64,000 bases of DNA. Source: Erythrobacter cryptus DSM 12079 (GTDB lineage Bacteria; Pseudomonadota; Alphaproteobacteria; Sphingomonadales; Sphingomonadaceae). Location: assembly GCF_000422985.1 (NCBI RefSeq), contig NZ_AUHC01000002.1:1-64000 (forward strand), written 5' to 3'. This document shows positions 1 through 64,000 of the stretch, piece by piece. A model generated the notes under the pieces. That model had not been told where the DNA came from, ran no database searches, and saw only the letters and a list, made by a program, of their open reading frames with translations. The position numbers and the translations under genes were made by a program. Each line of letters begins with the position of its first letter. Position 1 is the stretch's first letter.

Positions 1-248
1 CGGGAAACCGCCGCCAGAAGCCGATCCCATACCCCCGCCTTGCGCCAGCGCACGAACCGGTTGTAACAGGTCGTGTAAGGCCCATAGCGTTCGGGAATGT
101 CCGCCCAGGGGCTGCCGGTGCGAAACCGCCACAATATCCCGTTGATCACCCGGCGATCATCCACCCGAGGCACGCCACGGCTCTTGTTCGGCAGCAACGG
201 CTCAATCACCGACCACTCGAAATCTGTCAGGTCAAAACGACGGCGCAT
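1..248 (-). CDS. IS5-family transposase, N-terminal part (runs off the window)
   Basis: The 82 visible codons begin MRRRFDLTDFEWSVIEPLLP and continue with VDDRRVINGILWRFRTG and WADIPERYGP, the typical N-terminal (DUF4096-like) region of IS5-family transposases. This region precedes the DDE catalytic domain, which lies beyond the left edge. The ATG at 246-248 is preceded on the minus strand by AAAGGAG, a good ribosome-binding site. Whether the element is active cannot be judged from this fragment. Confidence 0.88.
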   Translation of the reverse strand, partial: MRRRFDLTDFEWSVIEPLLPNKSRGVPRVDDRRVINGILWRFRTGSPWADIPERYGPYTTCYNRFVRWRKAGVWDRLLAAVS

Positions 249-320
249 ATCCAAGGCTCCTTTCCCGAACCTTGAATCAATCACTTGCCGTCCACGCAAG
301 CCAGTTTATGAGTTTACGGC
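1..320 (-). mobile_element. End of an IS5-family insertion sequence (partial)
   Basis: The window opens inside an insertion sequence whose transposase start codon is at 248. The element's outer end probably lies at about 320, because the neighbouring amidohydrolase reading frame stops being family-like at 321-323. The terminal part read inward (GGCCGTAAACTC...) is a plausible inverted-repeat end, but the other end is outside the window, so the repeat pair cannot be checked. The candidate target duplication is the CTA or TA at 321-323, as expected for some IS5 subgroups. The element type comes from the transposase; the exact boundary is inference. Confidence 0.7.
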
Positions 321-2837
321 CTAGTTCTTCACCGAGATGCCGCCCTGGGCCTTGATCCGCCGCACATGGGCCAGCGCATCGGCATAGCTGTCGATGCGGG
401 CGAAGAAGCCGGGGGCCTTGGCGCCGTAGATCACCTCGCCGGTGGAAAAGATGCGCGGCCCCAGCGTCAGCCCGGCGCGCTGGCGCTCGGCCGCGGCAAA
501 GACGGTGCTGGCCTGGCTTGAAGGGTTGTGGATGGTGGTCACCCCCATGGCCAGATCCTGCACCAGCGACCAATTCTGCTGGGGGATGAAGTCCCCCACC
601 CCATAGGCGCCGTGGGCATGGGCATCGATGAGCCCGGGCATGATGGTCTTGCCGCTGGCATCGATGAAGCGGGTGCCCTCGGGGAAGGAGAGCCTGACCC
701 GGGTGGCATCATGCACCCCGGTGATGCGATCGCCCTCGATCACGATGAGGCCGTTTTCGATCACCCCGGGATCATCGGCGGCAAGCCCGGCGCGCATGGT
801 CAGCACCCTTGCCCCGCTGATCACCGTGGTGCCGCTGGGTTTGGCCTTGTCCACCGTGAGGCCGAGGGGAATGCCGCCGGCAGGCGGAGTAAAGGTGGCC
901 GGCTTTGCCCCTTCGGCCTTGGGCGCGCTCGCAAACAGCGCGCTCACGCTGGCGGTCTTGAGCGTCGGGCCGATCGACCAGAACAGGGTTTCCCCGCCAT
1001 TGGCCCAGCCGAGGTAATCCGCGCCGCCGCTGCTCACCTTGGTCACCGGCAGCGGCCCGCCGGTCTCGCTCACATCGACCGGCTTGCCGCCGGGCAGCAG
1101 CGGCATGGCAAAGACCTCGTAATTCTGGCGGAAGGCGATGGTGCGGCCATCGGGCGCGACCCGCAGGTCGCTGGCCATGTCGCCCTTGGCGTGAATGCGC
1201 CGCGCCTCGCCATTGAGATCGGTGGAGACAAGGGCAATGCCGCTACCTTCGCGCGCGATCAGGAACAGCCGGTCATTGGCGGCGCCCCATTGCGGCGCGC
1301 TGCCATTGCGGGTGACGCGCCGGGGCGGGGCCGAGCCATCGACGGGCATGACATAGATGCCCGGGCCCTCGGAATGTTCGGGCGCGGTGAGATAGCCGCC
1401 CTGGCGCTTTTCAAAGGCGATCAGACTTCCGTCGGGCGAAAAGGCGATCGGGCCATAATGGCCCGGGCCGGTGAGCACCCGGCGGTTCTGCCCCGCGGCA
1501 TCGGCGATGACGATCTCGCCGAGGTGCTCGTCGCTCCAGCGCACATAGGCAAGCGCGCTGCCATCGCGGCTGAAGGCAGGGAAGGCCTCGATCACGTCGG
1601 CCGCATCGCCAGTGAGGGGGACGGGCGGCTCGGCCCCGCTGGCGGATTTCACATAAAGCCGCCCGAGGCTCTCGAACACCACCCGGCTGCCATCGGGGGC
1701 AAGCGTGGCAAAGCGCGGCATGGTGGTGGCAAAGCGTTCGGGAGCAACCGCGATCACCGGGTGCGGCGCATCGGCAACCCCGCGGGTGTCGTTGATGGCA
1801 AAGGGAATGATCCGGTGGCCGCTGCCATCGCGATTGACCCGGTTCAACTTGCCCCCGGCCCAGAACACGATTCCCGAACTGTCGGGCAGCCAGGCGATAT
1901 TGGGATAGACCCCGGTGACCGCCCAGGTCTCCTGCACGTCAAGATCGAGCTTGCCATAGATCATCCGCTCCTGGCCGCTTGCCAGATCCTTGATCCACAG
2001 CTGGCTCTGGTCCTTGTCGCGCCGCACGAAGGCCAGCTCCTTGCCATCGGGCGAAGGCGCCGGGCGCACCGCGCCACCATAGCCCGAGACCGCGGTCGTC
2101 ACTTCGCCGGTGGCAAGGTCATGGCGCTCGATCGCGAAGATGCCGGCCTGGGAATCCTGAGCATATTCGAACACATTGCCCGGGGTGATGTTGCGGGTGT
2201 AATAGACTGCGCTGCCATCGGGGGCGAAGACCGGCTCGCCCAGTTCCTTCTGCAGCTTGTCATTGGCGCGCTCGACCACCTGCACCCCGCCACCGCCCGA
2301 GACATGGTAGAGCCAGATCTCGCCGGTGCCGGCGCTGCGCTCTGTGGTGAAGTGCTTCTTGGCGGCGATGAAGCGCCCGTCGGGTGACCAGGCCGGCTGA
2401 TTGAGCAGGCGGAAATCTTCGCGCGTCACCTGCCGCTTGTCGCTGCCATCGACATTCATCACCCAGATATTGTCGCCCCCGCCGCGATCCGAGGTGAAGG
2501 CGATGCGCTTGCCATCGGGGGAAAAGCGCGGCTGCACCTCCCAGGCGAGGCCCTCGGCGATGCGCCGCGGCATGCCGCCGGTGATCGGCATGGTGTAGAT
2601 ATCGCCCAGGAGGGTGAAGGCGAGGGTCTGGCCATCGGGGGAGACATCGACATCCATCCACGTGCCTTCCTCCACCCGGATCGGCACCTGGCGGATGGTG
2701 GCGCCCTTGGGCGCCTCGACATTCCACTTCTCCTCCGCCCCCTTCTCGGCGGCCTTGCCATCCGGTTTGGGCGCGGCGGGAAGCGGGGTGGCAAGCATGG
2801 CGACCCCGGCGAGCAGGGCGGCGTGAAGCAGGCGCAT
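321..2837 (-). pseudogene. TolB-like propeller / amidohydrolase, truncated by the insertion sequence
   Basis: This 838-residue protein starts with a signal peptide (MRLLHAALLAGVAMLATPLPA). Several TolB/PD40 propeller blades follow, with repeated SPDG-type motifs such as FSPDGKRIAFTSD and WSPDGRFIAA. An amidohydrolase domain then begins with the metal-binding motif GLIDAHAH at residues 735-742. Only about 100 residues of that barrel remain: the frame ends at ISVKN followed by TAG exactly where the insertion sequence begins. From memory, homologues continue for more than 200 residues with the remaining metal ligands, so the hydrolase half cannot be functional here. The product would have been a periplasmic or secreted metal-dependent hydrolase of unknown substrate. 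The rest of the gene may lie left of the window, beyond the element. Confidence 0.82.
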
Positions 2838-2900
2838 GGAAAGTCTCCCTCTGTCGGCGCGCGAGACTAGCGGCGCGCAAGGATATTGCTAGGGGTGGCA

Positions 2901-3905
2901 ATGTCGTTGGTCGAGCCGGAGCGGCCATTTGCGGGGAAGGCGATGCTGCGCATCATCACCAACAATTTCGCGCTGCTCACGGTCGCGGGCGTGGGGCTGG
3001 CGTGGATTTTTCCGCCCGCCTTCACCTGGATGACCGATGGCAGCATCCGCCTGGCGGGCCAGCCGCTGCTCAGCCTGGCGCTGGGGGTGGTGATGCTGGC
3101 GATGGGGCTGACGCTGACCTTCGCCGATTATCGCGCCCTGGCGCAGATGCCGCGCGCGCTGCTTGTGGGTGTGGGGCTGCAATTCCTCGTCATGCCCCTG
3201 TCCGGCTTTGCCATTGCCAGCGCGCTCGATCTGGAGCCGGGGCTGGCCGTTGGCCTCATCCTTGTGGCCTGTTGTCCGGGGGGCACGGCCTCCAACATCG
3301 TCACCTTCATCGCCCGCGGCAATGTCGCGCTGTCGGTGGCGATGACCATGGCCTCGACCCTTGCCGCGGTGGCCCTCACCCCGCTGCTCACCGGCGCGCT
3401 GGCCGGGGCCTATGTGGCGATCGACCGGCTCAACCTGCTGCTCAACATGGTGGGGATCGTGCTGGTGCCGGTGGTGCTGGGCACCCTCTTGAACCGCCTG
3501 TTCCCGCGCGCGGCGGCGCGGGTGAGTGCGGGGCTGCCGGTGATGGCGATCGTGCTCGTGATCTGGATCGTCGGCGGGATCGTCGGCGGGGCCAAGGCGC
3601 AGATCATTGCGCATGCCGGCACGGTGCTGCTCGCCACCTTCCTGCTCCACGCCAGCGGCTTTGCCTTGGGCTATGTGCTCGCCAAGGTGCTGGGCCTTGA
3701 CGAGGTGGCGGCGCGCACGATCAGCATCGAGGTGGGGATGCAGAACTCCGGCCTCGGCTCGGGCCTTGCCAAGACGCCGGCCTTCGCCGCGCAATTCGCC
3801 AATGCCACACAGGCCGCGCTCGCTCCGGTGCCGGCCGCGATTTCAGCGGTGTGGCACGTGGTGATCGGAAGCCTGCTTGCCGGGTGGTGGCGGCGGCGGG
3901 GTTGA
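2901..3905 (+). CDS. Bile acid:sodium symporter (BASS) family transporter
   Basis: A 334-residue membrane protein with about nine or ten hydrophobic segments. It carries the BASS signature CCPGGTASNIVTFIARGN in the middle, where sodium and substrate bind in characterised members, and a second conserved helix with EVGMQNSGLGSGLA near the C terminus. The family moves organic anions such as bile acids, pantoate or small keto acids with sodium across the inner membrane; the substrate here is unknown. The ATG at 2901 was chosen because AGGGG at 2891-2895 lies five bases upstream; the TTG at 2886 lacks such a site, and an internal ATG at 2943 is also possible. It is divergent from the truncated hydrolase and convergent with the acyl-CoA dehydrogenase. 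Confidence 0.88.
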   Translation: MSLVEPERPFAGKAMLRIITNNFALLTVAGVGLAWIFPPAFTWMTDGSIRLAGQPLLSLALGVVMLAMGLTLTFADYRALAQMPRALLVGVGLQFLVMPLSGFAIASALDLEPGLAVGLILVACCPGGTASNIVTFIARGNVALSVAMTMASTLAAVALTPLLTGALAGAYVAIDRLNLLLNMVGIVLVPVVLGTLLNRLFPRAAARVSAGLPVMAIVLVIWIVGGIVGGAKAQIIAHAGTVLLATFLLHASGFALGYVLAKVLGLDEVAARTISIEVGMQNSGLGSGLAKTPAFAAQFANATQAALAPVPAAISAVWHVVIGSLLAGWWRRRG

Positions 3906-3916
3906 TCCTTCTTGCT

Positions 3917-3936
3917 CCCCTCCCCCGGGGGAGGGG
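3917..3936. repeat. 20-bp perfect palindrome between convergent genes
   Basis: CCCCTCCCCC is followed directly by its reverse complement GGGGGAGGGG. It sits between the stop of the BASS transporter (3905) and the stop of the convergent acyl-CoA dehydrogenase (3938). There is no loop and no T run, so it is not a textbook terminator, although a hairpin with a small unpaired tip could end transcripts from both sides. A similar C/G-rich stretch occurs after amtB near 30336-30381, which suggests a dispersed genomic repeat. Confidence 0.5.
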
Positions 3937-3937
3937 C

Positions 3938-5224
3938 TTAGGCGAACATCCCCCGCTTCGGCCCCAGATAGCCGAACAGATAGGCCGCCACCTTGCGCAT
4001 CTGGATCTCCTCGCTCCCCTCGGTGATGCGATAGCGGCGGTGGTGGCGGTAGATGTGCTCGAAGGGCTTGTGGCGCGAATAGCCGATGCCGCCATGCACC
4101 TGCATCGCCCTGTCCGCCGCCTCGCAGCACAGCCGGTTCGCCCAGTAATTGCACATCGAGACCTTGTCGGAAATGCGCCGCTCGATCTCCTCGTGCGGCA
4201 TGTTGTCCATCTCCCAGGCGGTCTTGAAGATCAGCAGCCGCAGCATCTCGGCCTGCGTCGCCAGCTCCACCAGCGGGAACTGGATCGCCTGGTTGCGCGC
4301 CAGCTCCTCGCCGAAGGGCTTCCGCTCGCGGGCATATTTCACGCTCTCATCGATGCAATAGAGCGCCGCGCCGCAGCTCGAGGCCGCCTGGCGGATGCGG
4401 TTCTGGTGAACGAAGCTCTGCGCCAGCGCGAGCCCGCGGCCCTCCACCCCGAGGATCGCGCTGTCGGGCACCCAGACATTGGTGAGCGACAGGCGCGGGT
4501 GATCGGTGGGCATGTTGAAGGTCCACAGCCATTCCTCGATCTTGAGGCCTTCGCTGGGGTTGGGGACGAGGAAGCAGGTGATCCCGCTGGCATCGCCATC
4601 CTTGCCGCCGGTGCGCGCAAACAGCGCGCAATGGGTGGCCACATGCATGCCGGTGATCCACATCTTCTCGCCGTTGATCAGCCAGCCATCCACCCCGTCG
4701 CGCGCCTCGCGCACCGCGCGGGTTTCCATGTGGGTGGCGTCCGAGCCGTGGCGCGGCTCGGTGAGGCCAAAGGCGACGCGCCGGGTGCGCTCGAACCCGC
4801 CGAGGATGAACTCCTGCTTCTGTTCCTCCGTCCCCCATTGCTCGAACATGGCAACGAAGGGGAAGTTGCCGACAATGCTGTGCTCGTTCTGCAGGTCGTT
4901 GTGGAGGCCCAGGCCCTTCCGCGCAAAATGCTCGCGGATCACCGCCATCCACAGGTTGGAGCCATCCTTGCCGCCATAGCGCTTGGGTGCCGAGAAGCGC
5001 CAATGGCCGGCCGCGTCGGCGCGGCGCGTCGCCTCTTTCAGCAGTTCCTCCCACTCGTGCCGGGGCAGCCCGCCGCGCTCCCAATCGGTGCGGGAATGCT
5101 CGCGGCGGTGGTCGAAGAAGCGGATATTGTCGTCCTGCTCCTCCAAGGGCTTGATCTCGGCCTCGATGAAGGCGTCAAGCTCGTCGAGATAGGCTTGCAG
5201 GTCGGCGGGGATGGCAAAATCCAT
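3938..5224 (-). CDS. Acyl-CoA dehydrogenase family protein
   Basis: A 428-residue flavoprotein of the acyl-CoA dehydrogenase fold. The FAD-binding middle region has FGLTEPRHGSDATHMETRA, and the C terminus has MQVHGGIGYSRHKPFEHIYR and ITEGSEEIQ. E402 in that last motif matches the catalytic-base position of classical medium-chain dehydrogenases, so alpha-beta dehydrogenation of an acyl-CoA is expected. The ATG at 5224 is preceded by GAGAGGA, which lies inside the end of the upstream kinase-like gene; four bases separate the two genes. It is the last gene of an ALDH-kinase-dehydrogenase operon. The pairing resembles ACAD10/ACAD11 and LvaA/LvaC. From memory, human ACAD10/11 have Asp where this protein keeps Glu, so ordinary dehydrogenation remains the safer prediction. 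Confidence 0.9.
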   Translation of the reverse strand: MDFAIPADLQAYLDELDAFIEAEIKPLEEQDDNIRFFDHRREHSRTDWERGGLPRHEWEELLKEATRRADAAGHWRFSAPKRYGGKDGSNLWMAVIREHFARKGLGLHNDLQNEHSIVGNFPFVAMFEQWGTEEQKQEFILGGFERTRRVAFGLTEPRHGSDATHMETRAVREARDGVDGWLINGEKMWITGMHVATHCALFARTGGKDGDASGITCFLVPNPSEGLKIEEWLWTFNMPTDHPRLSLTNVWVPDSAILGVEGRGLALAQSFVHQNRIRQAASSCGAALYCIDESVKYARERKPFGEELARNQAIQFPLVELATQAEMLRLLIFKTAWEMDNMPHEEIERRISDKVSMCNYWANRLCCEAADRAMQVHGGIGYSRHKPFEHIYRHHRRYRITEGSEEIQMRKVAAYLFGYLGPKRGMFA

Positions 5225-5228
5225 GGGG

Positions 5229-6578
5229 CTATTCCTCTCCGGTCCATCGTTGGCGCGCAGCTTCCAGCGCGGGATATTTTGGCACGTCTGCGGCCAGCTT
5301 GGTGAGCGCGAGGCGTTTGAGCTGCGCCAGCAGGCCGGGCGTGGCCAGCCCCTCGCGCCCGGCAAGCAGGGCTTCGGCCAGATCGCGATCATGCACCTTG
5401 GCGATGATCGCGGGTTCCTCGCGCGCGATCATGCCCAGCGCATTGCGCGCCACCGCCCATTGGAAGCGGTCATGGCCTTCAAGCCGGGGCTTGATGGTGG
5501 CGAGCCAATCGGCCACGGCGGTGGCGATTTCCGCGGCGCTGGCCTCGCCAAGCGGCGCTGCCTGCGCCGCAGCGCGGGGCAGGGACCGCGCGCGCTCGGC
5601 GCTCGGGGCCTCCTCCTCGAGCAGCAGCAGCAGATCGAGTTCCTGCTCGCTGGTGCGGCGGGAGATCACCACGCGCTCGAGCATCCGGTCGGCGCCCGAG
5701 CGCCATTGCGCCGCCATCCTGAGACAGCCCAGCGCCCACCACACGGTGCGATAGATCGTCCAGAAGCGCAGGCGTGCCGGATCGACCTTTACGCCTGCTT
5801 CGGCCTCATAGGCGGCGATATAGTCCTCGACCACCCCCAGCCCGAGGGCCGGGCGGTCATAGCGGTGAAAGCGCCACACCGCCATGCAGCCAAAGGCAAG
5901 ATCCTCGTGGGGATCGCCGAAATGGGCGATCTCCCAATCGAGCACGCCGGTGAGGTGCGAGCCTTCCACGAGCAGATTGCCCATGCGATAGTCGCCGTGG
6001 GTGAGCACGGGTTCGACCGCAGGCGGGCAATTGTCCTCGAGCCACTTGAGCCCCAGCGCGATGATCGGGCGGTCGCCGCCTGCCTCGAGGAATTGCCGCT
6101 TGAGCTCGGCAATCGCGGCGCGGGTTTCAAGCACCGGCACGCCTTGGGGCACGTCGATTTGGCGCAAGCGGTGGATGCGGGCGAGATCGCGGGCAATTTC
6201 GCGCAGCAACCCGTCAGGATCATCGCAATCGAGGATGACCTTGGGATCGGCCGTGCCCGGCAGGGCGCGCATGATGAATCCCGAGCCAAGCCCGTCCTCC
6301 GGCGCCAGCAGCGCCACCACCTGAGGCGCAGTCACGCCCTTGGCCCGCGCCGCCTCGATCAGCGCGGCCTCGACCGCGTGCCCATAGGGCCGCCCTTCCA
6401 TGAAGGCGAGGCTGGGCGCGCGGCGCAGCACGAAGGCCTCGTCCCCGCAGGCAAAGCGCCAGCTTTCCATCACCGCCCCGCCGGTGAGGCGCTGGGGCGG
6501 GGCGGAAAGGGCGCCAAGCCCGGCGCGGGCGCACACCCGCGCAAGGCCCGCACGCAATTCGTCAGCCGTGATCGCCAC
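5229..6578 (-). CDS. APH/ACAD10-type phosphotransferase with C-terminal extension
   Basis: A 449-residue protein. The N-terminal ~300 residues form an aminoglycoside-phosphotransferase-like kinase fold, with the catalytic loop THGDYRMGNLL and metal-binding VLDWEIAHFGDPHEDLAF. The C-terminal ~130 residues are helical and resemble the small domain (DUF6285-like) often attached to acyl-CoA-dehydrogenase-linked kinases; that name is from memory. The family phosphorylates hydroxyl groups, and relatives beside acyl-CoA dehydrogenases (LvaA, ACAD10/11) act on 4-hydroxyacyl-CoA. The GTG start at 6578 lies four bases after the aldehyde dehydrogenase stop. Translation is probably coupled in the three-gene operon. 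It is unlikely to be an antibiotic-resistance enzyme. Confidence 0.85.
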   Translation of the reverse strand: MAITADELRAGLARVCARAGLGALSAPPQRLTGGAVMESWRFACGDEAFVLRRAPSLAFMEGRPYGHAVEAALIEAARAKGVTAPQVVALLAPEDGLGSGFIMRALPGTADPKVILDCDDPDGLLREIARDLARIHRLRQIDVPQGVPVLETRAAIAELKRQFLEAGGDRPIIALGLKWLEDNCPPAVEPVLTHGDYRMGNLLVEGSHLTGVLDWEIAHFGDPHEDLAFGCMAVWRFHRYDRPALGLGVVEDYIAAYEAEAGVKVDPARLRFWTIYRTVWWALGCLRMAAQWRSGADRMLERVVISRRTSEQELDLLLLLEEEAPSAERARSLPRAAAQAAPLGEASAAEIATAVADWLATIKPRLEGHDRFQWAVARNALGMIAREEPAIIAKVHDRDLAEALLAGREGLATPGLLAQLKRLALTKLAADVPKYPALEAARQRWTGEE

Positions 6579-6582
6579 CGGA

Positions 6583-8010
6583 TCAGGCGGGGACGTTGTC
6601 TCTCCTCACGGTGATCACCTGGGGATAGGTGAACTCCTTGAGACCTTCCTTGCCATATTCGGCGCCAAAGCCCGATTGCTTGTGCCCGCCGAAGGGCGCG
6701 AAGGGCGAGAGGTGGAGATATTCGTTGATCCACACCGTGCCGGTCTCGAGCTGTTCGGCAATCTTCACGCCCCTTTCGGGATCGCCCGTCCACACCGCGC
6801 CGGCAAGGCCATATTCGGTGTTGTTGGCGCGCGCGATCACTTCCTCCTCGCTCGAGAACTTCATCAGCGGCATGACCGGGCCAAACTGCTCCTCGGCCAC
6901 GATGCGCGCGTCCTCGGGCGGATTGTCGAGGATGGTGATCGGCACGTAGAAGCCGGTGCCCGAGGGATCGACATCCCCGCCCAGCAGGAACTTGTAGCCA
7001 TTGGCCTTGGCATCCTCGATCAGCTCGATCACCCGCTCATATTGCTTGCGGTTCTGGATCGGGCCAACCCCGGTGCCCTGTTCGCTGCCATCGCCGACCT
7101 TCACGGTCTTGGCATATTCGACGATCGCAGCCGAAAGCTCGTCATAGATGTCCTCGTGAATATAGACGCGCTTGGCCGCGACGCAGATCTGTCCAGCATT
7201 GGAGAAGCTCGACCAGAACAGCTGCTCGGCAACCTTCTTGGGATCGGCATCGGGCAGCACGATCGAGGCATCATTGCCGCCAAGCTCGAGCGTGATGCGC
7301 TTCAGATCCGCGCTTGCCCCTTCCATGATCTTCTTGCCCGTGGCGGTCGATCCGGTGAAGGTGATCTTGTCGATATCGGGGTGGCTGGTGATCATCGGCC
7401 CCAGATCATCCTCGCCGGTGATGATGTTGACCACGCCCGCAGGCACCTTGGCGGCGATCAGCTCGGCGATGCGCAGGGTGGTGAGCGGGGTGAAGGGCGA
7501 GGGCTTCAAGACGATGGTGCAGCCCGAAAGCATCGCCGGCACGATCTTCTGGATCGCCATCATCACCGGGAAGTTCCACGGCACGATGCCGCCAACCACG
7601 CCCACCGGCACCCGGCGCACGCGCATCAGGCGGGTGTCATCGTCCTGCACGATCTCTTCCTCGAGGCTCAAGGTCGATTGTGCTGCCGCCATCCCGGCGG
7701 CGCCATAGATTTCGCCCCGGGCCTGCTCGTGCGGCTTGCCCTGTTCGCTGGTTAGCAGGCGATAGAGTTCCTCGGCGTTTTCCTTGATCGCGCCCGAAAT
7801 CGCCATGATCGCGGCACGGCGCTCCTCGATCGGGGTGTTCTTCCAGGTCTTGAAGGCCGCGCGCGCGGCGGCGACCGCTTCGTCAAGCTCGTCCTTGCCG
7901 CACACCGGCACCTGGCCGATCACCTGTTCGTTGGCGGGATTGATCACGTCCATCCAGCGGCCGGTTTCCACCATCTTGCCGCCGATCAGGTTCTTGTATT
8001 GGGTGACCAT
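6583..8010 (-). CDS. NAD(P)-dependent aldehyde dehydrogenase
   Basis: A 475-residue enzyme of the ALDH superfamily that oxidises an aldehyde to the acid in the cytoplasm. Visible motifs are PWNFP (N146, oxyanion hole), the nucleotide-binding FTGSTATGKKI, the general base in LELGGND (E242) and the nucleophile in NAGQICVAAKR (C276). The length is normal for the family. The longer reading frame upstream of 8010 is not conserved-looking, and AGAGGAAG sits seven bases before the ATG at 8010, fixing the start. It is the first gene of the operon with the kinase and acyl-CoA dehydrogenase. This suggests an aldehyde is oxidised to a (hydroxy)acid that is then activated and degraded, which is inference. 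Confidence 0.93.
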   Translation of the reverse strand: MVTQYKNLIGGKMVETGRWMDVINPANEQVIGQVPVCGKDELDEAVAAARAAFKTWKNTPIEERRAAIMAISGAIKENAEELYRLLTSEQGKPHEQARGEIYGAAGMAAAQSTLSLEEEIVQDDDTRLMRVRRVPVGVVGGIVPWNFPVMMAIQKIVPAMLSGCTIVLKPSPFTPLTTLRIAELIAAKVPAGVVNIITGEDDLGPMITSHPDIDKITFTGSTATGKKIMEGASADLKRITLELGGNDASIVLPDADPKKVAEQLFWSSFSNAGQICVAAKRVYIHEDIYDELSAAIVEYAKTVKVGDGSEQGTGVGPIQNRKQYERVIELIEDAKANGYKFLLGGDVDPSGTGFYVPITILDNPPEDARIVAEEQFGPVMPLMKFSSEEEVIARANNTEYGLAGAVWTGDPERGVKIAEQLETGTVWINEYLHLSPFAPFGGHKQSGFGAEYGKEGLKEFTYPQVITVRRDNVPA

Positions 8011-8196
8011 GGTTCTTCCTCTCTCGTGCGTGGGGGGACTCGTCTCTCGCCCACAGGTTGGCGCGTTGCATTGAAAAACGCAATCGCCCGCAGCCGGGCA
8101 AGTGTAGCGGGCCGGCGCGGGCGCAGCGCCTGACAATTGCGCTATTCCCGCGCGCGGCTATGGAAGCGGCAAAGAGCCTGCAAAGAGGATACCCTG

Positions 8197-8901
8197 ATGA
8201 GTGATTCCCGCCCCGACCTCGTGATCTATGGCAGCCCGATCTCGCCCTTCGTGCGCAAGGTGGCGGGGGTGTGCATTGCCAAGGGGGTGGGCTACGAGAT
8301 CGAAGCGGTCAATGTCTTCGATCCGCCCGCATGGTTCCGCGCGATCTCGCCGATGAAGCGCATCCCGGTGCTGCGCGATCGCAGCGTGGCCGAGGAGGGG
8401 GTGGCCGGCACCATCGCCGATTCGAGCGCGATCTGCGCCTATATCGAGAAAAAGCATCCTGCCCCGGCGCTCTATCCCGATGCGCCGCTCGCGCTGGGCG
8501 AGGCGCTGTTCATCGAGGAATATGCCGATACCGCGCTGGCCATGGCCGCAGGCATGGGCATGTTCCGCCCGATCTTCTTTGCCATTGCCAAGGGCGAGGC
8601 GCCGGCCCTCGACAAGGCGCGCGAGGCCTGGAGCGCGCAGGTGCGCCCGATCCTCGACGTGCTCGAGGCGCGGCTTGCCGGGCGGGCCTTCTTCGCCGGC
8701 GAGGCGCTCTCGATCGCCGATATCACGGTCGCCTGCGTGCTCGGGCAGATCGCGCTGGTGGCCCGGCTCGATCTTGCCCCCTGGCCTGGCCTTGCCGCCC
8801 ATTATGCCGCGCTGCAGGCCCTGCCCGCGATTGCAGGGCCTTTCGAGGCGGCGGAAAAGGCCGTGCGGCAGAGCTTGCCCACCCCCTTCGAGCTGACCTA
8901 A
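8197..8901 (+). CDS. Glutathione S-transferase family protein
   Basis: A 234-residue protein. The N-terminal thioredoxin-like domain (residues 10-85) carries YGSPISPFVRKV around the active-site position, the cis-proline motif RIPVLRD and the glutathione-contact DSSAICAYIE. An all-helical C-terminal domain follows, with LSIADITVACVLGQ as the folding motif. GSTs conjugate glutathione to electrophiles or isomerise ring-cleavage products; the substrate is not predictable. AGAGGA at 8184-8189 supports the ATG at 8197 over the upstream in-frame codon at 8137. It is divergent from the aldehyde dehydrogenase operon, with 186 bp between them, and may be co-transcribed with mtnP 34 bases downstream. 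Confidence 0.9.
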   Translation: MSDSRPDLVIYGSPISPFVRKVAGVCIAKGVGYEIEAVNVFDPPAWFRAISPMKRIPVLRDRSVAEEGVAGTIADSSAICAYIEKKHPAPALYPDAPLALGEALFIEEYADTALAMAAGMGMFRPIFFAIAKGEAPALDKAREAWSAQVRPILDVLEARLAGRAFFAGEALSIADITVACVLGQIALVARLDLAPWPGLAAHYAALQALPAIAGPFEAAEKAVRQSLPTPFELT

Positions 8902-8935
8902 GCCCCCGGCCACCAGCAGGAGGACAGCAGCAGGC

Positions 8936-9802
8936 ATGGCCAGCGAATGGTGCATCGGGATCATCGGCGGATCGGGCCTCTATGCCATCGAGGGGCTGGA
9001 GGATGAGCAGTGGATCGCGATCGAGACCCCCTGGGGCGATCCTTCCGATGAGATCCTGTGCGGCACGCTCGGCGGGGTCAAGCTGCGATTCCTGCCGCGC
9101 CACGGCCGCGGGCACCCCATCACCCCGAGCGAAGTCAATGCCCGCGCCAATATTGATGCATTGAAGCGCGCCGGCTGCACCGATATCCTGGCGATCAGCG
9201 CGGTCGGCTCGTTGCGCGAGGAGCTTGAGCCGGGGCGGTTCGTGGTGGTCGAACAGTTCATCGACCGCACCGTCAGGCGCGAGAGCACCTTCTTCACCAG
9301 CGGCTTTGTCACCCATGTCTCGATGGCCGATCCGGTGTGCCCGCGGCTGTCGCAGATGGCCGCCGAGGCGGTGGTCAAGGCCAGGGGAAAGGTGGCGGTG
9401 GGGGCGACCTATCTTGCCATGGAAGGCCCGCAATTTTCCACCCGCGCCGAAAGCCGGATGTACCGCGCCTGGGGGGCGGACGTGATCGGCATGACCGCCA
9501 TGCCCGAGGCCAAGCTCGCGCGCGAGGCCGAGCTGCCCTATGCGCTTGTCGGCATGGTCACCGATTATGATTGCTGGCGCGAGGGCGAAGCGGTCGATGT
9601 CGCCGCGGTGGTCCAGCAGATGCAGGCCAATGGCGCGCTCGCCCGGGCGATGGTGAGGAACTTCATCGAGGCCCTGCCGCCGACCCGCGCGCCCTCCCCG
9701 ATCGACACCGCGCTCGACAACGCGGTGATCACCGCGCCTTCCGAGCACGATCCGGCGCTGCTGGCGCGGCTCGACGCGGTGGCCGGGCGGCTGTTTGCCT
9801 GA
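8936..9802 (+). CDS. mtnP: S-methyl-5'-thioadenosine phosphorylase
   Basis: A 288-residue purine-nucleoside-phosphorylase-fold enzyme. It phosphorolyses methylthioadenosine, a by-product of polyamine synthesis, to adenine and 5-methylthioribose-1-phosphate. Family features are the N-terminal phosphate loop GIIGGSGLY, the phosphate-binding RHGRGH, NARANIDALK, the base-site YLAMEGPQFSTRAES and VIGMTAMPEA. Length is typical for MtnP. A strong ribosome-binding site, AGGAGGA at 8918-8924, precedes the ATG. It converges on the acyl-CoA synthetase with only 12 bases between the two stops. The rest of the methionine salvage pathway is not in the window. Confidence 0.93.
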   Translation: MASEWCIGIIGGSGLYAIEGLEDEQWIAIETPWGDPSDEILCGTLGGVKLRFLPRHGRGHPITPSEVNARANIDALKRAGCTDILAISAVGSLREELEPGRFVVVEQFIDRTVRRESTFFTSGFVTHVSMADPVCPRLSQMAAEAVVKARGKVAVGATYLAMEGPQFSTRAESRMYRAWGADVIGMTAMPEAKLAREAELPYALVGMVTDYDCWREGEAVDVAAVVQQMQANGALARAMVRNFIEALPPTRAPSPIDTALDNAVITAPSEHDPALLARLDAVAGRLFA

Positions 9803-9814
9803 GGCCTACCCGGC

Positions 9815-11449
9815 CTAGCCCGGAGCGGCATCGGCGATGGCCTGCGCGGTCTTGTAATCGGGCTTGCCGTTGTTGAGCCGCAGCGAGGCTTCGGTGAAGA
9901 TGTAGCGGCGCGGGATCTTGTAACCGGCAAGCCCGGCGCGCGCATGGGCATCGAGCTGGGCCTCGAGACCAGTGCTGTCAGCCGGCGCGGCGCCCGCGGC
10001 CGGCTGCACCACCGCCACCACCTTGCGCCCGAAACGCGGATCGGGAAGGCTGACCACGCGCACATCCTGCACCGCCGGATGGGTGATCAGCACCGCTTCG
10101 ACCTCCTCGGGGAAAACCTTCTCACCCCCGGTGTTGATGCACATGTTGTCGCGCCCGATGAACTCGAGCGTGCCATCGGCGGCCCAGCGCGCCCGGTCGC
10201 CGGTCATCAGCCAGCGCTTGCCGCCGATCACCGGGAAGGTCTGGGCGTTCTTTTCGTCCTCGCCGAGATAGCCCAGCGGCAAGGGGCCGGTGCGCGCGAC
10301 GATCCCGACCCCTTCCGCGCCCGGGGGGATTTCCTTGAGGTTCTCGTCGAACAGCTTGGTCTCGCGCCCGGGCAGCGGCTGGAACTTGCCCCCGCCGCTC
10401 GATCCTTGGGCGGTGGTGATGACGATGCCGGTGCCCGAGCTTTCCGAGGAGCCGAGTGCATCGATGATCATAAGGTGGGGCGCGTGCCCGATCAGGCGCT
10501 GCTTGAGGGCTGGCGAGAACACCGCGCCCGAGGAGGTGATGGTGCGCAGCGAGGCGAGCACCTTCGCGCCATCGCCGCGGGCATCGAGCCGGTCAGCCAG
10601 CGGCAGGGCAAAGGCATCCCCGACGATGAAGATGCCGCGCGCGCCAAGCCGAGCGATCTCGTCGAGAGCGAGATCGGCATCGAAGCGGGGCGCCGGCAGC
10701 AGCGCCAGAGTGCCGCCCTTGAGCAGGTGGATGAGCGCGGTGAACTGGCCGGCGCCGTGCATCAGCGGCGAGAGCAGCAGCAGCGGCGAGGTGCTGGCCG
10801 GATGCTCTGGCCCGATCCGCGCCGCTTCGGCCACCTGGTCTTCGAGCGAGGCGGCGACGAATGGCGCTGTGCCGGGCGCGCGCTGCCACACCCCGATGCT
10901 GAAGGCGGCCCAGGCCTGATCCATCGGCCACATCACCGCCTTGGGCATGCCCGTGGTGCCCCCGGTGGCGGTGAGGAACAGCGCCGCGCGGTCATCATGC
11001 ACACCAAAGCCTTCGCCGAGCGGGCTGTCGCACAGCGCCGTCCACTCGGCCCCGCCCACGTCGATCGTGTGCGAGCCGGCCGGCATGGCGCCCTCGGCCA
11101 GTTCGGCAAAGTCGCTTTCGACAAACAGCGCCTTGAGGCCAAAGCGGGTGAAGATGTCGGCAAGCTCGCGCGCCTTGTAGTGGTAATTGACGTTCACCGG
11201 CACCAGCCCCGCCTTGACGCAGCCGAACCAGGCAAGGAGGTATTCGGGGGTGTTGCGCAGCATCTGCCCGGCAATGTCGCCCGGCCGCAGCCCGCGCGCC
11301 ATGAGCCCCGCGGCGATGCGATCGGTGAGCGCGTCGAGTTCGCCCCAGGCGATCACCCGCTCTCCATGCACCAGCGCCGGGCGATCGGGCGGGATCGCCG
11401 CGGCCAGCTGCTTGAGCACCACCCCGAAATTCGCACCTTCAAACACCAT
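9815..11449 (-). CDS. Acyl-CoA synthetase (AMP-forming)
   Basis: A 544-residue ANL-superfamily enzyme that activates a carboxylic acid to its CoA thioester using ATP. It shows the P-loop-like TATGGTTGMPKAVMW, the adenylate motifs ALGSSESSG and WLMTGDRARWAADG, the hinge FIGRDNMCINTGGEKVFPEEVE and the C-terminal lysine region RLNNGKPDYK. It resembles FadD-type synthetases of sphingomonad and actinobacterial steroid or fatty-acid catabolism; the substrate is unknown. The ATG at 11449 follows GGTGGAG and was preferred over upstream in-frame starts. It is divergent from the LuxR-type regulator, sharing a 136-bp control region, which makes it a plausible regulatory target. Confidence 0.9.
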   Translation of the reverse strand: MVFEGANFGVVLKQLAAAIPPDRPALVHGERVIAWGELDALTDRIAAGLMARGLRPGDIAGQMLRNTPEYLLAWFGCVKAGLVPVNVNYHYKARELADIFTRFGLKALFVESDFAELAEGAMPAGSHTIDVGGAEWTALCDSPLGEGFGVHDDRAALFLTATGGTTGMPKAVMWPMDQAWAAFSIGVWQRAPGTAPFVAASLEDQVAEAARIGPEHPASTSPLLLLSPLMHGAGQFTALIHLLKGGTLALLPAPRFDADLALDEIARLGARGIFIVGDAFALPLADRLDARGDGAKVLASLRTITSSGAVFSPALKQRLIGHAPHLMIIDALGSSESSGTGIVITTAQGSSGGGKFQPLPGRETKLFDENLKEIPPGAEGVGIVARTGPLPLGYLGEDEKNAQTFPVIGGKRWLMTGDRARWAADGTLEFIGRDNMCINTGGEKVFPEEVEAVLITHPAVQDVRVVSLPDPRFGRKVVAVVQPAAGAAPADSTGLEAQLDAHARAGLAGYKIPRRYIFTEASLRLNNGKPDYKTAQAIADAAPG

Positions 11450-11585
11450 GCCTTGCTCCACCTGACATGTCATTTTCGCTAGCCCCGTCGGCGCCCGGCT
11501 TCCCCTAGGTAAATGATGAGGCATTTGCCGAAAATTGCGCTAGTGTGAGCGCGCGGGAGAACATTGGAGAGGAGCAAGGCTGACA

Positions 11586-12395
11586 ATGGCCAACAATGTT
11601 GTCGAATTGCGCACGCCGCAAGGCCGCGAATCGCTTGAACAATATCTCGAATCGGTGACCATCCGCTGCCCCGACGACATCCACGATGCCGCAGTGAACC
11701 TCGCGCGAATCGCGCAGGAGCGGGGGATGCAGGTGGCCGTGTGCGACGATATTTCGTCGAAGGAACCGATGGTCGATGCCGAGGGCACGATCCTCAATGC
11801 CGACACCTTTCGCTGGCTCGATGATGGGGCGCGCTGGTGGGAGGATCACCGCCTCGCACTGCATTCGCCGCTGCCGCGCGCCTGCCGCTATGAGAGCGAG
11901 CCCTTCTGGGTCAACCGCCACGGCTTTCACACCCGCTGGCGCAACCACTATCTTGATGAGATGGACCTTTCCGATTTCGAGCGCCGCGCCCTGTGCAAGG
12001 CGGCGATCGTCATCCCCACGCACCTGCCCTTCGGCCAGATCAGCGCTTCGAGCTTCATCTCGATGGATCGCAACAAGGAGGATCTCAGCCGCGAATTTGC
12101 CGAATACGGCACTCTGTTTGCCATGGTGATCCGCTGCTTTGTGGCGGGCTATGTGCAGGCGATGCGCACCAAGCGGCGGATTCCATCAGACTGTGTGCTC
12201 TCGAAGCGCGAGGTGGAATGTCTGCGCTGGGCCGCGATCGGCAAGACCGACAAGGAAATCAGCATGATCCTCAACCGCTCGCACGCCACCATCCGCTATC
12301 ACATCCACCGCGCGGGCGAGAAGCTCGACAGCGTCAACCGCGCCCAGACGATCTTCAAGGCCGGGCAGCTCGGTTATCTCGGCGCGTCTGACTGA
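11586..12395 (+). CDS. LuxR-family transcriptional regulator (solo)
   Basis: A 269-residue regulator. The N-terminal ~190 residues resemble a divergent autoinducer-binding-like sensor domain (for example LDDGARWWEDHRLALHSPL). The LuxR DNA-binding domain spans residues 205-265, with LSKREVECLRWAAIGKTDKEI and TIRYHIHRAGEKL. No luxI-type synthase is present in the window, so it is a LuxR solo that may sense a metabolite rather than a homoserine lactone. GAGAGGAG at 11567-11574 precedes the ATG. Its position between an acyl-CoA synthetase and the Rieske oxygenase group suggests control of this catabolic region, by inference. Confidence 0.85.
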   Translation: MANNVVELRTPQGRESLEQYLESVTIRCPDDIHDAAVNLARIAQERGMQVAVCDDISSKEPMVDAEGTILNADTFRWLDDGARWWEDHRLALHSPLPRACRYESEPFWVNRHGFHTRWRNHYLDEMDLSDFERRALCKAAIVIPTHLPFGQISASSFISMDRNKEDLSREFAEYGTLFAMVIRCFVAGYVQAMRTKRRIPSDCVLSKREVECLRWAAIGKTDKEISMILNRSHATIRYHIHRAGEKLDSVNRAQTIFKAGQLGYLGASD

Positions 12396-12474
12396 GCTTG
12401 CGGGGCGGGGCGCCTTGCCTGGCCCTGCCCGCTGCCCGATCGCATCGCCGCGGGCGTGTGCCGACCGGGGCCGG

Positions 12475-12502
12475 CTAGCCCAGCCTCCCTAGCCCAGCCT
12501 CC
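12475..12502. repeat. Perfect 14-bp tandem duplication at a gene's 3' end
   Basis: CTAGCCCAGCCTCC occurs twice in immediate succession, at 12475-12488 and 12489-12502. The second copy contains the stop codon (CTA at 12489-12491) of the minus-strand VOC gene, and the first lies just beyond it. It looks like a recent slippage duplication with no effect on the protein. Confidence 0.8.
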
Positions 12503-13025
12503 GCAGCGGCTCGCTGCCATCCCAGCCGATGCTCGCCGCCTTGATGATGGCAAAGAGATCCGGCCCGTCCTTGGCCTGCTGGAGAATTTCGACCAGCGTG
12601 CCGGGGCCGGTGCCGGGATCGACATAGATCACCTCGCTGGTGCCGAAGCGGCCCTCGATCACCACCTCGGCGCCTTCGGCCTCGCACAGCGCCCGGGCGG
12701 CGGCGAGATCATCGACCAGGATGCACACGTGGTGCAGCCCGTTACCGGTCGATCCATATTCGCCGCGGTAAATCGAGGGGTGTTCATCGCGCGGGCGAAT
12801 GAGCTCGATCTGCATCTCGCCCCAATAGGCAAGCGCAAGGTCAAAGGCCGCCGCGGTGGGCGCGCCGCGATATTTCATCCCTTCAAGATGGATGTTCTCG
12901 ATCAGGAAGAACGGCCCCACCCCCATGACCTTCGTCCAATGGGCAAGGGCGGCATCGAAATCCGCAGGCACGAAGGCAAGCTGCATGATGTGCCCAAGCG
13001 CTGCGATCTTGCCGGCCAATGCCAT
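12489..13025 (-). CDS. VOC-family (glyoxalase/bleomycin-resistance fold) protein
   Basis: A 178-residue protein with the paired beta-alpha-beta-beta-beta modules of the vicinal-oxygen-chelate superfamily. IMQLAFVPADFDAALAHWTKVMGVGPFF opens module one, and GLHHVCILVDDLAAARALCEAEGAEVV opens module two. Candidate metal ligands include H in GHIMQ and H in GLHHV, plus a C-terminal glutamate (LVEIL). Members include extradiol dioxygenases, epimerases and isomerases; the reaction here is not determined. The start at 13025 is the first family-like methionine, with GGAG upstream. It is divergent from the Rieske oxygenase gene (95 bp apart), so a shared control region is likely. This supports a role in the same degradation pathway. 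Confidence 0.82.
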   Translation of the reverse strand: MALAGKIAALGHIMQLAFVPADFDAALAHWTKVMGVGPFFLIENIHLEGMKYRGAPTAAAFDLALAYWGEMQIELIRPRDEHPSIYRGEYGSTGNGLHHVCILVDDLAAARALCEAEGAEVVIEGRFGTSEVIYVDPGTGPGTLVEILQQAKDGPDLFAIIKAASIGWDGSEPLRRLG

Positions 13026-13120
13026 CTCACTCTCCAATCCGCTAGGGTGACCCTCCCGGCAGACTGTGTGATATTCCTTGCTCGAGACACTGCGCAAAGT
13101 GCGAGGGACGGACTGGCAGC

Positions 13121-14548
13121 ATGAACGAGATCAAGGACATTGCCCGCGGCGATCGCTGCCCAGGCATCAGCTATACCGACATGCTCAACGGCGATACCCG
13201 CCGTCCGCCCGATTACCTGTTCGAGGAATCCTTCATCGAGATGGGCGATGCGCCGCTCTCGGTCGAGCCCTATATCTCGGAGGAATGGGCGCGGCTGGAG
13301 CGCGAACGGATGTGGCCCAATGTCTGGTTGTTCGCCGCGCGCGAGGATGAACTGCCCGATCCGGGCGACAGCGTGGTGTTCGACATCGCCGGCAAGAGTT
13401 TCCTCCTCATTCGCCAGAAGGACGGGAGCGTGAAGGCCTTCTACAACGCCTGCCTTCACCGCGGGCGCAAGCTGCGCACCGAGAGCGGGCCCTCGGTGCA
13501 GCTGCGCTGCCCCTTCCACGGCTTTACCTGGCGCAACGACGGGAGCCTCAAGGAAATCCCTTGCGCCTGGGATTTCAAGCACCTTGAAGGCAAGGACATG
13601 AGCCTGCCCGAGGCCCGGGTCGAGCTGTGGCAGGGCTTCGTGATGATCACCGAGAACCACGCCCTGCCCGATTTCAAGACCTGGCTTGGCCCGGCGGCCG
13701 CGCATTATGACCGCTATGACTTTGAAAACCGCTACACTGGCATGTGGGTCAAGAAGAAGATCCCGGCCAATTGGAAGGCGACCGCCGAGGCCTTCATGGA
13801 GGCCTGGCACTCGATCACCACGCACCCGCAGCTGCTCGCCTTCCTCGGTGATGCGAACACCCGCTATGATCTCATCGGCGATCACTTCAACCGCGCGATC
13901 ACCCCTTCGGGCGTCCTTTCCCCGCACATGAAGGGCAAGGATTCGGACTATGTGCTCGAAAAGATGAACGAGTTTTCGGGCGGGCAGGATGCGCGCACCA
14001 ACCGCCGCTTCTCGGCTACTGAGGGCCCGGCGGAGGATTATGATCCGGCCGATCCGCTGGCGGCGCGCCGGGTGCTGGCCGAGGCCGGGCGCAAGGGCTT
14101 TGCCGAGCAATATGGCTATGACTATTCGCAGGCCTCGGACGCGGAAATCCTCGACAATTTCACCTACAACATCTTCCCCAATTTCTCGCCCTGGATCGGT
14201 TTCCTGCCGACGCTGGTCTATCGCTGGCTGCCCGGCGACACGCCCGATTGGTGCATCATGGAAATTCGCTTGCTGTTTCCCACCCCCAAGGGCGAGAAGC
14301 GCCCGCGCGCGGTTGAGCCGACCTATATCCCGGATGACCAGCCCTTTGCCTGGGCTGCCGACAAGATGGGCCCGCAGCTCGCCAATGTCTTCGATCAAGA
14401 CATGGCCAACCTTCCCTATGTGCAGGAGGGGATGAAGGCGCTGCGCGATGGCCTCATGGAACTTGGCCACTATCAGGACAGCCGGGTGCGGCATTTCCAG
14501 CGCACGCTGAAGAAATATATCGACGGGGAATTGCCGGCGGTTAAATGA
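13121..14548 (+). CDS. Rieske aromatic-ring-hydroxylating oxygenase, alpha subunit
   Basis: A 475-residue oxygenase. The Rieske [2Fe-2S] ligands are C111, H113, C130 and H133 (CLHRGRKL ... CPFHGFTW, C-x-H-x16-C-x2-H). The mononuclear iron site is marked by EAWHSITTH (H230, H235) in the catalytic domain, with a carboxylate ligand expected further on. Such enzymes add oxygen to aromatic, steroid or quaternary amine substrates with electrons from a reductase. No reductase, ferredoxin or beta subunit gene is adjacent, so partners must be encoded elsewhere. It is followed after four bases by an SDR dehydrogenase, the usual next step for a dihydrodiol or alcohol product. Confidence 0.92.
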   Translation: MNEIKDIARGDRCPGISYTDMLNGDTRRPPDYLFEESFIEMGDAPLSVEPYISEEWARLERERMWPNVWLFAAREDELPDPGDSVVFDIAGKSFLLIRQKDGSVKAFYNACLHRGRKLRTESGPSVQLRCPFHGFTWRNDGSLKEIPCAWDFKHLEGKDMSLPEARVELWQGFVMITENHALPDFKTWLGPAAAHYDRYDFENRYTGMWVKKKIPANWKATAEAFMEAWHSITTHPQLLAFLGDANTRYDLIGDHFNRAITPSGVLSPHMKGKDSDYVLEKMNEFSGGQDARTNRRFSATEGPAEDYDPADPLAARRVLAEAGRKGFAEQYGYDYSQASDAEILDNFTYNIFPNFSPWIGFLPTLVYRWLPGDTPDWCIMEIRLLFPTPKGEKRPRAVEPTYIPDDQPFAWAADKMGPQLANVFDQDMANLPYVQEGMKALRDGLMELGHYQDSRVRHFQRTLKKYIDGELPAVK

Positions 14549-14552
14549 CCGC

Positions 14553-15311
14553 ATGGCAGGCTTTTCCTTCGATCTTTCGGGGCGCAGCGCGCTCATCACC
14601 GGGGCTTCATCGGGCCTTGGCGCGCGCTTTGCCCGCCTGCTCGCGGCGAGCGGGGCGCGCGTCGCGCTGGGGGCGCGGCGGGCTCACCGGCTGGCAGCGC
14701 TGGCGGGCGAGATCGGCCCGGCGGCGCAGGCCGTTTCCATGGATGTGGCGCGCGAGGCCGACATCATCGCCGGCTTCGATGCCGCCGAGGCGGCATTCGG
14801 CGGGGTGATCGACACGGTGATCGCCAATGCTGGGGTCGATGGGGCGGGGCTTGCCACCGCGATCAGCGAGGCCGAGATCGAGCAGACGCTCGCCATCAAC
14901 CTCAAGGGCGCGATCCTCACCGCGCGCGAAGGCGCAAGGCGGATGATGGCCCATGGCGTTACCAAGGGGCGCATCGTGCTGATCGCCTCGATCACCGCCT
15001 TCGAGCCTTCCCCCGGCCTCGTCGCCTATGCCGCCTCCAAGGCCGGGGTGGTGCAGGCCGGGCGCACCCTCGCGCGCGAATGGGCGCGGGCGGGTATCTG
15101 CATCAACACCATCTCCCCCGGCTATATCCGCACCGCCATCAATGCCGACTGGTTCGAGACCGAGGCGGGCAAGAAGCAGATCGCGCGCTTCCCGCGCCGG
15201 CGCCTGATGGGCGAGGAGGGCCTCGATGCCCTCGTCCTGTTCCTGTGTTCGGATGCGGCCGAGTTCGTCACGGGCAGCGATTTCGTGCTCGATGACGGGC
15301 AGACCTTGTGA
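14553..15311 (+). CDS. Short-chain dehydrogenase/reductase
   Basis: A 252-residue classical SDR. It has the cofactor loop TGASSGLG (16-23), the structural motif NAG (92-94) and the catalytic residues S146, Y159 and K163 (YAASK). It starts four bases after the Rieske oxygenase stop, so the two are probably co-transcribed and act in one pathway, the SDR oxidising a hydroxylated product. The C-terminal VTGSDFVLDDGQTL is typical of the family. Substrate unknown. Confidence 0.92.
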   Translation: MAGFSFDLSGRSALITGASSGLGARFARLLAASGARVALGARRAHRLAALAGEIGPAAQAVSMDVAREADIIAGFDAAEAAFGGVIDTVIANAGVDGAGLATAISEAEIEQTLAINLKGAILTAREGARRMMAHGVTKGRIVLIASITAFEPSPGLVAYAASKAGVVQAGRTLAREWARAGICINTISPGYIRTAINADWFETEAGKKQIARFPRRRLMGEEGLDALVLFLCSDAAEFVTGSDFVLDDGQTL

Positions 15312-15401
15312 TGCGCCTTCGCTTCAGCCCGACGCGCACTCACGGCCCCGCGCACGGGCTGCGCGGGGCGCTTCGCGCCGTCCCTTCACCAGCCGCCTGC
15401 G

Positions 15402-16199
15402 ATGCCTAGACGAGCGATCTCGCTCGCCGCCGGGGTGCTGCCCGAGGCCAGTCCGGCCGAACTGATCGACTGCGCGGCGGCGGCCGGGTTCGATTATGGC
15501 GGCATGTGGGCCGCGCCCGAAAGCTGGACCAGCGCCACCACCCGCGCCGTGCGCCGGCAGGCGCGCGAGGCAGGGGTGCGGCTGCTCGACCTCGAGGTCG
15601 CCTGGATCATGCCCGGCCCGCCCGATCCGTGGCTGGCCGAGCTGGTTCACATCGCCGCCGAGATCGGCGCGGCCAACCTCTTGGTGGTCTCGAGCGATCC
15701 CGACATGGCCGCCACCGCCGCCAAGTTCCAGGCGCTCATCGATGCCGCGCGCGGCACGAAGGTGCGGGTCAATCTCGAGTTCGGCCTGTTCACCGCGGTC
15801 AAGACCATTCACATGGCCCGCGCCGTGCTCGATGCGGTCGAGGGCGAGGCCAAGGCGCTGCTTGTCGATACCCTGCACTGGGCGCGCTCGGGCGGCACGC
15901 CGGCCGATCTTGCGGCGATCCCGCGCGACTGGCTGTCCTATTGCCAGCCCTGCGATGCGCCCGCCGAGGGGCCCGCGGCGGATGATCTCGATGCGATCAT
16001 CGACGATGCCATCAACCGGCGCATGCCGCTGGGGCAGGGTGGCCTGCCGCTCGGTGCAATGCTCGATGCCCTGCCCGAAAGCCTGCCGCTGGCGGTGGAG
16101 GAACGTTCGGCAGCGCTGCGCGCGGCCTATCCCGATCTTGCCGAACGTGCCCGCGCGGTGGCGCGCACCAGCCGTGCCTGGCTTGCCGCGCGCGGTTAG
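15402..16199 (+). CDS. Sugar-phosphate isomerase/epimerase-like TIM-barrel protein
   Basis: A 265-residue protein with the xylose-isomerase-like TIM-barrel pattern. It begins AISLAAGVLPEASPAELIDCAAAAGFDYGGMW and has EFG (VNLEFGLFT) and DTLHWARSGG in the positions where family members place metal ligands (Glu, Asp, His). It probably isomerises or cleaves a small hydroxylated or cyclic compound. It lies 90 bp after the SDR on the same strand and may be the last gene of the Rieske unit. No good ribosome-binding site precedes the chosen ATG, so the start is less certain. Confidence 0.75.
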   Translation: MPRRAISLAAGVLPEASPAELIDCAAAAGFDYGGMWAAPESWTSATTRAVRRQAREAGVRLLDLEVAWIMPGPPDPWLAELVHIAAEIGAANLLVVSSDPDMAATAAKFQALIDAARGTKVRVNLEFGLFTAVKTIHMARAVLDAVEGEAKALLVDTLHWARSGGTPADLAAIPRDWLSYCQPCDAPAEGPAADDLDAIIDDAINRRMPLGQGGLPLGAMLDALPESLPLAVEERSAALRAAYPDLAERARAVARTSRAWLAARG

Positions 16200-16295
16200 G
16201 TGCGCGGCATCGTGGGCAAGGCGCCCGGCCCGCGTTGCATTTCCGTGACGGAGCGCTAGGCGGGGCGCAGCAGCCGCAACGGGGATTCGCGCGCG

Positions 16296-17231
16296 ATGAA
16301 GATCATGTCCGGCAATTCCAACCTGCCGCTCGCCCGGGCGATCGCGGCCTATCTCGAGATCCCGCTCACCGATGCCAGCGTGCGCCGCTTTGCCGACGAG
16401 GAGGTGTTCGTCGAGATCCACGAGAACGTGCGCGGCGAGGATGTCTTCGTGGTCCAGCCGACGAGCTATCCGGCCAATGACAACCTCATGGAACTCCTGA
16501 TCTGCATCGATGCGCTGCGCCGCGCCTCGGCCCGGCGGATCACCGCGGTGGTGCCCTATTTCGGCTATGCCCGGCAGGACAGGAAGCCCGGCCCGCGCAC
16601 GCCGATCTCGGCCAAGCTGGTCGCCAACCTCATCACCGAGGCCGGGGCTGACCGGGTGCTGGCGGTGGATCTCCACGCCGGGCAGATCCAGGGCTTCTTC
16701 GACATTCCCACCGACAATCTCTATGCCGCCCCCGTCATGGCCGCCGATATCCAGGCGCGCTATGGCGATCAGGCGCTGATGGTGGTGTCCCCCGATGTCG
16801 GCGGGGTGGTGCGCGCCCGCGCGCTCGCCAAGCGGCTCGACAATGCGCCGCTGGCGATCGTCGACAAGCGCCGCGATCGCCCGGGCGAATCGGAAGTGAT
16901 GAACATCATCGGCGAGGTGAAGGACCGCCATTGCATCCTCATCGACGATATCGTCGATTCGGGCGGCACCCTGTGCAATGCGGCCGAGGCGCTGCTCGAG
17001 AACGGGGCAAGGTCGGTGGCCGCCTATATCACCCACGGGGTGCTCTCGGGCGGGGCGGTGGCGCGCATCAACGGCTCGGCGCTCAAGGAGTTGGTGATCA
17101 CCGATTCGATCCGCCCGACCGAGGCGACCCAGGCTTCCGAGCGCATCAGGGTGCTGCCCATCGCCCCGCTGGTGGGCGAGGCGATCCGCCGGATCGCCGA
17201 TGAAAGCAGCGTCAGCTCGCTGTTCGATTGA
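16296..17231 (+). CDS. prs: Ribose-phosphate pyrophosphokinase
   Basis: A 311-residue PRPP synthetase making 5-phosphoribosyl-1-diphosphate from ribose-5-phosphate and ATP for nucleotide, histidine and tryptophan synthesis. Conserved segments are the flag-loop region [20 protein letters not shown], the catalytic [24 protein letters not shown], and the PRPP-binding loop DDIVDSGGT at 217-225. The length matches bacterial Prs. It overlaps the next gene by one base (TGATG), and hisN, which belongs to histidine synthesis and hence PRPP use, follows in the same run. Confidence 0.95.
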
Positions 17232-17578
17232 TGTTTGATCCGGCCGAGGTGCGCGGCCTGCTGATCGCAGCGGCGCGTGCCCGGCAGCCGCTCACCTATG
17301 CGGCGCTGCTGAGCCTGCTCGGGTTTCGCTTCACCCGCCCGCTGATGCGCCAGCTGTGCAAGGTGCTCGACCGCATCGACGAGGATGGGCGCGCTTGCGG
17401 TGAGCCGGGCCTTGCCGTGCTGGTGGTGCGTCAATCGGACGGGCTGCCGGGGCAGGGCTGGTTTGTCAGCCGCGCTGGCCTTTATGCCGATCTGCCGCTC
17501 ATCTGGGAAGGGCCGGAGGCGCGGCGCTATGTCGAGGCTCGACAGGCCGAGGCCTTCGACTATTGGAAGGGCGCATGA
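17231..17578 (+). CDS. Small conserved hypothetical protein between prs and hisN
   Basis: A 115-residue protein of unknown function. The middle part, YAALLSLLGFRFTRPLMRQLCKVLDRIDEDG, has the look of a winged-helix segment. The C-terminal half has VLVVRQSDGLPGQGWF, and the end is Trp/Tyr-rich. Similar proteins recur next to prs in sphingomonads and are sometimes labelled as prs by position; this is from memory. Its ATG shares a base with the prs stop, and its own stop overlaps the hisN start (ATGA), so it is almost certainly translated as part of this operon. Confidence 0.7.
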   Translation: MFDPAEVRGLLIAAARARQPLTYAALLSLLGFRFTRPLMRQLCKVLDRIDEDGRACGEPGLAVLVVRQSDGLPGQGWFVSRAGLYADLPLIWEGPEARRYVEARQAEAFDYWKGA

Positions 17579-18357
17579 CCAGCAGCAGCAATGATCGCGA
17601 CCTCGCCCTCGCCTTGGCGCTGGCCGATGCCGCCGGGGCGGCGATCCGCCCGCTGTTCCGGGGGCAGTGGAGCGAGGAGCGCAAGGCCGATCGCTCCTAT
17701 GTCACCGAGGCCGATCGCGCCGCCGAGGCGGCGATGCGCCGGCTGATCGAGGAGACCTTCCCCGCCGACGGGATCATCGGCGAGGAATATGGCAGGCGCA
17801 ACGAGGGCGCCGGGCGGCAATGGGTGCTTGACCCCATCGACGGCACCACCAGCTTCATTGCCGGCCGCCCGATCTTCGGCACGCTGATCGCGCTCCTCAA
17901 GGATGGCTGGCCGGTGCTGGGCATCATCGACCAGCCGGTTGCGGGCGAGCGCTGGGTCGGCCAGCTGGGCCGGCCGACGCTGTTCAACGGCAAGCCGGCC
18001 CGCACCCGGCCCCTGCCCGATCTGGCCGAGGCGGTGCTCGCCACCACCAGCCCCCACGCCTTCAGCAACGCGGAGGCCGATGCCTTCATGTCGGTGGCCA
18101 AGGCCGTGGCCGAGCGCAAGATCGTCTATGGCGGGGATTGCTACAATTACGGCCTCGTGGCGAGCGGCCATATCGACATCGTTATCGAGGCGAACCTCAA
18201 GCTGCATGATTTTGCCGCGCTGGTGCCGGTGGTCGAAGGGGCCGGGGGGATGATGAGCGACTGGCAGGGCCACCCGCTCGATGCCGGCTCTGATGGCACG
18301 GTGATTGCGCTCGGCGATCCGGCGCGGCTGGAAGACGTGCTCGAGGCGATGGGCTAG
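17575..18357 (+). CDS. hisN: Inositol-monophosphatase-family phosphatase, probable histidinol-phosphatase
   Basis: A 260-residue lithium-sensitive-type phosphatase. Metal ligands are visible as GEE (E70), DPIDGTT (D86, D89) and the C-terminal NLKLHDFAALVPVVEGAGG. The family includes inositol-1-phosphatases and the HisN histidinol-phosphatases that complete histidine synthesis in many alphaproteobacteria. The position behind prs and the specific residues favour HisN, but a generic inositol-phosphatase role cannot be excluded. The start overlaps the preceding stop. Confidence 0.82.
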   Translation: MTSSSNDRDLALALALADAAGAAIRPLFRGQWSEERKADRSYVTEADRAAEAAMRRLIEETFPADGIIGEEYGRRNEGAGRQWVLDPIDGTTSFIAGRPIFGTLIALLKDGWPVLGIIDQPVAGERWVGQLGRPTLFNGKPARTRPLPDLAEAVLATTSPHAFSNAEADAFMSVAKAVAERKIVYGGDCYNYGLVASGHIDIVIEANLKLHDFAALVPVVEGAGGMMSDWQGHPLDAGSDGTVIALGDPARLEDVLEAMG

Positions 18358-18358
18358 G

Positions 18359-18760
18359 GTGCATCTGTTCTTCTACGGCGTGCTCTTGCAGGGGAGCGCG
18401 GTCTGGCCGATCCTGCGCGGCCTCGGGCCGGGGCGAGCGGCGACCACGCGCGGGGCGCTCTATGCCCTTCCCGATCCTTTGGGCTGATATCCGGCGCTCA
18501 TCCCGGGCGACGGAGCGGGCGCGGGCCTCATCCTTGGCCGGGTGCACAGGGCCGGGGAGATTGACCTTGGCGCGCTCGATGCCTTCGAGGGCGCCGATTA
18601 TGTGCGCCGCCCCGTGCCGGTTGCCGTGGAGGGGCAGAGCCTGTGGGCTGAGGCTTACGTCTGGGCTATGCCATTGCCGCTAGGGGCAGAGCCGATCGTG
18701 CATGGCGATTTTTCGCGCTGGCTCAGCGAGACCGGACGCGCGCCCTATCGCGGGCCATGA
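18359..18760 (+). pseudogene. Gamma-glutamylcyclotransferase-like gene with one in-frame TGA
   Basis: From the GTG at 18359, two base-pairs after the hisN stop, 134 codons run in one frame and are interrupted only by TGA at 18485-18487. The first part is VHLFFYGVLLQGSAVWPIL, the classic FYG substrate-binding start of GGCT/AIG2 proteins. The part after the stop continues directly as YPALIPGDGAGAGLILGRVH, then LGALDAFEGADYVRRPV, including the catalytic-glutamate motif DAFEG. Family members usually have a Trp or similar residue at the broken position, so TGG to TGA is the simplest explanation. Only one change separates it from an intact 133-residue protein; sequencing error or readthrough are alternatives. 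Confidence 0.8.
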
Positions 18761-18914
18761 GAACCGGCCCTGCCGCGCGGGGCATGGCCCGAACCCTTGC
18801 CTTTTGCCCGCTGCGCGCCTAAGCGCACGCACTTCACCGACACGAATCAATCAGCCAGCCTGGCGAGAAGGGCTGCCACGGCCGGTTTCGACGTGTCCTG
18901 CCAAGGAGATGAAA

Positions 18915-19118
18915 ATGCCCAAGCTCAAGACCAAGAGCGGTGTGAAGAAGCGCTTCAAGATCACCGCCACCGGCAAGGTCAAGCATGGTGTCGCCGGCAA
19001 GCGCCACCGGCTGATCAGCCACAATGCGAAGTATATCCGCCAGAACCGTGGCACCAGCGTGCTCTCGGAACACGACACCCCGGCGATCAAGCGCTGGGCG
19101 CCTTACGGCCTCGATTGA
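18915..19118 (+). CDS. rpmI: 50S ribosomal protein L35
   Basis: A 67-residue basic protein matching L35 from end to end ([20 protein letters not shown], then [19 protein letters not shown]). It is a structural component of the large ribosomal subunit. AAGGAGAT lies just upstream. It is followed after 53 bases by rplT, the usual pair, but infC, which normally precedes rpmI, is not adjacent here; the 154 bp upstream hold no gene. Confidence 0.97.
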
Positions 19119-19171
19119 TGCGCCGGGCCGCAAGGGCCCTTCGCGCATCCTCAAGACAAGGATAGACTGAT

Positions 19172-19531
19172 ATGCCTCGCATCAAACGCGGTGTTACCAC
19201 CCGCGCCAAGCACAAGCGGATCCTCGATCAGGCCAAGGGCTATCGCGGCCGCCGCAAGAACACCATCCGCATCGCCCGCCAGGCGGTCGAAAAGGCGGGC
19301 CAATACGCCTATCGCGACCGCAAGGTGAAGAAGCGCAATTTCCGCGCGCTCTGGATCCAGCGCATCAATGCCGCGGTGCGCATGGAGGGCCTGACCTATT
19401 CGCAGTTCATGCACGGCATCAAGCTTGCCGGGATCGAGCTGGATCGCAAGGCCATGGCCGATCTCGCCATGAACGAGGCCGGTGCCTTCAAGGCCGTGAT
19501 CGCGCAGGCCAAGGCCGCGCTGCCGGCCTGA
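19172..19531 (+). CDS. rplT: 50S ribosomal protein L20
   Basis: A 119-residue basic protein with full-length L20 similarity ([50 protein letters not shown]). L20 binds 23S rRNA early in assembly of the large subunit and in several bacteria represses its own operon through the leader RNA. It is co-transcribed with rpmI. The next genes are two AraC-type regulators rather than the pheST genes that often follow directly. Confidence 0.97.
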
Positions 19532-19692
19532 TCTGCTTTACGCCGCACCCCCGATGGGCGCGGCGGACACGGGCTGACTGCCACGAAACGATGGGGTGGC
19601 TGGCATGGCGCCAGCCGCCCCTTGTCGCATGGGCTTTGCAAGAAGGCGTCAACACGCTTGTAAAACCGCGCCACCTGCGGCAAGCGACGGGC

Positions 19693-20616
19693 ATGGGGGA
19701 CATGTTCGATCACAGCGGCGTGCTCGCGCCAAAGACGGTTTCGGGCGAGCGCCTGCGCGCCGAGTTCCGTGAGCCGCCGGCCGAGTTCGACGGGTGTTTC
19801 ACCACCTTCTATCACCTCAGCCTCGATTTGCCCGAAGGCGCGCCCCCGGTGATCGACTATCTCCAACCCGAATGGGCCAATATTCGCTTCTTCTGCGGCG
19901 GCACGCCCGACGCGGCGATCGGCACCACCGCGGTGAGCGGTGCGCGCTTCGTTGCCACCGGGCCGAGCGCGCTGCCCTGCCGCTTTGCGCTCGGGCGGGT
20001 GCGGATGTGGGGTGTGGGCTTCCTGCCGCTGGGCTGGGCGCGCTTCTTTGCCGCCAGCGCCAGCAGCTGTGCCAACATGATCTGCGATGGCGCGCAGCAT
20101 CTCGCGTTCCGCCACTTTGCCCCGCTGGCCGAGACGCTGTGCGATCCCGAGGCCAGCCTCGATGATCAATATGCCGCAATCGTGGCGATGATGAAGCAGG
20201 CGATGCGCCCCTCCCGCGACGAGCAGCGCATCGCCCGGGTTCATGCCGCGCTGGTCAAGGGCGACCTCGTCTCGGTGCACGAACTGGCCGATGCCTGCGC
20301 CATGAGCATCCGCACGCTCGAGCGGGTGTGCATGCGCTATTTCGGCTTCTCGCCCAAGCTGCTGATGCGCCGCCAGCGCTTCATGCGCTCGCTCACCACC
20401 TTCATGCTTCAGCGCGGCAGCCGCTGGACCGAGGCGATGGATGCCCATTACCACGATCAGGCGCAGTTCACACGCGAGTTCCGCGAGTTCATGACCATGA
20501 ATCCATCGGAATATGCCGCGCTCGAGCACCCGATCCTCACCTCCTTCATGGAGGCGCGGGCGCGCATCTGGGGCAGCCCGGCGCAGACGCTCGACCCGCC
20601 GCGCGGGACGCGCTGA
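19693..20616 (+). CDS. AraC-family transcriptional regulator, tandem copy 1
   Basis: About 307 residues from the preferred ATG; an ATG three codons later or the codon at 19591 are alternatives, as none has a strong ribosome-binding site. The N-terminal ~170 residues form an uncharacterised sensor-like region (DYLQPEWANIRFFCGG ... VGFLPLGWARFFAA). The C-terminal AraC/XylS double helix-turn-helix includes VHELADACAMSIRTLERVCM and RYFGFSPKLLMRRQRFMRSL. It is a clear paralogue of the next gene (shared PEWAN, LPLGWAR and FGFSPKLL/FGFAPKLL segments), implying a tandem duplication. Ligand and targets are unknown. Confidence 0.85.
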   Translation: MGDMFDHSGVLAPKTVSGERLRAEFREPPAEFDGCFTTFYHLSLDLPEGAPPVIDYLQPEWANIRFFCGGTPDAAIGTTAVSGARFVATGPSALPCRFALGRVRMWGVGFLPLGWARFFAASASSCANMICDGAQHLAFRHFAPLAETLCDPEASLDDQYAAIVAMMKQAMRPSRDEQRIARVHAALVKGDLVSVHELADACAMSIRTLERVCMRYFGFSPKLLMRRQRFMRSLTTFMLQRGSRWTEAMDAHYHDQAQFTREFREFMTMNPSEYAALEHPILTSFMEARARIWGSPAQTLDPPRGTR

Positions 20617-20681
20617 TGGGGCAGGACCAGCGGCGGGCTGCGCCGCGCCAAGCGCTCGTCCGGCCCAAGGGGCGCTGAACC

Positions 20682-21593
20682 ATGCGCAACCGCGCCGGCC
20701 CTGCGATCAAGGTGCATTTTGTCGCGCCCCCACCGCCGCTGCGCCCCTATGTCACCGCGCTCTATCGCACCGAGGTTACCTGCCCGCCCGGCGCGGCGTG
20801 GGTGGAGGACTGGCTGCATCCCGAATGGGCCAATCTGCGGTTTCTGGGCGCCGCCCACGCCGAGGCGGGGTTCGGGACGGGTGTGCTGGAGCCCAGCCCC
20901 GCCTTTGCCGTTACCGGCCCCACCAGCCGGGCGATCCGTGTCCGGCTCGGCCCGGGGCAAAATTGGGGGATCGGGCTCTTGCCGCTGGGCTGGGCGCGGC
21001 TGATCGGCGCCCCGGCCGATGCCTACGCCGACCGGATCGTCGATGCGAAGGCCGATCCTGTCTTTGCCCCCTGGTTGCCGCTCGCCGCGGCGCTGGCGGC
21101 GAGTGATGGCGAGCCGGAGCGCGAGGCGGCGCTGATCAGCGCGCATCTTGCCCGGCTTCTTGCCGAGGCCGCACCCATTGATCCAGCACAGGAGACCGCG
21201 ATTGGCGCGCTCAATGCCGCGCTGGTCGATCCCGAAGTCGCCAGCGTCGCCGATCTAGCCTTGCGGCTCGGCATGACGGTGCGCTCGCTCGAGCGGCTGT
21301 CCTACCGCGCCTTCGGCTTTGCCCCCAAGCTGCTGATCCGCCGCCAGCGGTTCCTGCGCAGCCTGGCGCGGGTGATGCTCGATCCCGCGCTCACCTGGCT
21401 GGGGGCGCTCGATTCGCGCTATCATGACCAGCCGCATTTCGTGCGCGACTTTCGCCGCTTCATGGGCATGAGCCCGAGCGCCTATGCGCGCGCCGACAAG
21501 CCGCTGCTGCGCGCCGCGGCGCAGGCGCGCGTGGCCGCGCTTGGCGAAGCGGTGCAGGCCCTCCACGCCCCCGGGGGGGCAGAGCCTGGCTGA
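20682..21593 (+). CDS. AraC-family transcriptional regulator, tandem copy 2
   Basis: A 303-residue paralogue of the preceding gene with the same architecture. The N-terminal region has WLHPEWANLRFLGAA and GIGLLPLGWARLIGA. The C-terminal double helix-turn-helix has VADLALRLGMTVRSLERLSY and RAFGFAPKLLIRRQRFLRSL. It begins 65 bases after copy 1 on the same strand and ends 84 bases before pheS. Divergence between the copies is substantial in the sensor part, suggesting different signals. Function unknown. Confidence 0.86.
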   Translation: MRNRAGPAIKVHFVAPPPPLRPYVTALYRTEVTCPPGAAWVEDWLHPEWANLRFLGAAHAEAGFGTGVLEPSPAFAVTGPTSRAIRVRLGPGQNWGIGLLPLGWARLIGAPADAYADRIVDAKADPVFAPWLPLAAALAASDGEPEREAALISAHLARLLAEAAPIDPAQETAIGALNAALVDPEVASVADLALRLGMTVRSLERLSYRAFGFAPKLLIRRQRFLRSLARVMLDPALTWLGALDSRYHDQPHFVRDFRRFMGMSPSAYARADKPLLRAAAQARVAALGEAVQALHAPGGAEPG

Positions 21594-21677
21594 GCGGCTT
21601 GCGCTTTGCAATCCGCCCGATTTGCCGCTAGCGCGCGGCGGCAACCCTTCCGCTGCTTTCCAACCATCCCTTGGGCC

Positions 21678-22778
21678 ATGACTGACATCACACGTGAGAC
21701 CGAGGCCGCGCTCGCCGCGATTGCCGCCGCCCCGAACCTCGCTGCGCTCGAGGCGCTGCGGCTCGAGACGCTGGGCAAGAAGGGCTGGGTCAGCCTTGCC
21801 TTGAAGACCCTGGGGACGATGCGCCCCGAGGAGCGCCAGCAGGCTGCCCCGGCGATCCAGTCCGCCCGCGCCGCGATTGCCGAGGCGATCGAGGTGCGAA
21901 AGGCCGCGCTCGAGGCGGCCGAGCTCGAGGCGCGGCTTGCGCGCGAGACCATTGATCTCACCCTGCCTGCCCCGGTGCAGCCGAGGGGCTCGGTGCATCC
22001 GGTGAGCCAGGTGATGGACGAGCTTGCCGAAATCTTCGCCGATCTCGGCTTTGCCGTGGCGAGCGGCCCCGAGATCGAGGACGATTGGCACAATTTCACC
22101 GCGCTCAACATGGACGAGACCCACCCGGCGCGGGCGATGCACGACACCTTCTATTTCCCCGACCGCACGCCCGAGGGCCGCGAGGTGCTGCTGCGCACCC
22201 ACACCTCGCCGGTGCAGATCCGCGCGATGCAGGAACACGGCGCGCCGCTGCGCATCATCGCCCCGGGGCGGGTCTATCGCTCGGACAGCGATGCCACCCA
22301 CACGCCCATGTTCCACCAGATCGAAGGTCTGGTGATCGACAAGGACATCCACCTCGGCCACCTCAAGTGGACGCTGGAGACCTTCCTCAAGGCGTTCTTC
22401 GAGCGCGAGGACATCGTGCTGCGGCTGCGCCCCTCCTACTTCCCCTTCACCGAGCCGAGCGTCGAGATCGACGTCGGCTATGCGATGGAAGGCGGGCGCC
22501 GGATCGTCGGCGGGTCGGGCGATGAACCGGGCCATGCGTGGATGGAAGTGCTGGGCAGCGGGATGGTCAACCGCAGAGTGATCGCCGCCGCCGGGCTCGA
22601 TCCCGACGAATGGCAGGGCTTCGCCTTCGGCACCGGCGTCGACCGCCTCGCCCAGCTCAAATACGGGATGAACGATTTGCGCGCCTTCTTCGACGGCGAT
22701 CCGCGCTGGCTGGCGCATTACGGCTTTTCGCCCTTCGACCAGCCGACCCTCTCCGCCGGTGTGGGAGCGCGCGCATGA
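21678..22778 (+). CDS. pheS: Phenylalanine--tRNA ligase alpha subunit
   Basis: A 366-residue class II aminoacyl-tRNA synthetase subunit. The N-terminal coiled region (residues 1-100) binds tRNA. The catalytic core has motif 2 (HTSPVQIRAMQE ... RVYRSDSDATHTPMFHQIEG) and motif 3 (GFAFGTGVDRLAQLKYG). With PheT it forms an alpha2-beta2 enzyme charging tRNA-Phe. The start at 21678 gives the standard N terminus. It overlaps pheT by four bases (ATGA). Confidence 0.97.
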   Translation: MTDITRETEAALAAIAAAPNLAALEALRLETLGKKGWVSLALKTLGTMRPEERQQAAPAIQSARAAIAEAIEVRKAALEAAELEARLARETIDLTLPAPVQPRGSVHPVSQVMDELAEIFADLGFAVASGPEIEDDWHNFTALNMDETHPARAMHDTFYFPDRTPEGREVLLRTHTSPVQIRAMQEHGAPLRIIAPGRVYRSDSDATHTPMFHQIEGLVIDKDIHLGHLKWTLETFLKAFFEREDIVLRLRPSYFPFTEPSVEIDVGYAMEGGRRIVGGSGDEPGHAWMEVLGSGMVNRRVIAAAGLDPDEWQGFAFGTGVDRLAQLKYGMNDLRAFFDGDPRWLAHYGFSPFDQPTLSAGVGARA

Positions 22779-25174
22779 AGTTCTCGCTCGCCTGGCTCAA
22801 GGATTACCTTGAAACCGATGCCAGCCTCGCGGAGATCTGCGATGCGCTCAATGCCATCGGGCTTGAGGTGGAGGGCGTGGAAGACCCGGCGGAGAAGCTC
22901 GCAGGCTTCCGCATCGCCCATGTGCTCACCGCCGCGCGCCACCCCGATGCCGACAAGCTCCAGGTGCTCAGCGTCGATACCGGCGAGGGTGAGCCGCTGC
23001 AGGTGGTGTGCGGCGCGCCCAATGCCCGGGCCGGCATGAAGGGCGTGCTCGGCCTGCCCGGCGCGGTGGTGCCGGCAAGTGGCATGGTGCTCAAGAAAAG
23101 CGCGATCCGCGGGGTCGAATCCAACGGCATGATGTGCTCGGCGCGCGAGCTTGGCCTAGGCGATGATCACGCCGGGATCATCGAACTGCCCGATGATGCG
23201 CCGGTGGGCATGGAGTTTGCCGCATATCACGGCGCCGATCCGGTGATCGAGGTCGCGGTCACTCCCAACCGGCCCGATTGCATGGGGGTCTATGGCATTG
23301 CCCGCGATCTTGCCGCCAAGGGGCTGGGGCGCCTCAAGCCGATCACCATTCCCGCCTTCACGCCCACAGGCCCGTGCCCGGTTGAAATCCGCACCGACGA
23401 TGCTGAAGGCTGCCCGGCCTTCTATGGACGGGTGATTACGGGGGTGCGGAACGGCCCTTCGCCCGACTGGCTCCAGGCGCGGCTCAAGAGCGCTGGCCAG
23501 CGCCCGATCTCGCTCCTGGTTGACCTTACCAATTACCTGATGCTCGGCTTTGGCCGCCCGGCGCATGTTTATGATCTTGCCAAGCTCAAAGGCGCGGTGG
23601 TGGCGCGCCGGGCAAGGGACGGCGAGCAGGTCCTCGCGCTCAACGAGAAGACCTACACGCTCGATGCCGGGATGACCGTGATCGCCGATGACCATCAGGT
23701 GCACGATATCGCCGGGATCATGGGCGGGGAGGATTCGGGCGTTGCGGACGAGACCAGCGACGTGCTGCTCGAGATCGCCTATTTCGATCCGGCCCGCATC
23801 GCGGCGACTGGGCGCAAGCTTGGCCTTTCGACCGATGCGCGCACGCGGTTCGAGCGCGGGGTTGATCCGGCCTTTCTGGACGAGGGGCTTGACCTTCTGA
23901 CCGGCCTCATCGTTGAACTGGCGGGCGGCCAGCCGAGCGAGGCCGTGCGCGCCGGTGCGCCGCCATCGGTGCCCAAGGTCGTTGCCTTCGATCCCGGCCT
24001 CACCGCCCGCCTCGGCGGCGTGGAGGTGGCCGAGGCCGAACAGCGGCGCATCCTTGAAAGCCTCGGCTTTGCCGTCAGCGCTGACTGGCAGGTGAGCTGC
24101 CCGCTGCGTCGCCACGATATCGAAGGCCCGGCCGATCTGGTCGAGGAAGTGGTGCGCATCCACGGGCTCGACAAGGTGGCCAGCGTCGCGCTTCCGCGCC
24201 CCGAGGGCGTGGCCCGGCCGACCGCGAGCGAGGAGCAGCGCCGCGATCGTCGCCTGCGCCGGGCGGCTGCGGCGAGCGGGCTCAATGAGGCGGTGACCTG
24301 GAGCTTCCTGCCTGAATGGGCGGCGGCCCACTTCGCGCCCGAGGGCGAGCCGCTGTGGGTGCTCGCCAACCCGATCAGCGAGGACATGAAGGCGATGCGC
24401 CCCTCGCTCCTGCCCGGCCTGCTGCTCGCGGCCAAGCGCAACGCCGATCGCGGCGCGGCTGCCTCGCGCCTGTTCGAGATCGGGCGGCGCTATTTCCGCA
24501 GCGGCAATGGCCTGAGCGACGAGCGCCCCACGCTGGGCATCGTGCTCGCGGGCGAGAAGACCCCGCGCGGCTGGCAAACCGGCAAGGCGCAAGGCTTTGA
24601 CGCCTACGACGCCAAGGCCCTGGCGCTGCAGCTGCTCGAAGCGGCAGGCGCACCGGTGGCAAATCTTATGGTAATGGGTCCTGACCCGCTCGGGCCGGGG
24701 CCGCAGTTCCACCCCGGCCAGTCGGCCACCCTGCGGCTCGGCCCCAAGACGGTGCTGGCGCGCTTCGGGATGCTGCACCCGGCAACGCTCAAGGCCTTTG
24801 ATGCCGAAGGGCCGATTGCGGCAGTGGAGCTGTTCCTCGATGCGATCCCGGCGCGCAAGAGCGCCGGCTTTGCCCGGCCCGGCTTTGCCCCGCCGGCGCT
24901 TCAGGCGGTGCGGCGCGATTTTGCTTTCCTCGTGCCCGAAGCCCTTGCCGCCGGCGATCTGGTGCGCGCGCTTGCAGGGGCAGACAAGGCGGCGATCACC
25001 GCGGTGCGGGTGTTCGACGTGTTCCAGGGGCCCGGCGTGCCCGAGGGGCGCAAGTCGCTTGCGCTCGAAGTCACCTTCCAGCCGGGCGAGAAATCCTTCA
25101 CCGAGGCCGAGCTCAAGGCCCTGTCCGACAAGGTGGTGGCCGCCGCCGCCAGGCTCGGTGCGGAGCTGCGCTGA
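22775..25174 (+). CDS. pheT: Phenylalanine--tRNA ligase beta subunit
   Basis: A 799-residue subunit in the usual domain order: N-terminal MKFSLAWLKDYLETD, a tRNA-binding EMAP-like domain (residues 40-150, HPDADKLQVLSVDTGEGEPLQVVCGA), the B3/B4 editing region, B5, a catalytic-like core and the C-terminal anticodon-binding (FDX-ACB) domain around FAFLVPEALAAGDLVRALA. It overlaps pheS at its start and shares one base with the next SDR gene at its end. Confidence 0.97.
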   Translation: MKFSLAWLKDYLETDASLAEICDALNAIGLEVEGVEDPAEKLAGFRIAHVLTAARHPDADKLQVLSVDTGEGEPLQVVCGAPNARAGMKGVLGLPGAVVPASGMVLKKSAIRGVESNGMMCSARELGLGDDHAGIIELPDDAPVGMEFAAYHGADPVIEVAVTPNRPDCMGVYGIARDLAAKGLGRLKPITIPAFTPTGPCPVEIRTDDAEGCPAFYGRVITGVRNGPSPDWLQARLKSAGQRPISLLVDLTNYLMLGFGRPAHVYDLAKLKGAVVARRARDGEQVLALNEKTYTLDAGMTVIADDHQVHDIAGIMGGEDSGVADETSDVLLEIAYFDPARIAATGRKLGLSTDARTRFERGVDPAFLDEGLDLLTGLIVELAGGQPSEAVRAGAPPSVPKVVAFDPGLTARLGGVEVAEAEQRRILESLGFAVSADWQVSCPLRRHDIEGPADLVEEVVRIHGLDKVASVALPRPEGVARPTASEEQRRDRRLRRAAAASGLNEAVTWSFLPEWAAAHFAPEGEPLWVLANPISEDMKAMRPSLLPGLLLAAKRNADRGAAASRLFEIGRRYFRSGNGLSDERPTLGIVLAGEKTPRGWQTGKAQGFDAYDAKALALQLLEAAGAPVANLMVMGPDPLGPGPQFHPGQSATLRLGPKTVLARFGMLHPATLKAFDAEGPIAAVELFLDAIPARKSAGFARPGFAPPALQAVRRDFAFLVPEALAAGDLVRALAGADKAAITAVRVFDVFQGPGVPEGRKSLALEVTFQPGEKSFTEAELKALSDKVVAAAARLGAELR

Positions 25175-25923
25175 TGAAAACGGCACTCGTTACAGGCGCG
25201 ACCTCGGGGATCGGCCTTGAAACCGTGCGCCGTCTTGCCCAGGAGGGCTGGCGCTGCATCGCCACCGGAAGGCGGCAGGATCGGCTCGATGCGCTGGTGG
25301 CCGAGCTTGGCAGGGACAAGGTGCACCCCGCCTGTTTCGACGTGCGCGACAGCGCGGCGATGGACGCAGCGCTCGCCAGCCTGCCCGAAGGCTTTCGCGC
25401 CATCGACCTGCTGGTCAACAATGCCGGCCTCGCGCGCGGCCTTGCCCCGGCGCAGGAAGCCCGCCTCGAAGACTGGCAGACGATGATCGACACCAACGTC
25501 ACCGCCTTTGCCGTGCTCACCCGCAAGCTCTTGCCCGGGCTGATCGCGCGCAAGGGCGTGATCATCGCAATCGGCTCGGTGGCGGGCAGCTACATCTATC
25601 CCGGCGGCAATGCCTATGCCGGGACCAAGGCCTTCGTGAACCATTTCACCCTTGCCCTGCGCGCCGATCTGCACGGCACCGGGGTGCGGGTGACGAGCAT
25701 CGAGCCGGGCATGGTCGAGACCGAGTTCACCCTGGTGCGCACTGGCAGCCAGGAGGCCTCCGACCGGCTCTATCGCGGCATGAACCCGATGACCGGAGCG
25801 GATATCGCCGATGTGATCGCCTGGGTTGCCGGCCTGCCGCCGCATCTCAACATCAACCGGATCGAGCTGATGCCGGTCAATCAGGACTTCGCGGGCTTCC
25901 GCGTCGCACGCGAGGGCGAATGA
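25174..25923 (+). CDS. SDR oxidoreductase, YdfG-like 3-hydroxy acid dehydrogenase
   Basis: A 249-residue classical SDR with TGATSGIG (7-14), NNAG, and catalytic S135, Y148 and K152 (YAGTK). The C-terminal NINRIELMPVNQDFAGFRV matches the YdfG group, NADP-dependent serine/3-hydroxy acid dehydrogenases. Its start shares a base with the pheT stop and its end overlaps prfC (ATGA), so it is read in the pheST-prfC transcript. The physiological substrate is uncertain. Confidence 0.87.
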   Translation: MKTALVTGATSGIGLETVRRLAQEGWRCIATGRRQDRLDALVAELGRDKVHPACFDVRDSAAMDAALASLPEGFRAIDLLVNNAGLARGLAPAQEARLEDWQTMIDTNVTAFAVLTRKLLPGLIARKGVIIAIGSVAGSYIYPGGNAYAGTKAFVNHFTLALRADLHGTGVRVTSIEPGMVETEFTLVRTGSQEASDRLYRGMNPMTGADIADVIAWVAGLPPHLNINRIELMPVNQDFAGFRVAREGE

Positions 25924-27455
25924 CCGGCAGCACCGTTTCCAACCGCCGCACCTTCGCGATCATTTCGCACCCTGACGCCGGCAAGACCACGCTGACTGAA
26001 AAGCTGCTGCTGCAGGGCGGGGCGATCCACCTTGCGGGTGAGGTCAAGGCGCGCGGGGCGGCGCGGCGCGCACGCAGCGACTGGATGAAGATCGAGCAGC
26101 AGCGTGGGATCTCGGTCACCTCCTCGGTGATGACCTTCCAGAAGGATGGCATTGTCTTCAACCTGCTCGACACGCCGGGCCACGAGGATTTCTCCGAGGA
26201 CACCTACCGCACGCTCACCGCGGTCGATTCGGCGGTGATGGTGATCGATGCGGCCAAGGGTATCGAGCCGCAGACCCGCAAGCTGTTCGAGGTGTGCCGC
26301 TTGCGCTCGGTGCCGATCCTCACCTTCGTCAACAAGGTCGATCGCGAGGGCCGCGATCCCTTCGAGACGCTCGACGAGGTCGCCGACATGTTGGCGCTCG
26401 ATGTGTCCCCGCAGATGTGGCCGATCGGCATGGGCGGGGAGTTCGAGGGTGTGCTCGACTTTGCCAGCGGCCTCGTCAGCCGGCCCGAGGGGCCGAGCCG
26501 CGAGTTTGCCGGTCAGCGCGAGGCCGATGCCGACATTCCTGAACGCTTTGCCGAGGAAATCGAGCTCGCGCGCGGCGGCTACCCCGAATTTGACCTTGAA
26601 GCCTTCCGCCATGGCGATCTTACCCCGGTCTATTTTGGCTCGGCGCTCAAGAATTTCGGGGTGGCCGAGCTGATCGACGCGATCGCCCGCTACGCTCCGC
26701 CGCCGCGGCCCCAGCCGGCGGGCGAGGTGCTGATCGCGCCTGACCGCGACGAGGTGACCGGGTTCATCTTCAAGATCCAGGCCAATATGGATCCCAACCA
26801 CCGCGACCGCATCGCCTTCATGCGCCAGGTCTCGGGCACCTTCAAACGGGGCATGAAGCTCATCCCCTCGGGCCTGGGCAAGCCGATTGCGGTGCATTCG
26901 CCGATCCTGTTCTTCGCGCAGGACCGCGAGGTTGCCGACACGGCCGAGGCGGGCGACATCATCGGCATTCCCAACCACGGCACCCTGCGCGTGGGCGATA
27001 CCCTGTCCGAACGCAACCAGGTGCGCTTTACCGGCCTTCCCAACTTTGCGCCTGAAATCCTGCGCCGCGTGCAGCTCAAGGACCCGACCAAGACCAAGCA
27101 ATTGCGCAAAGCGCTCGACGATCTTGCCGAGGAAGGGGTGATCCAGGTGTTCCACCCCGAGATCGGCGCGCAGCATATCGTCGGCGTGGTCGGCCAGCTT
27201 CAGCTCGAGGTGCTGATCTCGCGGCTCGAGGCCGAATACAAGGTTGCCGCGGCGCTAGAGCCTTCGCCATTTGCCACCGCGCGCTGGATCAAGGGCGAGG
27301 CGCGGGCGCTCGAGCAATTCGCCAGCTTCAACCGCGCCCATCTCGCCCGCGACCGCGATGGCGACCTCGTGTTCCTGGCCAAGAGCGCCTGGGACGTGAA
27401 TTACCAGATCGAGAAGAACCCCGAACTGACCTTTTCGGCCACCAAGGAACGCTAG
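25920..27455 (+). CDS. prfC: Peptide chain release factor 3
   Basis: A 511-residue translational GTPase that recycles RF1/RF2 after termination. Motifs are G1 SHPDAGKTT (16-24), the switch region RGISVTSSVM, G3 DTPGHEDFSEDTYRTLTAVD and G4 NKVDRE. The RF3-specific C-terminal part has QLQLEVLISRLEAEYKV and KSAWDVNYQIEKNPELTF. Length and motifs separate it from EF-G. Its ATG overlaps the SDR stop. Confidence 0.95.
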   Translation: MTGSTVSNRRTFAIISHPDAGKTTLTEKLLLQGGAIHLAGEVKARGAARRARSDWMKIEQQRGISVTSSVMTFQKDGIVFNLLDTPGHEDFSEDTYRTLTAVDSAVMVIDAAKGIEPQTRKLFEVCRLRSVPILTFVNKVDREGRDPFETLDEVADMLALDVSPQMWPIGMGGEFEGVLDFASGLVSRPEGPSREFAGQREADADIPERFAEEIELARGGYPEFDLEAFRHGDLTPVYFGSALKNFGVAELIDAIARYAPPPRPQPAGEVLIAPDRDEVTGFIFKIQANMDPNHRDRIAFMRQVSGTFKRGMKLIPSGLGKPIAVHSPILFFAQDREVADTAEAGDIIGIPNHGTLRVGDTLSERNQVRFTGLPNFAPEILRRVQLKDPTKTKQLRKALDDLAEEGVIQVFHPEIGAQHIVGVVGQLQLEVLISRLEAEYKVAAALEPSPFATARWIKGEARALEQFASFNRAHLARDRDGDLVFLAKSAWDVNYQIEKNPELTFSATKER

Positions 27456-27494
27456 TCTTGCAGGGCCGCGCCCTTCGCGGCATGGCGCTGGCCC

Positions 27495-28364
27495 ATGGAA
27501 GACACCGGCCCCACCTCACAGACCTTCATCTCGCAGCGCCTGCGGCTTAACTATCTCGACTGGGGCGGGCGGGGCAAGCCGCCGCTGGTGCTGGTGCACG
27601 GCGGGCGCGATCATGCCCGCTCGTGGGACTGGACCGCGCGGGCGCTGCGCGCCGATTACCACATCATCGCCATGGATCACCGCGGGCATGGCGATTCGGA
27701 CTGGGTCTCGGACGGGGTCTATACCGCGGCCGACATGGTCTATGATCTTGCCCAGCTCATACACCAGCTTGGCGTTGGCCCGGTGCGGATCGTGGCCCAT
27801 TCGATGGGGGGCAATGTCGCGCTGCGCTATGCCGGGGCCTTCCCCGAGATGGTGACCAAGCTGGTGGCGATCGAAGGGCTTGGCCCTTCGCCCGAGCTGC
27901 GCGCCAAGCAGCGCGCCGTGCCCTATCCCGAGCGCCTCGCCGAATGGATCGGCAAAAAGCGCGCCGCGGCCGGGCGCACCCCGCGCAAATATGAGAGCAT
28001 CGAGGCGGCGCTGGCGCGGATGATCGAGGAGAACGCCTATCTCACCGAGGAACAGGCGCGCCATCTCACCGTCCACGGGGTCAACCGCAACGAGGACGGC
28101 ACCTATAGCTGGAAGTTCGATCCCCACCTCAATGTCTGGCCGGTCGAGGACGTGGCCGACGAATTCATCGAGCAGCTCTGGGGCGCGATCACCTGCCCGA
28201 CGCTGCTGCTCTACGGGGCGGATTCTTGGGCCTCGAACCCACAGAAGGACGGGCGCATCGCCCATTTCAAGACCGCGCGCGTGATCGAATTCGAAAAGGC
28301 GGGCCACTGGCTCCACCACGATCAGTTTGACCGCTTCATCGCCACCTTGCGCGATTTTCTCTGA
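27495..28364 (+). CDS. Alpha/beta hydrolase
   Basis: A 289-residue alpha/beta-hydrolase-fold protein. It has the oxyanion motif VHGG (34-37), the nucleophile elbow AHSMGG (S103) and the C-terminal catalytic histidine in KAGHWLHHDQ; the acid is expected near LLYGADSW. It resembles esterases or haloalkane-dehalogenase-like hydrolases of sphingomonads, and the substrate is unknown. It starts 39 bases after prfC and may be read through from it; a short GCCGCG...GCGGC hairpin lies between the two. Confidence 0.87.
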   Translation: MEDTGPTSQTFISQRLRLNYLDWGGRGKPPLVLVHGGRDHARSWDWTARALRADYHIIAMDHRGHGDSDWVSDGVYTAADMVYDLAQLIHQLGVGPVRIVAHSMGGNVALRYAGAFPEMVTKLVAIEGLGPSPELRAKQRAVPYPERLAEWIGKKRAAAGRTPRKYESIEAALARMIEENAYLTEEQARHLTVHGVNRNEDGTYSWKFDPHLNVWPVEDVADEFIEQLWGAITCPTLLLYGADSWASNPQKDGRIAHFKTARVIEFEKAGHWLHHDQFDRFIATLRDFL

Positions 28365-28422
28365 GCCGCAGGGGTGCGTTTGCCGCCGCGCCGCAGCGCC
28401 AGGCGCGGGACGCCGACCAATT

Positions 28423-28460
28423 CTGCCTAAAAACTAAGCGCACGATTGAGAATTAGGCAG
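28423..28460. promoter_or_regulatory. Inverted repeat upstream of the glnK sigma-54 promoter
   Basis: CTGCCTAA (28423-28430) and TTAGGCAG (28453-28460) form a perfect 8-bp inverted repeat with 22 bases between. Its centre is about 95 bp upstream of the -12 element of the sigma-54 promoter, a usual distance for an enhancer-binding activator. The arms do not match the NtrC consensus (TGCACC-like), so the binding protein is unknown. A role as a weak terminator for the upstream hydrolase is an alternative, but no T run follows. Confidence 0.4.
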
Positions 28461-28493
28461 GGATTCTCCCGCAGGTGCGAAGAAACGCGCTGA

Positions 28494-28922
<429 letters not shown>

Positions 28923-28935
28923 GGGGACCCAATCG

Positions 28936-30315
28936 ATGAAATCCATGCTTTTCAAGGGTGCAGCGCTGGCGACGGGGGCGGTGATGCTGGCCGCGCCTGC
29001 CTTCGCCGCGCCGGTGGCCGAGGCCGCCGAGGTTGCTGCCGAAGTGGCGAGTGCCGCTGCCGAGGCGGCGCCGGCCGTGCCCAACCCGGGCAACAATGCC
29101 TGGATGATGACCTCCACCATTCTCGTGCTGCTGATGATCCTGCCGGGTCTCGCGCTGTTCTACGGCGGTCTCACCCGCTCAAAGAACATGCTTTCGACCA
29201 TGACCCAGGTGGGTGCCACGGCGGCGCTCGCCATGCTGATCTGGGTGATGTGGGGTTACAGCCTCGCCTTCGGGCCGGAATCGACCGGCGCGCTCAGCCA
29301 GTTCATCAGCACCGGCAGCTATTTCCTCTCCTCGGTCAGCCCCGACACCACCGCGGCGACCTTCAGCGAGGAGGTGATCAGCGAATATGTCTTCGTCTGC
29401 TTCCAGATGACCTTCGCCGCGATCACCTCTGCGCTGATCCTCGGTTCGACCGCCGAGCGTATGAAGTTCTCGGCCACCATGCTGTTCGTGGCGGTGTGGC
29501 TGACGATCGTCTATTTCCCGATCGCGCACATGGTGTGGGCCGGCGGCGGGCTGCTGTTCGAGATGGGCGCGCTCGATTTTGCCGGGGGCACGGTGGTGCA
29601 CATCAACGCCGGGGTTTCGGGCCTGGTGCTCGCCTACCTCTTGGGCAAGCGCAAGGGCTATCCGACCGAGCCGATGCCGCCGCACAGCCTGACGCTGACC
29701 ATGGTCGGCACCGGCCTGCTGTGGGTGGGCTGGTTCGGCTTCAACGCCGGCTCCGAGCTTGAAGCCGATGGCACCGCGGGCCTCGCCATGATCAACACCT
29801 TCGTTGCCACCGCTGCCGGCGGCCTTGCGTGGATGCTGGCCGAGAAGCTCGCCGGCCACAAGGGTTCGGCGCTGGGCTTCTGCTCGGGGGTGATCGCGGG
29901 CCTCGTGGCGGTGACGCCGGCGGCCGGCAATTCCGGGCCTTTCGGCGCCATCCTGCTCGGCATCATCGCCTCGGTGATCTGCTACTTCGTGGTCTCGAAG
30001 GTGAAGGCCAAGCTGGGCGTGGACGACTCGCTCGATGCCTTCGGCATTCACGGCGTGGGCGGCATTGTCGGCGCGATCGGCACCGGTATCGTCTATTCGC
30101 CCGCGCTTGGCGGCCCTGGCGATCCGGCCGAATATGTGATGGGCGCGCAGGTCACCACCCAGATCATCGCCGTGGCGGTGGCCATCGCCTGGGCGGCGGT
30201 GGGCACGCTTATCGCCGGCTTCCTGGTCAAGGCGGCCATTGGCCTCAGGGTCGATGAGGAGGCCGAGGTCAACGGCCTCGACATCTCCGAACACGGGGAG
30301 CGCGCCTACAACTAG
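28936..30315 (+). CDS. amtB: Ammonium transporter
   Basis: A 459-residue inner-membrane Amt protein. It has a cleavable N-terminal signal (MKSMLFKGAALATGAVMLAAPAFA), an Ala/Glu/Pro-rich stretch to about residue 50 and eleven transmembrane segments. Pore features include ALFYGGLTRSKN, the central histidine motifs VVHINAGVSG and FGIHGVGGIVGAIGTG, and FGFNAGSE. It conducts ammonium when nitrogen is scarce and is blocked by its partner GlnK. AAGGGGA precedes the start, and a strong terminator follows. Confidence 0.96.
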   Translation: MKSMLFKGAALATGAVMLAAPAFAAPVAEAAEVAAEVASAAAEAAPAVPNPGNNAWMMTSTILVLLMILPGLALFYGGLTRSKNMLSTMTQVGATAALAMLIWVMWGYSLAFGPESTGALSQFISTGSYFLSSVSPDTTAATFSEEVISEYVFVCFQMTFAAITSALILGSTAERMKFSATMLFVAVWLTIVYFPIAHMVWAGGGLLFEMGALDFAGGTVVHINAGVSGLVLAYLLGKRKGYPTEPMPPHSLTLTMVGTGLLWVGWFGFNAGSELEADGTAGLAMINTFVATAAGGLAWMLAEKLAGHKGSALGFCSGVIAGLVAVTPAAGNSGPFGAILLGIIASVICYFVVSKVKAKLGVDDSLDAFGIHGVGGIVGAIGTGIVYSPALGGPGDPAEYVMGAQVTTQIIAVAVAIAWAAVGTLIAGFLVKAAIGLRVDEEAEVNGLDISEHGERAYN

Positions 30316-30417
30316 GCGCCCCCTCACCAGCTTGGCGGGGGGAGGTTCCTCTCTCCCACTCCCTCTCCCCTCCCCCCGCCTCACCGAGTTCCTCCTGCGA
30401 ACGAACAAACTGGGCAA

Positions 30418-30454
30418 GGCCGGAGCGGCGATAAGCCCTCCGGCCCCTTTTTTT
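30418..30454 (+). terminator. Intrinsic terminator of glnK-amtB
   Basis: GGCCGGAG (30418-30425) pairs with CTCCGGCC (30438-30445) around a 12-base loop and is followed by CC and seven T residues (30448-30454). It ends plus-strand transcription about 100 bp after amtB. The 30316-30565 interval holds no other recognisable gene; the C/T-rich stretch at 30336-30381 is unexplained. Confidence 0.88.
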
Positions 30455-30565
30455 CAGGTCTTCGGTTTGCGCCGCTGCCTCTGCGAGGTCGCCTCTGTGC
30501 GTTTCGCGCGGGCGCGCGCGGCCCGCCCTGTGTTAGGCCGGATCAGCGCGATGGCGGGGGCGTGC

Positions 30566-32155
30566 TTATGCCCGCTCGGCGGCGATCACGAAATCGGCGC
30601 AGCGCTCGCCGATCATGATCGAGGGCGCATTGGTGTTGCCGCCGACGATCTTGGGCATCACGCTGGCATCGGCCACCCACAGGCCCTCAAGCCCGTTGAG
30701 TTTGAGGGTCGGATCGACCACGGCCCCTTCATCCACGCCCATGCGGCAGGTGCCGACCGGATGATAGACGGTATCAGCCCGGCTGCGGATGAGATCATCG
30801 AGCGCGGCATCGTCATCGAGGTTCACCGGGTGGCGATCCTTCGGTCCGAAGGCCTGCAGCGCCGGGGCCTCGACGATGCGGTGCGACAGGCGCACCCCGG
30901 CGCGCAGGCAGGCAATGTCGCGCGGATCGTCGAGGAAATTGGGATCGATCACCGGGGCCGCCGCCGGATCGGGCGAGCCCAGCCGTACCGTGCCGCGGCT
31001 CTCGGGGCGCAGCACGCAGGCATGGAGCGAAAAGCCATGCCCCTTGACCTTCTCGCGCCCGTGATCCTCGAGCACCGCGGGCACGAAGTGCCACTGCACA
31101 TCGGGGGCCGGGCTGTCGGGCATCACCTTCCAGAAGCCCCCCGCCTCGGCATAGGGGGTGGTCATCACCCCGGTGCGCTTGCGCCGGTGCTCGATGATCG
31201 CCGCGGCCATCCGCAGCGTGCCTTTAAGGCTGCTGCCGATCGGCACGTCGCTGGAGGTCTCCCAGCCCGAGACATAGTCGATGTGATCCTGAAGGTTGCT
31301 GCCCACCTCGGGGCGATCGAGCACCACCTCGATGCCATGCTGCTTGAGGTGCGCGGCCGGGCCGATCCCCGAAAGCATCAGGATCTGCGGCGAGTTGAAG
31401 GCGCCCGCGGAAAGGATCACGCCGCGCCGCGCCAGCACGGTCTCGCTCGTCCCGCCGCGCCGCAGCTTGACGCCCGTCACCCGCCCGCCCTCGATCACCA
31501 GCCTTTCCACCAGCGTCTCGGTGCGGATGGCGAAATTGCCGGCCCCGCGGATTGGCTCGACATAGGCGCGCGCAGCCGACCAGCGTTCACCCTTGTGCTG
31601 CGTGACCTGATAGAGCCCGAAGCCCTCCTGCGCGGCGCCGTTGAAATCGGGATTGGGGCGCAGCTGCAGCGAAGCTGCCGCCTCGATGAAGGCGTGGCTG
31701 GTGGGGTTGGCGTATTTCTGATCCTCGACGAACAGCGGCCCGCCCGCGCCGTGGTAATCATCGCTGCCGCGCTCATTGGCCTCGGCCCGCTTGAAATAGG
31801 GCAGCACCTCCTCATAGCTCCAGCCGGTGCAGCCCATCGCGGCCCAGTTGTCATAGTCCCAGCGGTGGCCGCGGATATAGACCATGGCATTGATCGCCGA
31901 GGAACCGCCGAGGCCGCGCCCGCGCGGCTGGTAACCGATCCGCCCGTTCAGCCCCTTTTGCGGCACGGTTTCATAGCGATAGTTGGATTTTTCCGGGATG
32001 AAGGGCATGAACCCCGGGGTCTTGATGAAGATGTTGTCGTTGCGCCCGCCGGCCTCGATCAGGCACACCCGGCGCGTGCCATCGACCGCGAGTCGCCCGG
32101 CCACCGCACTGCCCGCGCTGCCACCGCCGATGACGATGTAATCGAAACGTTCCAT
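30566..32155 (-). CDS. GMC-family FAD oxidoreductase (choline-dehydrogenase-like)
   Basis: A 529-residue flavoenzyme. The dinucleotide fold IVIGGGSAGSAVAGRL is at residues 7-22, the GMC signature 1 region is GRGLGGSSAINAMVYIRG, and signature 2 is SAGAFNSPQILMLSGIGP. The C-terminal active-site histidine motif is YHPVGTCRMG. Members oxidise primary alcohols, and in sphingomonads they often serve degradation of long-chain alcohols or polyethylene glycol; the substrate here is unknown. GGGAGAG lies just before the ATG at 32155. It follows a sterol-desaturase-like gene by 25 bases and is probably co-transcribed with it. Confidence 0.9.
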   Translation of the reverse strand: MERFDYIVIGGGSAGSAVAGRLAVDGTRRVCLIEAGGRNDNIFIKTPGFMPFIPEKSNYRYETVPQKGLNGRIGYQPRGRGLGGSSAINAMVYIRGHRWDYDNWAAMGCTGWSYEEVLPYFKRAEANERGSDDYHGAGGPLFVEDQKYANPTSHAFIEAAASLQLRPNPDFNGAAQEGFGLYQVTQHKGERWSAARAYVEPIRGAGNFAIRTETLVERLVIEGGRVTGVKLRRGGTSETVLARRGVILSAGAFNSPQILMLSGIGPAAHLKQHGIEVVLDRPEVGSNLQDHIDYVSGWETSSDVPIGSSLKGTLRMAAAIIEHRRKRTGVMTTPYAEAGGFWKVMPDSPAPDVQWHFVPAVLEDHGREKVKGHGFSLHACVLRPESRGTVRLGSPDPAAAPVIDPNFLDDPRDIACLRAGVRLSHRIVEAPALQAFGPKDRHPVNLDDDAALDDLIRSRADTVYHPVGTCRMGVDEGAVVDPTLKLNGLEGLWVADASVMPKIVGGNTNAPSIMIGERCADFVIAAERA

Positions 32156-32180
32156 GGTCTCTCCCTTGCTTGGGGGAAGA

Positions 32181-33140
32181 CTAGGCAGCTTCGGCGCTTC
32201 CGGCAATCGGGTTTCGATCCGCCACTGAATGGGCGGCGGGCTGCCCCGCGGCCTGGCGCGCCTGCCAGCGGGCGCGGATCATGTCGCTCGTCAGGCGGCT
32301 GCCATCGTGGCTCCAGCCCGGTTCGCGCAGCAGGTAGGAGAGCTTGTGCCGCCAGGGCGCGCGGATGATGTCGCTGATCATGCCGATCCACTCGTGGAAC
32401 ACCGCCCACAAGAGGTTGAAGCTGCCCAGCTGCTTGACGATGCCATAGCGGATCGGCTCGTCATCGACCTCGGGCGTGAAGGTGCCGAACAGCTTGTCCC
32501 AGATGATGAACACCCCGGCATAGTTGCGATCGAGATAGCGCGGGTTGGTGGCGTGGTGGACGCGGTGGTGGCTCGGCGTGTTCATCACCGCCTCGAACCA
32601 GGCGGGCATCCGCCGGATCGCCTCGGTGTGGATCCAGAACTGGTAGATGAGGTTGAACCCGCCGCAGATCGCGATCATCGCCGGGTGGAAGCCGAGGAGC
32701 ACCAGCGGCACGGCAAAGAGAAAGCCGAAGGTCAAGGCCCCGGTCCAGGTCTGGCGGAGCGCGGTCGAGAGGTTGTAGTGCTGGCTCGAATGGTGGTTGA
32801 CATGGGCCGCCCACATCCAGCGGATGCGGTGCCCGGCGCGGTGCACCCAGTAATATTTGAAATCATCGAGCACGAAGCAGACGGGCCAGGCCCACCACAC
32901 CTTCCACCATTCAGGCCCGAAGTCGAACAGGCGATAGTCATAGGCCTTGAGGAACACCGACAGGGCAAACCCGCCGAGCAGCGCGCCCGCGACGGTCGAG
33001 CCGAGGCCGAAGGCAAGGCTGACGAGCGTGTCCTTCGGCTCATAGGCTTCAGGCGCGCGGAATTTGGCCCAGATCATTTCGGCCAGCACTGCCAGCACGA
33101 ACAGCGGCACGGCATATTGGGTGGGGTTGAAATCAGGCAT
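32181..33140 (-). CDS. Sterol desaturase / fatty acid hydroxylase family protein
   Basis: A 319-residue integral membrane di-iron enzyme. It carries the three histidine boxes HRAGH (100-104), HVNHH (113-117) and a later HHRVHH, with four or so hydrophobic helices. The family hydroxylates or desaturates lipids, including sterols, ceramides and carotenoids, or cleaves alkylglycerols. Its overlap with the small upstream gene (8 bases) and the GMC oxidoreductase downstream suggest a short lipid- or alcohol-oxidising unit. In a sphingolipid-making organism, ceramide or fatty-acid hydroxylation is a reasonable but untested idea. Confidence 0.88.
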   Translation of the reverse strand: MPDFNPTQYAVPLFVLAVLAEMIWAKFRAPEAYEPKDTLVSLAFGLGSTVAGALLGGFALSVFLKAYDYRLFDFGPEWWKVWWAWPVCFVLDDFKYYWVHRAGHRIRWMWAAHVNHHSSQHYNLSTALRQTWTGALTFGFLFAVPLVLLGFHPAMIAICGGFNLIYQFWIHTEAIRRMPAWFEAVMNTPSHHRVHHATNPRYLDRNYAGVFIIWDKLFGTFTPEVDDEPIRYGIVKQLGSFNLLWAVFHEWIGMISDIIRAPWRHKLSYLLREPGWSHDGSRLTSDMIRARWQARQAAGQPAAHSVADRNPIAGSAEAA

Positions 33141-33552
33141 CCGGCCGCCCGCTTAGCCGATTGATCGCCTCGGCCCAAGCCGCGGCGTCGGGGATGTCGA
33201 GTAGCACCTTGCCGAAGCGCGGCTCGCCAGGATCGACCACCAGGTGGCCCGCGCCCGCTGTGCGCTCGAGGTGGGCCGCGGCGCCGGGGCCGAGCACGCG
33301 CCCTGCAAAGCGGTTGCCGTGGCGCTTGATCACCATGATCCGCCCCTCTTTGTCGCGGGCAAGCGCGCCCGCGCCTGCGGCATCGCAGGCGGTGGCGACG
33401 GGGGCAAAGCCATCCTCGACCTCACCGGCCGCTCGCGCCGCCGCCTCGGCGCTGTCGAGCCGCGGCGTCCCGCCGAGCCTCAGCCACCAGGCCAGCCCTG
33501 CAAGCGCGAGGATCGCGACCAGCGAAGCGGCGGTCTGGACGATGAGATCCAT
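33133..33552 (-). CDS. Small membrane-anchored hypothetical protein
   Basis: 139 residues with one N-terminal transmembrane helix (VQTAASLVAILALAGLAWWL) followed by a soluble domain. The soluble part has GFAPVATACDAAGAGALARD, KEGRIMVIKRHGNRFAGRVL and a C-terminal DPGEPRFGKVLLDI. It resembles small membrane-bound proteins common in sphingomonads; I do not recognise a named function. The start at 33552 places the helix at the N terminus. It overlaps the desaturase gene and lies 13 bases after the phosphatase-like gene, so the four minus-strand genes may be one operon. Confidence 0.7.
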   Translation of the reverse strand: MDLIVQTAASLVAILALAGLAWWLRLGGTPRLDSAEAAARAAGEVEDGFAPVATACDAAGAGALARDKEGRIMVIKRHGNRFAGRVLGPGAAAHLERTAGAGHLVVDPGEPRFGKVLLDIPDAAAWAEAINRLSGRPDA

Positions 33553-33565
33553 GCCGCTTTCAGCG

Positions 33566-33997
33566 TCAGCTCTGGCTGAGCATGTCGAGCATCGGGCGGA
33601 CCGGGCTGACATCATAGCCGGCTGCGGCAGCGATGCGGGCAATGGTCTCGGGGCTTTCACCCTGCTTGGCAGCGGCCAGCGCCCACAGCAGGGTGGAGCG
33701 GGTGCCCGAGCGGCAATAGGCGAGAATCGGCCCTTCGGCCTGCTCCTGCGCGGCGATCATGGCATCGACCTGCGGCTGGCTGAAGCCTGAATGGCCGACT
33801 GGAATGGCGACATAATTGAGCCCCGCGGCAGCCGCAGCAGCGGCGATCTCATCGCCCTGCGGGGCGGAAGGGTCTTCGCCATCGGGGCGGTTGTTGATGA
33901 TCATGGCCACCCCAAGGGCTGCGGCCTCGGCCACATCCTCAAGCGCAAGCTGCGGGCTTACAAGCATATTTTCGGTCAAACGGCGAAAATCGCTCAT
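33566..33997 (-). CDS. TIGR01244-type phosphatase/sulfurtransferase-like protein
   Basis: A 143-residue protein of the DUF442/beta-lactamase-hydrolase-like group. The N-terminal RRLTENMLVSPQL leads into the active-site loop at residues 95-101 (CRSGTRS), like protein tyrosine phosphatases or rhodaneses. The family includes the N-terminal domain of Blh, linked to sulfide metabolism and biofilm control in other alphaproteobacteria. Here it is a single domain without the metallo-beta-lactamase part. The biological role is uncertain. Confidence 0.8.
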   Translation of the reverse strand: MSDFRRLTENMLVSPQLALEDVAEAAALGVAMIINNRPDGEDPSAPQGDEIAAAAAAAGLNYVAIPVGHSGFSQPQVDAMIAAQEQAEGPILAYCRSGTRSTLLWALAAAKQGESPETIARIAAAAGYDVSPVRPMLDMLSQS

Positions 33998-34125
33998 CGC
34001 GGCTCTGCTCCCTCGCTCATCCTGCCTTGCGCTTCATGCCCAAGCCTCGCGTGCTTCACAAGTACCGCGGCGCCGCGCCGCGGGGCCTGCCGCCTCGCAG
34101 GCGCTGGCAAGCCCCGGTAAAATCA

Positions 34126-34155
34126 TTCGCAAATCGCCCGCTGGTGCGCTATACG
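34126..34155 (+). promoter_or_regulatory. Candidate promoter of the cold-shock gene
   Basis: TTCGCA (34126-34131) and TATACG (34150-34155) are separated by 18 bases, resembling a sigma-70 -35/-10 pair. Start of transcription would fall near 34162, leaving a leader of about 105 bases, in keeping with the long leaders of many cold-shock genes. Both hexamers are imperfect. The remainder of the 33998-34269 gap holds GC-rich sequence without a gene. Confidence 0.35.
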
Positions 34156-34159
34156 CTTG

Positions 34160-34175
34160 AGCGGTGCGCACCGCT
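34160..34175. promoter_or_regulatory. 16-bp perfect palindrome at the cold-shock transcription start
   Basis: AGCGGTGC is followed directly by GCACCGCT. It lies five bases after the candidate -10 element, covering the expected start of transcription. It could be an operator, or form a hairpin at the very 5' end of the mRNA that affects stability. Confidence 0.45.
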
Positions 34176-34247
34176 AAGGATCTTCGGCGCGTCGGCGACC
34201 GGTGCGGCTCACTGTCCCTGCCACCGGCGCCTTGGAGGACGGGCAGT

Positions 34248-34283
34248 GTGACAAGGTACGTACTGATCTATGGGTTACGATAG
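34248..34283 (+). other. Candidate upstream ORF overlapping the cold-shock start
   Basis: GTG at 34248 opens an 11-codon frame ([11 protein letters not shown]) ending at TAG 34281-34283, past the cold-shock ATG at 34270 and in another frame. GGAGG at 34234-34238, nine bases before this GTG, is the only strong ribosome-binding site in the leader, whereas the cold-shock ATG has none. The upstream frame of the cold-shock gene is closed by TGA at 34264, so its start cannot be moved up. Translational coupling is inferred. Confidence 0.35.
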
Positions 34284-35007
34284 GGGACGCCGGCGCGGTC
34301 GCGACAAGCGCGACGGTTTCGGCGAAGATGGTTTCGATCCGTTCGGCAGCGGGCACGATGGGTTCCTGCCGCCGCGTGATTTTGGCGGCGATCGTTTTGG
34401 CGGCGGAGACCGTTTCGGGGGTGGTGACCGCTTTGGCGGGGGTGATCGCTTCGGCGGCGGCCCGCGCGGCGGTGGCGGCGGGCGCGGCCCGGGCGGTGGC
34501 GGCTTCAACCGGATGCCGCCCCAGATCGTCGGCACCGGCAAGGGCACGGTCAAGTTCTTCAACGCGCAAAAGGGCTTCGGCTTCATCCAGCAGGAAGGGG
34601 GCGGCGATGATGTCTTCGTCCACATCAGCGCGGTCGAGCGCGCCGGGCTTGATGGCCTCGCCGAAGGCCAGGCGCTCCAATACAATCTCGTCGATCGCGG
34701 CGGCAAGGTCTCGGCGCAGGATCTCCAGATCATCGGCGAGGTGATCGCAGTTTCCACCCGCCCGGCTGCCCCGCAGCGCGAGCTGACCGGGGAGCGGGTC
34801 ACCGGCACGGTGAAGTTCTTCAACAGCATGAAGGGCTTCGGCTTCCTCGTGCGCGATGATGGCCAGCCCGATGCCTTCGTCCACATCAGCGCGGTTGAAC
34901 GTTCGGGCCTGCCCGGCCTCAATGAGGGTGAGCGCTACGAATTCGATCTCGAGGTGGATCGACGCGGGAAGTATTCGGCCGTCAATCTGGCACCGATCCA
35001 GGGCTGA
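34270..35007 (+). CDS. Double cold-shock-domain protein with Gly/Arg/Phe-rich N terminus
   Basis: A 245-residue RNA-binding protein. Residues 1-85 are a low-complexity region rich in Gly, Asp, Arg and Phe, including four tandem six-residue GGDRFG units (39-62) and a [15 protein letters not shown] tail. Two cold-shock domains follow, at about 91-155 and 178-242, each with GTVKFFN, KGFGFI or KGFGFL, and [10 protein letters not shown] or [10 protein letters not shown]. Double-domain CSPs are common in alphaproteobacteria, acting as RNA chaperones in cold or stationary phase. The RGG-like tail suggests extra RNA contacts or condensate formation, which is inference. The gene has its own terminator. 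Confidence 0.9.
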
Positions 35008-35070
35008 TCCCGGCCCATTGCCGCGCAAGCGCCGGTTTGACGCGCGGGCGCGGCAAGATTAACGGATGGC

Positions 35071-35104
35071 AGTGGCGGCCTTGGCTCAGGGCCGCCATTT
35101 GCTT
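35071..35104 (+). terminator. Intrinsic terminator after the cold-shock gene
   Basis: TGGCGGCC (35071-35078) pairs with GGCCGCCA (35088-35095) around a nine-base loop, followed by TTTGCTTTT. It lies 64 bases after the cold-shock stop and 38 bases before the argD start, separating the two transcripts. Confidence 0.75.
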
Positions 35105-35141
35105 TTGGCACACCCGCACGTCTCGATCAGGAAAGCAGCCC

Positions 35142-36341
35142 ATGTCGATCACCCCGCTCATGCCCGTCTATCCGCGCTGCGGTGTCCGGCCGGTGCGCGG
35201 CGAGCACTGCCATCTCATCGACGAGGATGGCACCCGCTATCTCGACTTTGCCAGCGGCATCGCGGTCAACCTGCTGGGCCATTCGCACCCGGGCCTGATC
35301 GCGGCGATCCAGCAGCAGGCGGCAACGCTGATGCACGTCTCCAACCTCTACGGCAGCCCGCAGGGCGAGCGGCTGGCCCAGCGGCTGGTGGATGCGACCT
35401 TCGGCGACACGGTGTTCTTCACCAATTCGGGGGCCGAGGCGGTGGAATGCGCGATCAAGACCGCGCGCGCCTATCACCAGAATGCCGGGGATGCGGGCGA
35501 CCCAGCGCGGTTCGAGATCATCACCTTCCACAATGCCTTCCACGGCCGGACGATGGCGACCATCAGCGCCTCGAACCAGGCCAAGATGCACCAGGGCTTT
35601 GCCCCGCTGCTCAATGGCTTCAAATATGCCCCCTTCGACGATCTCGAGGCGGCACGGGCGCTGATCGGGCCGCACACCGCGGGCATCCTGGTCGAGCCGA
35701 TCCAGGGGGAAGGCGGGATCCGCCCGGCCTCGCCAGACTTCATGCAGGGCCTGCGCGCGCTGTGCGACGAACATGGCATCCTGCTGATTCTTGACGAGGT
35801 GCAATGCGGCGTGGCGCGCACCGGCAAGCTCTATGCCTATGAGCACTATGGCATCACGCCCGACATCATGGCCACCGCCAAGGGCATCGGCGGCGGCTTT
35901 CCGCTGGGCGCCTGCATCGCCACGGAGAGGGCCGCGCGCGGCATGACGATCGGCACTCATGGCTCGACCTATGGCGGCAATCCGCTGGCCATGGCCGCCG
36001 GGCTGGCGGTGATGGATGCGGTGGCCAATCCCGAGTTCCTCGCCGCGGTCGCCGACAAGGGCGAGCGGCTGCGCACCCGGCTTGAACAGTTCATCGGCAA
36101 TTATCCCGAGCTGTTCGAGCTGGTGCGGGGCAAGGGGCTGATGCTCGGGCTCAAGATGCGCATGGAAAGCCGCCCGTTCTATGTCCACCTGCGCGACAAT
36201 CACCAGCTGCTGACCGTGGCGGCTGGGGACAACACCATCCGCATCCTGCCGCCGCTGGTGATCGGCGAGGCAGAGATCGAGGAGTTCTTCGACAAGCTTT
36301 CGGCCGGCGCTGCCAGCTTCCGGCTGCCCGAGGCGGCCTGA
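35142..36341 (+). CDS. argD: Acetylornithine aminotransferase
   Basis: A 399-residue PLP-dependent class III aminotransferase that converts N-acetylglutamate semialdehyde to N-acetylornithine. It has [18 protein letters not shown] (PLP phosphate site), [30 protein letters not shown] (D218) and the Schiff-base lysine in [13 protein letters not shown] (K247). The linked argF makes ArgD more likely than a succinylornithine or GABA aminotransferase. The start at 35142 is preceded by AGGAAAG; the codon at 35037 is upstream of the terminator hairpin and unlikely. Confidence 0.95.
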
Positions 36342-37279
36342 TGGGCGGGGGCCTGGCCCGCCATTTCGGTGCGCTCGGCGATGCCGGGGCCGATGCGCTG
36401 GCGGCGATGATCAATGATGCGATCGACCGCAAGGCCGCCCGCGCCGGCAGGCCGCGCGGCGCCAGCGACGAGGATGCGCCGCTCGCCGGCCATGTGCTCG
36501 CCATGGTGTTCGAGAAGAACTCGACCCGCACCCGGGTGAGCTTCGACATCGCCATGCGCCAACTGGGGGGCAGCGTGCTGGTGCTCGATTCGGGCTCGAG
36601 CCAGCTCGGGCGGGGCGAGACCATCGCCGATACCGCCCGGGTGCTCAGCCGCATGGTCGATGCGATCATGCTGCGCACCGATGACCATGCCAAGCTCGAG
36701 GAAATGGCGGCCCACGCCAGCGTGCCGGTGATCAATGGCCTCACCGACCTTTCGCACCCCTGCCAAATCCTCGCCGATCTGCTCACCGTGATCGAGCATG
36801 GCAAGGCGCTGCCCGGGCTGGAGCTCGCCTGGTTTGGCGATGGCAACAATGTGCTGCACTCGATCCTCGAGGCCGCCGGGCTATTCAAGTTTAATGTCCG
36901 GGTGGCGACCCCGGCGGGCTATGAGCCCGATCCCGCCTTTGTCGCCCTGGCGCGCGCGGGCGGGGCGCAGGTGACGCTCACGCAGGATGCAAGGGCTGCA
37001 GCGCGCGGGGCGGACGTGATCGTCACCGATACCTGGATCTCGATGGGACAAGCCGATGCCGCCGACAAGAAGGCGGCGATGCAGCCCTATCAGGTCAACG
37101 CCGCGCTGATGGCCGAGGCCAAACCCGATGCGCTGTTCCTGCATTGCCTGCCCGCCCATGTGGGCGAGGAAGTGAGCGCCGAGGTGTTCGAGGGGCCGCA
37201 TTCGGTGGTGTTCGACGAGGCGGAAAACCGCATCCACGCGCAGAAATCCGTGCTGCTGTGGTGCCTCGGGCGGCTTTAG
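36341..37279 (+). CDS. argF: Ornithine carbamoyltransferase
   Basis: A 312-residue transcarbamylase making citrulline from ornithine and carbamoyl phosphate. It has the carbamoyl-phosphate motif STRTR (61-65), HPCQ (139-142), the ornithine-site DTWISMGQ and the catalytic HCLPAH. Its ATG shares a base with the argD stop (TGATG), so translation is coupled. argD-argF-hslO is a recurrent sphingomonad order (from memory). Confidence 0.95.
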
Positions 37280-37328
37280 GGGTGGGCGGGTCTTTCGCCT
37301 GCAAGAATCGCACCCCATATCTGCAGGC

Positions 37329-38228
37329 ATGAACGCGACCAGCGCCAGCGCCGAGACCTTTGCCGATGCCCTGCTCGGCTTCACCATCCCCGCACGCCAT
37401 GCCCGCGGGCGGCTGGTGCGGCTCGATAAGGTGCTCGAGGAGGTGCTCGCGGCCCATGCCTATCCCGCGCCGATCACCCACCTGCTCGGCGAGGCGCTGG
37501 TGCTTGCTGCGCTGATGGGCGGCTTGCTCAAGGGCGAGCGGGCGCAGATGACGATGCAGGCGCAGACCGAGGGCGGGATCGTGCGCCTTTTGGTGTGCGA
37601 CTATCGCGCCGGGGCGGTGCGCGGCTATTGCGACTTTGATGCCGAGCGGCTGGCCGGGCTGGGGGCCAACCCCACGCTCGCCGCGCTGTTCGGCGAGGGC
37701 TATCTTGCCATCACCTTCGAGCCCGAGGGCGGACGGCGCTATCAGGGGATCGTCCCGCTCGAGGGGGACAGCCTCGCGGCCGCCTGCGAGACCTATTTCA
37801 GCCAGTCCGAACAGGTGCCCACGCTGATTCGGGTGGCCAGCCGTGCGGGTGCCGAAGGCCGGCTGGCCGCTGGTCTGTTGATCCAGCATCTTCCCGATGG
37901 CGAGGAAGGGCGCGAGCGCCTCCACGTGCGGATGGATCATCCCGATTGGGAGCATGTCGCTCTGCTCGCCGGCACGATCAGCCACGAGGAACTGCTCGAC
38001 CCGGCGCTCTCGCTCGAGGCGATCGCCTGGCGGCTGTTCCACGAGGAAGCGGAAGTGCGCACCTATCCCGCCGTGCCGCTTTCTCGCGGGTGCCGCTGTT
38101 CGAGCGCGCATTACGCCGCGATCATCGCGCGCTTTCCGCCCGAGCAACAGGCGGCGATGCGCAACGACGAGGGCATCATCGCGGTCGATTGCGCCTTCTG
38201 TTCGCGCAGTTTTGCGCTGGCGATCTGA
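37329..38228 (+). CDS. hslO: Redox-regulated chaperone Hsp33
   Basis: A 299-residue cytoplasmic holdase activated by oxidative unfolding. The C-terminal zinc switch is present as C255-x-C257 (CRC) and C288-xx-C291 (CAFC). The N-terminal core has the usual HLLGEALVLAALMGGLLKGE. It lies 49 bases after argF. Length is typical for the family and all four cysteines are intact. Confidence 0.94.
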   Translation: MNATSASAETFADALLGFTIPARHARGRLVRLDKVLEEVLAAHAYPAPITHLLGEALVLAALMGGLLKGERAQMTMQAQTEGGIVRLLVCDYRAGAVRGYCDFDAERLAGLGANPTLAALFGEGYLAITFEPEGGRRYQGIVPLEGDSLAAACETYFSQSEQVPTLIRVASRAGAEGRLAAGLLIQHLPDGEEGRERLHVRMDHPDWEHVALLAGTISHEELLDPALSLEAIAWRLFHEEAEVRTYPAVPLSRGCRCSSAHYAAIIARFPPEQQAAMRNDEGIIAVDCAFCSRSFALAI

Positions 38229-38302
38229 CCATTGCGCGGAAAAATCGCACCGAGCGCAACTTTCGGGCAGGATTTTACAACACTGCACAGCAAAATCGGG
38301 GC

Positions 38303-38737
38303 ATGATTGCGACCATGAAGCAAGCACCTGCGATCCTCGCCATGGCCCTCGGGCTTTCCGGCATTGCCCTCGCCGGGTGGGGCGCTTTGGGCACGGGCCC
38401 GCTCGCGGCGCAGGGCAATGGCCTCGCGCTGCTCGGCACTCTGGCCAAGGGCGAATGGACCTTGCGGCCCCGCGGCGATGCCGCCCCGCGCAAGCTGTGC
38501 CTGCGCAGCGGGGGCGAGCTCATCCAGATCATGCACCAAGAGAGCGGCTGCAGCCAGTTCGTGATCGAGGACGCGGCAAATCGGGTGACGGTGCAATACA
38601 CCTGCCCCGGCAACGGCTATGGCCGCACCAGCATCCGCCGCGAAACCCCGGCGCTGGTGCAGATCGAAAGCCAGGGCATTCACGATGGGATGCCCTTCCA
38701 GATGACCGCCGAAGCGCGGCGCACCGGCAGCTGCTGA
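38303..38737 (+). CDS. DUF3617-like secreted protein
   Basis: 144 residues from the ATG at 38303, or 140 from the ATG at 38315. A hydrophobic N-terminal export signal (ILAMALGLSGIALAGWGALG) is followed by a small domain with GEWTLR, KLCLRSG, SGCSQFVIED and YTCPGNGYGRTSIRRET. The spaced cysteines and the GxW opening resemble DUF3617 periplasmic proteins of unknown function, abundant in sphingomonads. It is an isolated gene between hslO and queC. Confidence 0.7.
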   Translation: MIATMKQAPAILAMALGLSGIALAGWGALGTGPLAAQGNGLALLGTLAKGEWTLRPRGDAAPRKLCLRSGGELIQIMHQESGCSQFVIEDAANRVTVQYTCPGNGYGRTSIRRETPALVQIESQGIHDGMPFQMTAEARRTGSC

Positions 38738-38782
38738 ACCCAGCCGATTGCCTTTGCCGCGCGCCGTGTTAGGGCCGCGGCC

Positions 38783-39481
38783 ATGAGCGAAACGGGATCA
38801 GGCAAGGCCCGCCCGCTGGCGGTGGTGCTGCTTTCGGGCGGCCTCGATTCGATGGTGAGCGCCGCGCTGGCGATGGAACGCGGCTTTGCCGTTCATGCGC
38901 TTACCGTTGATTATGGCCAGCGCCACCGCTGCGAGCTGGAAGCGGCAGCACGGATCGCTGGCGCGCTGGGGGTGGCGCGCCACACCACCATCGCGCTCGA
39001 TCTGCGCGCCTTTGGTGGCTCGGCGCTGACCGATGCGATTCCCGTGCCCAAGGGTGGGGTGGGTGCAGACATCCCCGTCACATATGTGCCGGCGCGCAAT
39101 CTCGTGTTCCTCGCGCTCACCACCGCCTGCGCCGAGGCGGCGGGCGCGCGCGACGTGTTCATCGGGGTCAACGCGCTCGACTATTCGGGTTATCCCGATT
39201 GCCGGCCGGAATTCATCGCCAGCTTTGCCGAGACCGCCAGGCTCGGCACCAAGGCCGGGGTGGAAGGCGCGCCCTTCACCATCCACGCCCCGCTCCAGCA
39301 CATGACCAAGGCCGAAATCGCCCGTGAATGCGCGCGGCTCGGCCTCGATCCGGCGTGGAGCTGGTCATGCTACGACCCGACGCCAGAGGGGCTGGCTTGC
39401 GGCCTGTGCGATTCGTGCCGCCTGAGGAAAAAGGGTTTTGCCGAGGCCGGGATTGTCGATAGCACCCGCTATCACGCCTGA
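38783..39481 (+). CDS. queC: 7-cyano-7-deazaguanine synthase
   Basis: A 232-residue ATP-dependent enzyme making preQ0 from 7-carboxy-7-deazaguanine in queuosine synthesis. The PP-loop SGGLDS is at 18-23. [23 protein letters not shown] and the C-terminal zinc cysteines in [18 protein letters not shown] complete the signature. It is a single gene; no queD/queE lie in the window. Confidence 0.95.
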
Positions 39482-39532
39482 GGCCGCACATCTGCGCGCC
39501 GTGCATCGCATCTCGAGAGAGGGGAGAGGTTC

Positions 39533-41161
39533 TTGAGCCAGGACAATGCTGCCGCCGCGCCCGACGCGGACGCGCCGGTGCCCGCCTACAGCTGGTATGC
39601 CTTGGGCGTCTTGGTGCTGGTCTATGTGCTTAACTTCATCGACCGGCAGATCCTCTCGATCCTCGCCAATGACATCAAGGCCGATCTTGGCGTCGATGAT
39701 GCCTATCTCGGCTTTCTCTACGGCACGGCATTTGCGGTGTTCTATTCGCTTTTCGGCATTCCGCTCGGCAAACTCGCCGATGGCTGGAAGCGCACCCGGC
39801 TGCTGGCGATTGGTCTTGCCCTGTGGTCAACCATGACCGCGCTTTCGGGCTTTGCCCGCAACGCGGCCACGCTCACCGTGGCGCGGATCGGGGTTGGGGT
39901 TGGTGAGGCCACCGCCAGCCCATCGGCCTATTCGCTGATTTCAGATTGGTTCCCGGCCCGCCTGCGCGCCACCGCGCTCGCGATCTATTCTTCCGGGCTC
40001 TATATCGGCGGGGGGGTGTCGATCTGGATCGGGGCGCTGATCGTCGAGAACTGGAACCGGGCCTATCCCGATGGTGGGCCGCTGGGGCTTGCGGGCTGGC
40101 AGGCAGCCTTCCTGGCGGTGGGAATCCCGGGGCTGGTGCTGGCGCTGTGGGTGCTCTCGCTCAAGGAGCCGGTGCGCGGCGCGATCGATGGTCTGCCGAC
40201 GCCCGAGAACCCAAGGCCCTTTGCCGGTTTCCTGCGCGAGCTGGTCGAGGTGATCCCGCCGTTCACGCTGATCGGCGCGGCGATGCGTGGGGCCCGGGCG
40301 CTGGCGCTCAACCTTGCTGGCCTTGGCTTCTTTGTGCTGGCTGCGCTCGGTCTGTCGCAGGTGGTGCCGGCCTCGGCCAATCTCCTGCCTGGCACTGCCG
40401 CGGGCGCCTGGCGGGTATCCGACCAGTGGCTGTTCCTAGGCCTTGGCTATTACGCTGTGTTCAGCTGGGCGATGGGGCTAAAGGCGCGCGACCTGCCGAC
40501 CTTCCGCCTGACTTGGGGTTCGCCCGCCTTCGTCTGCGTGATCCTGGGCTATGGCATGGTCGCCTTCATGGCCTATGCCAATTCCTATTGGGGCGCGCCC
40601 TATGCCGAGCGCGTGCTCGGTGCGTCCAAGACCGAGCTGGGCACCTTCCTCGGCGCACCAGCCGCGCTGGCGGGCTTTCTCGGAGTGGTGCTGGGGGGAA
40701 GGATGGCGGATTACCTGTTGCTGCGCCGGCCTGACGGGCGCATCTGGGTGATCCTGTTCGGGTTGGTCACGCCGGTGCCGGTGGTCTATGCCGCCTTTAC
40801 CACCCACGAGCTTGCGGTGTTTTACGCCTTGAGCTTCCTTGCCAACATGCTCACCGCCTCGGCGCTCGGTGCCGCGGCCGCCTCGAGCCAGGCGCTGGTG
40901 CTGCCGCGGATGCGCGGGGTGGCAACCGCGACCTTCTTCCTCGCCACCACGCTCGTCGGCCTTGGGCTGGGGCCTTTCATCGCGGGCTATGTCTCGGCGA
41001 TCAACGGCGATGATCTCTCGCGCGGGGTGCTCTCCACTCTGGCGGTGATGCCGGTGGGTGTCGCGCTGCTGATCGGTGCCTTGGTGCTGTTCCCGCGGGC
41101 GATGCGCGAGATCAGGCAGAGGGCTGCGGAAGCGGGCGAGGTCTTCGCCGACACGCCCTGA
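39533..41161 (+). CDS. MFS transporter, spinster-like
   Basis: A 542-residue, roughly 12-helix major-facilitator protein. It has the loop 2-3 motif FGIPLGKLADGWKRTRLL and the helix 4-5 region GVGVGEATASPSAYSLISDWFPARLRATAL. The sequence resembles the spinster-type MFS group common in sphingomonads, often beside catabolic genes; the substrate is unknown. TTG at 39533 is taken as the start because GGGGAGAGG lies directly upstream and no ATG or GTG occurs before the first membrane helix. Confidence 0.88.
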   Translation: MSQDNAAAAPDADAPVPAYSWYALGVLVLVYVLNFIDRQILSILANDIKADLGVDDAYLGFLYGTAFAVFYSLFGIPLGKLADGWKRTRLLAIGLALWSTMTALSGFARNAATLTVARIGVGVGEATASPSAYSLISDWFPARLRATALAIYSSGLYIGGGVSIWIGALIVENWNRAYPDGGPLGLAGWQAAFLAVGIPGLVLALWVLSLKEPVRGAIDGLPTPENPRPFAGFLRELVEVIPPFTLIGAAMRGARALALNLAGLGFFVLAALGLSQVVPASANLLPGTAAGAWRVSDQWLFLGLGYYAVFSWAMGLKARDLPTFRLTWGSPAFVCVILGYGMVAFMAYANSYWGAPYAERVLGASKTELGTFLGAPAALAGFLGVVLGGRMADYLLLRRPDGRIWVILFGLVTPVPVVYAAFTTHELAVFYALSFLANMLTASALGAAAASSQALVLPRMRGVATATFFLATTLVGLGLGPFIAGYVSAINGDDLSRGVLSTLAVMPVGVALLIGALVLFPRAMREIRQRAAEAGEVFADTP

Positions 41162-41419
41162 AGGGCGCCGCGCGAAAGCGGCGCCAGCCCAGTCGGCGCA
41201 GGCACCGCGCTGCGACATCGTGATGATGGTGCCGTGGTGGCTCGCCTGGATCGGGGCGCCCTCGCTTGGCGGGCAGGCTGTCCCGGTGGTGCGGCGGCCT
41301 GCAAGGGCGGTGCCGAGCTCGTTCCTGCCCCGCGGGAGATAGCTTGCGGAGGCTGAAGAAAGACGGAGGCGCGGCCATGCAAGCGTGCTTGGCACGGTTG
41401 CGCCCGCCACGGATGCAAC
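41162..41419. other. Intergenic stretch with one hairpin, no gene seen
   Basis: After the MFS stop a perfect hairpin (GGCGCCGC 41164-41171, loop GCGAAA, GCGGCGCC 41178-41185) may terminate the MFS transcript, although no T run follows. The remaining ~230 bases contain only short, unconvincing reading frames. No tRNA fold or known RNA family was recognised. A small RNA cannot be excluded. Confidence 0.4.
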
Positions 41420-41448
41420 AAAAAGGGGGCCGGATCGCTCCGGCCCCC
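41420..41448 (-). terminator. Intrinsic terminator of the OmpA-family gene
   Basis: On the minus strand a 10-bp perfect stem (arms 41439-41448 and 41425-41434, GGGGGCCGGA and its complement) with a GCGA tetraloop is followed by five T residues (41424-41420). It lies 27 bases after the ompA-like stop. Confidence 0.93.
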
Positions 41449-41474
41449 TCGTGCTTAACCCTGGAAGGCTGGAC

Positions 41475-42614
41475 TTACATGCCCGAACCCGGGCCGTAGG
41501 TCACTTCCACACGGCGGTTCTGCGCCTCGCGCACACCGTCAGCGGTCGGAACCCGCGGCTTCGATTCGCCGAAGGCTTCGCTCGTGATCCGCGCTGCGGG
41601 GATGCCGCGACCGGTCAGGTAGTTACGCACCGCCATGTTGCGACGCTCGGCGAGGCCCATGTTGTACTTCGGCGTACCGGCGCGGTCGGTGTGACCGGCC
41701 AGCATCACGCTCGCCGTGCCGCAGTTGGCATAGGCCGTGACAGCACCGTTGAGGATGCTCGCGGCCTCGGGCGTGATGTCCGACTTGTCGAAGTCGAAGA
41801 ACACGATGTACGGGCCGGTGTTGCACGGCGCCTTCGGCGGAGGCGGAGGCGGCGGCGGAGGCGGCGGCGGAGGAGGTGGAGGCGGCGGCGGAGGCGGCGG
41901 CGGCGGCGGCGGAGCCTCTTCACCACCAAAGTTGTAGGTGATCGAACCGAGGATCGAGTGCGAGCGGAACTCGGTGTCGAGCCTGCGGCCAAGCGGATCG
42001 ACCAGGTTCACGTCGGGCGCGTTGAAGAAGCGGTACTTGAGGCCGACATCCCACGAATCGCTGAGCGGGGTGCGCAGACCGGCAATCACCTGCCAGGCAA
42101 AGCCGGTGTCCGAATCGTTCCAGATGCCCGGGCCGTTGGCATTCACGCGGCCTTCCATGTCGATGCGCGCGACGCCCACACCGGCGCCAACGAAGCCCTG
42201 AAGCCCATCATCATCGCCGAAATCGGCAAGCCCGTTGAGCATGAAGCTCAGCGCATTGGCTTCACCCAGCGCATCGCGCTGGTCGGTGAAGGTGTTGAAC
42301 ACCTGCGGCGCGCCGGTCGGGTTGAGCACCAAGCCATTGGTCCCGCCAAAAGCGCTGGTGAGGTCAGCCGCACGGTAGCTCGCTTCGGCCTCAAGGCGGA
42401 ACCCGCCGAAGTCATAGCCGATCACAGCGCCGAAGTCATAATCGGTGTCATAGTCGGCGCGAGCGTCGTTCGGGCCGCCGTTCACACCAACCAACTGGTC
42501 TTCGACGATCATCACGCCGCCGTCGCCCTGAATATACCACTGGCCTTCGCGGGCCAGGGCAGGCGAGGTCAGCGCGGTCGAAGCCATCGCCATGCCAATG
42601 ACGAGTTTGCGCAT
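41475..42614 (-). CDS. OmpA-family outer membrane protein with polyproline linker
   Basis: A 379-residue protein with a signal peptide (MRKLVIGMAMASTALTSPALA). An N-terminal eight-stranded porin-like barrel runs to about residue 233 (ending SHSILGSITYNFGG). Next comes a run of 26 consecutive prolines encoded at 41835-41912. The C-terminal OmpA peptidoglycan-binding domain follows, with YIVFFDFDKSDITPEAASIL and LAGHTDRAGTPKYNMGLAERR. It anchors the outer membrane to the cell wall and may form a pore. AAGGGGA precedes the start at 42614. It is monocistronic with a strong terminator. The proline run is unusually long even for this family. Confidence 0.93.
   Translation of the reverse strand: MRKLVIGMAMASTALTSPALAREGQWYIQGDGGVMIVEDQLVGVNGGPNDARADYDTDYDFGAVIGYDFGGFRLEAEASYRAADLTSAFGGTNGLVLNPTGAPQVFNTFTDQRDALGEANALSFMLNGLADFGDDDGLQGFVGAGVGVARIDMEGRVNANGPGIWNDSDTGFAWQVIAGLRTPLSDSWDVGLKYRFFNAPDVNLVDPLGRRLDTEFRSHSILGSITYNFGGEEAPPPPPPPPPPPPPPPPPPPPPPPPPPKAPCNTGPYIVFFDFDKSDITPEAASILNGAVTAYANCGTASVMLAGHTDRAGTPKYNMGLAERRNMAVRNYLTGRGIPAARITSEAFGESKPRVPTADGVREAQNRRVEVTYGPGSGM
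41835..41912. repeat. 78-bp CCG-type microsatellite encoding 26 prolines
   Basis: On the minus strand every codon from 41912 to 41835 is CCG, CCT or CCA, giving Pro26 between the barrel and the peptidoglycan-binding domain. Near-pure triplet runs of this kind change length by slippage, always in frame. Confidence 0.9.
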
Positions 42615-42794
42615 TATAAATTTCCCCTTAGCTTGAGACATGAGGCTCGTTCGGTCTCTATCTTTTCCCCATGGCAGAGGCAAGCCATCAATGCCGCTAT
42701 GGTGTTGCAAGAATGTCGCTATGCTGCGGTTGCGGGCAAAAAAGAAATACAGGCAAAGCCGCCAATTCCGCCATTTCTGCGATCCAATTCGCGC

Positions 42795-43247
42795 TCAGGC
42801 GAGGATGCCGAGCGTCTGCAAAGCCTGCAACACCTGCGTGATCGCGGCGCGGGCCTCGGTATCGATCACGCTGCCGCCGGTCGGCGCCTCGGGCGCGGCT
42901 GCGCTCTGCCAGGTCGTGCGGAACACCAGCAATTGGCCGGCGCTGCGGTCGAACACGCTCATCCCCTCGCGCGGAGCGACGAAATGCCAGGTCTCGCTGA
43001 TCCTCAGCGCAAGCTGGTCCGCGCGCCCTTGCCAGGCATCGCTGGCCGGCGCGGTGACGCGATAGCTCGCGCCTTCCGGGGCATTAGCGGGTGGTGCGGG
43101 AAGCGAGCCATCGATCCCATGGGCATAGACCGCATCGAGGATGCTGAGCGCTTCGTTGAGGAAGAATTCCTTCTGCGCCTGCCCTGGCACGAGCAGGGGC
43201 AGCTCGAGCGTGGCGGTTACGGCGGGAAAGGGGAAGGGATCGGGCAT
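42795..43247 (-). CDS. DUF2793-like protein at the end of the GTA cluster
   Basis: A 150-residue protein with TLELPLLVPGQAQKEFFLNEAL at the N terminus, the opening expected for DUF2793 proteins of phage and GTA clusters. Further along it has ALRISETWHFVAPREGMSVFDR. It begins 16 bases after the gp15 stop and is probably the last gene of the transcription unit. A tail-fibre or receptor-contact role is inferred from position only. The 180 bp between it and the ompA-like gene show no further gene. Confidence 0.75.
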   Translation of the reverse strand: MPDPFPFPAVTATLELPLLVPGQAQKEFFLNEALSILDAVYAHGIDGSLPAPPANAPEGASYRVTAPASDAWQGRADQLALRISETWHFVAPREGMSVFDRSAGQLLVFRTTWQSAAAPEAPTGGSVIDTEARAAITQVLQALQTLGILA

Positions 43248-43263
43248 CGCAAGCTCCAGCGCA

Positions 43264-45444
43264 TCAGGGCAGGGTGGCAAGAGTGAGGGGAAGGGACAGA
43301 TCGAAGGTGCCGACCTGTCGCACCCACAGCGGGCCGGGCCCGTGCTGGGTGACGAGGCCGCTCACCTCGGCGCTGCCGAGGTGCAGCCATGGCTCGCTGC
43401 GCGGCCAGGTCGAATGGGGTGCGTCCGGCGGGCCGAAACCGACGATGTAGGCCTCGCGCTCCTCGATCAGCGGCACCTCGAGCCCGTCCTCCCAGCGCCA
43501 TTGCCCGCGGGCGCGCCGCGTCCAGGCAAACAGCCGCGCGCCATCGGCTTCGGTCCGCATGCGCGGGTGCGCCGGGCAGGGGGGACGGCGTGACAGCCCG
43601 GGATTGGCGAGGGTGGCCAGCACCGGATCGGGATCGCCCGTCCCGATCGCGGCGATACGCGAGGTGGCGAGTGGCGGCACGAGGTTCGCCTCCAGCGCCA
43701 CCAGCACATCGTCGAGCAGGATCACAGGGGTATCGGCTCCGTGGCCTCGCGCTGCAGCGGGCTCGGTGCCGCCGCGTCCGCGCAGCAGGCCGAAAAGACG
43801 CCAGCGCCCGGCACCGATCGGATCGGCGCCGGCAAACTGGATGATCTCATCGCCCACCAGCATCCGGTTGGCACCCGCGGCAAGTCCGGCGATGTCCGTT
43901 TCGGAAAGCACCAGATCATCGGCCACGAGGTCGACACGTGCACTCGCTTCGCGCTCGAACAACAGCGCCCGCGAGGGGCCGAGCGGCTCGGCCAGCCGTC
44001 CCATCAGGCTGCGCTGGGTGCCGCTGCTGGCGATTGGGGTGAGCGCGCTGCCCTGCACCGCGAACAGGGCGGCCCCCCGCCAGGCCCGGTTCTGGGCCGA
44101 GGCCGCTGCAAAGATCAGCGGCTGGCCCGGATTTGTGCTGCCATCGGGGGGCACTTCGATGAGCGCCAGCCGGGTCGGTGGAATGACGAGGTCCACAGGG
44201 CTCAGGGTCTCGCCGGGATCGCTTGCCAGCGGCGCGGCGCTCGGCGGTGCCAGCCGCTCGAGCTCGAGCAGGATGCCGCGATCAAGCCATTCCCAGCTGC
44301 GCACCAGCCAGGTGCCCGGTTGATCGGGCAGGCGCACGATGCTGCCGGGGATGACGCGCGGATCGAGCTCGCCAACCAGCCAGGAAAGGCTTTCCTGCTG
44401 CCAGCGCGCGCGCTGCGCGGCGCCGCTGGCAAGCTGGCGCGCGCCCTCGGCGGTGAGCGTGGCGGGCAGGTCGATCACCTGCTCGCGCCCGGCATCGCGC
44501 GCGCCCACCGCGCGCTGGATGCCCGGCTGGTAATCGCGCTGCTCGTCGTAATAGCGCAGCGCGGCCGGGGCGCGAACGGGTGGGCCGGCGCGCTGCTTGT
44601 GCCGGGTTTCCTCGCGCGCGCGGCCAGCCTCGGCAAGCTGCTCCGGCAAGGTCAGCGCTTCGCCGTTCGGTTCGGCGCGCGGAGCAATCAACAGCCCCTC
44701 GCCGCCAGCCGTGCAGACCAGCGGGATGACCTGATCGATCGCCGCCAGCGTGCTGCCGAGCGGCCCGCCTTCATCGGCAAGCCCGCGTGCGGGCGTGAGC
44801 GCCACGCTTTCCGCCATGCCTTGCGCCACCGGCACCAGCGCGGCGAGCGGCACCGAATCGGCAGGGCCCGCGGCGAAGATCTCGAAACTCAGCGCCGGGA
44901 TACGGTTGCCGAAATCAGCAAGCTCGAGATTCTCGAACACCACGTAGGCGCAATCGCGAAAGGCCGGGGCCTCGGCGCCCCGCGCCGCGGCGATCAGTGG
45001 ATCGACCGGATCATCGCCGTGGCCGGGATAGAAGCGCATCGCCCCGCCGGTCTTGAGGTCTCCCGCGGTGCCGCGCAGCAGATTGCCATCGGCCCAGATC
45101 CGCCCGATGCCGGCAAGCGGCGTGCTCGACAGCGCCACGGCAAAGGAGGCCGAATAGGAATAGGTGACGGTCGATGGCTGGCCCTTGCGGCCCTTGTCCT
45201 TGCGCCTCGTCTCGATCAGGTCGGTTGACCAGATCACCGTGCCCGGCACCCGCATCCGCCCGAAGTGGCGCGGGATCGGTGTGCCATAGCTTGAGGTGCT
45301 CACCGCAAGTTCGCGCAGCCGCGGCCCCTGGCGCGTGGGGGCAAAGAGCATCGCATCGGCCTGCTGCCCGACCAGCGCGCCGATCGCCCCGCCGATCGGC
45401 CCGCCCACCGCCGTGCCGATCGCCGTGAGGAGCAAGGTTGCCAT
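43264..45444 (-). CDS. GTA gp15-type tail hub / host-specificity protein (short form)
   Basis: A 726-residue protein. It has a glycine-rich hydrophobic N terminus (MATLLLTAIGTAVGGPIGGAIGALVG) and a phage-tail domain with YGTPIPRHFGRMRVPGTVIWSTDL, TYSYSASFAVAL and NRIPALSFEIF. The C-terminal part has WRLFGLLRGRGGTEPA. The R. capsulatus gp15 is roughly 1300 residues with a large TIM-barrel domain in the middle; no such insert is recognisable here. It probably forms the distal hub/spike contacting the recipient cell. It starts four bases after gp14 ends, so the chain is coupled. Confidence 0.85.
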   Translation of the reverse strand: MATLLLTAIGTAVGGPIGGAIGALVGQQADAMLFAPTRQGPRLRELAVSTSSYGTPIPRHFGRMRVPGTVIWSTDLIETRRKDKGRKGQPSTVTYSYSASFAVALSSTPLAGIGRIWADGNLLRGTAGDLKTGGAMRFYPGHGDDPVDPLIAAARGAEAPAFRDCAYVVFENLELADFGNRIPALSFEIFAAGPADSVPLAALVPVAQGMAESVALTPARGLADEGGPLGSTLAAIDQVIPLVCTAGGEGLLIAPRAEPNGEALTLPEQLAEAGRAREETRHKQRAGPPVRAPAALRYYDEQRDYQPGIQRAVGARDAGREQVIDLPATLTAEGARQLASGAAQRARWQQESLSWLVGELDPRVIPGSIVRLPDQPGTWLVRSWEWLDRGILLELERLAPPSAAPLASDPGETLSPVDLVIPPTRLALIEVPPDGSTNPGQPLIFAAASAQNRAWRGAALFAVQGSALTPIASSGTQRSLMGRLAEPLGPSRALLFEREASARVDLVADDLVLSETDIAGLAAGANRMLVGDEIIQFAGADPIGAGRWRLFGLLRGRGGTEPAAARGHGADTPVILLDDVLVALEANLVPPLATSRIAAIGTGDPDPVLATLANPGLSRRPPCPAHPRMRTEADGARLFAWTRRARGQWRWEDGLEVPLIEEREAYIVGFGPPDAPHSTWPRSEPWLHLGSAEVSGLVTQHGPGPLWVRQVGTFDLSLPLTLATLP

Positions 45445-45448
45445 GGAC

Positions 45449-45883
45449 TTAGACTTCCACTGGAGGGGCAAGGCGCCACTGGGCGCAGATTATCCAGCCC
45501 GGGTCGAAGGGTTGCTGCACCACCCGCCCGAGGCCGGCATGGGCATGGATCACGCTGCCGGCCTCGGCGGCAATCGCGAGGTGATGCTGGCCGCGGCCGA
45601 GGCCAAGCAGCAGCACATCGCCCGCGCACACCGGGCCGCAGGCCTTGATGAGACCAGAACGGTCGGCGCAGGCGAGCCAGGTGCCGATCTCGAGGTTGCG
45701 CAGGCCATAGCCGCGCGGCGTGATGGGGGCGAGGCCGCAAGCCGTGATGGCGGCGGCGACCAGGCCAACGCAATCGAGGCCCGTTGCCGGGTCGCGCCCG
45801 TGGAGGCGGAAGCGGCAGCCCAGCAGCGCCTGTGCGGCACGCAGCAGGCGTTCGCGCTCATCGCCCATGGCCGGCGTCCTCAT
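45449..45883 (-). CDS. GTA gp14-type NlpC/P60 cell-wall peptidase
   Basis: A 144-residue peptidase of the NlpC/P60 fold, with the catalytic cysteine in TGLDCVGLV (C38) and histidines at RGQHHLAI (100-101). In RcGTA the equivalent protein sits in the baseplate and cuts peptidoglycan during DNA delivery. The ATG at 45883 overlaps the gp13 stop (ATGA). Its length matches the family. Confidence 0.9.
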   Translation of the reverse strand: MRTPAMGDERERLLRAAQALLGCRFRLHGRDPATGLDCVGLVAAAITACGLAPITPRGYGLRNLEIGTWLACADRSGLIKACGPVCAGDVLLLGLGRGQHHLAIAAEAGSVIHAHAGLGRVVQQPFDPGWIICAQWRLAPPVEV

Positions 45884-46689
45884 GGCTGGCCGTAGCGGGC
45901 CAGCAGGTCATTGCCCGGCAGGAACGGCTCACCCCGGAAATTGATCGCATTGGCAAAGCGCGCCGCGCAGGTGGCGATGGTGTGGTCGCAGCCTTCGCGC
46001 AGTTCGATGCGCGTACCGGGCTGCGTGCCGGCAACCAGCGGGCGATCGAGCACCAGCCACGCGCCCGCAGCCGCGATCACGCCGAAGGCGATCCCGGTCT
46101 GCGGCCCGGCCAGAAAGCGAAGCCTGCCATCGACGAACAGATCCCCCGCAATCCCCTGAACCTCCACCCGATTGCCGTCGATGTCGATGTTGGTGAGGTG
46201 ATGATGATGCGTGAACCGCACGGGCGAAAGACCGCAGCCCGGGCCGCAGAAAGCCGCGCGGCAGGTGGGGCTGGTGCGCGGCACCAAGTCGCGCTCCAGC
46301 AGGCTCTTGGCCGATCGCAGCTCGGCGGCAAACTGCCGGCGATCATCCTCGATCCTGCCGATCTCGCCGGTGTAGAGCGTGGCGTGCTCGAGGGTCAGCC
46401 AATCGACCGCGCCGATGGCGATGGCGGCTTCATCAAACAGGCCAGCGGCAAGTTCCTCCTCGCGGATCGCCTCGTGGCTGAGCGCGCCCTCGACCTCGGC
46501 GCTGTCATTGGCAAGCTCGCTGGTGAGGCGCACCGCGGCCGGGATCATCCCCGGGGCGGCCATGTGCCGCACCCCGCCGAAGACGAGATCGCGGTCATGG
46601 CTGGTAAAGCCGAGGGCCACGCCGTCGCGGCGGTAGATGCGCCAGAAGGTTGCGACCGTATCGAGATCGCGGTCGAAGAACACCCGCAT
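45880..46689 (-). CDS. GTA gp13-type hub protein (DUF2163 / BR0599 family)
   Basis: A 269-residue protein with the DUF2163-like N terminus (ATFWRIYRRDGVALGFTSHDRDL) and the cysteine-bearing C-terminal part TCRAAFCGPGCGLSP and GCDHTIATCAARFANAINFRGEPFLPG, typical of BR0599-type proteins. In RcGTA gp13 is a baseplate hub with an iron-sulfur cluster; the cysteines here are compatible with that. Start and stop overlap both neighbours. Confidence 0.9.
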   Translation of the reverse strand: MRVFFDRDLDTVATFWRIYRRDGVALGFTSHDRDLVFGGVRHMAAPGMIPAAVRLTSELANDSAEVEGALSHEAIREEELAAGLFDEAAIAIGAVDWLTLEHATLYTGEIGRIEDDRRQFAAELRSAKSLLERDLVPRTSPTCRAAFCGPGCGLSPVRFTHHHHLTNIDIDGNRVEVQGIAGDLFVDGRLRFLAGPQTGIAFGVIAAAGAWLVLDRPLVAGTQPGTRIELREGCDHTIATCAARFANAINFRGEPFLPGNDLLARYGQP

Positions 46690-49010
46690 CAGGCACGCTC
46701 GCGCAGTTCGATCAGCGGAATCGAAGGGGCCTCACCCGCGGCGAAATTGACCGAGGAAATATCGAGCCGATCCTCGGCAAAGCGCACCGGCACGTCGAAC
46801 AGGAAGCCGGCGCGCACCTCGGCGCCCGGCGGCGGCGCTTCGGAAAAACGCAGCACGCCGAGCGGTTCGAGCGTCCAGCCGCTGCTCGGCTCGCCGCCAA
46901 CGCTCACCAGCAGCGTCTCGGCGCGCGGGCGGGTGATCGGGCGCACCTGCGGGTCGGCGGTGCCATAGGTCTTGATCAGCGGAAAATCCGCGCGCAGCCC
47001 ATCGCCCACCCCAAGCAGCTGGTCGAACATCGTGGGCGTTCCGGTCATGCCGTTGGAGCTGTGATCGAAAGGGTCCATGAGGCGAAAGCCGCGCCCCGGG
47101 CCGCGCCGGGCGCGGAAAAAGGCGATGAGCTGGCTGAGCTCGGCTTCCGAGCGGATCCCGGCGCCCACGTCGAAATGCAGCCTTGCGTCGGCCCACAGGG
47201 CATTGCGCCGTTCGTGGCCCGAGGCGGTCACCGCGATCGAGGTGGAAAACTCGGGCGCGACCGAGGCGCCCCGCCCCAAGGCAAAGGGATAGAGGACATC
47301 GTCGAAGGCATCCATGGGTGGCTCCGGAGGCGGGGGCAGGCGGGTGTAGCCATCGCGCGCCACCTGGGGCAGCGCCCAGACATAGCGGCGGGCGATCCCG
47401 CGTGCGGCGGCTTCATCAAGGCCGTGGTCGATGCGTGGCCATTGGGTATCTGCGTCGGCCGGATCAAGCACGAAGCCGGCAAGGTAATCCTGGCTTGCGC
47501 GCGGATAGCCGAGCCAGGCATCAACGAAGGCATAGGCCGTGCGCCGCGCTGCATCGGCGCCCGCAGTGAGCCAGTCATAATCCTCGATCTGCAGCCGGTC
47601 GAAGGCGGGATAGGCCCAGCCAGCCGGCAGATTGGCGCGGTACAGCTCGGGCCGGGCGGGATCGAGGATGGTGGGCGTGAAAGCCAGCAACAGCACCTCG
47701 GCAGCTCCTTCGGCCGCAGCCCGCACCGCGGCGGTGAGCGCCGCGGTTGATTGGGCAAGGAGCGTGCCGGCCGCATCGAGCAGCGCAATCTCAGCCGCAT
47801 CGAGCGGGCCGGCAAGATCGGGGATTGTCGGCGGATTGCCGCCGAGGGCAAGCCTTGCCGCATCGTCATAAAGGCAGATTTCGCCCGCCGGCGTGACCCA
47901 CCACCACGGCTCGCCAATCTGGAAGCGCACTGGTTGCTCGGCAGCTTCCAGCAAGGCGACGAAGGCCCGCGCGACATCGGCAAGCCAGGCCATCGCCTCG
48001 CCATGGGCTGGTGACAAGAGGGTGGAGGGCGGCACCCAACCGGTCAGCGCCGGAGCGCCGTTCGCCGTGCGCTGCTTCCAGCTTTCGGGGCAATAGGCAT
48101 CGAACAGTTCGTACGAGAGCGAGGCGATCACCGAAAAGCCGGCTGCGCGCGCCCGGGCGAAGTAATCGCCATGCCACAGCGCCGCCGGGGTGCACAGCGC
48201 GCCCGGCTGCGCCGCCAGGAGCGCGCCCCCCGCCGTGTGCGCCAGGCGCATGAAGTGGCTCATCCCGACATAGTGGACTATGTCATCGCGATAGCCGAGG
48301 CCGACCAGATTGCGCAGCAGCCGCGCCGGGGTCTGGTTATAGCCATCGTCATAGGCGGTGGCGATGCGCTCCCCATGCGGGGGAACCAACACGTCGCCGA
48401 TCGCCAGCATGGCCCGGGAGCCATCGGCATTGATCTCGGACATGATGACCGACCCGTTGAACCGCGCCGGCAGCGGGGCGGTGCTCCCCGGAACATAGCC
48501 GGGCGCCACCAGCGAGATGAACATCCGGTCGATATCCGAAGGGTGGATCGGCTCGCCGGGCAGGCCATAGCCGCTCTCAAGCTGCGAGAAGGGCAGGGTA
48601 ATGCGCGCATCGGTGGGCGTGCCCTGCGCATAGTTCCAGAGCCGCACATACCAGGTGCGCGGCGCGCCATTGGCATCGCGCCCCTCGATCGTCAGCGTCG
48701 GGCCGTTGGGCTGGTCGAGCGCGATCACCCCTTCGGACTGCCAGCGAAAGCTCAGGGTGGTGTGGGCATAGTCCCGGTCGGTCGCGTAGGCGAGCAGCGG
48801 GTGATCGAGCGCATCGACGCTGTCCCAGATCAGCCCGACGAGTTCGCCGGCATGGTGCAACTCGACTTCGACCCGCAAGGCATCGGGCGCGGTAGTGACC
48901 ACCGCCGCCATCGCCGGCCGCGGGAAATTGACCGTCCAGAAGCGCGGATCGAAGCGCTGGATGAAGCTGCTTTCCTGCCCGCGGGCCGCGCGGGCGAGCC
49001 AGAACGCCAT
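46689..49010 (-). CDS. GTA gp12-type distal tail protein with large N-terminal extension
   Basis: A 773-residue protein. The C-terminal ~208 residues (from MDAFDDVLYPFALGRGA) are a complete DUF2460/TIGR02217 distal tail protein, the normal size of RcGTA gp12. The N-terminal ~565 residues start with a beta-rich region (to about 170). A segment resembling a glycoside-hydrolase-like TIM barrel follows (YVGMSHFMRLAHTAGG, WHGDYFARARAAGFSVIASL, RLQIEDYDWL). A PPPPEPP linker joins the halves. The internal ATG at 47315 is preceded by CCGGAGCCACCC, a good ribosome-binding site, so a separate 208-residue product is possible. The extension may relate to non-contractile tail sheath domains, a name from memory. 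Confidence 0.85.
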   Translation of the reverse strand: MAFWLARAARGQESSFIQRFDPRFWTVNFPRPAMAAVVTTAPDALRVEVELHHAGELVGLIWDSVDALDHPLLAYATDRDYAHTTLSFRWQSEGVIALDQPNGPTLTIEGRDANGAPRTWYVRLWNYAQGTPTDARITLPFSQLESGYGLPGEPIHPSDIDRMFISLVAPGYVPGSTAPLPARFNGSVIMSEINADGSRAMLAIGDVLVPPHGERIATAYDDGYNQTPARLLRNLVGLGYRDDIVHYVGMSHFMRLAHTAGGALLAAQPGALCTPAALWHGDYFARARAAGFSVIASLSYELFDAYCPESWKQRTANGAPALTGWVPPSTLLSPAHGEAMAWLADVARAFVALLEAAEQPVRFQIGEPWWWVTPAGEICLYDDAARLALGGNPPTIPDLAGPLDAAEIALLDAAGTLLAQSTAALTAAVRAAAEGAAEVLLLAFTPTILDPARPELYRANLPAGWAYPAFDRLQIEDYDWLTAGADAARRTAYAFVDAWLGYPRASQDYLAGFVLDPADADTQWPRIDHGLDEAAARGIARRYVWALPQVARDGYTRLPPPPEPPMDAFDDVLYPFALGRGASVAPEFSTSIAVTASGHERRNALWADARLHFDVGAGIRSEAELSQLIAFFRARRGPGRGFRLMDPFDHSSNGMTGTPTMFDQLLGVGDGLRADFPLIKTYGTADPQVRPITRPRAETLLVSVGGEPSSGWTLEPLGVLRFSEAPPPGAEVRAGFLFDVPVRFAEDRLDISSVNFAAGEAPSIPLIELRERA

Positions 49011-49023
49011 TGGGGTTTTCCGA

Positions 49024-49693
49024 TTATGCCTGGTCAAGTGTGCGGCGCACCGCGCTGGCGATCTGGCGGGCAGAACGCTGCATCGCGGCTGGGGCTGCCT
49101 GCCCGCGCGGCACGGCAAGCTGGATGGCCACCCGAACATCCTGAGCGGGGCGTGCAGCCGGACTCGTCTCGATCCGCACCGCAGGGGGCCGGACAAACAC
49201 GATCGGCGCGCGCTCCTGCGCCATGATCGGCGCTTTTGGCGCTTCAGGCAGATTGTCGATCCGGCCCGCGCTGGTGGGCACGAACACCTCGGGCCCTCGT
49301 TCTCCGACGAGGATCGGGCGGCCCGGTGAAACCGGGCCGCCGGTGGCGCGCCCGGGCAGGCCGAAAAGTGCGCCAATCGTCTGGCCAAGCAGGCCACCGA
49401 GGCCACCAGCGCCACCGCCGGCACCGTTTGCCGAACAGGCTGGCCATGCCCGATTGCAGCGCATAGGCGGCAATCTCGCTGAGCGCGCTGAAGGCGATGC
49501 GCTTCAAGTCGTCAAAGCCGAGACTGCCGCGTCGGATCGCCGCCAGCAGGCCCCGCTCGAGCACGTCCCCGGCCCGGCCAAACCCATCGAGCAGCGAGGT
49601 GTCTAGCGACCGGCGCATGGTTTCCAGATCGCTGGCAAAGCCCTCTGTGCGGGCGCGCACGTCGATCACCAGCTCCTCAAATCCTTCGGTCAT
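49024..49693 (-). pseudogene. GTA gp11-type tail tape-measure protein, frameshifted
   Basis: The first part (MTEGFEELVIDVRARTEGFA ... LSEIAAYALQSGMASLF) is the usual GTA tape-measure N terminus. It then runs into nonsense after about 89 residues. The correct continuation (NGAGGGAGGLGGLLGQTIGA, ATGGPVSPGRPILVGERGPE) is in the next frame and ends at 49024. One extra base near 49423-49433 (for example GGCAAACGG in place of GCAAACGG or GGCAAAGG) accounts for the break. Together the two halves give a normal ~220-residue protein. A real mutation, a sequencing error and a programmed +1 shift are all possible. The tail length-ruler would be lost without correction. Confidence 0.85.
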
Positions 49694-49886
49694 GGGCATC
49701 ACGCTCCATCATGCGCTCTATGGTCTCGCGGCTCGGCGGAGCGGGCGAGCCTGGATCGTCCGGCTGGGTGAGCGCCATCGCCAGCTCGGCCGGCGTTGCG
49801 CTCCAGAACTCGTCAGGCCGCCAGCCCAGCCAGCGCGCGGCCAGCGCCCAGCAGCGCTGCGCGGCGGCGGCGAAGGTGGCGCTCAC
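49677..49886 (-). CDS. GTA gp10.1-type tail assembly chaperone
   Basis: A 69-residue protein (ATFAAAAQRCWALAARWLGWRPDEFWSATPAEL...) matching the TIGR02216-like phage tail assembly chaperones in size and tryptophan pattern (WRPDEFWSATPAEL). GTG at 49886 overlaps the gp10 stop (GTGA), and its end overlaps the tape-measure start. It probably chaperones the tape measure during tail assembly, as the second half of the gpG/gpGT-type pair does in phages. Confidence 0.8.
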   Translation of the reverse strand: MSATFAAAAQRCWALAARWLGWRPDEFWSATPAELAMALTQPDDPGSPAPPSRETIERMMERDAHDRRI

Positions 49887-50197
49887 GCGCGGCCCTGGAG
49901 CACCTGGGCGAGTACCGCGCGCACCGGCTCGGTCGCCGCGACCAGGCCGATCTCGAGCAGCGCTGCGCCGACTGCCTCGCGTGGCGGCCGGTTCTCGGTT
50001 GGCAGGCAATGCCACAGGAGCGCGGTCATCTCCGAAAGTGTCATCGCCCCCGCGGCTGCGCGTTCAACCAGGGCGAACAGCGATCCCAGCTCTGCCTCGG
50101 CCTCGACCAGATGTTCAAAGCTCGGGCGCAGCACGTAGTCGGCACCAGCCACCCTCAGCCGGGCTTCCCCGCGCAGGGGATTGGCGGGGCGGCTCAT
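49883..50197 (-). CDS. GTA gp10-type tail assembly protein
   Basis: A 104-residue protein (MSRPANPLRGEARLRVAGAD ... LRPSFEHLVEAEAELGSLFALVERAA) of the GTA-gp10 family, conserved between the major tail protein and gp10.1. It is assumed to act as a tail chaperone. Its ATG overlaps the gp9 stop. Confidence 0.88.
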   Translation of the reverse strand: MSRPANPLRGEARLRVAGADYVLRPSFEHLVEAEAELGSLFALVERAAAGAMTLSEMTALLWHCLPTENRPPREAVGAALLEIGLVAATEPVRAVLAQVLQGRA

Positions 50198-50601
50198 GCC
50201 GGGATCACCGGGCCGGAACTTTCGAGTTGCAGCGTATAGGTGCGCTCGCCGTTGAAATCCCCGGCATAATCAAGCCGCTGCACGAGAAAGCGCCCACGCA
50301 GCCGGGCGCCGTCCTCGAACGACAATTCGTAATCATCGAGCGTGCCGGCGAGCGCGTGGGCGCGCACCGCATCCTCGGCTGCGCTGCCAAGGAAGATTCC
50401 GGCGGCGCTGACCGAGACCGAGCGGGTGCCCGCGCCCGAGAGCAGCTCGCGCCAGCCGCCCGACTGCTTGTGGGTGATGACCACGGTATCACCATTGATC
50501 GACATCTGCGTGGTCCTGAGCCCGGCGACGGTCTGATATGTGGGCGGCGAGGCTCCGTCGGAGATCTTGAGCAGGAAGGCGGCGCCGGATTGAGCGGGCA
50601 T
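50194..50601 (-). CDS. GTA gp9-type major tail tube protein
   Basis: A 135-residue protein (GAAFLLKISDGASPPTYQTVAGLR ... GERTYTLQLESSGPVIPA) with the features of TP901-1-like phage major tail proteins: a start on a beta-strand and a conserved INGDTVVITHKQSGGWRELL. It polymerises into the tail tube. It starts five bases after the gp8 stop. Confidence 0.92.
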   Translation of the reverse strand: MPAQSGAAFLLKISDGASPPTYQTVAGLRTTQMSINGDTVVITHKQSGGWRELLSGAGTRSVSVSAAGIFLGSAAEDAVRAHALAGTLDDYELSFEDGARLRGRFLVQRLDYAGDFNGERTYTLQLESSGPVIPA

Positions 50602-50606
50602 GGTTG

Positions 50607-51002
50607 TTACTCCGTGGCTGGGGCAAACAGGCGAAAGCGGAATTCGATGAGCGCGGCGCGCAGATTGTCGGGGCGCGCCTCGCTGCGGGCGCGCAGGAAG
50701 CGGATGGTGGCGACCTCGAACCCGGCATGAAGGCGCGGCAGGCCAAGCACCCGGCGCTCGATTGCGGCGAGCAGCGCGGCATCGGCCTCGGGGCGGTCGA
50801 TACGGGTGACGAGTTCGAGCGCGATCCGGGTCTCGCGCCCGGGGCGGTCCTTGGTGCCCCAGTCGGCCGAGGCGCTGGCCGCGATCCCGAGCCAGGGCGG
50901 ACTGACGCTGAGCGGGCTTTCCTCGGCGATGGCATTGATCCCCGCGAGCGCCGGATCGGCGCTCAGCCAGGCGATCAGCGCGGCGCGCAGCTCATTTTCC
51001 AT
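50607..51002 (-). CDS. GTA gp8-type tail terminator (DUF3168)
   Basis: A 131-residue protein (MENELRAALIAWLSADPALAG ... LIEFRFRLFAPATE) of the DUF3168 family, which in RcGTA caps the tail tube at the head. The ATG at 51002 lies within the end of the preceding small gene and gives the family start; the longer upstream reading frame is a shadow. Confidence 0.88.
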   Translation of the reverse strand: MENELRAALIAWLSADPALAGINAIAEESPLSVSPPWLGIAASASADWGTKDRPGRETRIALELVTRIDRPEADAALLAAIERRVLGLPRLHAGFEVATIRFLRARSEARPDNLRAALIEFRFRLFAPATE

Positions 51003-51171
51003 CCTGTGCGTCCTCGAACAGGTCGGGCCACAGCGCTCTGGCCGAGCGCCAGCCAGCCCCGGTGTCGTGGGCGGTGCGGCGCGCCGCCCTGCTGCGCCTT
51101 TCGGCGATCTGCCGGGCCCGGGCGGCAAGACGCGCGATCAGCCGCGTCGCGGCGGCGCTGGCGCGGATCAC
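50992..51171 (-). CDS. Small arginine-rich protein in the gp7 position
   Basis: A 59-residue basic protein (IRASAAATRLIARLAARARQ ... WPDLFEDAQDGK) between gp6 and gp8. GTG at 51171 overlaps the gp6 stop (GTGA) and the end overlaps the gp8 start, so it is placed like a translated cluster member. RcGTA has a stopper protein of roughly 100 residues here; this product is shorter, helical and not recognisably the same fold. It could be a reduced stopper or an unrelated accessory protein. Confidence 0.55.
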   Translation of the reverse strand: MIRASAAATRLIARLAARARQIAERRSRAARRTAHDTGAGWRSARALWPDLFEDAQDGK

Positions 51172-51713
51172 GCCAGCCTCACCGCGCGCCAGGGGCGCCA
51201 CAGCGCCGTGACGCTTGCCGGGGGGACCGCGGCGGCCTTGCCCTCGCGATCGCGATAGGAATGGGCGGCAAGGCGGATGATCCCCTGACGCAGCGGTGCG
51301 GGCAGGCCCTCCCAGTCATCGGCGATCCCGGCCTCGAAGCGGACAGCCACGCCGCGGCCCGTGAACACCTGGAGCAGCTGGACGCAGGCGCTCGTGCCGA
51401 TGCGCCATTCGATCGCCTCGCTCGGGGAGGCAAAGACCGAACGGTCACCCTCGGCATCGATCAGTGCCGCGCCCGTGATCGTCCTGACCGGGCGCGAGAC
51501 GAGTTCCTGCCAGCCGCGCGCCAGGGGAATGGTTTCCTCCACCTCCTGGCGCAGCGGCGCCTTGCCGGTGAAGGCCTCGCAGATCGCAAGGCTGGTATCG
51601 AGCAGCCCACTCAGCGCTGCGTCATCATCCGGACGGGTGATCCCGAGCCAGTGCTTGAGCTCGGCCAGCGCCAGAGCGCCAGGCACTGGCGGCTGCACGA
51701 TAATCCGCTCCAT
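51168..51713 (-). CDS. GTA gp6-type head-tail connector
   Basis: A 181-residue adaptor (MERIIVQPPVPGALALAELK HWLGITRPDDDAALSGLLDT ... AAHSYRDREGKAAAVPPASV) of the phage gp6-like/HK97 adaptor family that joins portal and tail. The start at 51713 is the only ATG before the family-like sequence. It is separated from the capsid gene by a strong terminator hairpin, which is unusual inside this otherwise compact run. Confidence 0.9.
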   Translation of the reverse strand: MERIIVQPPVPGALALAELKHWLGITRPDDDAALSGLLDTSLAICEAFTGKAPLRQEVEETIPLARGWQELVSRPVRTITGAALIDAEGDRSVFASPSEAIEWRIGTSACVQLLQVFTGRGVAVRFEAGIADDWEGLPAPLRQGIIRLAAHSYRDREGKAAAVPPASVTALWRPWRAVRLA

Positions 51714-51741
51714 CGCGGTGTCTCCCGTTTCTTGAACCCGG

Positions 51742-51800
51742 AAAAATGCGCCCGCATCCCCGGCTCGGCGGAGAGGCAGTCCGAGCAGGATGCGGGCGCA
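51742..51800 (-). terminator. Intrinsic terminator between GTA capsid and connector genes
   Basis: On the minus strand a 13-bp perfect outer stem (arms 51788-51800 and 51747-51759) encloses an inner 6-bp stem (GCTCGG/CCGAGC, 51763-51768 and 51781-51786). Five T residues (51746-51742) follow at once. It begins 67 bases after the capsid stop and ends 28 bases before gp6. It should stop a large share of transcripts, leaving capsid mRNA in excess over the tail genes unless anti-termination acts. Confidence 0.88.
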
Positions 51801-51867
51801 AGAGGCCGACCGGCGCGCAAAGGGGGCGCCGCGCCGATCGGCGCAGCGAAGCTGGGGCGCGGCGGCC

Positions 51868-53025
51868 TCAGGCTTCGATCTTGAGCAGCTTGATCGCGTT
51901 CGAATCGAGCACCTGCCCGCCGAGGCGCCGGGTGGCGTAGAAGTGGACGAAGGGCTTGTTGGTGAAGGGATCGCGCAGGATCCGGGTGGCCCCGTGTTCG
52001 GCAATCAGATAGCCGTGGCGGAAATTGCCGAAGGCGATCGGGAAGGCCCCGCTCGCCACGTCGGGCATGTCCTCGGCCTCGATCACGGGATAGCCCAGCA
52101 GCCGGTCGGGCTGGCCTTCGACAAGGCCCGGCTGCCACAGGAAGGCGCCATCGGCGGTCTTGAGCTTGCGCACCAGCGCCAGCGTCGCCGCGTTCATCAC
52201 GAACACCGCGCCCTGGCGGTGCCCCGCCTTGAGCGAATGGATGAGGTCGATGAGCTTGGCCTCGGGCGCCGAGCCCAGCCCGGTGGCATTGCCCGAGCCG
52301 ACATATTGCACCATGCCGAAGGCCCGCACCCCATCGACCGCGGCGCTGGTCGGGGCGGTGAGGAAGCCGGCCGGCTGGTTGATGCCGGTGCCATTGACGA
52401 AGGCCGCGCCCTCGGCCCGGGCAAATTCGAGCGCGATCTCGTTGGCGAGCCAGGCCTCGACATCGAAGGCGGCATCATCGAGCATCGCCTGGCTGGCGGC
52501 GGGATTGGCGTAGAGCTCGCCGCTGGGGGGCGCGATCTCGGCGAATTGCGGCGTGCCGGTCTCGGGCCGCGGCCCGGTTTCGCTGACCCAGCCCGAGGCG
52601 ATCCCGCCGGTCGCCACGAGCTTGCGATAGCCCGCGGTGCCGGTCTGCACCACTTGGGCAATGGCACGGATCGGGCTGATCTCGACCAGTTCGGCGGTGA
52701 TCGCCGCGTCGATCGCGCGCGGCACGGCATAGCCGCCATCACCCGGAGTGGCGCCGCTCAGCGACTTTACCTCGCTCTCGCGCCCGCGGCGCAGATAGCC
52801 ATCGACAAAGCCCTTGATCTCGGCGCTTTCGCTGGCGCCGCCCGCGCCAATCGCCGGGCGGCTGGCGGCGGCGCGGGCGACCTTGTCGAGGCGCGCCTTG
52901 ACTTCATCGACATCGCTGCGCAGCGCGGCGATATCGGCCTCGGCGCGGTCCTGGCGGGCAATGATGTCGAAGCTGGCATCGAGCGCATCGGTGCCGGTGA
53001 TGGGAGCAGTGGGGGTCGTTTCCAT
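51868..53025 (-). CDS. GTA gp5 major capsid protein (HK97 fold)
   Basis: A 385-residue capsid protein. The N-terminal ~85 residues are a coiled-coil delta-like domain (FDIIARQDRAEADIAALRSDVDEVKARLDK) that the protease removes. The HK97 core starts near SLSGATPGDGGYAVPRAIDA and continues with ATGGIASGWVSETGPRPETG, FVMNAATLALVRKLKT and the C-terminal FVHFYATRRLGGQVLDSNAI. It forms the GTA head. Intergenic hairpins lie on both sides, upstream at 53058-53077 and downstream at 51747-51800. Confidence 0.95.
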   Translation of the reverse strand: METTPTAPITGTDALDASFDIIARQDRAEADIAALRSDVDEVKARLDKVARAAASRPAIGAGGASESAEIKGFVDGYLRRGRESEVKSLSGATPGDGGYAVPRAIDAAITAELVEISPIRAIAQVVQTGTAGYRKLVATGGIASGWVSETGPRPETGTPQFAEIAPPSGELYANPAASQAMLDDAAFDVEAWLANEIALEFARAEGAAFVNGTGINQPAGFLTAPTSAAVDGVRAFGMVQYVGSGNATGLGSAPEAKLIDLIHSLKAGHRQGAVFVMNAATLALVRKLKTADGAFLWQPGLVEGQPDRLLGYPVIEAEDMPDVASGAFPIAFGNFRHGYLIAEHGATRILRDPFTNKPFVHFYATRRLGGQVLDSNAIKLLKIEA

Positions 53026-53057
53026 GGGGCAGGGGCCTTTCGGTTGGGCAGAAGGAA

Positions 53058-53077
53058 GGCCGCCCCGTTCGGCGGCC
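53058..53077 (-). other. Hairpin between GTA protease and capsid genes
   Basis: GGCCGCC (53058-53064) pairs with GGCGGCC (53071-53077) around a six-base loop in the 79-bp gap between gp4 and gp5. On the minus strand it is followed by TTCCTTC, too poor for an efficient terminator. It may protect the 5' end of a processed capsid mRNA. Confidence 0.5.
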
Positions 53078-53104
53078 GGTGGGTGAAGGGGTGGGGCGCG
53101 CCGA

Positions 53105-53494
53105 TCAGGCGATCAGATGCACCCTGGCGCGGTGCTGGAGCGGGTAGGTCACAAGGCTGACCTCGATGAGATCGATTTCGATCAGCTCGCGCCCGGCGGG
53201 CGAGTGCCGCGCCGCGCGGGTGCGAAAGCCGAAGCTGAGACCATTGACCGCGCCGTTGGCGAGCAGCGCGGCGGCGCGGCTTTCCGGCCGGTCGATCCGG
53301 GCGATGACGCGAAGGCCGCGGGCATCCTCCTCGGCCTTCTCGACCACGCCGATCGGCTGGTCGGCGCGGTGCTGCCAGTAGAGCGGCAGCGGCACCGTGC
53401 GCGCGGCAAGGCTGCGGGCAAAGGCGCCGCGGCGAATGGTGTCGCGGCCCGCATCGGGCACGTCGAACAGTGCGGCATATCCGGCAAAGCGCAT
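53105..53494 (-). CDS. GTA gp4 prohead protease (HK97 family)
   Basis: A 129-residue serine protease of the HK97 prohead family. It begins MRFAGYAALFDVPDAGRDTI and has LYWQHRADQPIG (catalytic-histidine region) and NGLSFGFRTR (catalytic-serine region), then EIDLIEVSLVTYPLQ. It removes the capsid's N-terminal domain during head maturation. The start at 53494 is chosen because everything upstream in frame is unlike the family. It is on the short side but all motifs are present. Confidence 0.9.
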   Translation of the reverse strand: MRFAGYAALFDVPDAGRDTIRRGAFARSLAARTVPLPLYWQHRADQPIGVVEKAEEDARGLRVIARIDRPESRAAALLANGAVNGLSFGFRTRAARHSPAGRELIEIDLIEVSLVTYPLQHRARVHLIA

Positions 53495-53508
53495 GGCCTG
53501 GCTCCGCC

Positions 53509-53814
53509 TCACAGCCGATCCCAGAAGCCGAGCCGCACCGCCATGCCGATCAGCAGCAGGGCCAGCAGCCCGCGGATGATCCATTCGACGATCGCCTTCC
53601 AGGCGCTTGCCTTGGCATCGCGCCAGGCCTGGAGCAGCTCGCGCAGCTCCTCGAGGTCATCCTCGGCGCCGGGATCGCCGAGCCCCAGCCGCTCGAGCGT
53701 GCGGTGGGTGGCAAGCGCGCTCGCCTCCTCGACAATCGCGCGCAGGGTGAGCAGCGCTGCCCCTTCCTCGCGCGCCTGGGCCATCAGGCTCGCCAACACA
53801 TCTTCGTGGCTCAT
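53509..53814 (-). CDS. GTA gp3.5-type small protein (DUF6127-like)
   Basis: A 101-residue protein starting MSHEDVLASLMAQAREEGAA, with a charged helical middle (EDDLEELRELLQAWRDAKASAWKAI) and a C-terminal transmembrane helix (IIRGLLALLLIGMAVRLGFW). It is located between portal and protease as in other GTA clusters. Function unknown; the membrane helix is notable for a head-gene product. The ATG overlaps the portal stop. Confidence 0.75.
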   Translation of the reverse strand: MSHEDVLASLMAQAREEGAALLTLRAIVEEASALATHRTLERLGLGDPGAEDDLEELRELLQAWRDAKASAWKAIVEWIIRGLLALLLIGMAVRLGFWDRL

Positions 53815-54968
53815 CGGGCAGTCTCCTCGGGAGGAAGGCCGAGCAGCAGGCGCTTTTCGGCACGGGTCAGGAAGTCGGCATCGGAGACCTGGGCCCAGAG
53901 CCGCTCGCGGTCTTCCGACAGGGCCGGGATGCGATCGAGGTCGATGCCAAGCACCGCCTCGGGAAACCACGGGGCAAGCCCCTGGCGCAGCGCGGCGAAC
54001 AGCTTTTCCGCGAGCGGCAGCAGGGTCAGCCGCCACAGCGCGCGGTTGGCCTCGCGGTAATTGGCATAGGTGTTGTCTCCCGGCAGGCCGAGCAGCATCG
54101 GCGGCACCCCGAAGGCAAGGGCGATGTCGCGCGCCGCAGCGCTCTTGAGCGTGGCAAAGTCCATGTCGGCCGGGGAGAGCGCCATCGACTGCCACTTCAA
54201 TCCGCCATCGAGCAGCAGCGGGCGCCCGGCATTGACGGCGCCGGCGAAGGCATGATCCAGCTCACGCCTGAGGCGCTCGAACTGCTCGTGCGTCAGGCTG
54301 GCGCCGTCGGCGGTCTCATAGACCAGCGCGCCCGAGGGCCGTGCGGCGTTCTCGAGCAGCGCCCGGTTCCAGTGGGTCGCGGCATTGTGGATCAGCACCG
54401 CCTGCCAGGCCGCCTCGAGCGCCCCGGCACCGTGATGGTCATCGCTCGGGTGCATCGCCCGGATGGTGATGATCTGGGGCCAGCCGTGCTCATCCTCGCA
54501 TGGGATGCGGGTGGTGCGGCCCTGCACCGTGTAATCATAGGCGCAGGGCCAGCCGTCCGGCCCGGTCACCACCTTCACCCTTTCAGGCCGCAGCGCGAAC
54601 AGCTCGATCGGGGTGCCGGCAGCATCCTTGAGGATCTGGACATAGCCATTGCCGTGCAGCAGCAGGTGCGCCGCCAGCGTCTCGACCAGCGATTGCCCGG
54701 CGCTGGTGGCGGTGACCAGCGTGGCAAGCCGCGGATCGGGGCAGGCGAGCGGCGCCTGGCCCACCCCCTCGGCCACCAGCCGCACCGAGCGCTGGACGAT
54801 GGGATTGGCAAGGAAGCCCTCGGCAATCGCCCGGGCATAGTCATAGGGGCGTGGGCCCGGGCCGCTGTCACAGGCGGCAAGCCAGCCGTGAACCAGCGCC
54901 GGAGAGAGCGGCACGCGGTTGCGCGCCGCGCCCTTGAAGGCAGCGCGAAGCATTTCAAGCACAGTCAT
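53811..54968 (-). CDS. GTA gp3 portal protein
   Basis: A 385-residue HK97-type portal. It has ANPIVQRSVRLVAEGVGQAP, HLLLHGNGYVQILKDAAGTP, ELFALRPERV and FGVPPMLLGLPGDNTYANYREANRALWRLTLLPL, the conserved clip and wing segments. It forms the dodecameric DNA gate of the head and binds terminase. The ATG at 54968 gives the family start; the long upstream extension is a shadow of the terminase. Confidence 0.94.
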   Translation of the reverse strand: MTVLEMLRAAFKGAARNRVPLSPALVHGWLAACDSGPGPRPYDYARAIAEGFLANPIVQRSVRLVAEGVGQAPLACPDPRLATLVTATSAGQSLVETLAAHLLLHGNGYVQILKDAAGTPIELFALRPERVKVVTGPDGWPCAYDYTVQGRTTRIPCEDEHGWPQIITIRAMHPSDDHHGAGALEAAWQAVLIHNAATHWNRALLENAARPSGALVYETADGASLTHEQFERLRRELDHAFAGAVNAGRPLLLDGGLKWQSMALSPADMDFATLKSAAARDIALAFGVPPMLLGLPGDNTYANYREANRALWRLTLLPLAEKLFAALRQGLAPWFPEAVLGIDLDRIPALSEDRERLWAQVSDADFLTRAEKRLLLGLPPEETAR

Positions 54969-54999
54969 GGGCAATCCCTGGTTTAAGGCGCGCGAGGCC

Positions 55000-56340
55000 T
55001 CACAGCGGGCGGACACTCGGAAGCTGGCGGCGTCCCAGCAGCAATTCGCTGAGCGCCCAGACCAGCGCGTCGGCGCGGTCGGGGCTGCGGCCGGGGCCGG
55101 CATAGCCGCCCCCGGTGATGAGCCCGCACAATTGGTCTTCGAGCCGGGCAAACATGCCGACATGCCGCACCCGGCCCGCGGCGTAGAGCGCCGCCACCGG
55201 CTCGGCGCGTGCCAGCTTGCCGCGCGCGGCATGCACCAGCTTGACCGGCAAGGCATGATCCGCCGCGCGCAGCACGCTTTCGACCATCGCGCCGCCCTGA
55301 TTGGCCTCGGCCACCACCCGATCGGCCTGCCAGGCCTGCGCCGCCTCGGCGACGGCCTTGGCCCAGGCGGCGGGCGGTGCGTCGCTGATCGAGCAATCGG
55401 CCAGCACACGTGCGATCCCGTCGGCGCCGAGCGCGGCCACGATGATCCCGCATTCATCCCCGCCGCTGCCTGCGGGCGGATCGACCGCGACCACCACCCG
55501 CAGCGGCTCGGGCACCTCGCCGTGCTCGCGCGCCGCCTCGAGCATGGCGCGGGTCCACAGGGCGCCCTCGATATCGTCGATGAGCTCGCCGCCGATTTCC
55601 TGGCGGGCGAGCGGGCTTCCGGCAAATTCGCTGGTGATCGCGGCGAGGAACCGAGCCGGCAGGTTGGCGGCATTGTCCTCGGTCGTGCCGCGGGTGATCA
55701 CCACCTCGTCCGACACGCCAGCCTGCCCCACCAGCCGCCGCACCAGCGGGACAGCGCGCGGCGTGGTGGTCACCACGATCCGTGGGTCTTCCCCCAGCCT
55801 CAGGCCCAGCAGCAGATTGTCCCAGCAGCGCGTTGCCCGCTCATGCGCGAGCGGCCACTTGCCGACCTCGTCGCACCAGGCGTGGCTGTGCTGCGGGCCG
55901 CGCAGCGCCTCGGGCTCGGCGGCCGAGAACAGCTGCGCCTGCGCCCCGCCGGGAAAGGTGAGGCGGTGGAGCGAAGGCTGGTAGAGCGGCGCCTCGCCCG
56001 CAAGGCAGACGTGCAAGAGGCCGCTCTCGCCCTCGACCATCACCGCGCGCGCCTCGGCCAGCGAGGCGCCGACAATCGCGATCCGGGCATTGGGATCGCT
56101 GGCGGCGATCATCCGCACCCATTCGGCCCCGGCCCGGGTCTTGCCGAAGCCGCGCCCGGCCATGATCATCCACACCCGCCAGTCACCCGGCGGGGGAAGC
56201 TGCTCCTTGCGGGCCTGGAACTCCCACAGGAACGCCAGGTGGTCGCGTTCGGTCTGGCTGAGGCGGCGCAGCAGCTGCTGCCGCACGCGCGCCGCCTCGT
56301 CGGTCTGGTCTTCGAGCAGCGCGACCAGCGCGCTGGTCAT
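55000..56340 (-). CDS. GTA gp2 large terminase subunit
   Basis: A 446-residue packaging motor. The ATPase Walker A is GRGFGKTR at 63-70 and Walker B is HAWCDEVGKW. The RNase H-like nuclease domain begins at VVVAVDPPAGSGGDECGIIV, with further acidic residues (VVAEANQGG, PDRADALVWAL). It fills GTA heads with random chromosomal DNA. Its ATG overlaps the gp1 stop (ATGA). Confidence 0.95.
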   Translation of the reverse strand: MTSALVALLEDQTDEAARVRQQLLRRLSQTERDHLAFLWEFQARKEQLPPPGDWRVWMIMAGRGFGKTRAGAEWVRMIAASDPNARIAIVGASLAEARAVMVEGESGLLHVCLAGEAPLYQPSLHRLTFPGGAQAQLFSAAEPEALRGPQHSHAWCDEVGKWPLAHERATRCWDNLLLGLRLGEDPRIVVTTTPRAVPLVRRLVGQAGVSDEVVITRGTTEDNAANLPARFLAAITSEFAGSPLARQEIGGELIDDIEGALWTRAMLEAAREHGEVPEPLRVVVAVDPPAGSGGDECGIIVAALGADGIARVLADCSISDAPPAAWAKAVAEAAQAWQADRVVAEANQGGAMVESVLRAADHALPVKLVHAARGKLARAEPVAALYAAGRVRHVGMFARLEDQLCGLITGGGYAGPGRSPDRADALVWALSELLLGRRQLPSVRPL

Positions 56341-56816
56341 TTGCCGTTTGCCTCGGCGGCAGCCTTCTCCCGGGCGATGCGTCGGCGGATGTCCTCGATC
56401 TTGCGGTCGATCGAGGCGCGCACCTCGGCGGCGCTGACATGGCGCACCGTCGCGCCGGCGCGCCCGGCGCTCTCGCGGTGGGCAGCGAGCAGGCGGATGG
56501 CATTGGCAAGGTCGAAGCGCTCCTCGCCTGACGTTTTGTTGTCGCCTTCGCGCAGGCGGCGCACCACCTCCATCTCGAGATGAAGATAGCCCTCGGCCAG
56601 CGCGGCCTGCCACTGGCGGGCGAATTCCGCATCCTCGCGCCGCACCTTGTAGGCGCGGCTGGGGCAGACCCCGGCCCTTGCGGCCGAGGCCGCAACATTC
56701 GAGGTCTCGGCGAGGTGATCGAGAAATTGCCGGCGCCAGTTGGTGCTGACGCGCGCGCACTCGCCATCCTTGAGATCGGGGCGGATGGCGACGCGCTTGC
56801 CCGGCGACTTGGGCAT
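56337..56816 (-). CDS. GTA gp1-type small terminase / DNA-binding protein
   Basis: A 159-residue protein starting MPKSPGKRVAIRPDLKDGEC. It has a helix-turn-helix-like segment (FLDHLAETSNVAASAARAGVCPSRAYKVRREDAEFARQW) followed by charged helices. It is directly upstream of and overlapping the large terminase, as expected for the small terminase subunit that binds DNA and the motor. It is the first gene after the cluster promoter, with a leader of about 85 bases. Confidence 0.8.
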   Translation of the reverse strand: MPKSPGKRVAIRPDLKDGECARVSTNWRRQFLDHLAETSNVAASAARAGVCPSRAYKVRREDAEFARQWQAALAEGYLHLEMEVVRRLREGDNKTSGEERFDLANAIRLLAAHRESAGRAGATVRHVSAAEVRASIDRKIEDIRRRIAREKAAAEANGK

Positions 56817-56907
56817 GGCGGGAACTCCTCGTGCGGCAACGACAAAAGGGCGGCTCCCCAGAGGGAGGGCCGCCCGCTGGCGAATCGCAATTTTCCGATG
56901 ATGCCCC

Positions 56908-56936
56908 CTCTTAACCAAAGAGCGTGACGATGTCAA
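56908..56936 (-). promoter_or_regulatory. Candidate sigma-70-type promoter of the GTA cluster
   Basis: On the minus strand TTGACA (56936-56931), exactly 17 bases, then TAAGAG (56913-56908). The -35 is a perfect match and the spacing ideal, while the -10 matches the consensus only partly, as expected for an activated promoter. Transcription would begin near 56900. It is the only promoter-like element seen ahead of the ~14-kb cluster. Confidence 0.65.
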
Positions 56937-56942
56937 GAAAAA

Positions 56943-56957
56943 TAACCAGATTGGTTA
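56943..56957. promoter_or_regulatory. Perfect dyad upstream of the GTA promoter
   Basis: TAACCA-GAT-TGGTTA is a perfect inverted repeat six bases upstream of the -35 element. A third TAACCA half-site lies at 56912-56917, overlapping the -10 region, 31 bp (three helical turns) from the first. This arrangement suits a dimeric activator or repressor of GTA expression. In R. capsulatus the direct activator is GafA; whether its homologue binds here is unknown. Confidence 0.55.
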
Positions 56958-57091
56958 CTGCGCGGAGGGCTTTTCAGCCCCGGGGCGGGTGACGCCTGAA
57001 ACAAAATTGCCATTTTTCCATTGACGACAATCGGATTCGTGCGATTTTCTGGGTTCAGCCCTTTTCTTCATGTCGCTTGCGAGGAGAGCTG

Positions 57092-57361
57092 ATGACGGAT
57101 CGCGCGTTCCTGGCCCAGATGGCGGGCTACGGCCTGTCCACGGTGGAAATCCACTATTACATGCCCGACCATCGCAGCCTGCTGCAGCAATTCGTGATGC
57201 AACAATACGACGTGGCGCCGCATTTTCCGGAGCTTGACCGCTTCCTTGCCTTCTGGCGGCGCGAGATCGACGCCGTGCTCCATTCGGTGCGGGTCGCGCA
57301 CAAGCACCTGATCGGCCCGCAGGAATGGCGGGCCGTGGACGGGATCATCTCGATCCATTGA
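57092..57361 (+). CDS. usg: Usg family protein
   Basis: An 89-residue protein matching alphaproteobacterial Usg throughout: GYGLSTVEIHYYMPDHRSLL, HFPELDRFLAFWRREIDAVL, HSVRVAHKHLIGPQEWRAVD. The function is unknown; the name comes from a gene associated with tryptophan genes in Caulobacter. GAGGAGAG at 57081-57088 sets the start. It is convergent with the palmitoyltransferase gene, 33 bases away. Confidence 0.9.
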   Translation: MTDRAFLAQMAGYGLSTVEIHYYMPDHRSLLQQFVMQQYDVAPHFPELDRFLAFWRREIDAVLHSVRVAHKHLIGPQEWRAVDGIISIH

Positions 57362-57394
57362 GGCGCTGCGGGCCAGGGCCGCAACAGCTTCGGC

Positions 57395-58630
57395 TCAGAT
57401 GATCCCGATCGCCTTGCCGGCACGGGCGAACATGCCGAGAATGGTAGTCACTTCCTCGGCTGAATGCTCGGCGCACAGCGAGCAGCGCAGCAGCGTCATG
57501 CCCGCCGGGGTTGCCGGGGGACGGGCGAGGTTGACGTAGAGGCCCTCCTTCAGCAGCGCCTCCCACATCATCGCGCCCTTTTCGAGATCGGGCATGATCA
57601 CCGCGATGATCGCGCTCTGCGGGGTTTCGGTGCCGAGCTGGAAGCCCAGATCGCGCAACCCCTGGTGCAGCCTGCGGCTGTTCTCCCACAGATGCGCGCG
57701 CTTGTTGCCGCCATGCATCAGCTTGCGGATCGAAGCGGCGCTCGACGCCATCACGCTCGGCGGCAGGGCGGCGGTGAACACGTAAGGCCGGCACACCAGC
57801 CGCAGCACCTCGAACTTGGGGTGATTGGACACGCAAAAGCCGCCGACCGTGCCGACGCTCTTGGAGAAGGTGCCGATGATGAAATCGACCTCGTCGATCA
57901 CCCCCTGCTCCTCGGCAACACCGCGGCCATGCGCGCCGATGAAGCCCATCGAATGGGCCTCGTCCACCAGCACCATCGCGCCGTGGCGCTTGGCGATCGC
58001 CACCATGTCCTTGAGCGGCGCGACATCGCCGAGCATCGAATAGACCCCTTCGAGCACCACCAGCTTGCCCGCGCCCTCGGGCACGCGCTTGAGCCGCTTT
58101 TCGAGCGCGTCCACATCATTGTGCTTGAAGGGCACCACCTCGGCATCGCCCATCTTGCAGCCATCCCAGATCGAGGCGTGGCTGTCGATGTCGAGGATGA
58201 TGTAATCGCCCTTGCCCGCCAGCGTCGAGATCACCCCGAGATTGGCCTGGTAACCGGTGGAGAACACCATGGCGTGATCCATGGCATAGAATTCGCGCAG
58301 CGCCGCCTCGACATCGCGGTGATCGCGGAAGGTGCCGTTGAGCACGCGGCTGCCGGTGGTGCCCGCGCCGAAATCCTCCATCGCTGCCTTGCCCGCGGCG
58401 ATCACATCGGGATCGAAGGTCATCCCCATGTAATTGTAGGTGCCAAGCAGGATGGTGTCGCGCCCGTTGCAGATGGCCCGGGTGGGCGAGAGCACCTTGT
58501 CCATCACCAGATTGAAGGGATCCTCCACCCCGGCGGCGAGCAGCGCCTCGCGGGTCTGGATGATGGGATCGAACTTGGCCAGCAGGTCAACCGGCGCGGG
58601 GGTGGGATTTTCGCTCATCGCGGTGGCCAT
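57395..58630 (-). CDS. spt: Serine palmitoyltransferase
   Basis: A 411-residue alpha-oxoamine synthase that condenses serine with a palmitoyl thioester to 3-ketodihydrosphingosine, the first step of sphingolipid synthesis. It resembles the characterised Sphingomonas enzyme along its length: DTILLGTYNYMGMTFDPDVI, MVFSTGYQANLGVISTLAGK, H151 in DSHASIWDG, LVDEAHSMGF (D223, H226) and the PLP lysine K257 in GTFSKSVGTVGG. AGGAAGG precedes the ATG at 58630. The gene follows an ACP gene by two bases, consistent with an acyl-ACP donor. Confidence 0.95.
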   Translation of the reverse strand: MATAMSENPTPAPVDLLAKFDPIIQTREALLAAGVEDPFNLVMDKVLSPTRAICNGRDTILLGTYNYMGMTFDPDVIAAGKAAMEDFGAGTTGSRVLNGTFRDHRDVEAALREFYAMDHAMVFSTGYQANLGVISTLAGKGDYIILDIDSHASIWDGCKMGDAEVVPFKHNDVDALEKRLKRVPEGAGKLVVLEGVYSMLGDVAPLKDMVAIAKRHGAMVLVDEAHSMGFIGAHGRGVAEEQGVIDEVDFIIGTFSKSVGTVGGFCVSNHPKFEVLRLVCRPYVFTAALPPSVMASSAASIRKLMHGGNKRAHLWENSRRLHQGLRDLGFQLGTETPQSAIIAVIMPDLEKGAMMWEALLKEGLYVNLARPPATPAGMTLLRCSLCAEHSAEEVTTILGMFARAGKAIGII

Positions 58631-58632
58631 GA

Positions 58633-58875
58633 TCAGCCTTCCTGCAGCTTGTGGACCGCGGCCACCAACTGGCCCCAATTCTCGATCTCGGCCTGCTGGT
58701 TCATCGAGATGATGACATCGAAGGCATCCTCGATCTCGGCGACGAAATCCATCACCGTCAGGCTGTCGAACTCGAGATCGCCGGCAAAGGTGGTCGAATC
58801 CTCGATGGCGATGCCCTTCTTGTTGAAAGGCTGGATAAGCTCGCGGATGCGCGCGTCGACTTCGGCTGGGGTCAT
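58633..58875 (-). CDS. Acyl carrier protein dedicated to sphingolipid synthesis
   Basis: An 80-residue ACP with the phosphopantetheine motif DLEFDSLTVMDF (S38). Linked directly to serine palmitoyltransferase, it corresponds to the AcpR-type proteins that accompany SPT in sphingolipid-making alphaproteobacteria and can supply the acyl chain. It is distinct from the housekeeping AcpP in sequence (for example GIAIEDSTTFAGDLEFDS). No strong ribosome-binding site precedes its ATG. Confidence 0.87.
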   Translation of the reverse strand: MTPAEVDARIRELIQPFNKKGIAIEDSTTFAGDLEFDSLTVMDFVAEIEDAFDVIISMNQQAEIENWGQLVAAVHKLQEG

Positions 58876-59023
58876 GCGAAAGGGTGCTTTCGTGGCTGGG
58901 GCCTGGCTGTGGGCGTGGCGTTGGTTGTGCGGCGCTTTGGCCTCATATACTACGCGTGCAAAGCGGCGGATGGGGCTGCTTGTCAAGTTTTCGGCGTGCC
59001 GGGGGGGCGCAAGGAGGTGGGTA

Positions 59024-59578
59024 ATGGCCGATGCCGCTCGTCAGTCTCAGCCCGCAAAGGCGGCGCCGCCCGCGCCCGATGCGCCGCTTTCCCCCCACGG
59101 CGTCCACCTCATCCGCACCGCGCAATCGCTCACCCTGTCGCTTTCGCAGATGGCCGATGGCAAGGCCAATATCCTTATCGGCGCCACCTTCGTGGTGTTC
59201 TCGCTGGTGATCACTCAGGCCTTGTCCGCCGCGGTGCAGTGGTCGATGATCTGCCTTGCGGTCACAGCCTTTCTCTCCACCATCTTCGCGGTGCTGGCGA
59301 TCACCCCGCCGATGCGCGCCAAGGCCGTGCCCGAGGAGCACAGGAACCTGCTGTTCTTCGGCCATTTCGCACTCATGGACGAGGAAGCCTGGACAAGGGC
59401 GATGCTGGCGCGCCTCCACGATGACGAGGCGCTCTATCGGGTGATGCTGCGCGATCTCTACCAGAACGGGATGGTGCTGCACCGGCGCAAGTATCGCTAT
59501 CTTGCCTATGCCTACCACCTGTTCCTGGGCGGCCTTGGCCTTACCCTGCTGGTGTTCCTGCTGGAGAACCTGCTCTAG
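59024..59578 (+). CDS. Membrane protein resembling Pycsar effectors (PycTM/DUF5706)
   Basis: A 184-residue protein. A proline/alanine-rich cytoplasmic N terminus is followed by SQMADGKANILIGATFVVFS (a helix starting at about 49), a second transmembrane segment at about 72-94 and a third at about 166-182. Between them lies a soluble part with NLLFFGHFALMDEEAWTRAM and YRVMLRDLYQNGMVLHRRKY. The ADxKAxxLxG start and the later region match the PycTM layout, effectors that attack the membrane when a cyclic pyrimidine is sensed. No nucleotide cyclase gene is nearby, so it may have another role. AAGGAGGTGG (59011-59020) is an excellent ribosome-binding site. Confidence 0.72.
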   Translation: MADAARQSQPAKAAPPAPDAPLSPHGVHLIRTAQSLTLSLSQMADGKANILIGATFVVFSLVITQALSAAVQWSMICLAVTAFLSTIFAVLAITPPMRAKAVPEEHRNLLFFGHFALMDEEAWTRAMLARLHDDEALYRVMLRDLYQNGMVLHRRKYRYLAYAYHLFLGGLGLTLLVFLLENLL

Positions 59579-59621
59579 GCCCTCGGGGCTTGCCCCGTCC
59601 CCCTGGCCCCTGCGCTCGCCC

Positions 59622-59990
59622 TCAGGCCGCCAGCAATGCGCGCACCGCGCTCATGAAGGGGCTGATCGAGACCGGCTTGGAAAGGTATGCGGCCGCCCCT
59701 GCTGCGCGGATGCGTTCCTCATCGCCCTTGGCGGCAAAGGCGGTGACCGCCAGCACCGGGATCTTGCGCAGCACCCGGTCGCGCTTGGCCGCCTCGATGA
59801 GATCAACCCCGGAAACCCCGCCGAGCTGGATGTCCATGATGATGAGATCGGGCACCACCTGCCGCGCGGTGGAGAGCACCTTGTCGCCCTCGGCCACCGG
59901 TTCGACCTCGAAGCCATTGGCCTTGAGCACATCGCAGAACAATTTCCGGTTGAGGTCATTGTCCTCGACAACCATGATCCGCTTTGTCAC
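59622..59990 (-). CDS. divK: Single-domain response regulator DivK
   Basis: A 122-residue receiver domain without output. The acidic pocket is VVEDND (E9, D10), the phosphoacceptor D53 is in IIMDIQL, T83 is in AVTAFAAKGDEERIR and K105 is in YLSKPVS. The sequence follows Caulobacter DivK closely, a cell-cycle regulator acting through DivJ/PleC and DivL to control CtrA. GTG at 59990 gives the family start (MTKRIMVVEDN); an ATG five codons in would cut strand 1. A CtrA-like site lies 20 bp upstream. PleD is not adjacent in the window. Confidence 0.9.
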   Translation of the reverse strand: MTKRIMVVEDNDLNRKLFCDVLKANGFEVEPVAEGDKVLSTARQVVPDLIIMDIQLGGVSGVDLIEAAKRDRVLRKIPVLAVTAFAAKGDEERIRAAGAAAYLSKPVSISPFMSAVRALLAA

Positions 59991-60009
59991 ATCGCGCCCC
60001 GCTCATGAC

Positions 60010-60024
60010 CTAATTACCGACTAA
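60010..60024 (-). promoter_or_regulatory. CtrA-like site upstream of divK
   Basis: On the minus strand TTAG, seven bases, TTAG. The CtrA consensus is TTAA-N7-TTAA; spacing and three of four bases in each half match. It is 20 bp before the divK start. In Caulobacter divK is transcribed under CtrA control, which would make a feedback loop. It also lies between divK and the divergent DUF3572 gene. Confidence 0.4.
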
Positions 60025-60045
60025 CCCGACAGGAAGGACACGGCA

Positions 60046-60321
60046 ATCCCGCAAGGCCCCGCACAGCTTTCGGCAGACCCTGAGGCGCTGGCGCTGGCAG
60101 CGCTCGCCTGGGTGCTCGCCTGCGAGGAGCGTGCGGTGCGCTTCCTTGCGCTCACCGGGCTCGATCCGGCTCGGCTGCGCGCCGGGCTTGCCGATCGGGC
60201 GGTGCTGGCCGCGCCGCTCACCTTTCTTGCCGACCATGAACCCGATCTCCTGCGCGCGGCCGAGGCGCTTGCCGTCAGCCCCGAGGAACTGGTCGCCGCC
60301 AGGAACGCTCTCGACACATGA
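60046..60321 (+). CDS. DUF3572 family protein with a non-standard start
   Basis: About 91 residues. From ALALAALAWVLACEERAVRF the sequence follows DUF3572 (RFLALTGLDPARLRAGLADR, AAPLTFLADHEPDLLRAAEA). The family-like region starts well upstream of the only GTG (60112). The frame is open from 60025, but no ATG, GTG, TTG or CTG occurs before the conserved part. The strong ribosome-binding site AGGAAGGA (60031-60038) points to ATC at 60046 (IPQGPAQLSADPEAL...). Start at ATC or a sequencing change in an ATG are the options. Function unknown. Its stop overlaps the next start (ATGA). Confidence 0.65.
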   Translation: MPQGPAQLSADPEALALAALAWVLACEERAVRFLALTGLDPARLRAGLADRAVLAAPLTFLADHEPDLLRAAEALAVSPEELVAARNALDT

Positions 60322-60938
60322 CCCGCCCGCTCATCATCTCCGATTGCGACGAAGTGCTGCTGCACATGGTTGCCCCCTTCAAGCACTGGCTCGAGACCAC
60401 CCAGGGCGTGGACTTCCACCTTGAAGGCCACAATTTTGCCCAGGCGCTGCGCTGGCAGGACAGCGGCGAGGTGCTTGCCCCGGCCGATATCTGGCGGATG
60501 CTCGGGCGCTTCTTCGATACCCAGATGGACACGCAGACGCCGATCGCCGGCGCGGTCGAGGGGATCAACACCCTTGCCGAGAAGGCCGACGTGGTGATCC
60601 TCACCAACCTGGTGGACGAGCGCCGCGACAAGCGCGCCGCGCAGCTTGCCGCGGTCGGCATCAATGCCCGGGTCTATACCAATCAGGGCCCCAAGGGTCC
60701 GGCGCTGCGGGCGATCCTGGCCGAATATGCCCCGAGCAAGGCGCTGTTCATCGACGATCTTGCCCAGCACCATGCCTCGGTGGCCGAGATCACGCCGCAT
60801 GTCACCCGCCTGCACCTGTGCGGCGAGCCGATGATCGCCCATGCGATTGATTGTGCGCACAAGGCCGGCCATGCCCATTCGCGGATCGACCGCTGGGACG
60901 AGGCCCTGCCCTGGCTGCTCGAACGACTGGAGGATTGA
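60318..60938 (+). CDS. HAD-family hydrolase
   Basis: A 206-residue HAD-fold protein with motif I ISDCDEVLL (D9, D11), motif II VVILTNL, K in NQGPKGPALRAIL and motif IV ALFIDDLAQHH. Probably a small-molecule phosphatase of unknown substrate. It is translated in a chain with DUF3572 before it and RidA three bases after it. Confidence 0.85.
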   Translation: MTRPLIISDCDEVLLHMVAPFKHWLETTQGVDFHLEGHNFAQALRWQDSGEVLAPADIWRMLGRFFDTQMDTQTPIAGAVEGINTLAEKADVVILTNLVDERRDKRAAQLAAVGINARVYTNQGPKGPALRAILAEYAPSKALFIDDLAQHHASVAEITPHVTRLHLCGEPMIAHAIDCAHKAGHAHSRIDRWDEALPWLLERLED

Positions 60939-60941
60939 GAC

Positions 60942-61397
60942 ATGACCATCGCCGCCAAGCTCGCCGAACTCGGCATCACCCTGCCCAAGCCCGCCGCGCC
61001 GGTCGCCAGCTATGTCCCGGTGGTGGTGCATGGCGGCGTGGCTTATGTCTCGGGCCAGATCGCCTTTGTCGATGGCGCGGTGATGACCGGCAAGCTGGGC
61101 GCCGATGTCAGCCTCGAGGAAGGTCAGCGCGCCGCGCGCGCCTGCGGGTTGATGATCCTTGCCCAGCTTGAGGCTGCAGGCCTGCTTGAACAGGTCGAGC
61201 GGGTGGTCAAGCTTGGCGCCTTCGTCTCCTCGACCCCGGATTTCTTCGATCACCCCAAGGTCGCCAATGGCGCATCGGATCTGATGGAGCAGGTCTTCGG
61301 CGGGGCCGGCCAGCACGCCCGCGCGGCGGTGGGCGTGGCGGCGCTGCCCCTCAATGCCGCGGTCGAGGTCGATGCGATTGTCGCGCTCAAGTCATGA
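60942..61397 (+). CDS. RidA/YjgF-family protein
   Basis: A 151-residue protein of the longer RidA subgroup: ELGITLPKPAAPVASYVPVV, AYVSGQIAFVDG, VVKLGAFVSSTPDFFDHPKV and the C-terminal AALPLNAAVEVDAIVAL. RidA proteins deaminate reactive enamine/imine intermediates, protecting PLP enzymes; in this subgroup the substrate is undefined. Its end overlaps the GDPD start. Confidence 0.9.
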   Translation: MTIAAKLAELGITLPKPAAPVASYVPVVVHGGVAYVSGQIAFVDGAVMTGKLGADVSLEEGQRAARACGLMILAQLEAAGLLEQVERVVKLGAFVSSTPDFFDHPKVANGASDLMEQVFGGAGQHARAAVGVAALPLNAAVEVDAIVALKS

Positions 61398-62122
61398 GCG
61401 AGCGGCGCGCGCCTGCCTGGCTGACGCAGTGGGAATATGCCCATCGTGGGCTTCACGGCGAGGGCGTGCCGGAAAATTCGCGCGCCGCGGCCGAAGCGGC
61501 CATCGCGCGCGGCATGGGGATCGAATGCGATATCCAGATGAGCCGCGACAATGTGCCGATGGTGTTCCACGATTGGGAGCTTGACCGGCTGACCGGCGCG
61601 CGCGGCAAGGTTGCGGCCCGCAGCGCCGACGAATTGTGCGCGCTTGCCCTGATGGAGACCGGCCAGACGATCTGGCGGCTGGCTGACCTGCTCGCACTGG
61701 TGGCGGGCCGCGTGCCGATCCTCGTCGAGGTCAAGGCGCAGCCCCATCTCTCCTTGAGCGAGCCGTGCATGGCGATCAACCGGGTGCTGGCGGCCTATCA
61801 GGGCCCGCTTGCGGTGATGAGCTTTGATCTGCGCGTCGGTGAGTGGTTCGCCCGCCATGCCCCGGAGGCGGTGCGCGGGCTGGTCGTCACCGACACGCTC
61901 GATCACGGCTACAAGAGCGCCTGGCGCGCGCCCAAGGCGCTCGAGCGCAGTGTACCTGATTTTCTCGCCGCTGATGTGCGTGATCTTCCCAATGCGCTCG
62001 CCCAGCTGTGGCGCGAAAGCGGCCGCCCGCTGCTCACCTGGACGGTGCGCTCGCCCGACACCCGCGCGCGCGGGGCTGCCCACGCCGATGCCCTGATTGC
62101 CGAAGGAGCGGGCCTCGCGTGA
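61394..62122 (+). CDS. Glycerophosphodiester phosphodiesterase
   Basis: A 242-residue GDPD-type TIM-barrel enzyme with the catalytic and metal motifs AHRGLHGEGVPENS (H17, R18, E27) and IECDIQMSRDNVPMVFHD (E44, D46, H59). It hydrolyses glycerophosphodiesters to glycerol-3-phosphate and an alcohol. There is no signal peptide, so it is probably cytoplasmic. The GTGA overlap with the next gene indicates coupling. Confidence 0.9.
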   Translation: MSERRAPAWLTQWEYAHRGLHGEGVPENSRAAAEAAIARGMGIECDIQMSRDNVPMVFHDWELDRLTGARGKVAARSADELCALALMETGQTIWRLADLLALVAGRVPILVEVKAQPHLSLSEPCMAINRVLAAYQGPLAVMSFDLRVGEWFARHAPEAVRGLVVTDTLDHGYKSAWRAPKALERSVPDFLAADVRDLPNALAQLWRESGRPLLTWTVRSPDTRARGAAHADALIAEGAGLA

Positions 62123-63255
62123 GCGATGCGGCCTTGACCGTCCGGATCGCCCCATCGGTCGGCGCCTTTGGCCGCGCGGCGTGGAACGCGCTGGGCGGGA
62201 ACGACAATCCCTTTGTCAGCCACGAATTCCTCACCGCGATGGAAGATTCGGGCTCTGTCGGGCCCGGCACCGGGTGGGAGCCTGCCCCCATTGCCATCAC
62301 CGACGATAGCGGGCGCCTGCTGGCAGCCTTGCCCGCTTACGCCAAGGGGCACAGTCAGGGCGAATATGTGTTCGACCATTCCTGGGCCGATGCATGGCAC
62401 CGGGCAGGGGGGCGCTATTACCCCAAGCTCCAGATCGCCGCGCCCTTCACCCCGGCGACGGGGCCGCGCCTGCTGCTCAGCGACCCGGCGCTTGCCCCGC
62501 ACCTGCTCAAGGGCGCCGAGGCGGTGTGCCTCCAGAACGGGTTGTCGAGCGCCCATGCCACCTTCATTGACCCTGCCCAGCTTCCCCTGTTCGAGGCGGG
62601 CGGCTGGCTCTTGCGCGCCGATATCCAGTTCCACTGGTTCAACCGCGGCTATGCCAGCTTCGAGGACTTTCTCGGCGCGCTCTCCTCGAGAAAGCGCAAG
62701 GACCTGAGGAAGGAGCGCGCTGCGGCGGTGGGGGGCCTGACCATCCGTCATCTCACCGGGAGCGACATCACCGAGGCGCATTGGGACGCCTTCTGGGAGT
62801 TCTATCAGGACACGGGCAGCCGCAAATGGGGGAGGCCCTATCTCACCCGCGAGGCCTTCAGCCTGCTCGGCGCGCGGATGGGTGAGCGGATCGTGCTGAT
62901 CCTCGCCTATGACGGGACCGAGCCGATTGCCGGCGCGCTCAACTTCCTCGGGCGCGATGCGCTTTACGGGCGCTATTGGGGCTGCACCCGGCAGGTGCGC
63001 TTCCTCCATTTCGAGCTGTGCTATTATCAGGCGATCGAGCTTGCCATCGCCCGGGGGCTAAAGCGGGTCGAGGCCGGGGCCCAGGGTGGGCACAAGCTCG
63101 CCCGCGGATATGAGCCGGTCAGGACCTGGTCGGCGCATTGGATCGCCGATCCCGGCTTTCGCGCGGCGGTGGCCGATTTTCTTGAACGCGAGCGCGCCGG
63201 GGTGGCGAGCGACCAGCTCACCCTCGATGCCCGCACGCCCTTCCGCAAGGGCTGA
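62119..63255 (+). CDS. GNAT/FemAB-like acyltransferase (DUF482)
   Basis: A 378-residue protein of the DUF482 (peptidogalycan biosynthesis-like) family: NPFVSHEFLTAMEDSGS, HYYPKLQ-type motif as RYYPKLQIAAPFTP, FHWFNRGYASFEDFLGALSS and GRYWGCTRQVRFLHFELCYY. These contain a GNAT fold and may add an amino-acyl or acyl group to an envelope component; the reaction is not established. GTG at 62119 overlaps the GDPD stop. RidA-GDPD-DUF482 is a stable set in sphingomonads, from memory. Confidence 0.85.
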   Translation: MSDAALTVRIAPSVGAFGRAAWNALGGNDNPFVSHEFLTAMEDSGSVGPGTGWEPAPIAITDDSGRLLAALPAYAKGHSQGEYVFDHSWADAWHRAGGRYYPKLQIAAPFTPATGPRLLLSDPALAPHLLKGAEAVCLQNGLSSAHATFIDPAQLPLFEAGGWLLRADIQFHWFNRGYASFEDFLGALSSRKRKDLRKERAAAVGGLTIRHLTGSDITEAHWDAFWEFYQDTGSRKWGRPYLTREAFSLLGARMGERIVLILAYDGTEPIAGALNFLGRDALYGRYWGCTRQVRFLHFELCYYQAIELAIARGLKRVEAGAQGGHKLARGYEPVRTWSAHWIADPGFRAAVADFLERERAGVASDQLTLDARTPFRKG

Positions 63256-63576
63256 TCAGGCCGCCCGCAGCCGTCCCTCGGCCAGCCATTGCCGGGCCCG
63301 GCGCTGGGCTTCGGCGATCTCGCGCGCGGTCATCTCGTCGGCGATCTCGGCGCGGCAGCGTGCGGCTTCCGCGTGACCGCGGGCGGCGGCAAGATTGAAC
63401 CACTTGTGCGCCTCGATGAGATCGCACTCGGCCCCGTTGCTGCCGGTGGAAAAGGCAACGCCGAGGTTGAAGCAGGCTTCCGGCTCGCCCTCGGCCGCCT
63501 GCGCCAGCCAGGCGCCCAGCAGGCTCTCGCTCGCCGCGCCCCGCGCGCCTCTCGCGGCAATGGCAATGATCGTCAT
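63256..63576 (-). CDS. Sel1-repeat-like small protein
   Basis: A 106-residue protein with one clear Sel1/TPR-like repeat (PEACFNLGVAFSTGSNGAEC ... EAHKWFNLAAARGHAEAARC) and a charged C-terminal helix. Such repeats mediate protein contacts. The ATG at 63576 follows GGGGACAA; an ATG at 63597 is possible. It is convergent with the acyltransferase gene, the stop codons being adjacent. Confidence 0.78.
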   Translation of the reverse strand: MTIIAIAARGARGAASESLLGAWLAQAAEGEPEACFNLGVAFSTGSNGAECDLIEAHKWFNLAAARGHAEAARCRAEIADEMTAREIAEAQRRARQWLAEGRLRAA

Positions 63577-63723
63577 GGTCTTGTCCCCGTTCCTCACCCG
63601 GTCGCCCCCCGAGCGACCTTCCGTGGGGGCAGACTGCGGCGATCATGGTCAAGAAATGGTTAACGCCAGCCCGGGCGGGCTGGTGGCGCGCCCGATTGTG
63701 TGCTCACAAGCTGCCAAAGGCGC

Positions 63724-63752
63724 TTGTGCGGTTTGGGGGGCTTGCCTATAGG
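63724..63752 (+). promoter_or_regulatory. Weak candidate promoter upstream of dksA
   Basis: TTGTGC (63724-63729), 17 bases, then TATAGG (63747-63752). The spacing is ideal and the -10 good, but the -35 is poor. It would start a leader of about 95 bases containing a hairpin (GCACTGG/CCAGTGC, 63815-63833) and a short reading frame. Confidence 0.3.
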
Positions 63753-63790
63753 CGCCGCAGTGCTTCAACTTGCTGGGACCAAGTGAGCCA

Positions 63791-63874
63791 ATGAAAAAAT
63801 TGAGGCGGCAGGACGCACTGGTCAGCCCAGTGCCACACGGGATGAGGAAGCTTCATGCCATCTGCCGCGTCTGA
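63791..63874 (+). other. Candidate upstream ORF overlapping the dksA start
   Basis: ATG at 63791 opens a 27-codon frame (MKKLRRQDALVSPVPHGMRK...) that ends at TGA 63872-63874, 20 bases past the dksA ATG in another frame. The perfect 7-bp hairpin GCACTGG-TCAGC-CCAGTGC lies inside it. A modest ribosome-binding site (GTGAG) precedes it. Expression is not shown. Confidence 0.3.
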
Positions 63875-64000
63875 CGAGATCGACATCCTCGAGAAAGCCA
63901 AGCGCCTGATCGCTCCGGATTATGTGCCGAGCGAGGACGAGGAATACATGAACGAGCGCCAGCAGGCCTATTTCCGGATGCTGCTCACGGAATGGAAGCG
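63855..64000 (+). CDS. dksA: RNA polymerase-binding protein DksA, N-terminal part (runs off the window)
   Basis: The 48 visible codons (SAASDEIDILEKAKRLIAPD YVPSEDEEYMNERQQAYFRM) are the typical start of alphaproteobacterial DksA, leading into the coiled coil that enters the polymerase secondary channel. With ppGpp it adjusts transcription of ribosomal and amino-acid genes. GAGGAAG precedes the ATG at 63855. The zinc-finger end is outside the window. Confidence 0.9.
   Translation, partial: MPSAASDEIDILEKAKRLIAPDYVPSEDEEYMNERQQAYFRMLLTEWK

Follow-up and report, generated by a model that had tools for sequence, protein, structure and literature searches.

The window analysed here, a stretch of 64,000 nucleotides from Erythrobacter cryptus DSM 12079, contains an RcGTA-like cluster of syntenic head-tail genes (terminase, portal, protease, capsid, connector, tail, Dit, hub, peptidase and megatron). 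NCBIfam models scored above cut-off for the portal, the proheadase, the capsid, the connector and the TP901-1 tail protein, and only weakly for the terminase; 4 of the 10 proteins in this comparison had no match. gp12 and gp13 likewise scored above cut-off, and gp14 and gp15 below it. gp11 is split between two frames, and this particular cluster may therefore be damaged. The features of gp12 and its neighbours are collected in Table 1.

Table 1. Positions of gp12, its domains and start sites, and neighbouring tail genes in the window
Feature	Position	Strand	Evidence or remark
gp12 long form, 773 aa	46689..49010	(-)	open frame, ATG 49010 to TGA
NCTSP_N, residues 17-205	48396..48962	(-)	PF23844 E 5.9e-93; N-terminal domain of non-contractile tail sheath proteins
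TIM-barrel_NCTSP, residues 210-555	47346..48383	(-)	PF23845 E 1.8e-167; AlphaFold2; N4 gp64 Z 28-29
Linker, variable; proline-rich in the window	47316..47345	(-)	alignment of relatives
GGAG, Shine-Dalgarno-like, bases -10 to -7 of internal start	47322..47325	(-)	sequence
Internal start codon ATG	47313..47315	(-)	start codon in this column in 170/173 distinct fused genes
gp12 short form (predicted), distal tail protein (Dit), 208 aa	46689..47315	(-)	PF09343 E 3.4e-68; TIGR02217; RcGTA Rcc01695 E 2.5e-43
gp13, baseplate hub	45880..46689	(-)	PF09931, PF09356; TIGR02218
gp14, NlpC/P60 peptidase	45449..45883	(-)	PF00877 E 8.8e-5, 22.9 bits, just below cut-off 23; TIGR02219 far below cut-off
gp15, megatron without peripheral TIM domain, 726 aa	43264..45444	(-)	PF13550, PF23666; no PF13547

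Domain structure of gp12 and gp15

The continuous frame of 773 codons described in an earlier, sequence-only reading of this DNA is present on the reverse strand. Its ATG directly follows the end of gp11, and the frame remains open upstream as far as GTG 49424 if alternative starts are allowed. Residues 570-770 match DUF2460 (PF09343), and by Pfam and NCBIfam this is a complete DUF2460/TIGR02217 domain of the Rcc01695 family. The extension ahead of it, which had been thought TIM-barrel-like, matches PF23844 and PF23845 with 309.8 and 557.1 bits respectively, both above the curated cut-off (27 each); comparison with tail-sheath domains thus assigns residues 17-555 to these two families. AlphaFold2 predicts a confident (beta/alpha)8 barrel, with pLDDT 87-98 in ten-residue blocks over residues 211-560. 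Besides N4 gp64, the matches listed by fold searches with the barrel include the GH42-type 1kwg (Z 23.3) and PgaB (Z 22.2). D221, E301, E367 and E476 are invariant in the alignment A4, and no catalytic pair was assigned among them. We know of no enzymatic activity of the NCTSP module.

The module and the Dit domain are joined by a linker of 8-19 codons (171 of 173 fused genes measured). Among the relatives listed it is short and differs from one to the next, the conserved elements being the Shine-Dalgarno codons and the start codon. A polyproline stretch had been proposed to mark the joint; the proline run is peculiar to the window and not conserved in these relatives, and it was rejected as a functional marker and is regarded as incidental.

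gp15 aligns with the RcGTA megatron at residues 1-221 (RcGTA 1-230) and 289-669 (RcGTA 860-1247), and nothing in it aligns with RcGTA residues 231-859. As the alignment covers only the flanking parts of the megatron, the peripheral domain is missing from gp15. A relic TIM domain was considered and rejected, because the 67 residues between the matched parts are too short. In Pfam profile searches PF13547 (GTA_TIM) was absent from gp15 and from the whole genome, and none of the 246 genomes of the order had a match above cut-off. The sequence-only reading was therefore right that this gp15 is short and lacks the TIM domain of RcGTA. Its further proposal, that the function had moved from gp15 to gp12, is not supported in that form: the barrel of gp12 is of the PF23845 family and not of PF13547, and the proteins related to it are tail-sheath and lateral-fibre proteins of phages. 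Profile comparison of the two barrels gave nothing significant (0.3% probability, E 0.24, one 26-column match) and was rejected as evidence of common descent. No RcGTA or R4C megatron chain was among the best 50 matches of either fold search, which proves nothing on relatedness. To judge from these profiles, the gp12 module looks like a replacement by a different barrel family rather than a literal move of the gp15 barrel.

Distribution and relatives of the barrel module

The three domains share one reading frame in 185 of the 189 loci compared, the window counted. In the 113 module-bearing loci that were fetched, 108 carry it in frame with Dit, 5 in frame with the hub, and none with neither; a separate, unfused module beside Dit was sought in these loci, which are a subset of all matches, and occurs in none. 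Some fetched copies (L064, L065 and L067) are broken inside the module. The length of gp15 follows the presence of the module, spanning 631-738 aa in 105/105 complete loci with it and 1096-1408 aa in 21/21 loci without it (L068 and L069 left out; L060-L062 counted as without). The last three, from genomes G065 and G021, have neither barrel family and gp15 spans of 1096-1099; compared with the window, their gp15 has about 390 more residues between the matched parts and their gp13 about 250 more, and in L060 and L061 these extra residues have no Pfam match. L068 and L069 are divergent prophages that also have neither barrel family; their gp15 is partly matched with no large insert, and about 1.1 kb separates Dit from the hub. 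Within the order, 129 of 132 Dit-bearing genomes carry the barrel family that differs from PF13547, and no sampled genome has both families above cut-off, a pattern that speaks for an arm with a barrel being important to these particles.

The RcGTA of Rhodobacter capsulatus has a homologous Dit, homologous megatron ends and a TIM-barrel arm in its baseplate, but its TIM barrel lies in g15 and its g12 is an unextended protein of 210 aa, whereas the gp12 of the window has another barrel and an internal start. The functions of the megatron TIM domain, the hub domain and the Dit insertion domain of RcGTA are stated to be unknown in PMC13420450. In the third arrangement, found in prophages, the module is on the hub, gp13. 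These hub fusions (GTA-like loci and viral contigs, L055-L059 and L355-L364) resemble the Dit fusion in having NCTSP_N and the TIM barrel, the same neighbourhood and a short gp15; they differ in the carrier protein, form a separate group in the tree and have no conserved internal start.

Further relatives are phage proteins. Phage N4 gp64, which with gp65 forms a non-contractile tail sheath (9lc0, 9yf4, 9yf5), matches gp12 residues 269-557 with E 1.1e-40 and shares the stretches QIGEPWWW and QIEDYDW; N4, unlike the window's cluster, is a podovirus, in which the matching part is split over two proteins with no Dit fusion. Its gp65 is described as a receptor-binding protein (PMC12633501), which ties a relative of the module to receptor binding. 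The module is also homologous, at about 27-34% identity, to phi92 gp142, rV5-like lateral fibre proteins and proteins of the siphophages Halfdan (Lokivirus) and Pavpe01. Pfam matches to the module were obtained for phi92, Pavpe01 and Halfdan, and DUF2460 had no match in the three proteins tested from these phages; in Halfdan and Pavpe01 the module lies instead in a separate protein of 915-927 aa after Dit. Among the open-access titles and abstracts listed by literature searches, none describes a module-Dit fusion or a distal tail protein with an internal start.

A conserved start codon at the module-Dit junction

ATG 47315 had been suggested as an internal start for the classic Dit, with CCGGAG upstream. 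The Shine-Dalgarno-like GGAG is found there, and initiation at this codon is predicted to give a product of 208 aa. Among 173 distinct fused genes, the column of this codon holds 116 ATG, 47 GTG and 7 TTG codons. GTG accounts for every Val codon in the column, against 47% of Val codons in the fused genes, and TTG for every Leu codon, against 12%. The tree requires at least 33 codon changes in the column, of which no more than two led to a non-start codon; a comparison Met/Val column, unlike this one, leaks to CTG, GTC and GTT. In other families of the order a start codon occupies the exact column in 13 of 14 loci and is one codon off in the remaining one. As to the three exceptions, L072 has a start one codon downstream, L163 five upstream, and L223 no convincing start codon at or near the junction column.

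The family profile upstream of this codon is GAGGAGG at -12 to -6; of the 173 genes, 98% have G at -9 and 92% have A at -8. The mean anti-Shine-Dalgarno energy was -7.9 kcal/mol, compared with -3.2 at 1753 other in-frame ATGs. Synonymous resampling gave a mean of -5.9, the lowest of 200 means being -6.4, so that the amino acids alone account for part of the signal. For the long start and the gp13 start, each taken as the best candidate nearby, the means were -7.6 (n=169) and -6.9 (n=166) respectively. In the window the internal Shine-Dalgarno is an ordinary one of four bases (-5.8 kcal/mol) and that of ATG 49010 is weak (-3.5). Because start codon and Shine-Dalgarno are both conserved across the order, the internal start goes beyond chance. 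Together they provide very strong comparative evidence that the in-frame start is used, and gp12 very probably yields two products.

Such conservation bears on the view that only the long form is made and that the junction start is a relic, kept by inertia, of a once separate gp12 gene. Dit genes that stand alone, in prophages and in other orders, show that an independent start did exist here. A relic would nevertheless decay, with Val drifting to GTC, Leu to CTG and the Shine-Dalgarno being lost, yet 170 of 173 genes have stayed within ATG, GTG and TTG through about 31 or more changes, and we consider this view very improbable.

Composition of the distal tail ring

Initiation at ATG 49010 would produce a 773-residue protein with NCTSP_N and the TIM barrel ahead of a complete Dit, and initiation at ATG 47315, with its own Shine-Dalgarno, a 208-residue Dit alone. 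Because both forms carry the ring-forming Dit domain, both would be expected to take places in the six-membered ring that ends the tail, and we infer that they would be mixed within one ring. In RcGTA the N-terminus of Dit is at the hub/megatron face, the side on which the long form of the window would carry its barrel. The barrel would then be an arm substituting for the peripheral TIM domain of RcGTA gp15, and its likely role would be recognition, perhaps cleavage, of recipient envelope glycans. A two-start gp12 supplying armed and unarmed Dit is, on the whole, the best explanation and a likely one; if true, such a gene would be a simple way of mixing both kinds of subunit in one ring.

It is improbable that the two forms serve separate structures, the short form making the ring and the long form being placed elsewhere, for example in an N4-like sheath around the tail tube. 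In favour of this, gp64:gp65 of N4 is reported to surround the tail as a sixfold sheath (PMC12633501), and the module shares homology with it, but the complete and conserved Dit domain of the long form would be superfluous in a sheath, and Dit and hub fusions both put the module at the tail tip.

The proportions within a mixed ring are less certain. RcGTA is reported to have six Dit subunits, odd and even ones contacting hub or megatron (PMC7296036), and R4C 6 Dit, 3 hub and 3 megatron (PMC10276861). Since six subunits make up the ring and three the baseplate, half of the ring positions may be taken by the long form, equal to the three copies expected from hub or megatron. We tentatively suggest a ratio of 3 long to 3 short subunits per ring, matching the threefold baseplate. 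Six long copies would not be impossible, given the sixfold symmetry reported for the related N4 sheath (PMC12633501). It is also conceivable, though rather doubtful, that the ratio is not fixed, the short form being made in excess to let rings assemble without constraint and particles carrying zero to six long subunits at random. The two start strengths are similar on average and unmatched gene by gene, as in the window, and the RcGTA TspA tailspike is described as bound variably, with 0, 2, 4 or 6 trimers (PMC13420450). Random numbers of arms fit poorly with a module on gp15 or the hub, where it would be present in exactly three copies because hub and megatron are reported trimers. Moreover, only 3 of 12 module-hub junctions have a start codon, with weak upstream energies, and this suggests that copy number matters.

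With still more reserve, the ratio of three armed to three unarmed subunits may be an instance of a wider rule: RcGTA-type and Sphingomonadales-type baseplates would bear exactly three TIM-barrel arms, on the megatron (PF13547), the hub or Dit (PF23845). On the Dit ring, the second start would supply three unarmed subunits, and translation initiation would resolve the six-to-three mismatch. In that case a different arm, or no arm at all, would have to be assumed for L060-L062, L068 and L069. A known parallel for the gene arrangement is provided by two-polypeptide phage endolysins, in which an in-frame internal start is reported to yield two products, one long and one short, that in one example assemble 1:5 (PMC9430671); these are lysis enzymes and not components of a structural tail ring.

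Domains of gp12 and the length of gp15

The gp12 gene lies in an RcGTA-like cluster whose portal, prohead protease, capsid, connector and tail proteins, together with gp12 and gp13, scored above NCBIfam cut-offs. gp14 and gp15 matched under the cut-off, the terminase match was weak, and 4 of the 10 cluster proteins submitted matched nothing. The continuous 773-codon frame described in the sequence-only reading is open throughout, and joins a non-contractile tail sheath module (PF23844 and PF23845) to the distal tail protein, Dit (PF09343). The best named relatives, from Porphyrobacter and Erythrobacter, reach 82% identity across the module, which probably places the host in the Erythrobacteraceae, order Sphingomonadales. 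The tape measure gene, gp11, is split in the window; in the 8 of 8 relatives inspected it is one frame of 195–201 codons, and the split is either a sequencing error or genuine damage to the cluster.

Features of gp12 and neighbouring genes in the window
Feature	Position	Strand	Evidence or remark
gp12 frame	49010-46689	-	773 codons without a stop
NCTSP_N	gp12 residues 17-205		Pfam E 5.9e-93
TIM-barrel_NCTSP	gp12 residues 210-555		Pfam E 1.8e-167
(beta/alpha)8 barrel	gp12 residues 215-553		AlphaFold2
DUF2460	gp12 residues 570-770		Pfam E 3.4e-68
Internal start, ATG	47315	-	predicted product 208 aa
gp11	49024-49702	-	overlapping frames 49699-49244 and 49464-49024
Protein near GTA cluster	41475-42641	-	388 aa, run of 26 prolines; presumably OmpA-like

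Fold prediction agreed with the TIM-barrel-like extension that had been proposed for gp12. The AlphaFold2 model, made from 48 alignment rows (mean pLDDT 88.9, pTM 0.85), contains a (beta/alpha)8 barrel and is uncertain at residues 590–609 and 752–760 of the Dit part. PDB relatives of the extension are phage N4 gp64 (E 1.1e-40 across residues 269–557) and the 1382 aa N4 non-contractile tail sheath chain (E 5e-15). N4 gp64 and gp65, the latter a long-known receptor-binding protein, are described as building a sixfold non-contractile sheath (PMC12633501, part of text). Residues 1–555 were matched by 322 of 50,697 phage records, every one at less than 60% identity, including phi92 gp142 and rV5-like lateral fibre proteins. 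In structure comparison N4 gp64 ranked top (Z 28–29), followed by the glycoside hydrolases 1kwg (Z 23.3), PgaB (Z 22.2) and beta-amylases (about 19–22). D221, E301, E367 and E476 are unchanged throughout the 48-row alignment, a pattern that fits a putative glycan-handling site, with which the barrel might recognize glycans.

The window gp15 (726 aa) aligns with the RcGTA megatron at residues 1–221 (megatron 1–230) and 289–669 (megatron 860–1247). The megatron peripheral domain, residues 230–744 (PMC7296036, part of text), falls between the aligned parts, and gp15 is therefore without it. GTA_TIM (PF13547) was not found anywhere in the window's genome, so the suggestion that gp15 lacks the RcGTA TIM domain was correct. 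The same reading had this function moving from gp15 to gp12; profile comparison of the gp12 barrel (PF23845) with GTA_TIM gave no significant sequence relationship.

Among 246 sampled genomes of the Sphingomonadales, PF13547 was above cut-off in none (one sub-cut-off match, E 0.001), PF23845 was found in 130 (129 above cut-off) and DUF2460 in 132. PF23845 was present in 129 of these 132, the exceptions being G039, G065 and G021. Among 337 sampled genomes of the class, 34 had PF13547 and five PF23845, four of the five being Sphingomonadales, and no genome was common to both lists. Across 140 loci (L055–L194), counting only gp15 judged complete, gp15 spans 631–738 aa in Dit-fused loci (complete in 100/108), 652–696 in hub-fused loci (5/5) and 1096–1408 in loci without the module (21/27). 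Six module-less loci were left out of this count: in L068 and L069, divergent and probably prophages, gp15 is partly matched with no large insert, and in L063, L070, L181 and L191 its match is missing or incomplete.

Fusion of the module to Dit or to the hub

The module is fused instead to the hub, gp13, in five loci (L055–L059; four from the order and one, in genome G402, from outside it) and in ten viral contigs (L355–L364). Where these loci include DUF2460, it is a gene of its own, and every complete gp15 among them is short. A tree was built from 39 hand-picked barrels, of which 24 are Dit-fused, 11 hub-fused and 4 from phages. The Dit-fused barrels cluster together (support 97/94), as do the hub-fused ones (100/99); this separate grouping is consistent with a single origin for each fusion type. 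The siphophages Pavpe01 and Halfdan carry the module on a protein of 915–927 aa directly after Dit, with no Pfam hub match. Searches of an open-access library brought up neither an account of the module-Dit fusion nor one of internal initiation within Dit.

A conserved start codon at the module-Dit joint

The three domains share a single frame in 185 of 189 loci (exceptions L064, L065, L067 and L228). In L064, L065 and L067 the module is interrupted internally and the Dit part is still open; the internal start could still yield a short protein there. In 173 distinct genes from the 185 fused loci, the codon at the column of ATG 47315 is ATG in 116, GTG in 47, TTG in 7, and AAG, CCT and GCG in one each. 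Amino-acid conservation alone predicts codons other than GTG for about half of the Val and other than TTG for nearly nine-tenths of the Leu; all 54 Val and Leu codons are start codons. A comparable Met/Val column also contains CTG, GTC and GTT. L163 has GTG five codons upstream, and no convincing start was found near the L223 junction. In families of the order other than the host's, the start is in the column in 13 of 14 loci, and L072 has ATG one codon downstream. On the tree of these genes, parsimony requires 33 codon changes at the column when L072 is counted as ATG. No more than two of the changes lead to AAG and GCG, and the column is therefore not one inherited codon.

Upstream of the internal start, the family profile over positions −12 to −6 is GAGGAGG; 98% of the genes have G at −9 and 92% have A at −8. 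Anti-SD energy averages −7.9 kcal/mol at this site. For 1753 other in-frame ATGs the average is −3.2, and redrawing synonymous codons gives −5.9 (lowest of 200 means −6.4); the signal is thus due partly to the amino acids and partly to codon choice. The long start (−7.6, n=169) and gp13 start (−6.9, n=166) are flattered by use of the best nearby candidate. The window's own internal site ranks between average and weak (−5.8), and that of ATG 49010 is weaker (−3.5). Of the two fusion types only Dit fusions have a conserved start at the joint. All 172 measurable Dit-fusion linkers contain a start codon, compared with 3 of the 12 distinct module-hub junctions, a small set, when the whole stretch from barrel to hub is considered. 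These three (L058, L359 and L363) have it at three different positions, and their upstream energies lie between −2.6 and −3.7.

A possible mixed Dit ring, and related loci

RcGTA and phage R4C are described as having six Dit and a trimeric hub and megatron, the six-to-three change being made at Dit (PMC7296036, PMC10276861, part of each text). Since hub and megatron touch the N-terminal Ala2 of RcGTA Dit (PMC7296036), an N-terminal arm on Dit would point out of the ring at the baseplate. Hub or megatron arms would automatically be present in three copies, and arms on Dit in six unless half of the subunits had none. If both products are made, the second start in gp12 would supply armless subunits, and the ring would be a mix of long and short Dit, perhaps three of each. 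A 2026 preprint describes the megatron TIM domain, the hub domain and the Dit insertion domain as still without a known function (PMC13420450, part of text).

Three GTA-like loci, L060 (G065), L061 and L062 (G021), have neither PF13547 nor PF23845. Relative to the window proteins, their gp13 and gp15 carry about 250 and 390 extra residues, respectively, between conserved parts; these gave no Pfam match in L060 and L061, and are possibly a third kind of arm. The divergent DUF2460/hub loci L063 (G039), L068 (G217) and L069 (G216) have a different layout, with Dit and hub about 1.1 kb apart in L068 and L069, and are probably other prophages. A 5.4 kb faecal phage record (MT840053) resembles a Sphingomonadales-type GTA fragment, and its module-Dit junction has GTG and a purine-rich stretch in the same place as GTA fusions. 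Among the matches listed, 80 IMG/VR contigs (L275–L354) are 66–96% identical to the module of the window GTA; from this identity, the collection probably files bacterial GTA clusters as viruses.
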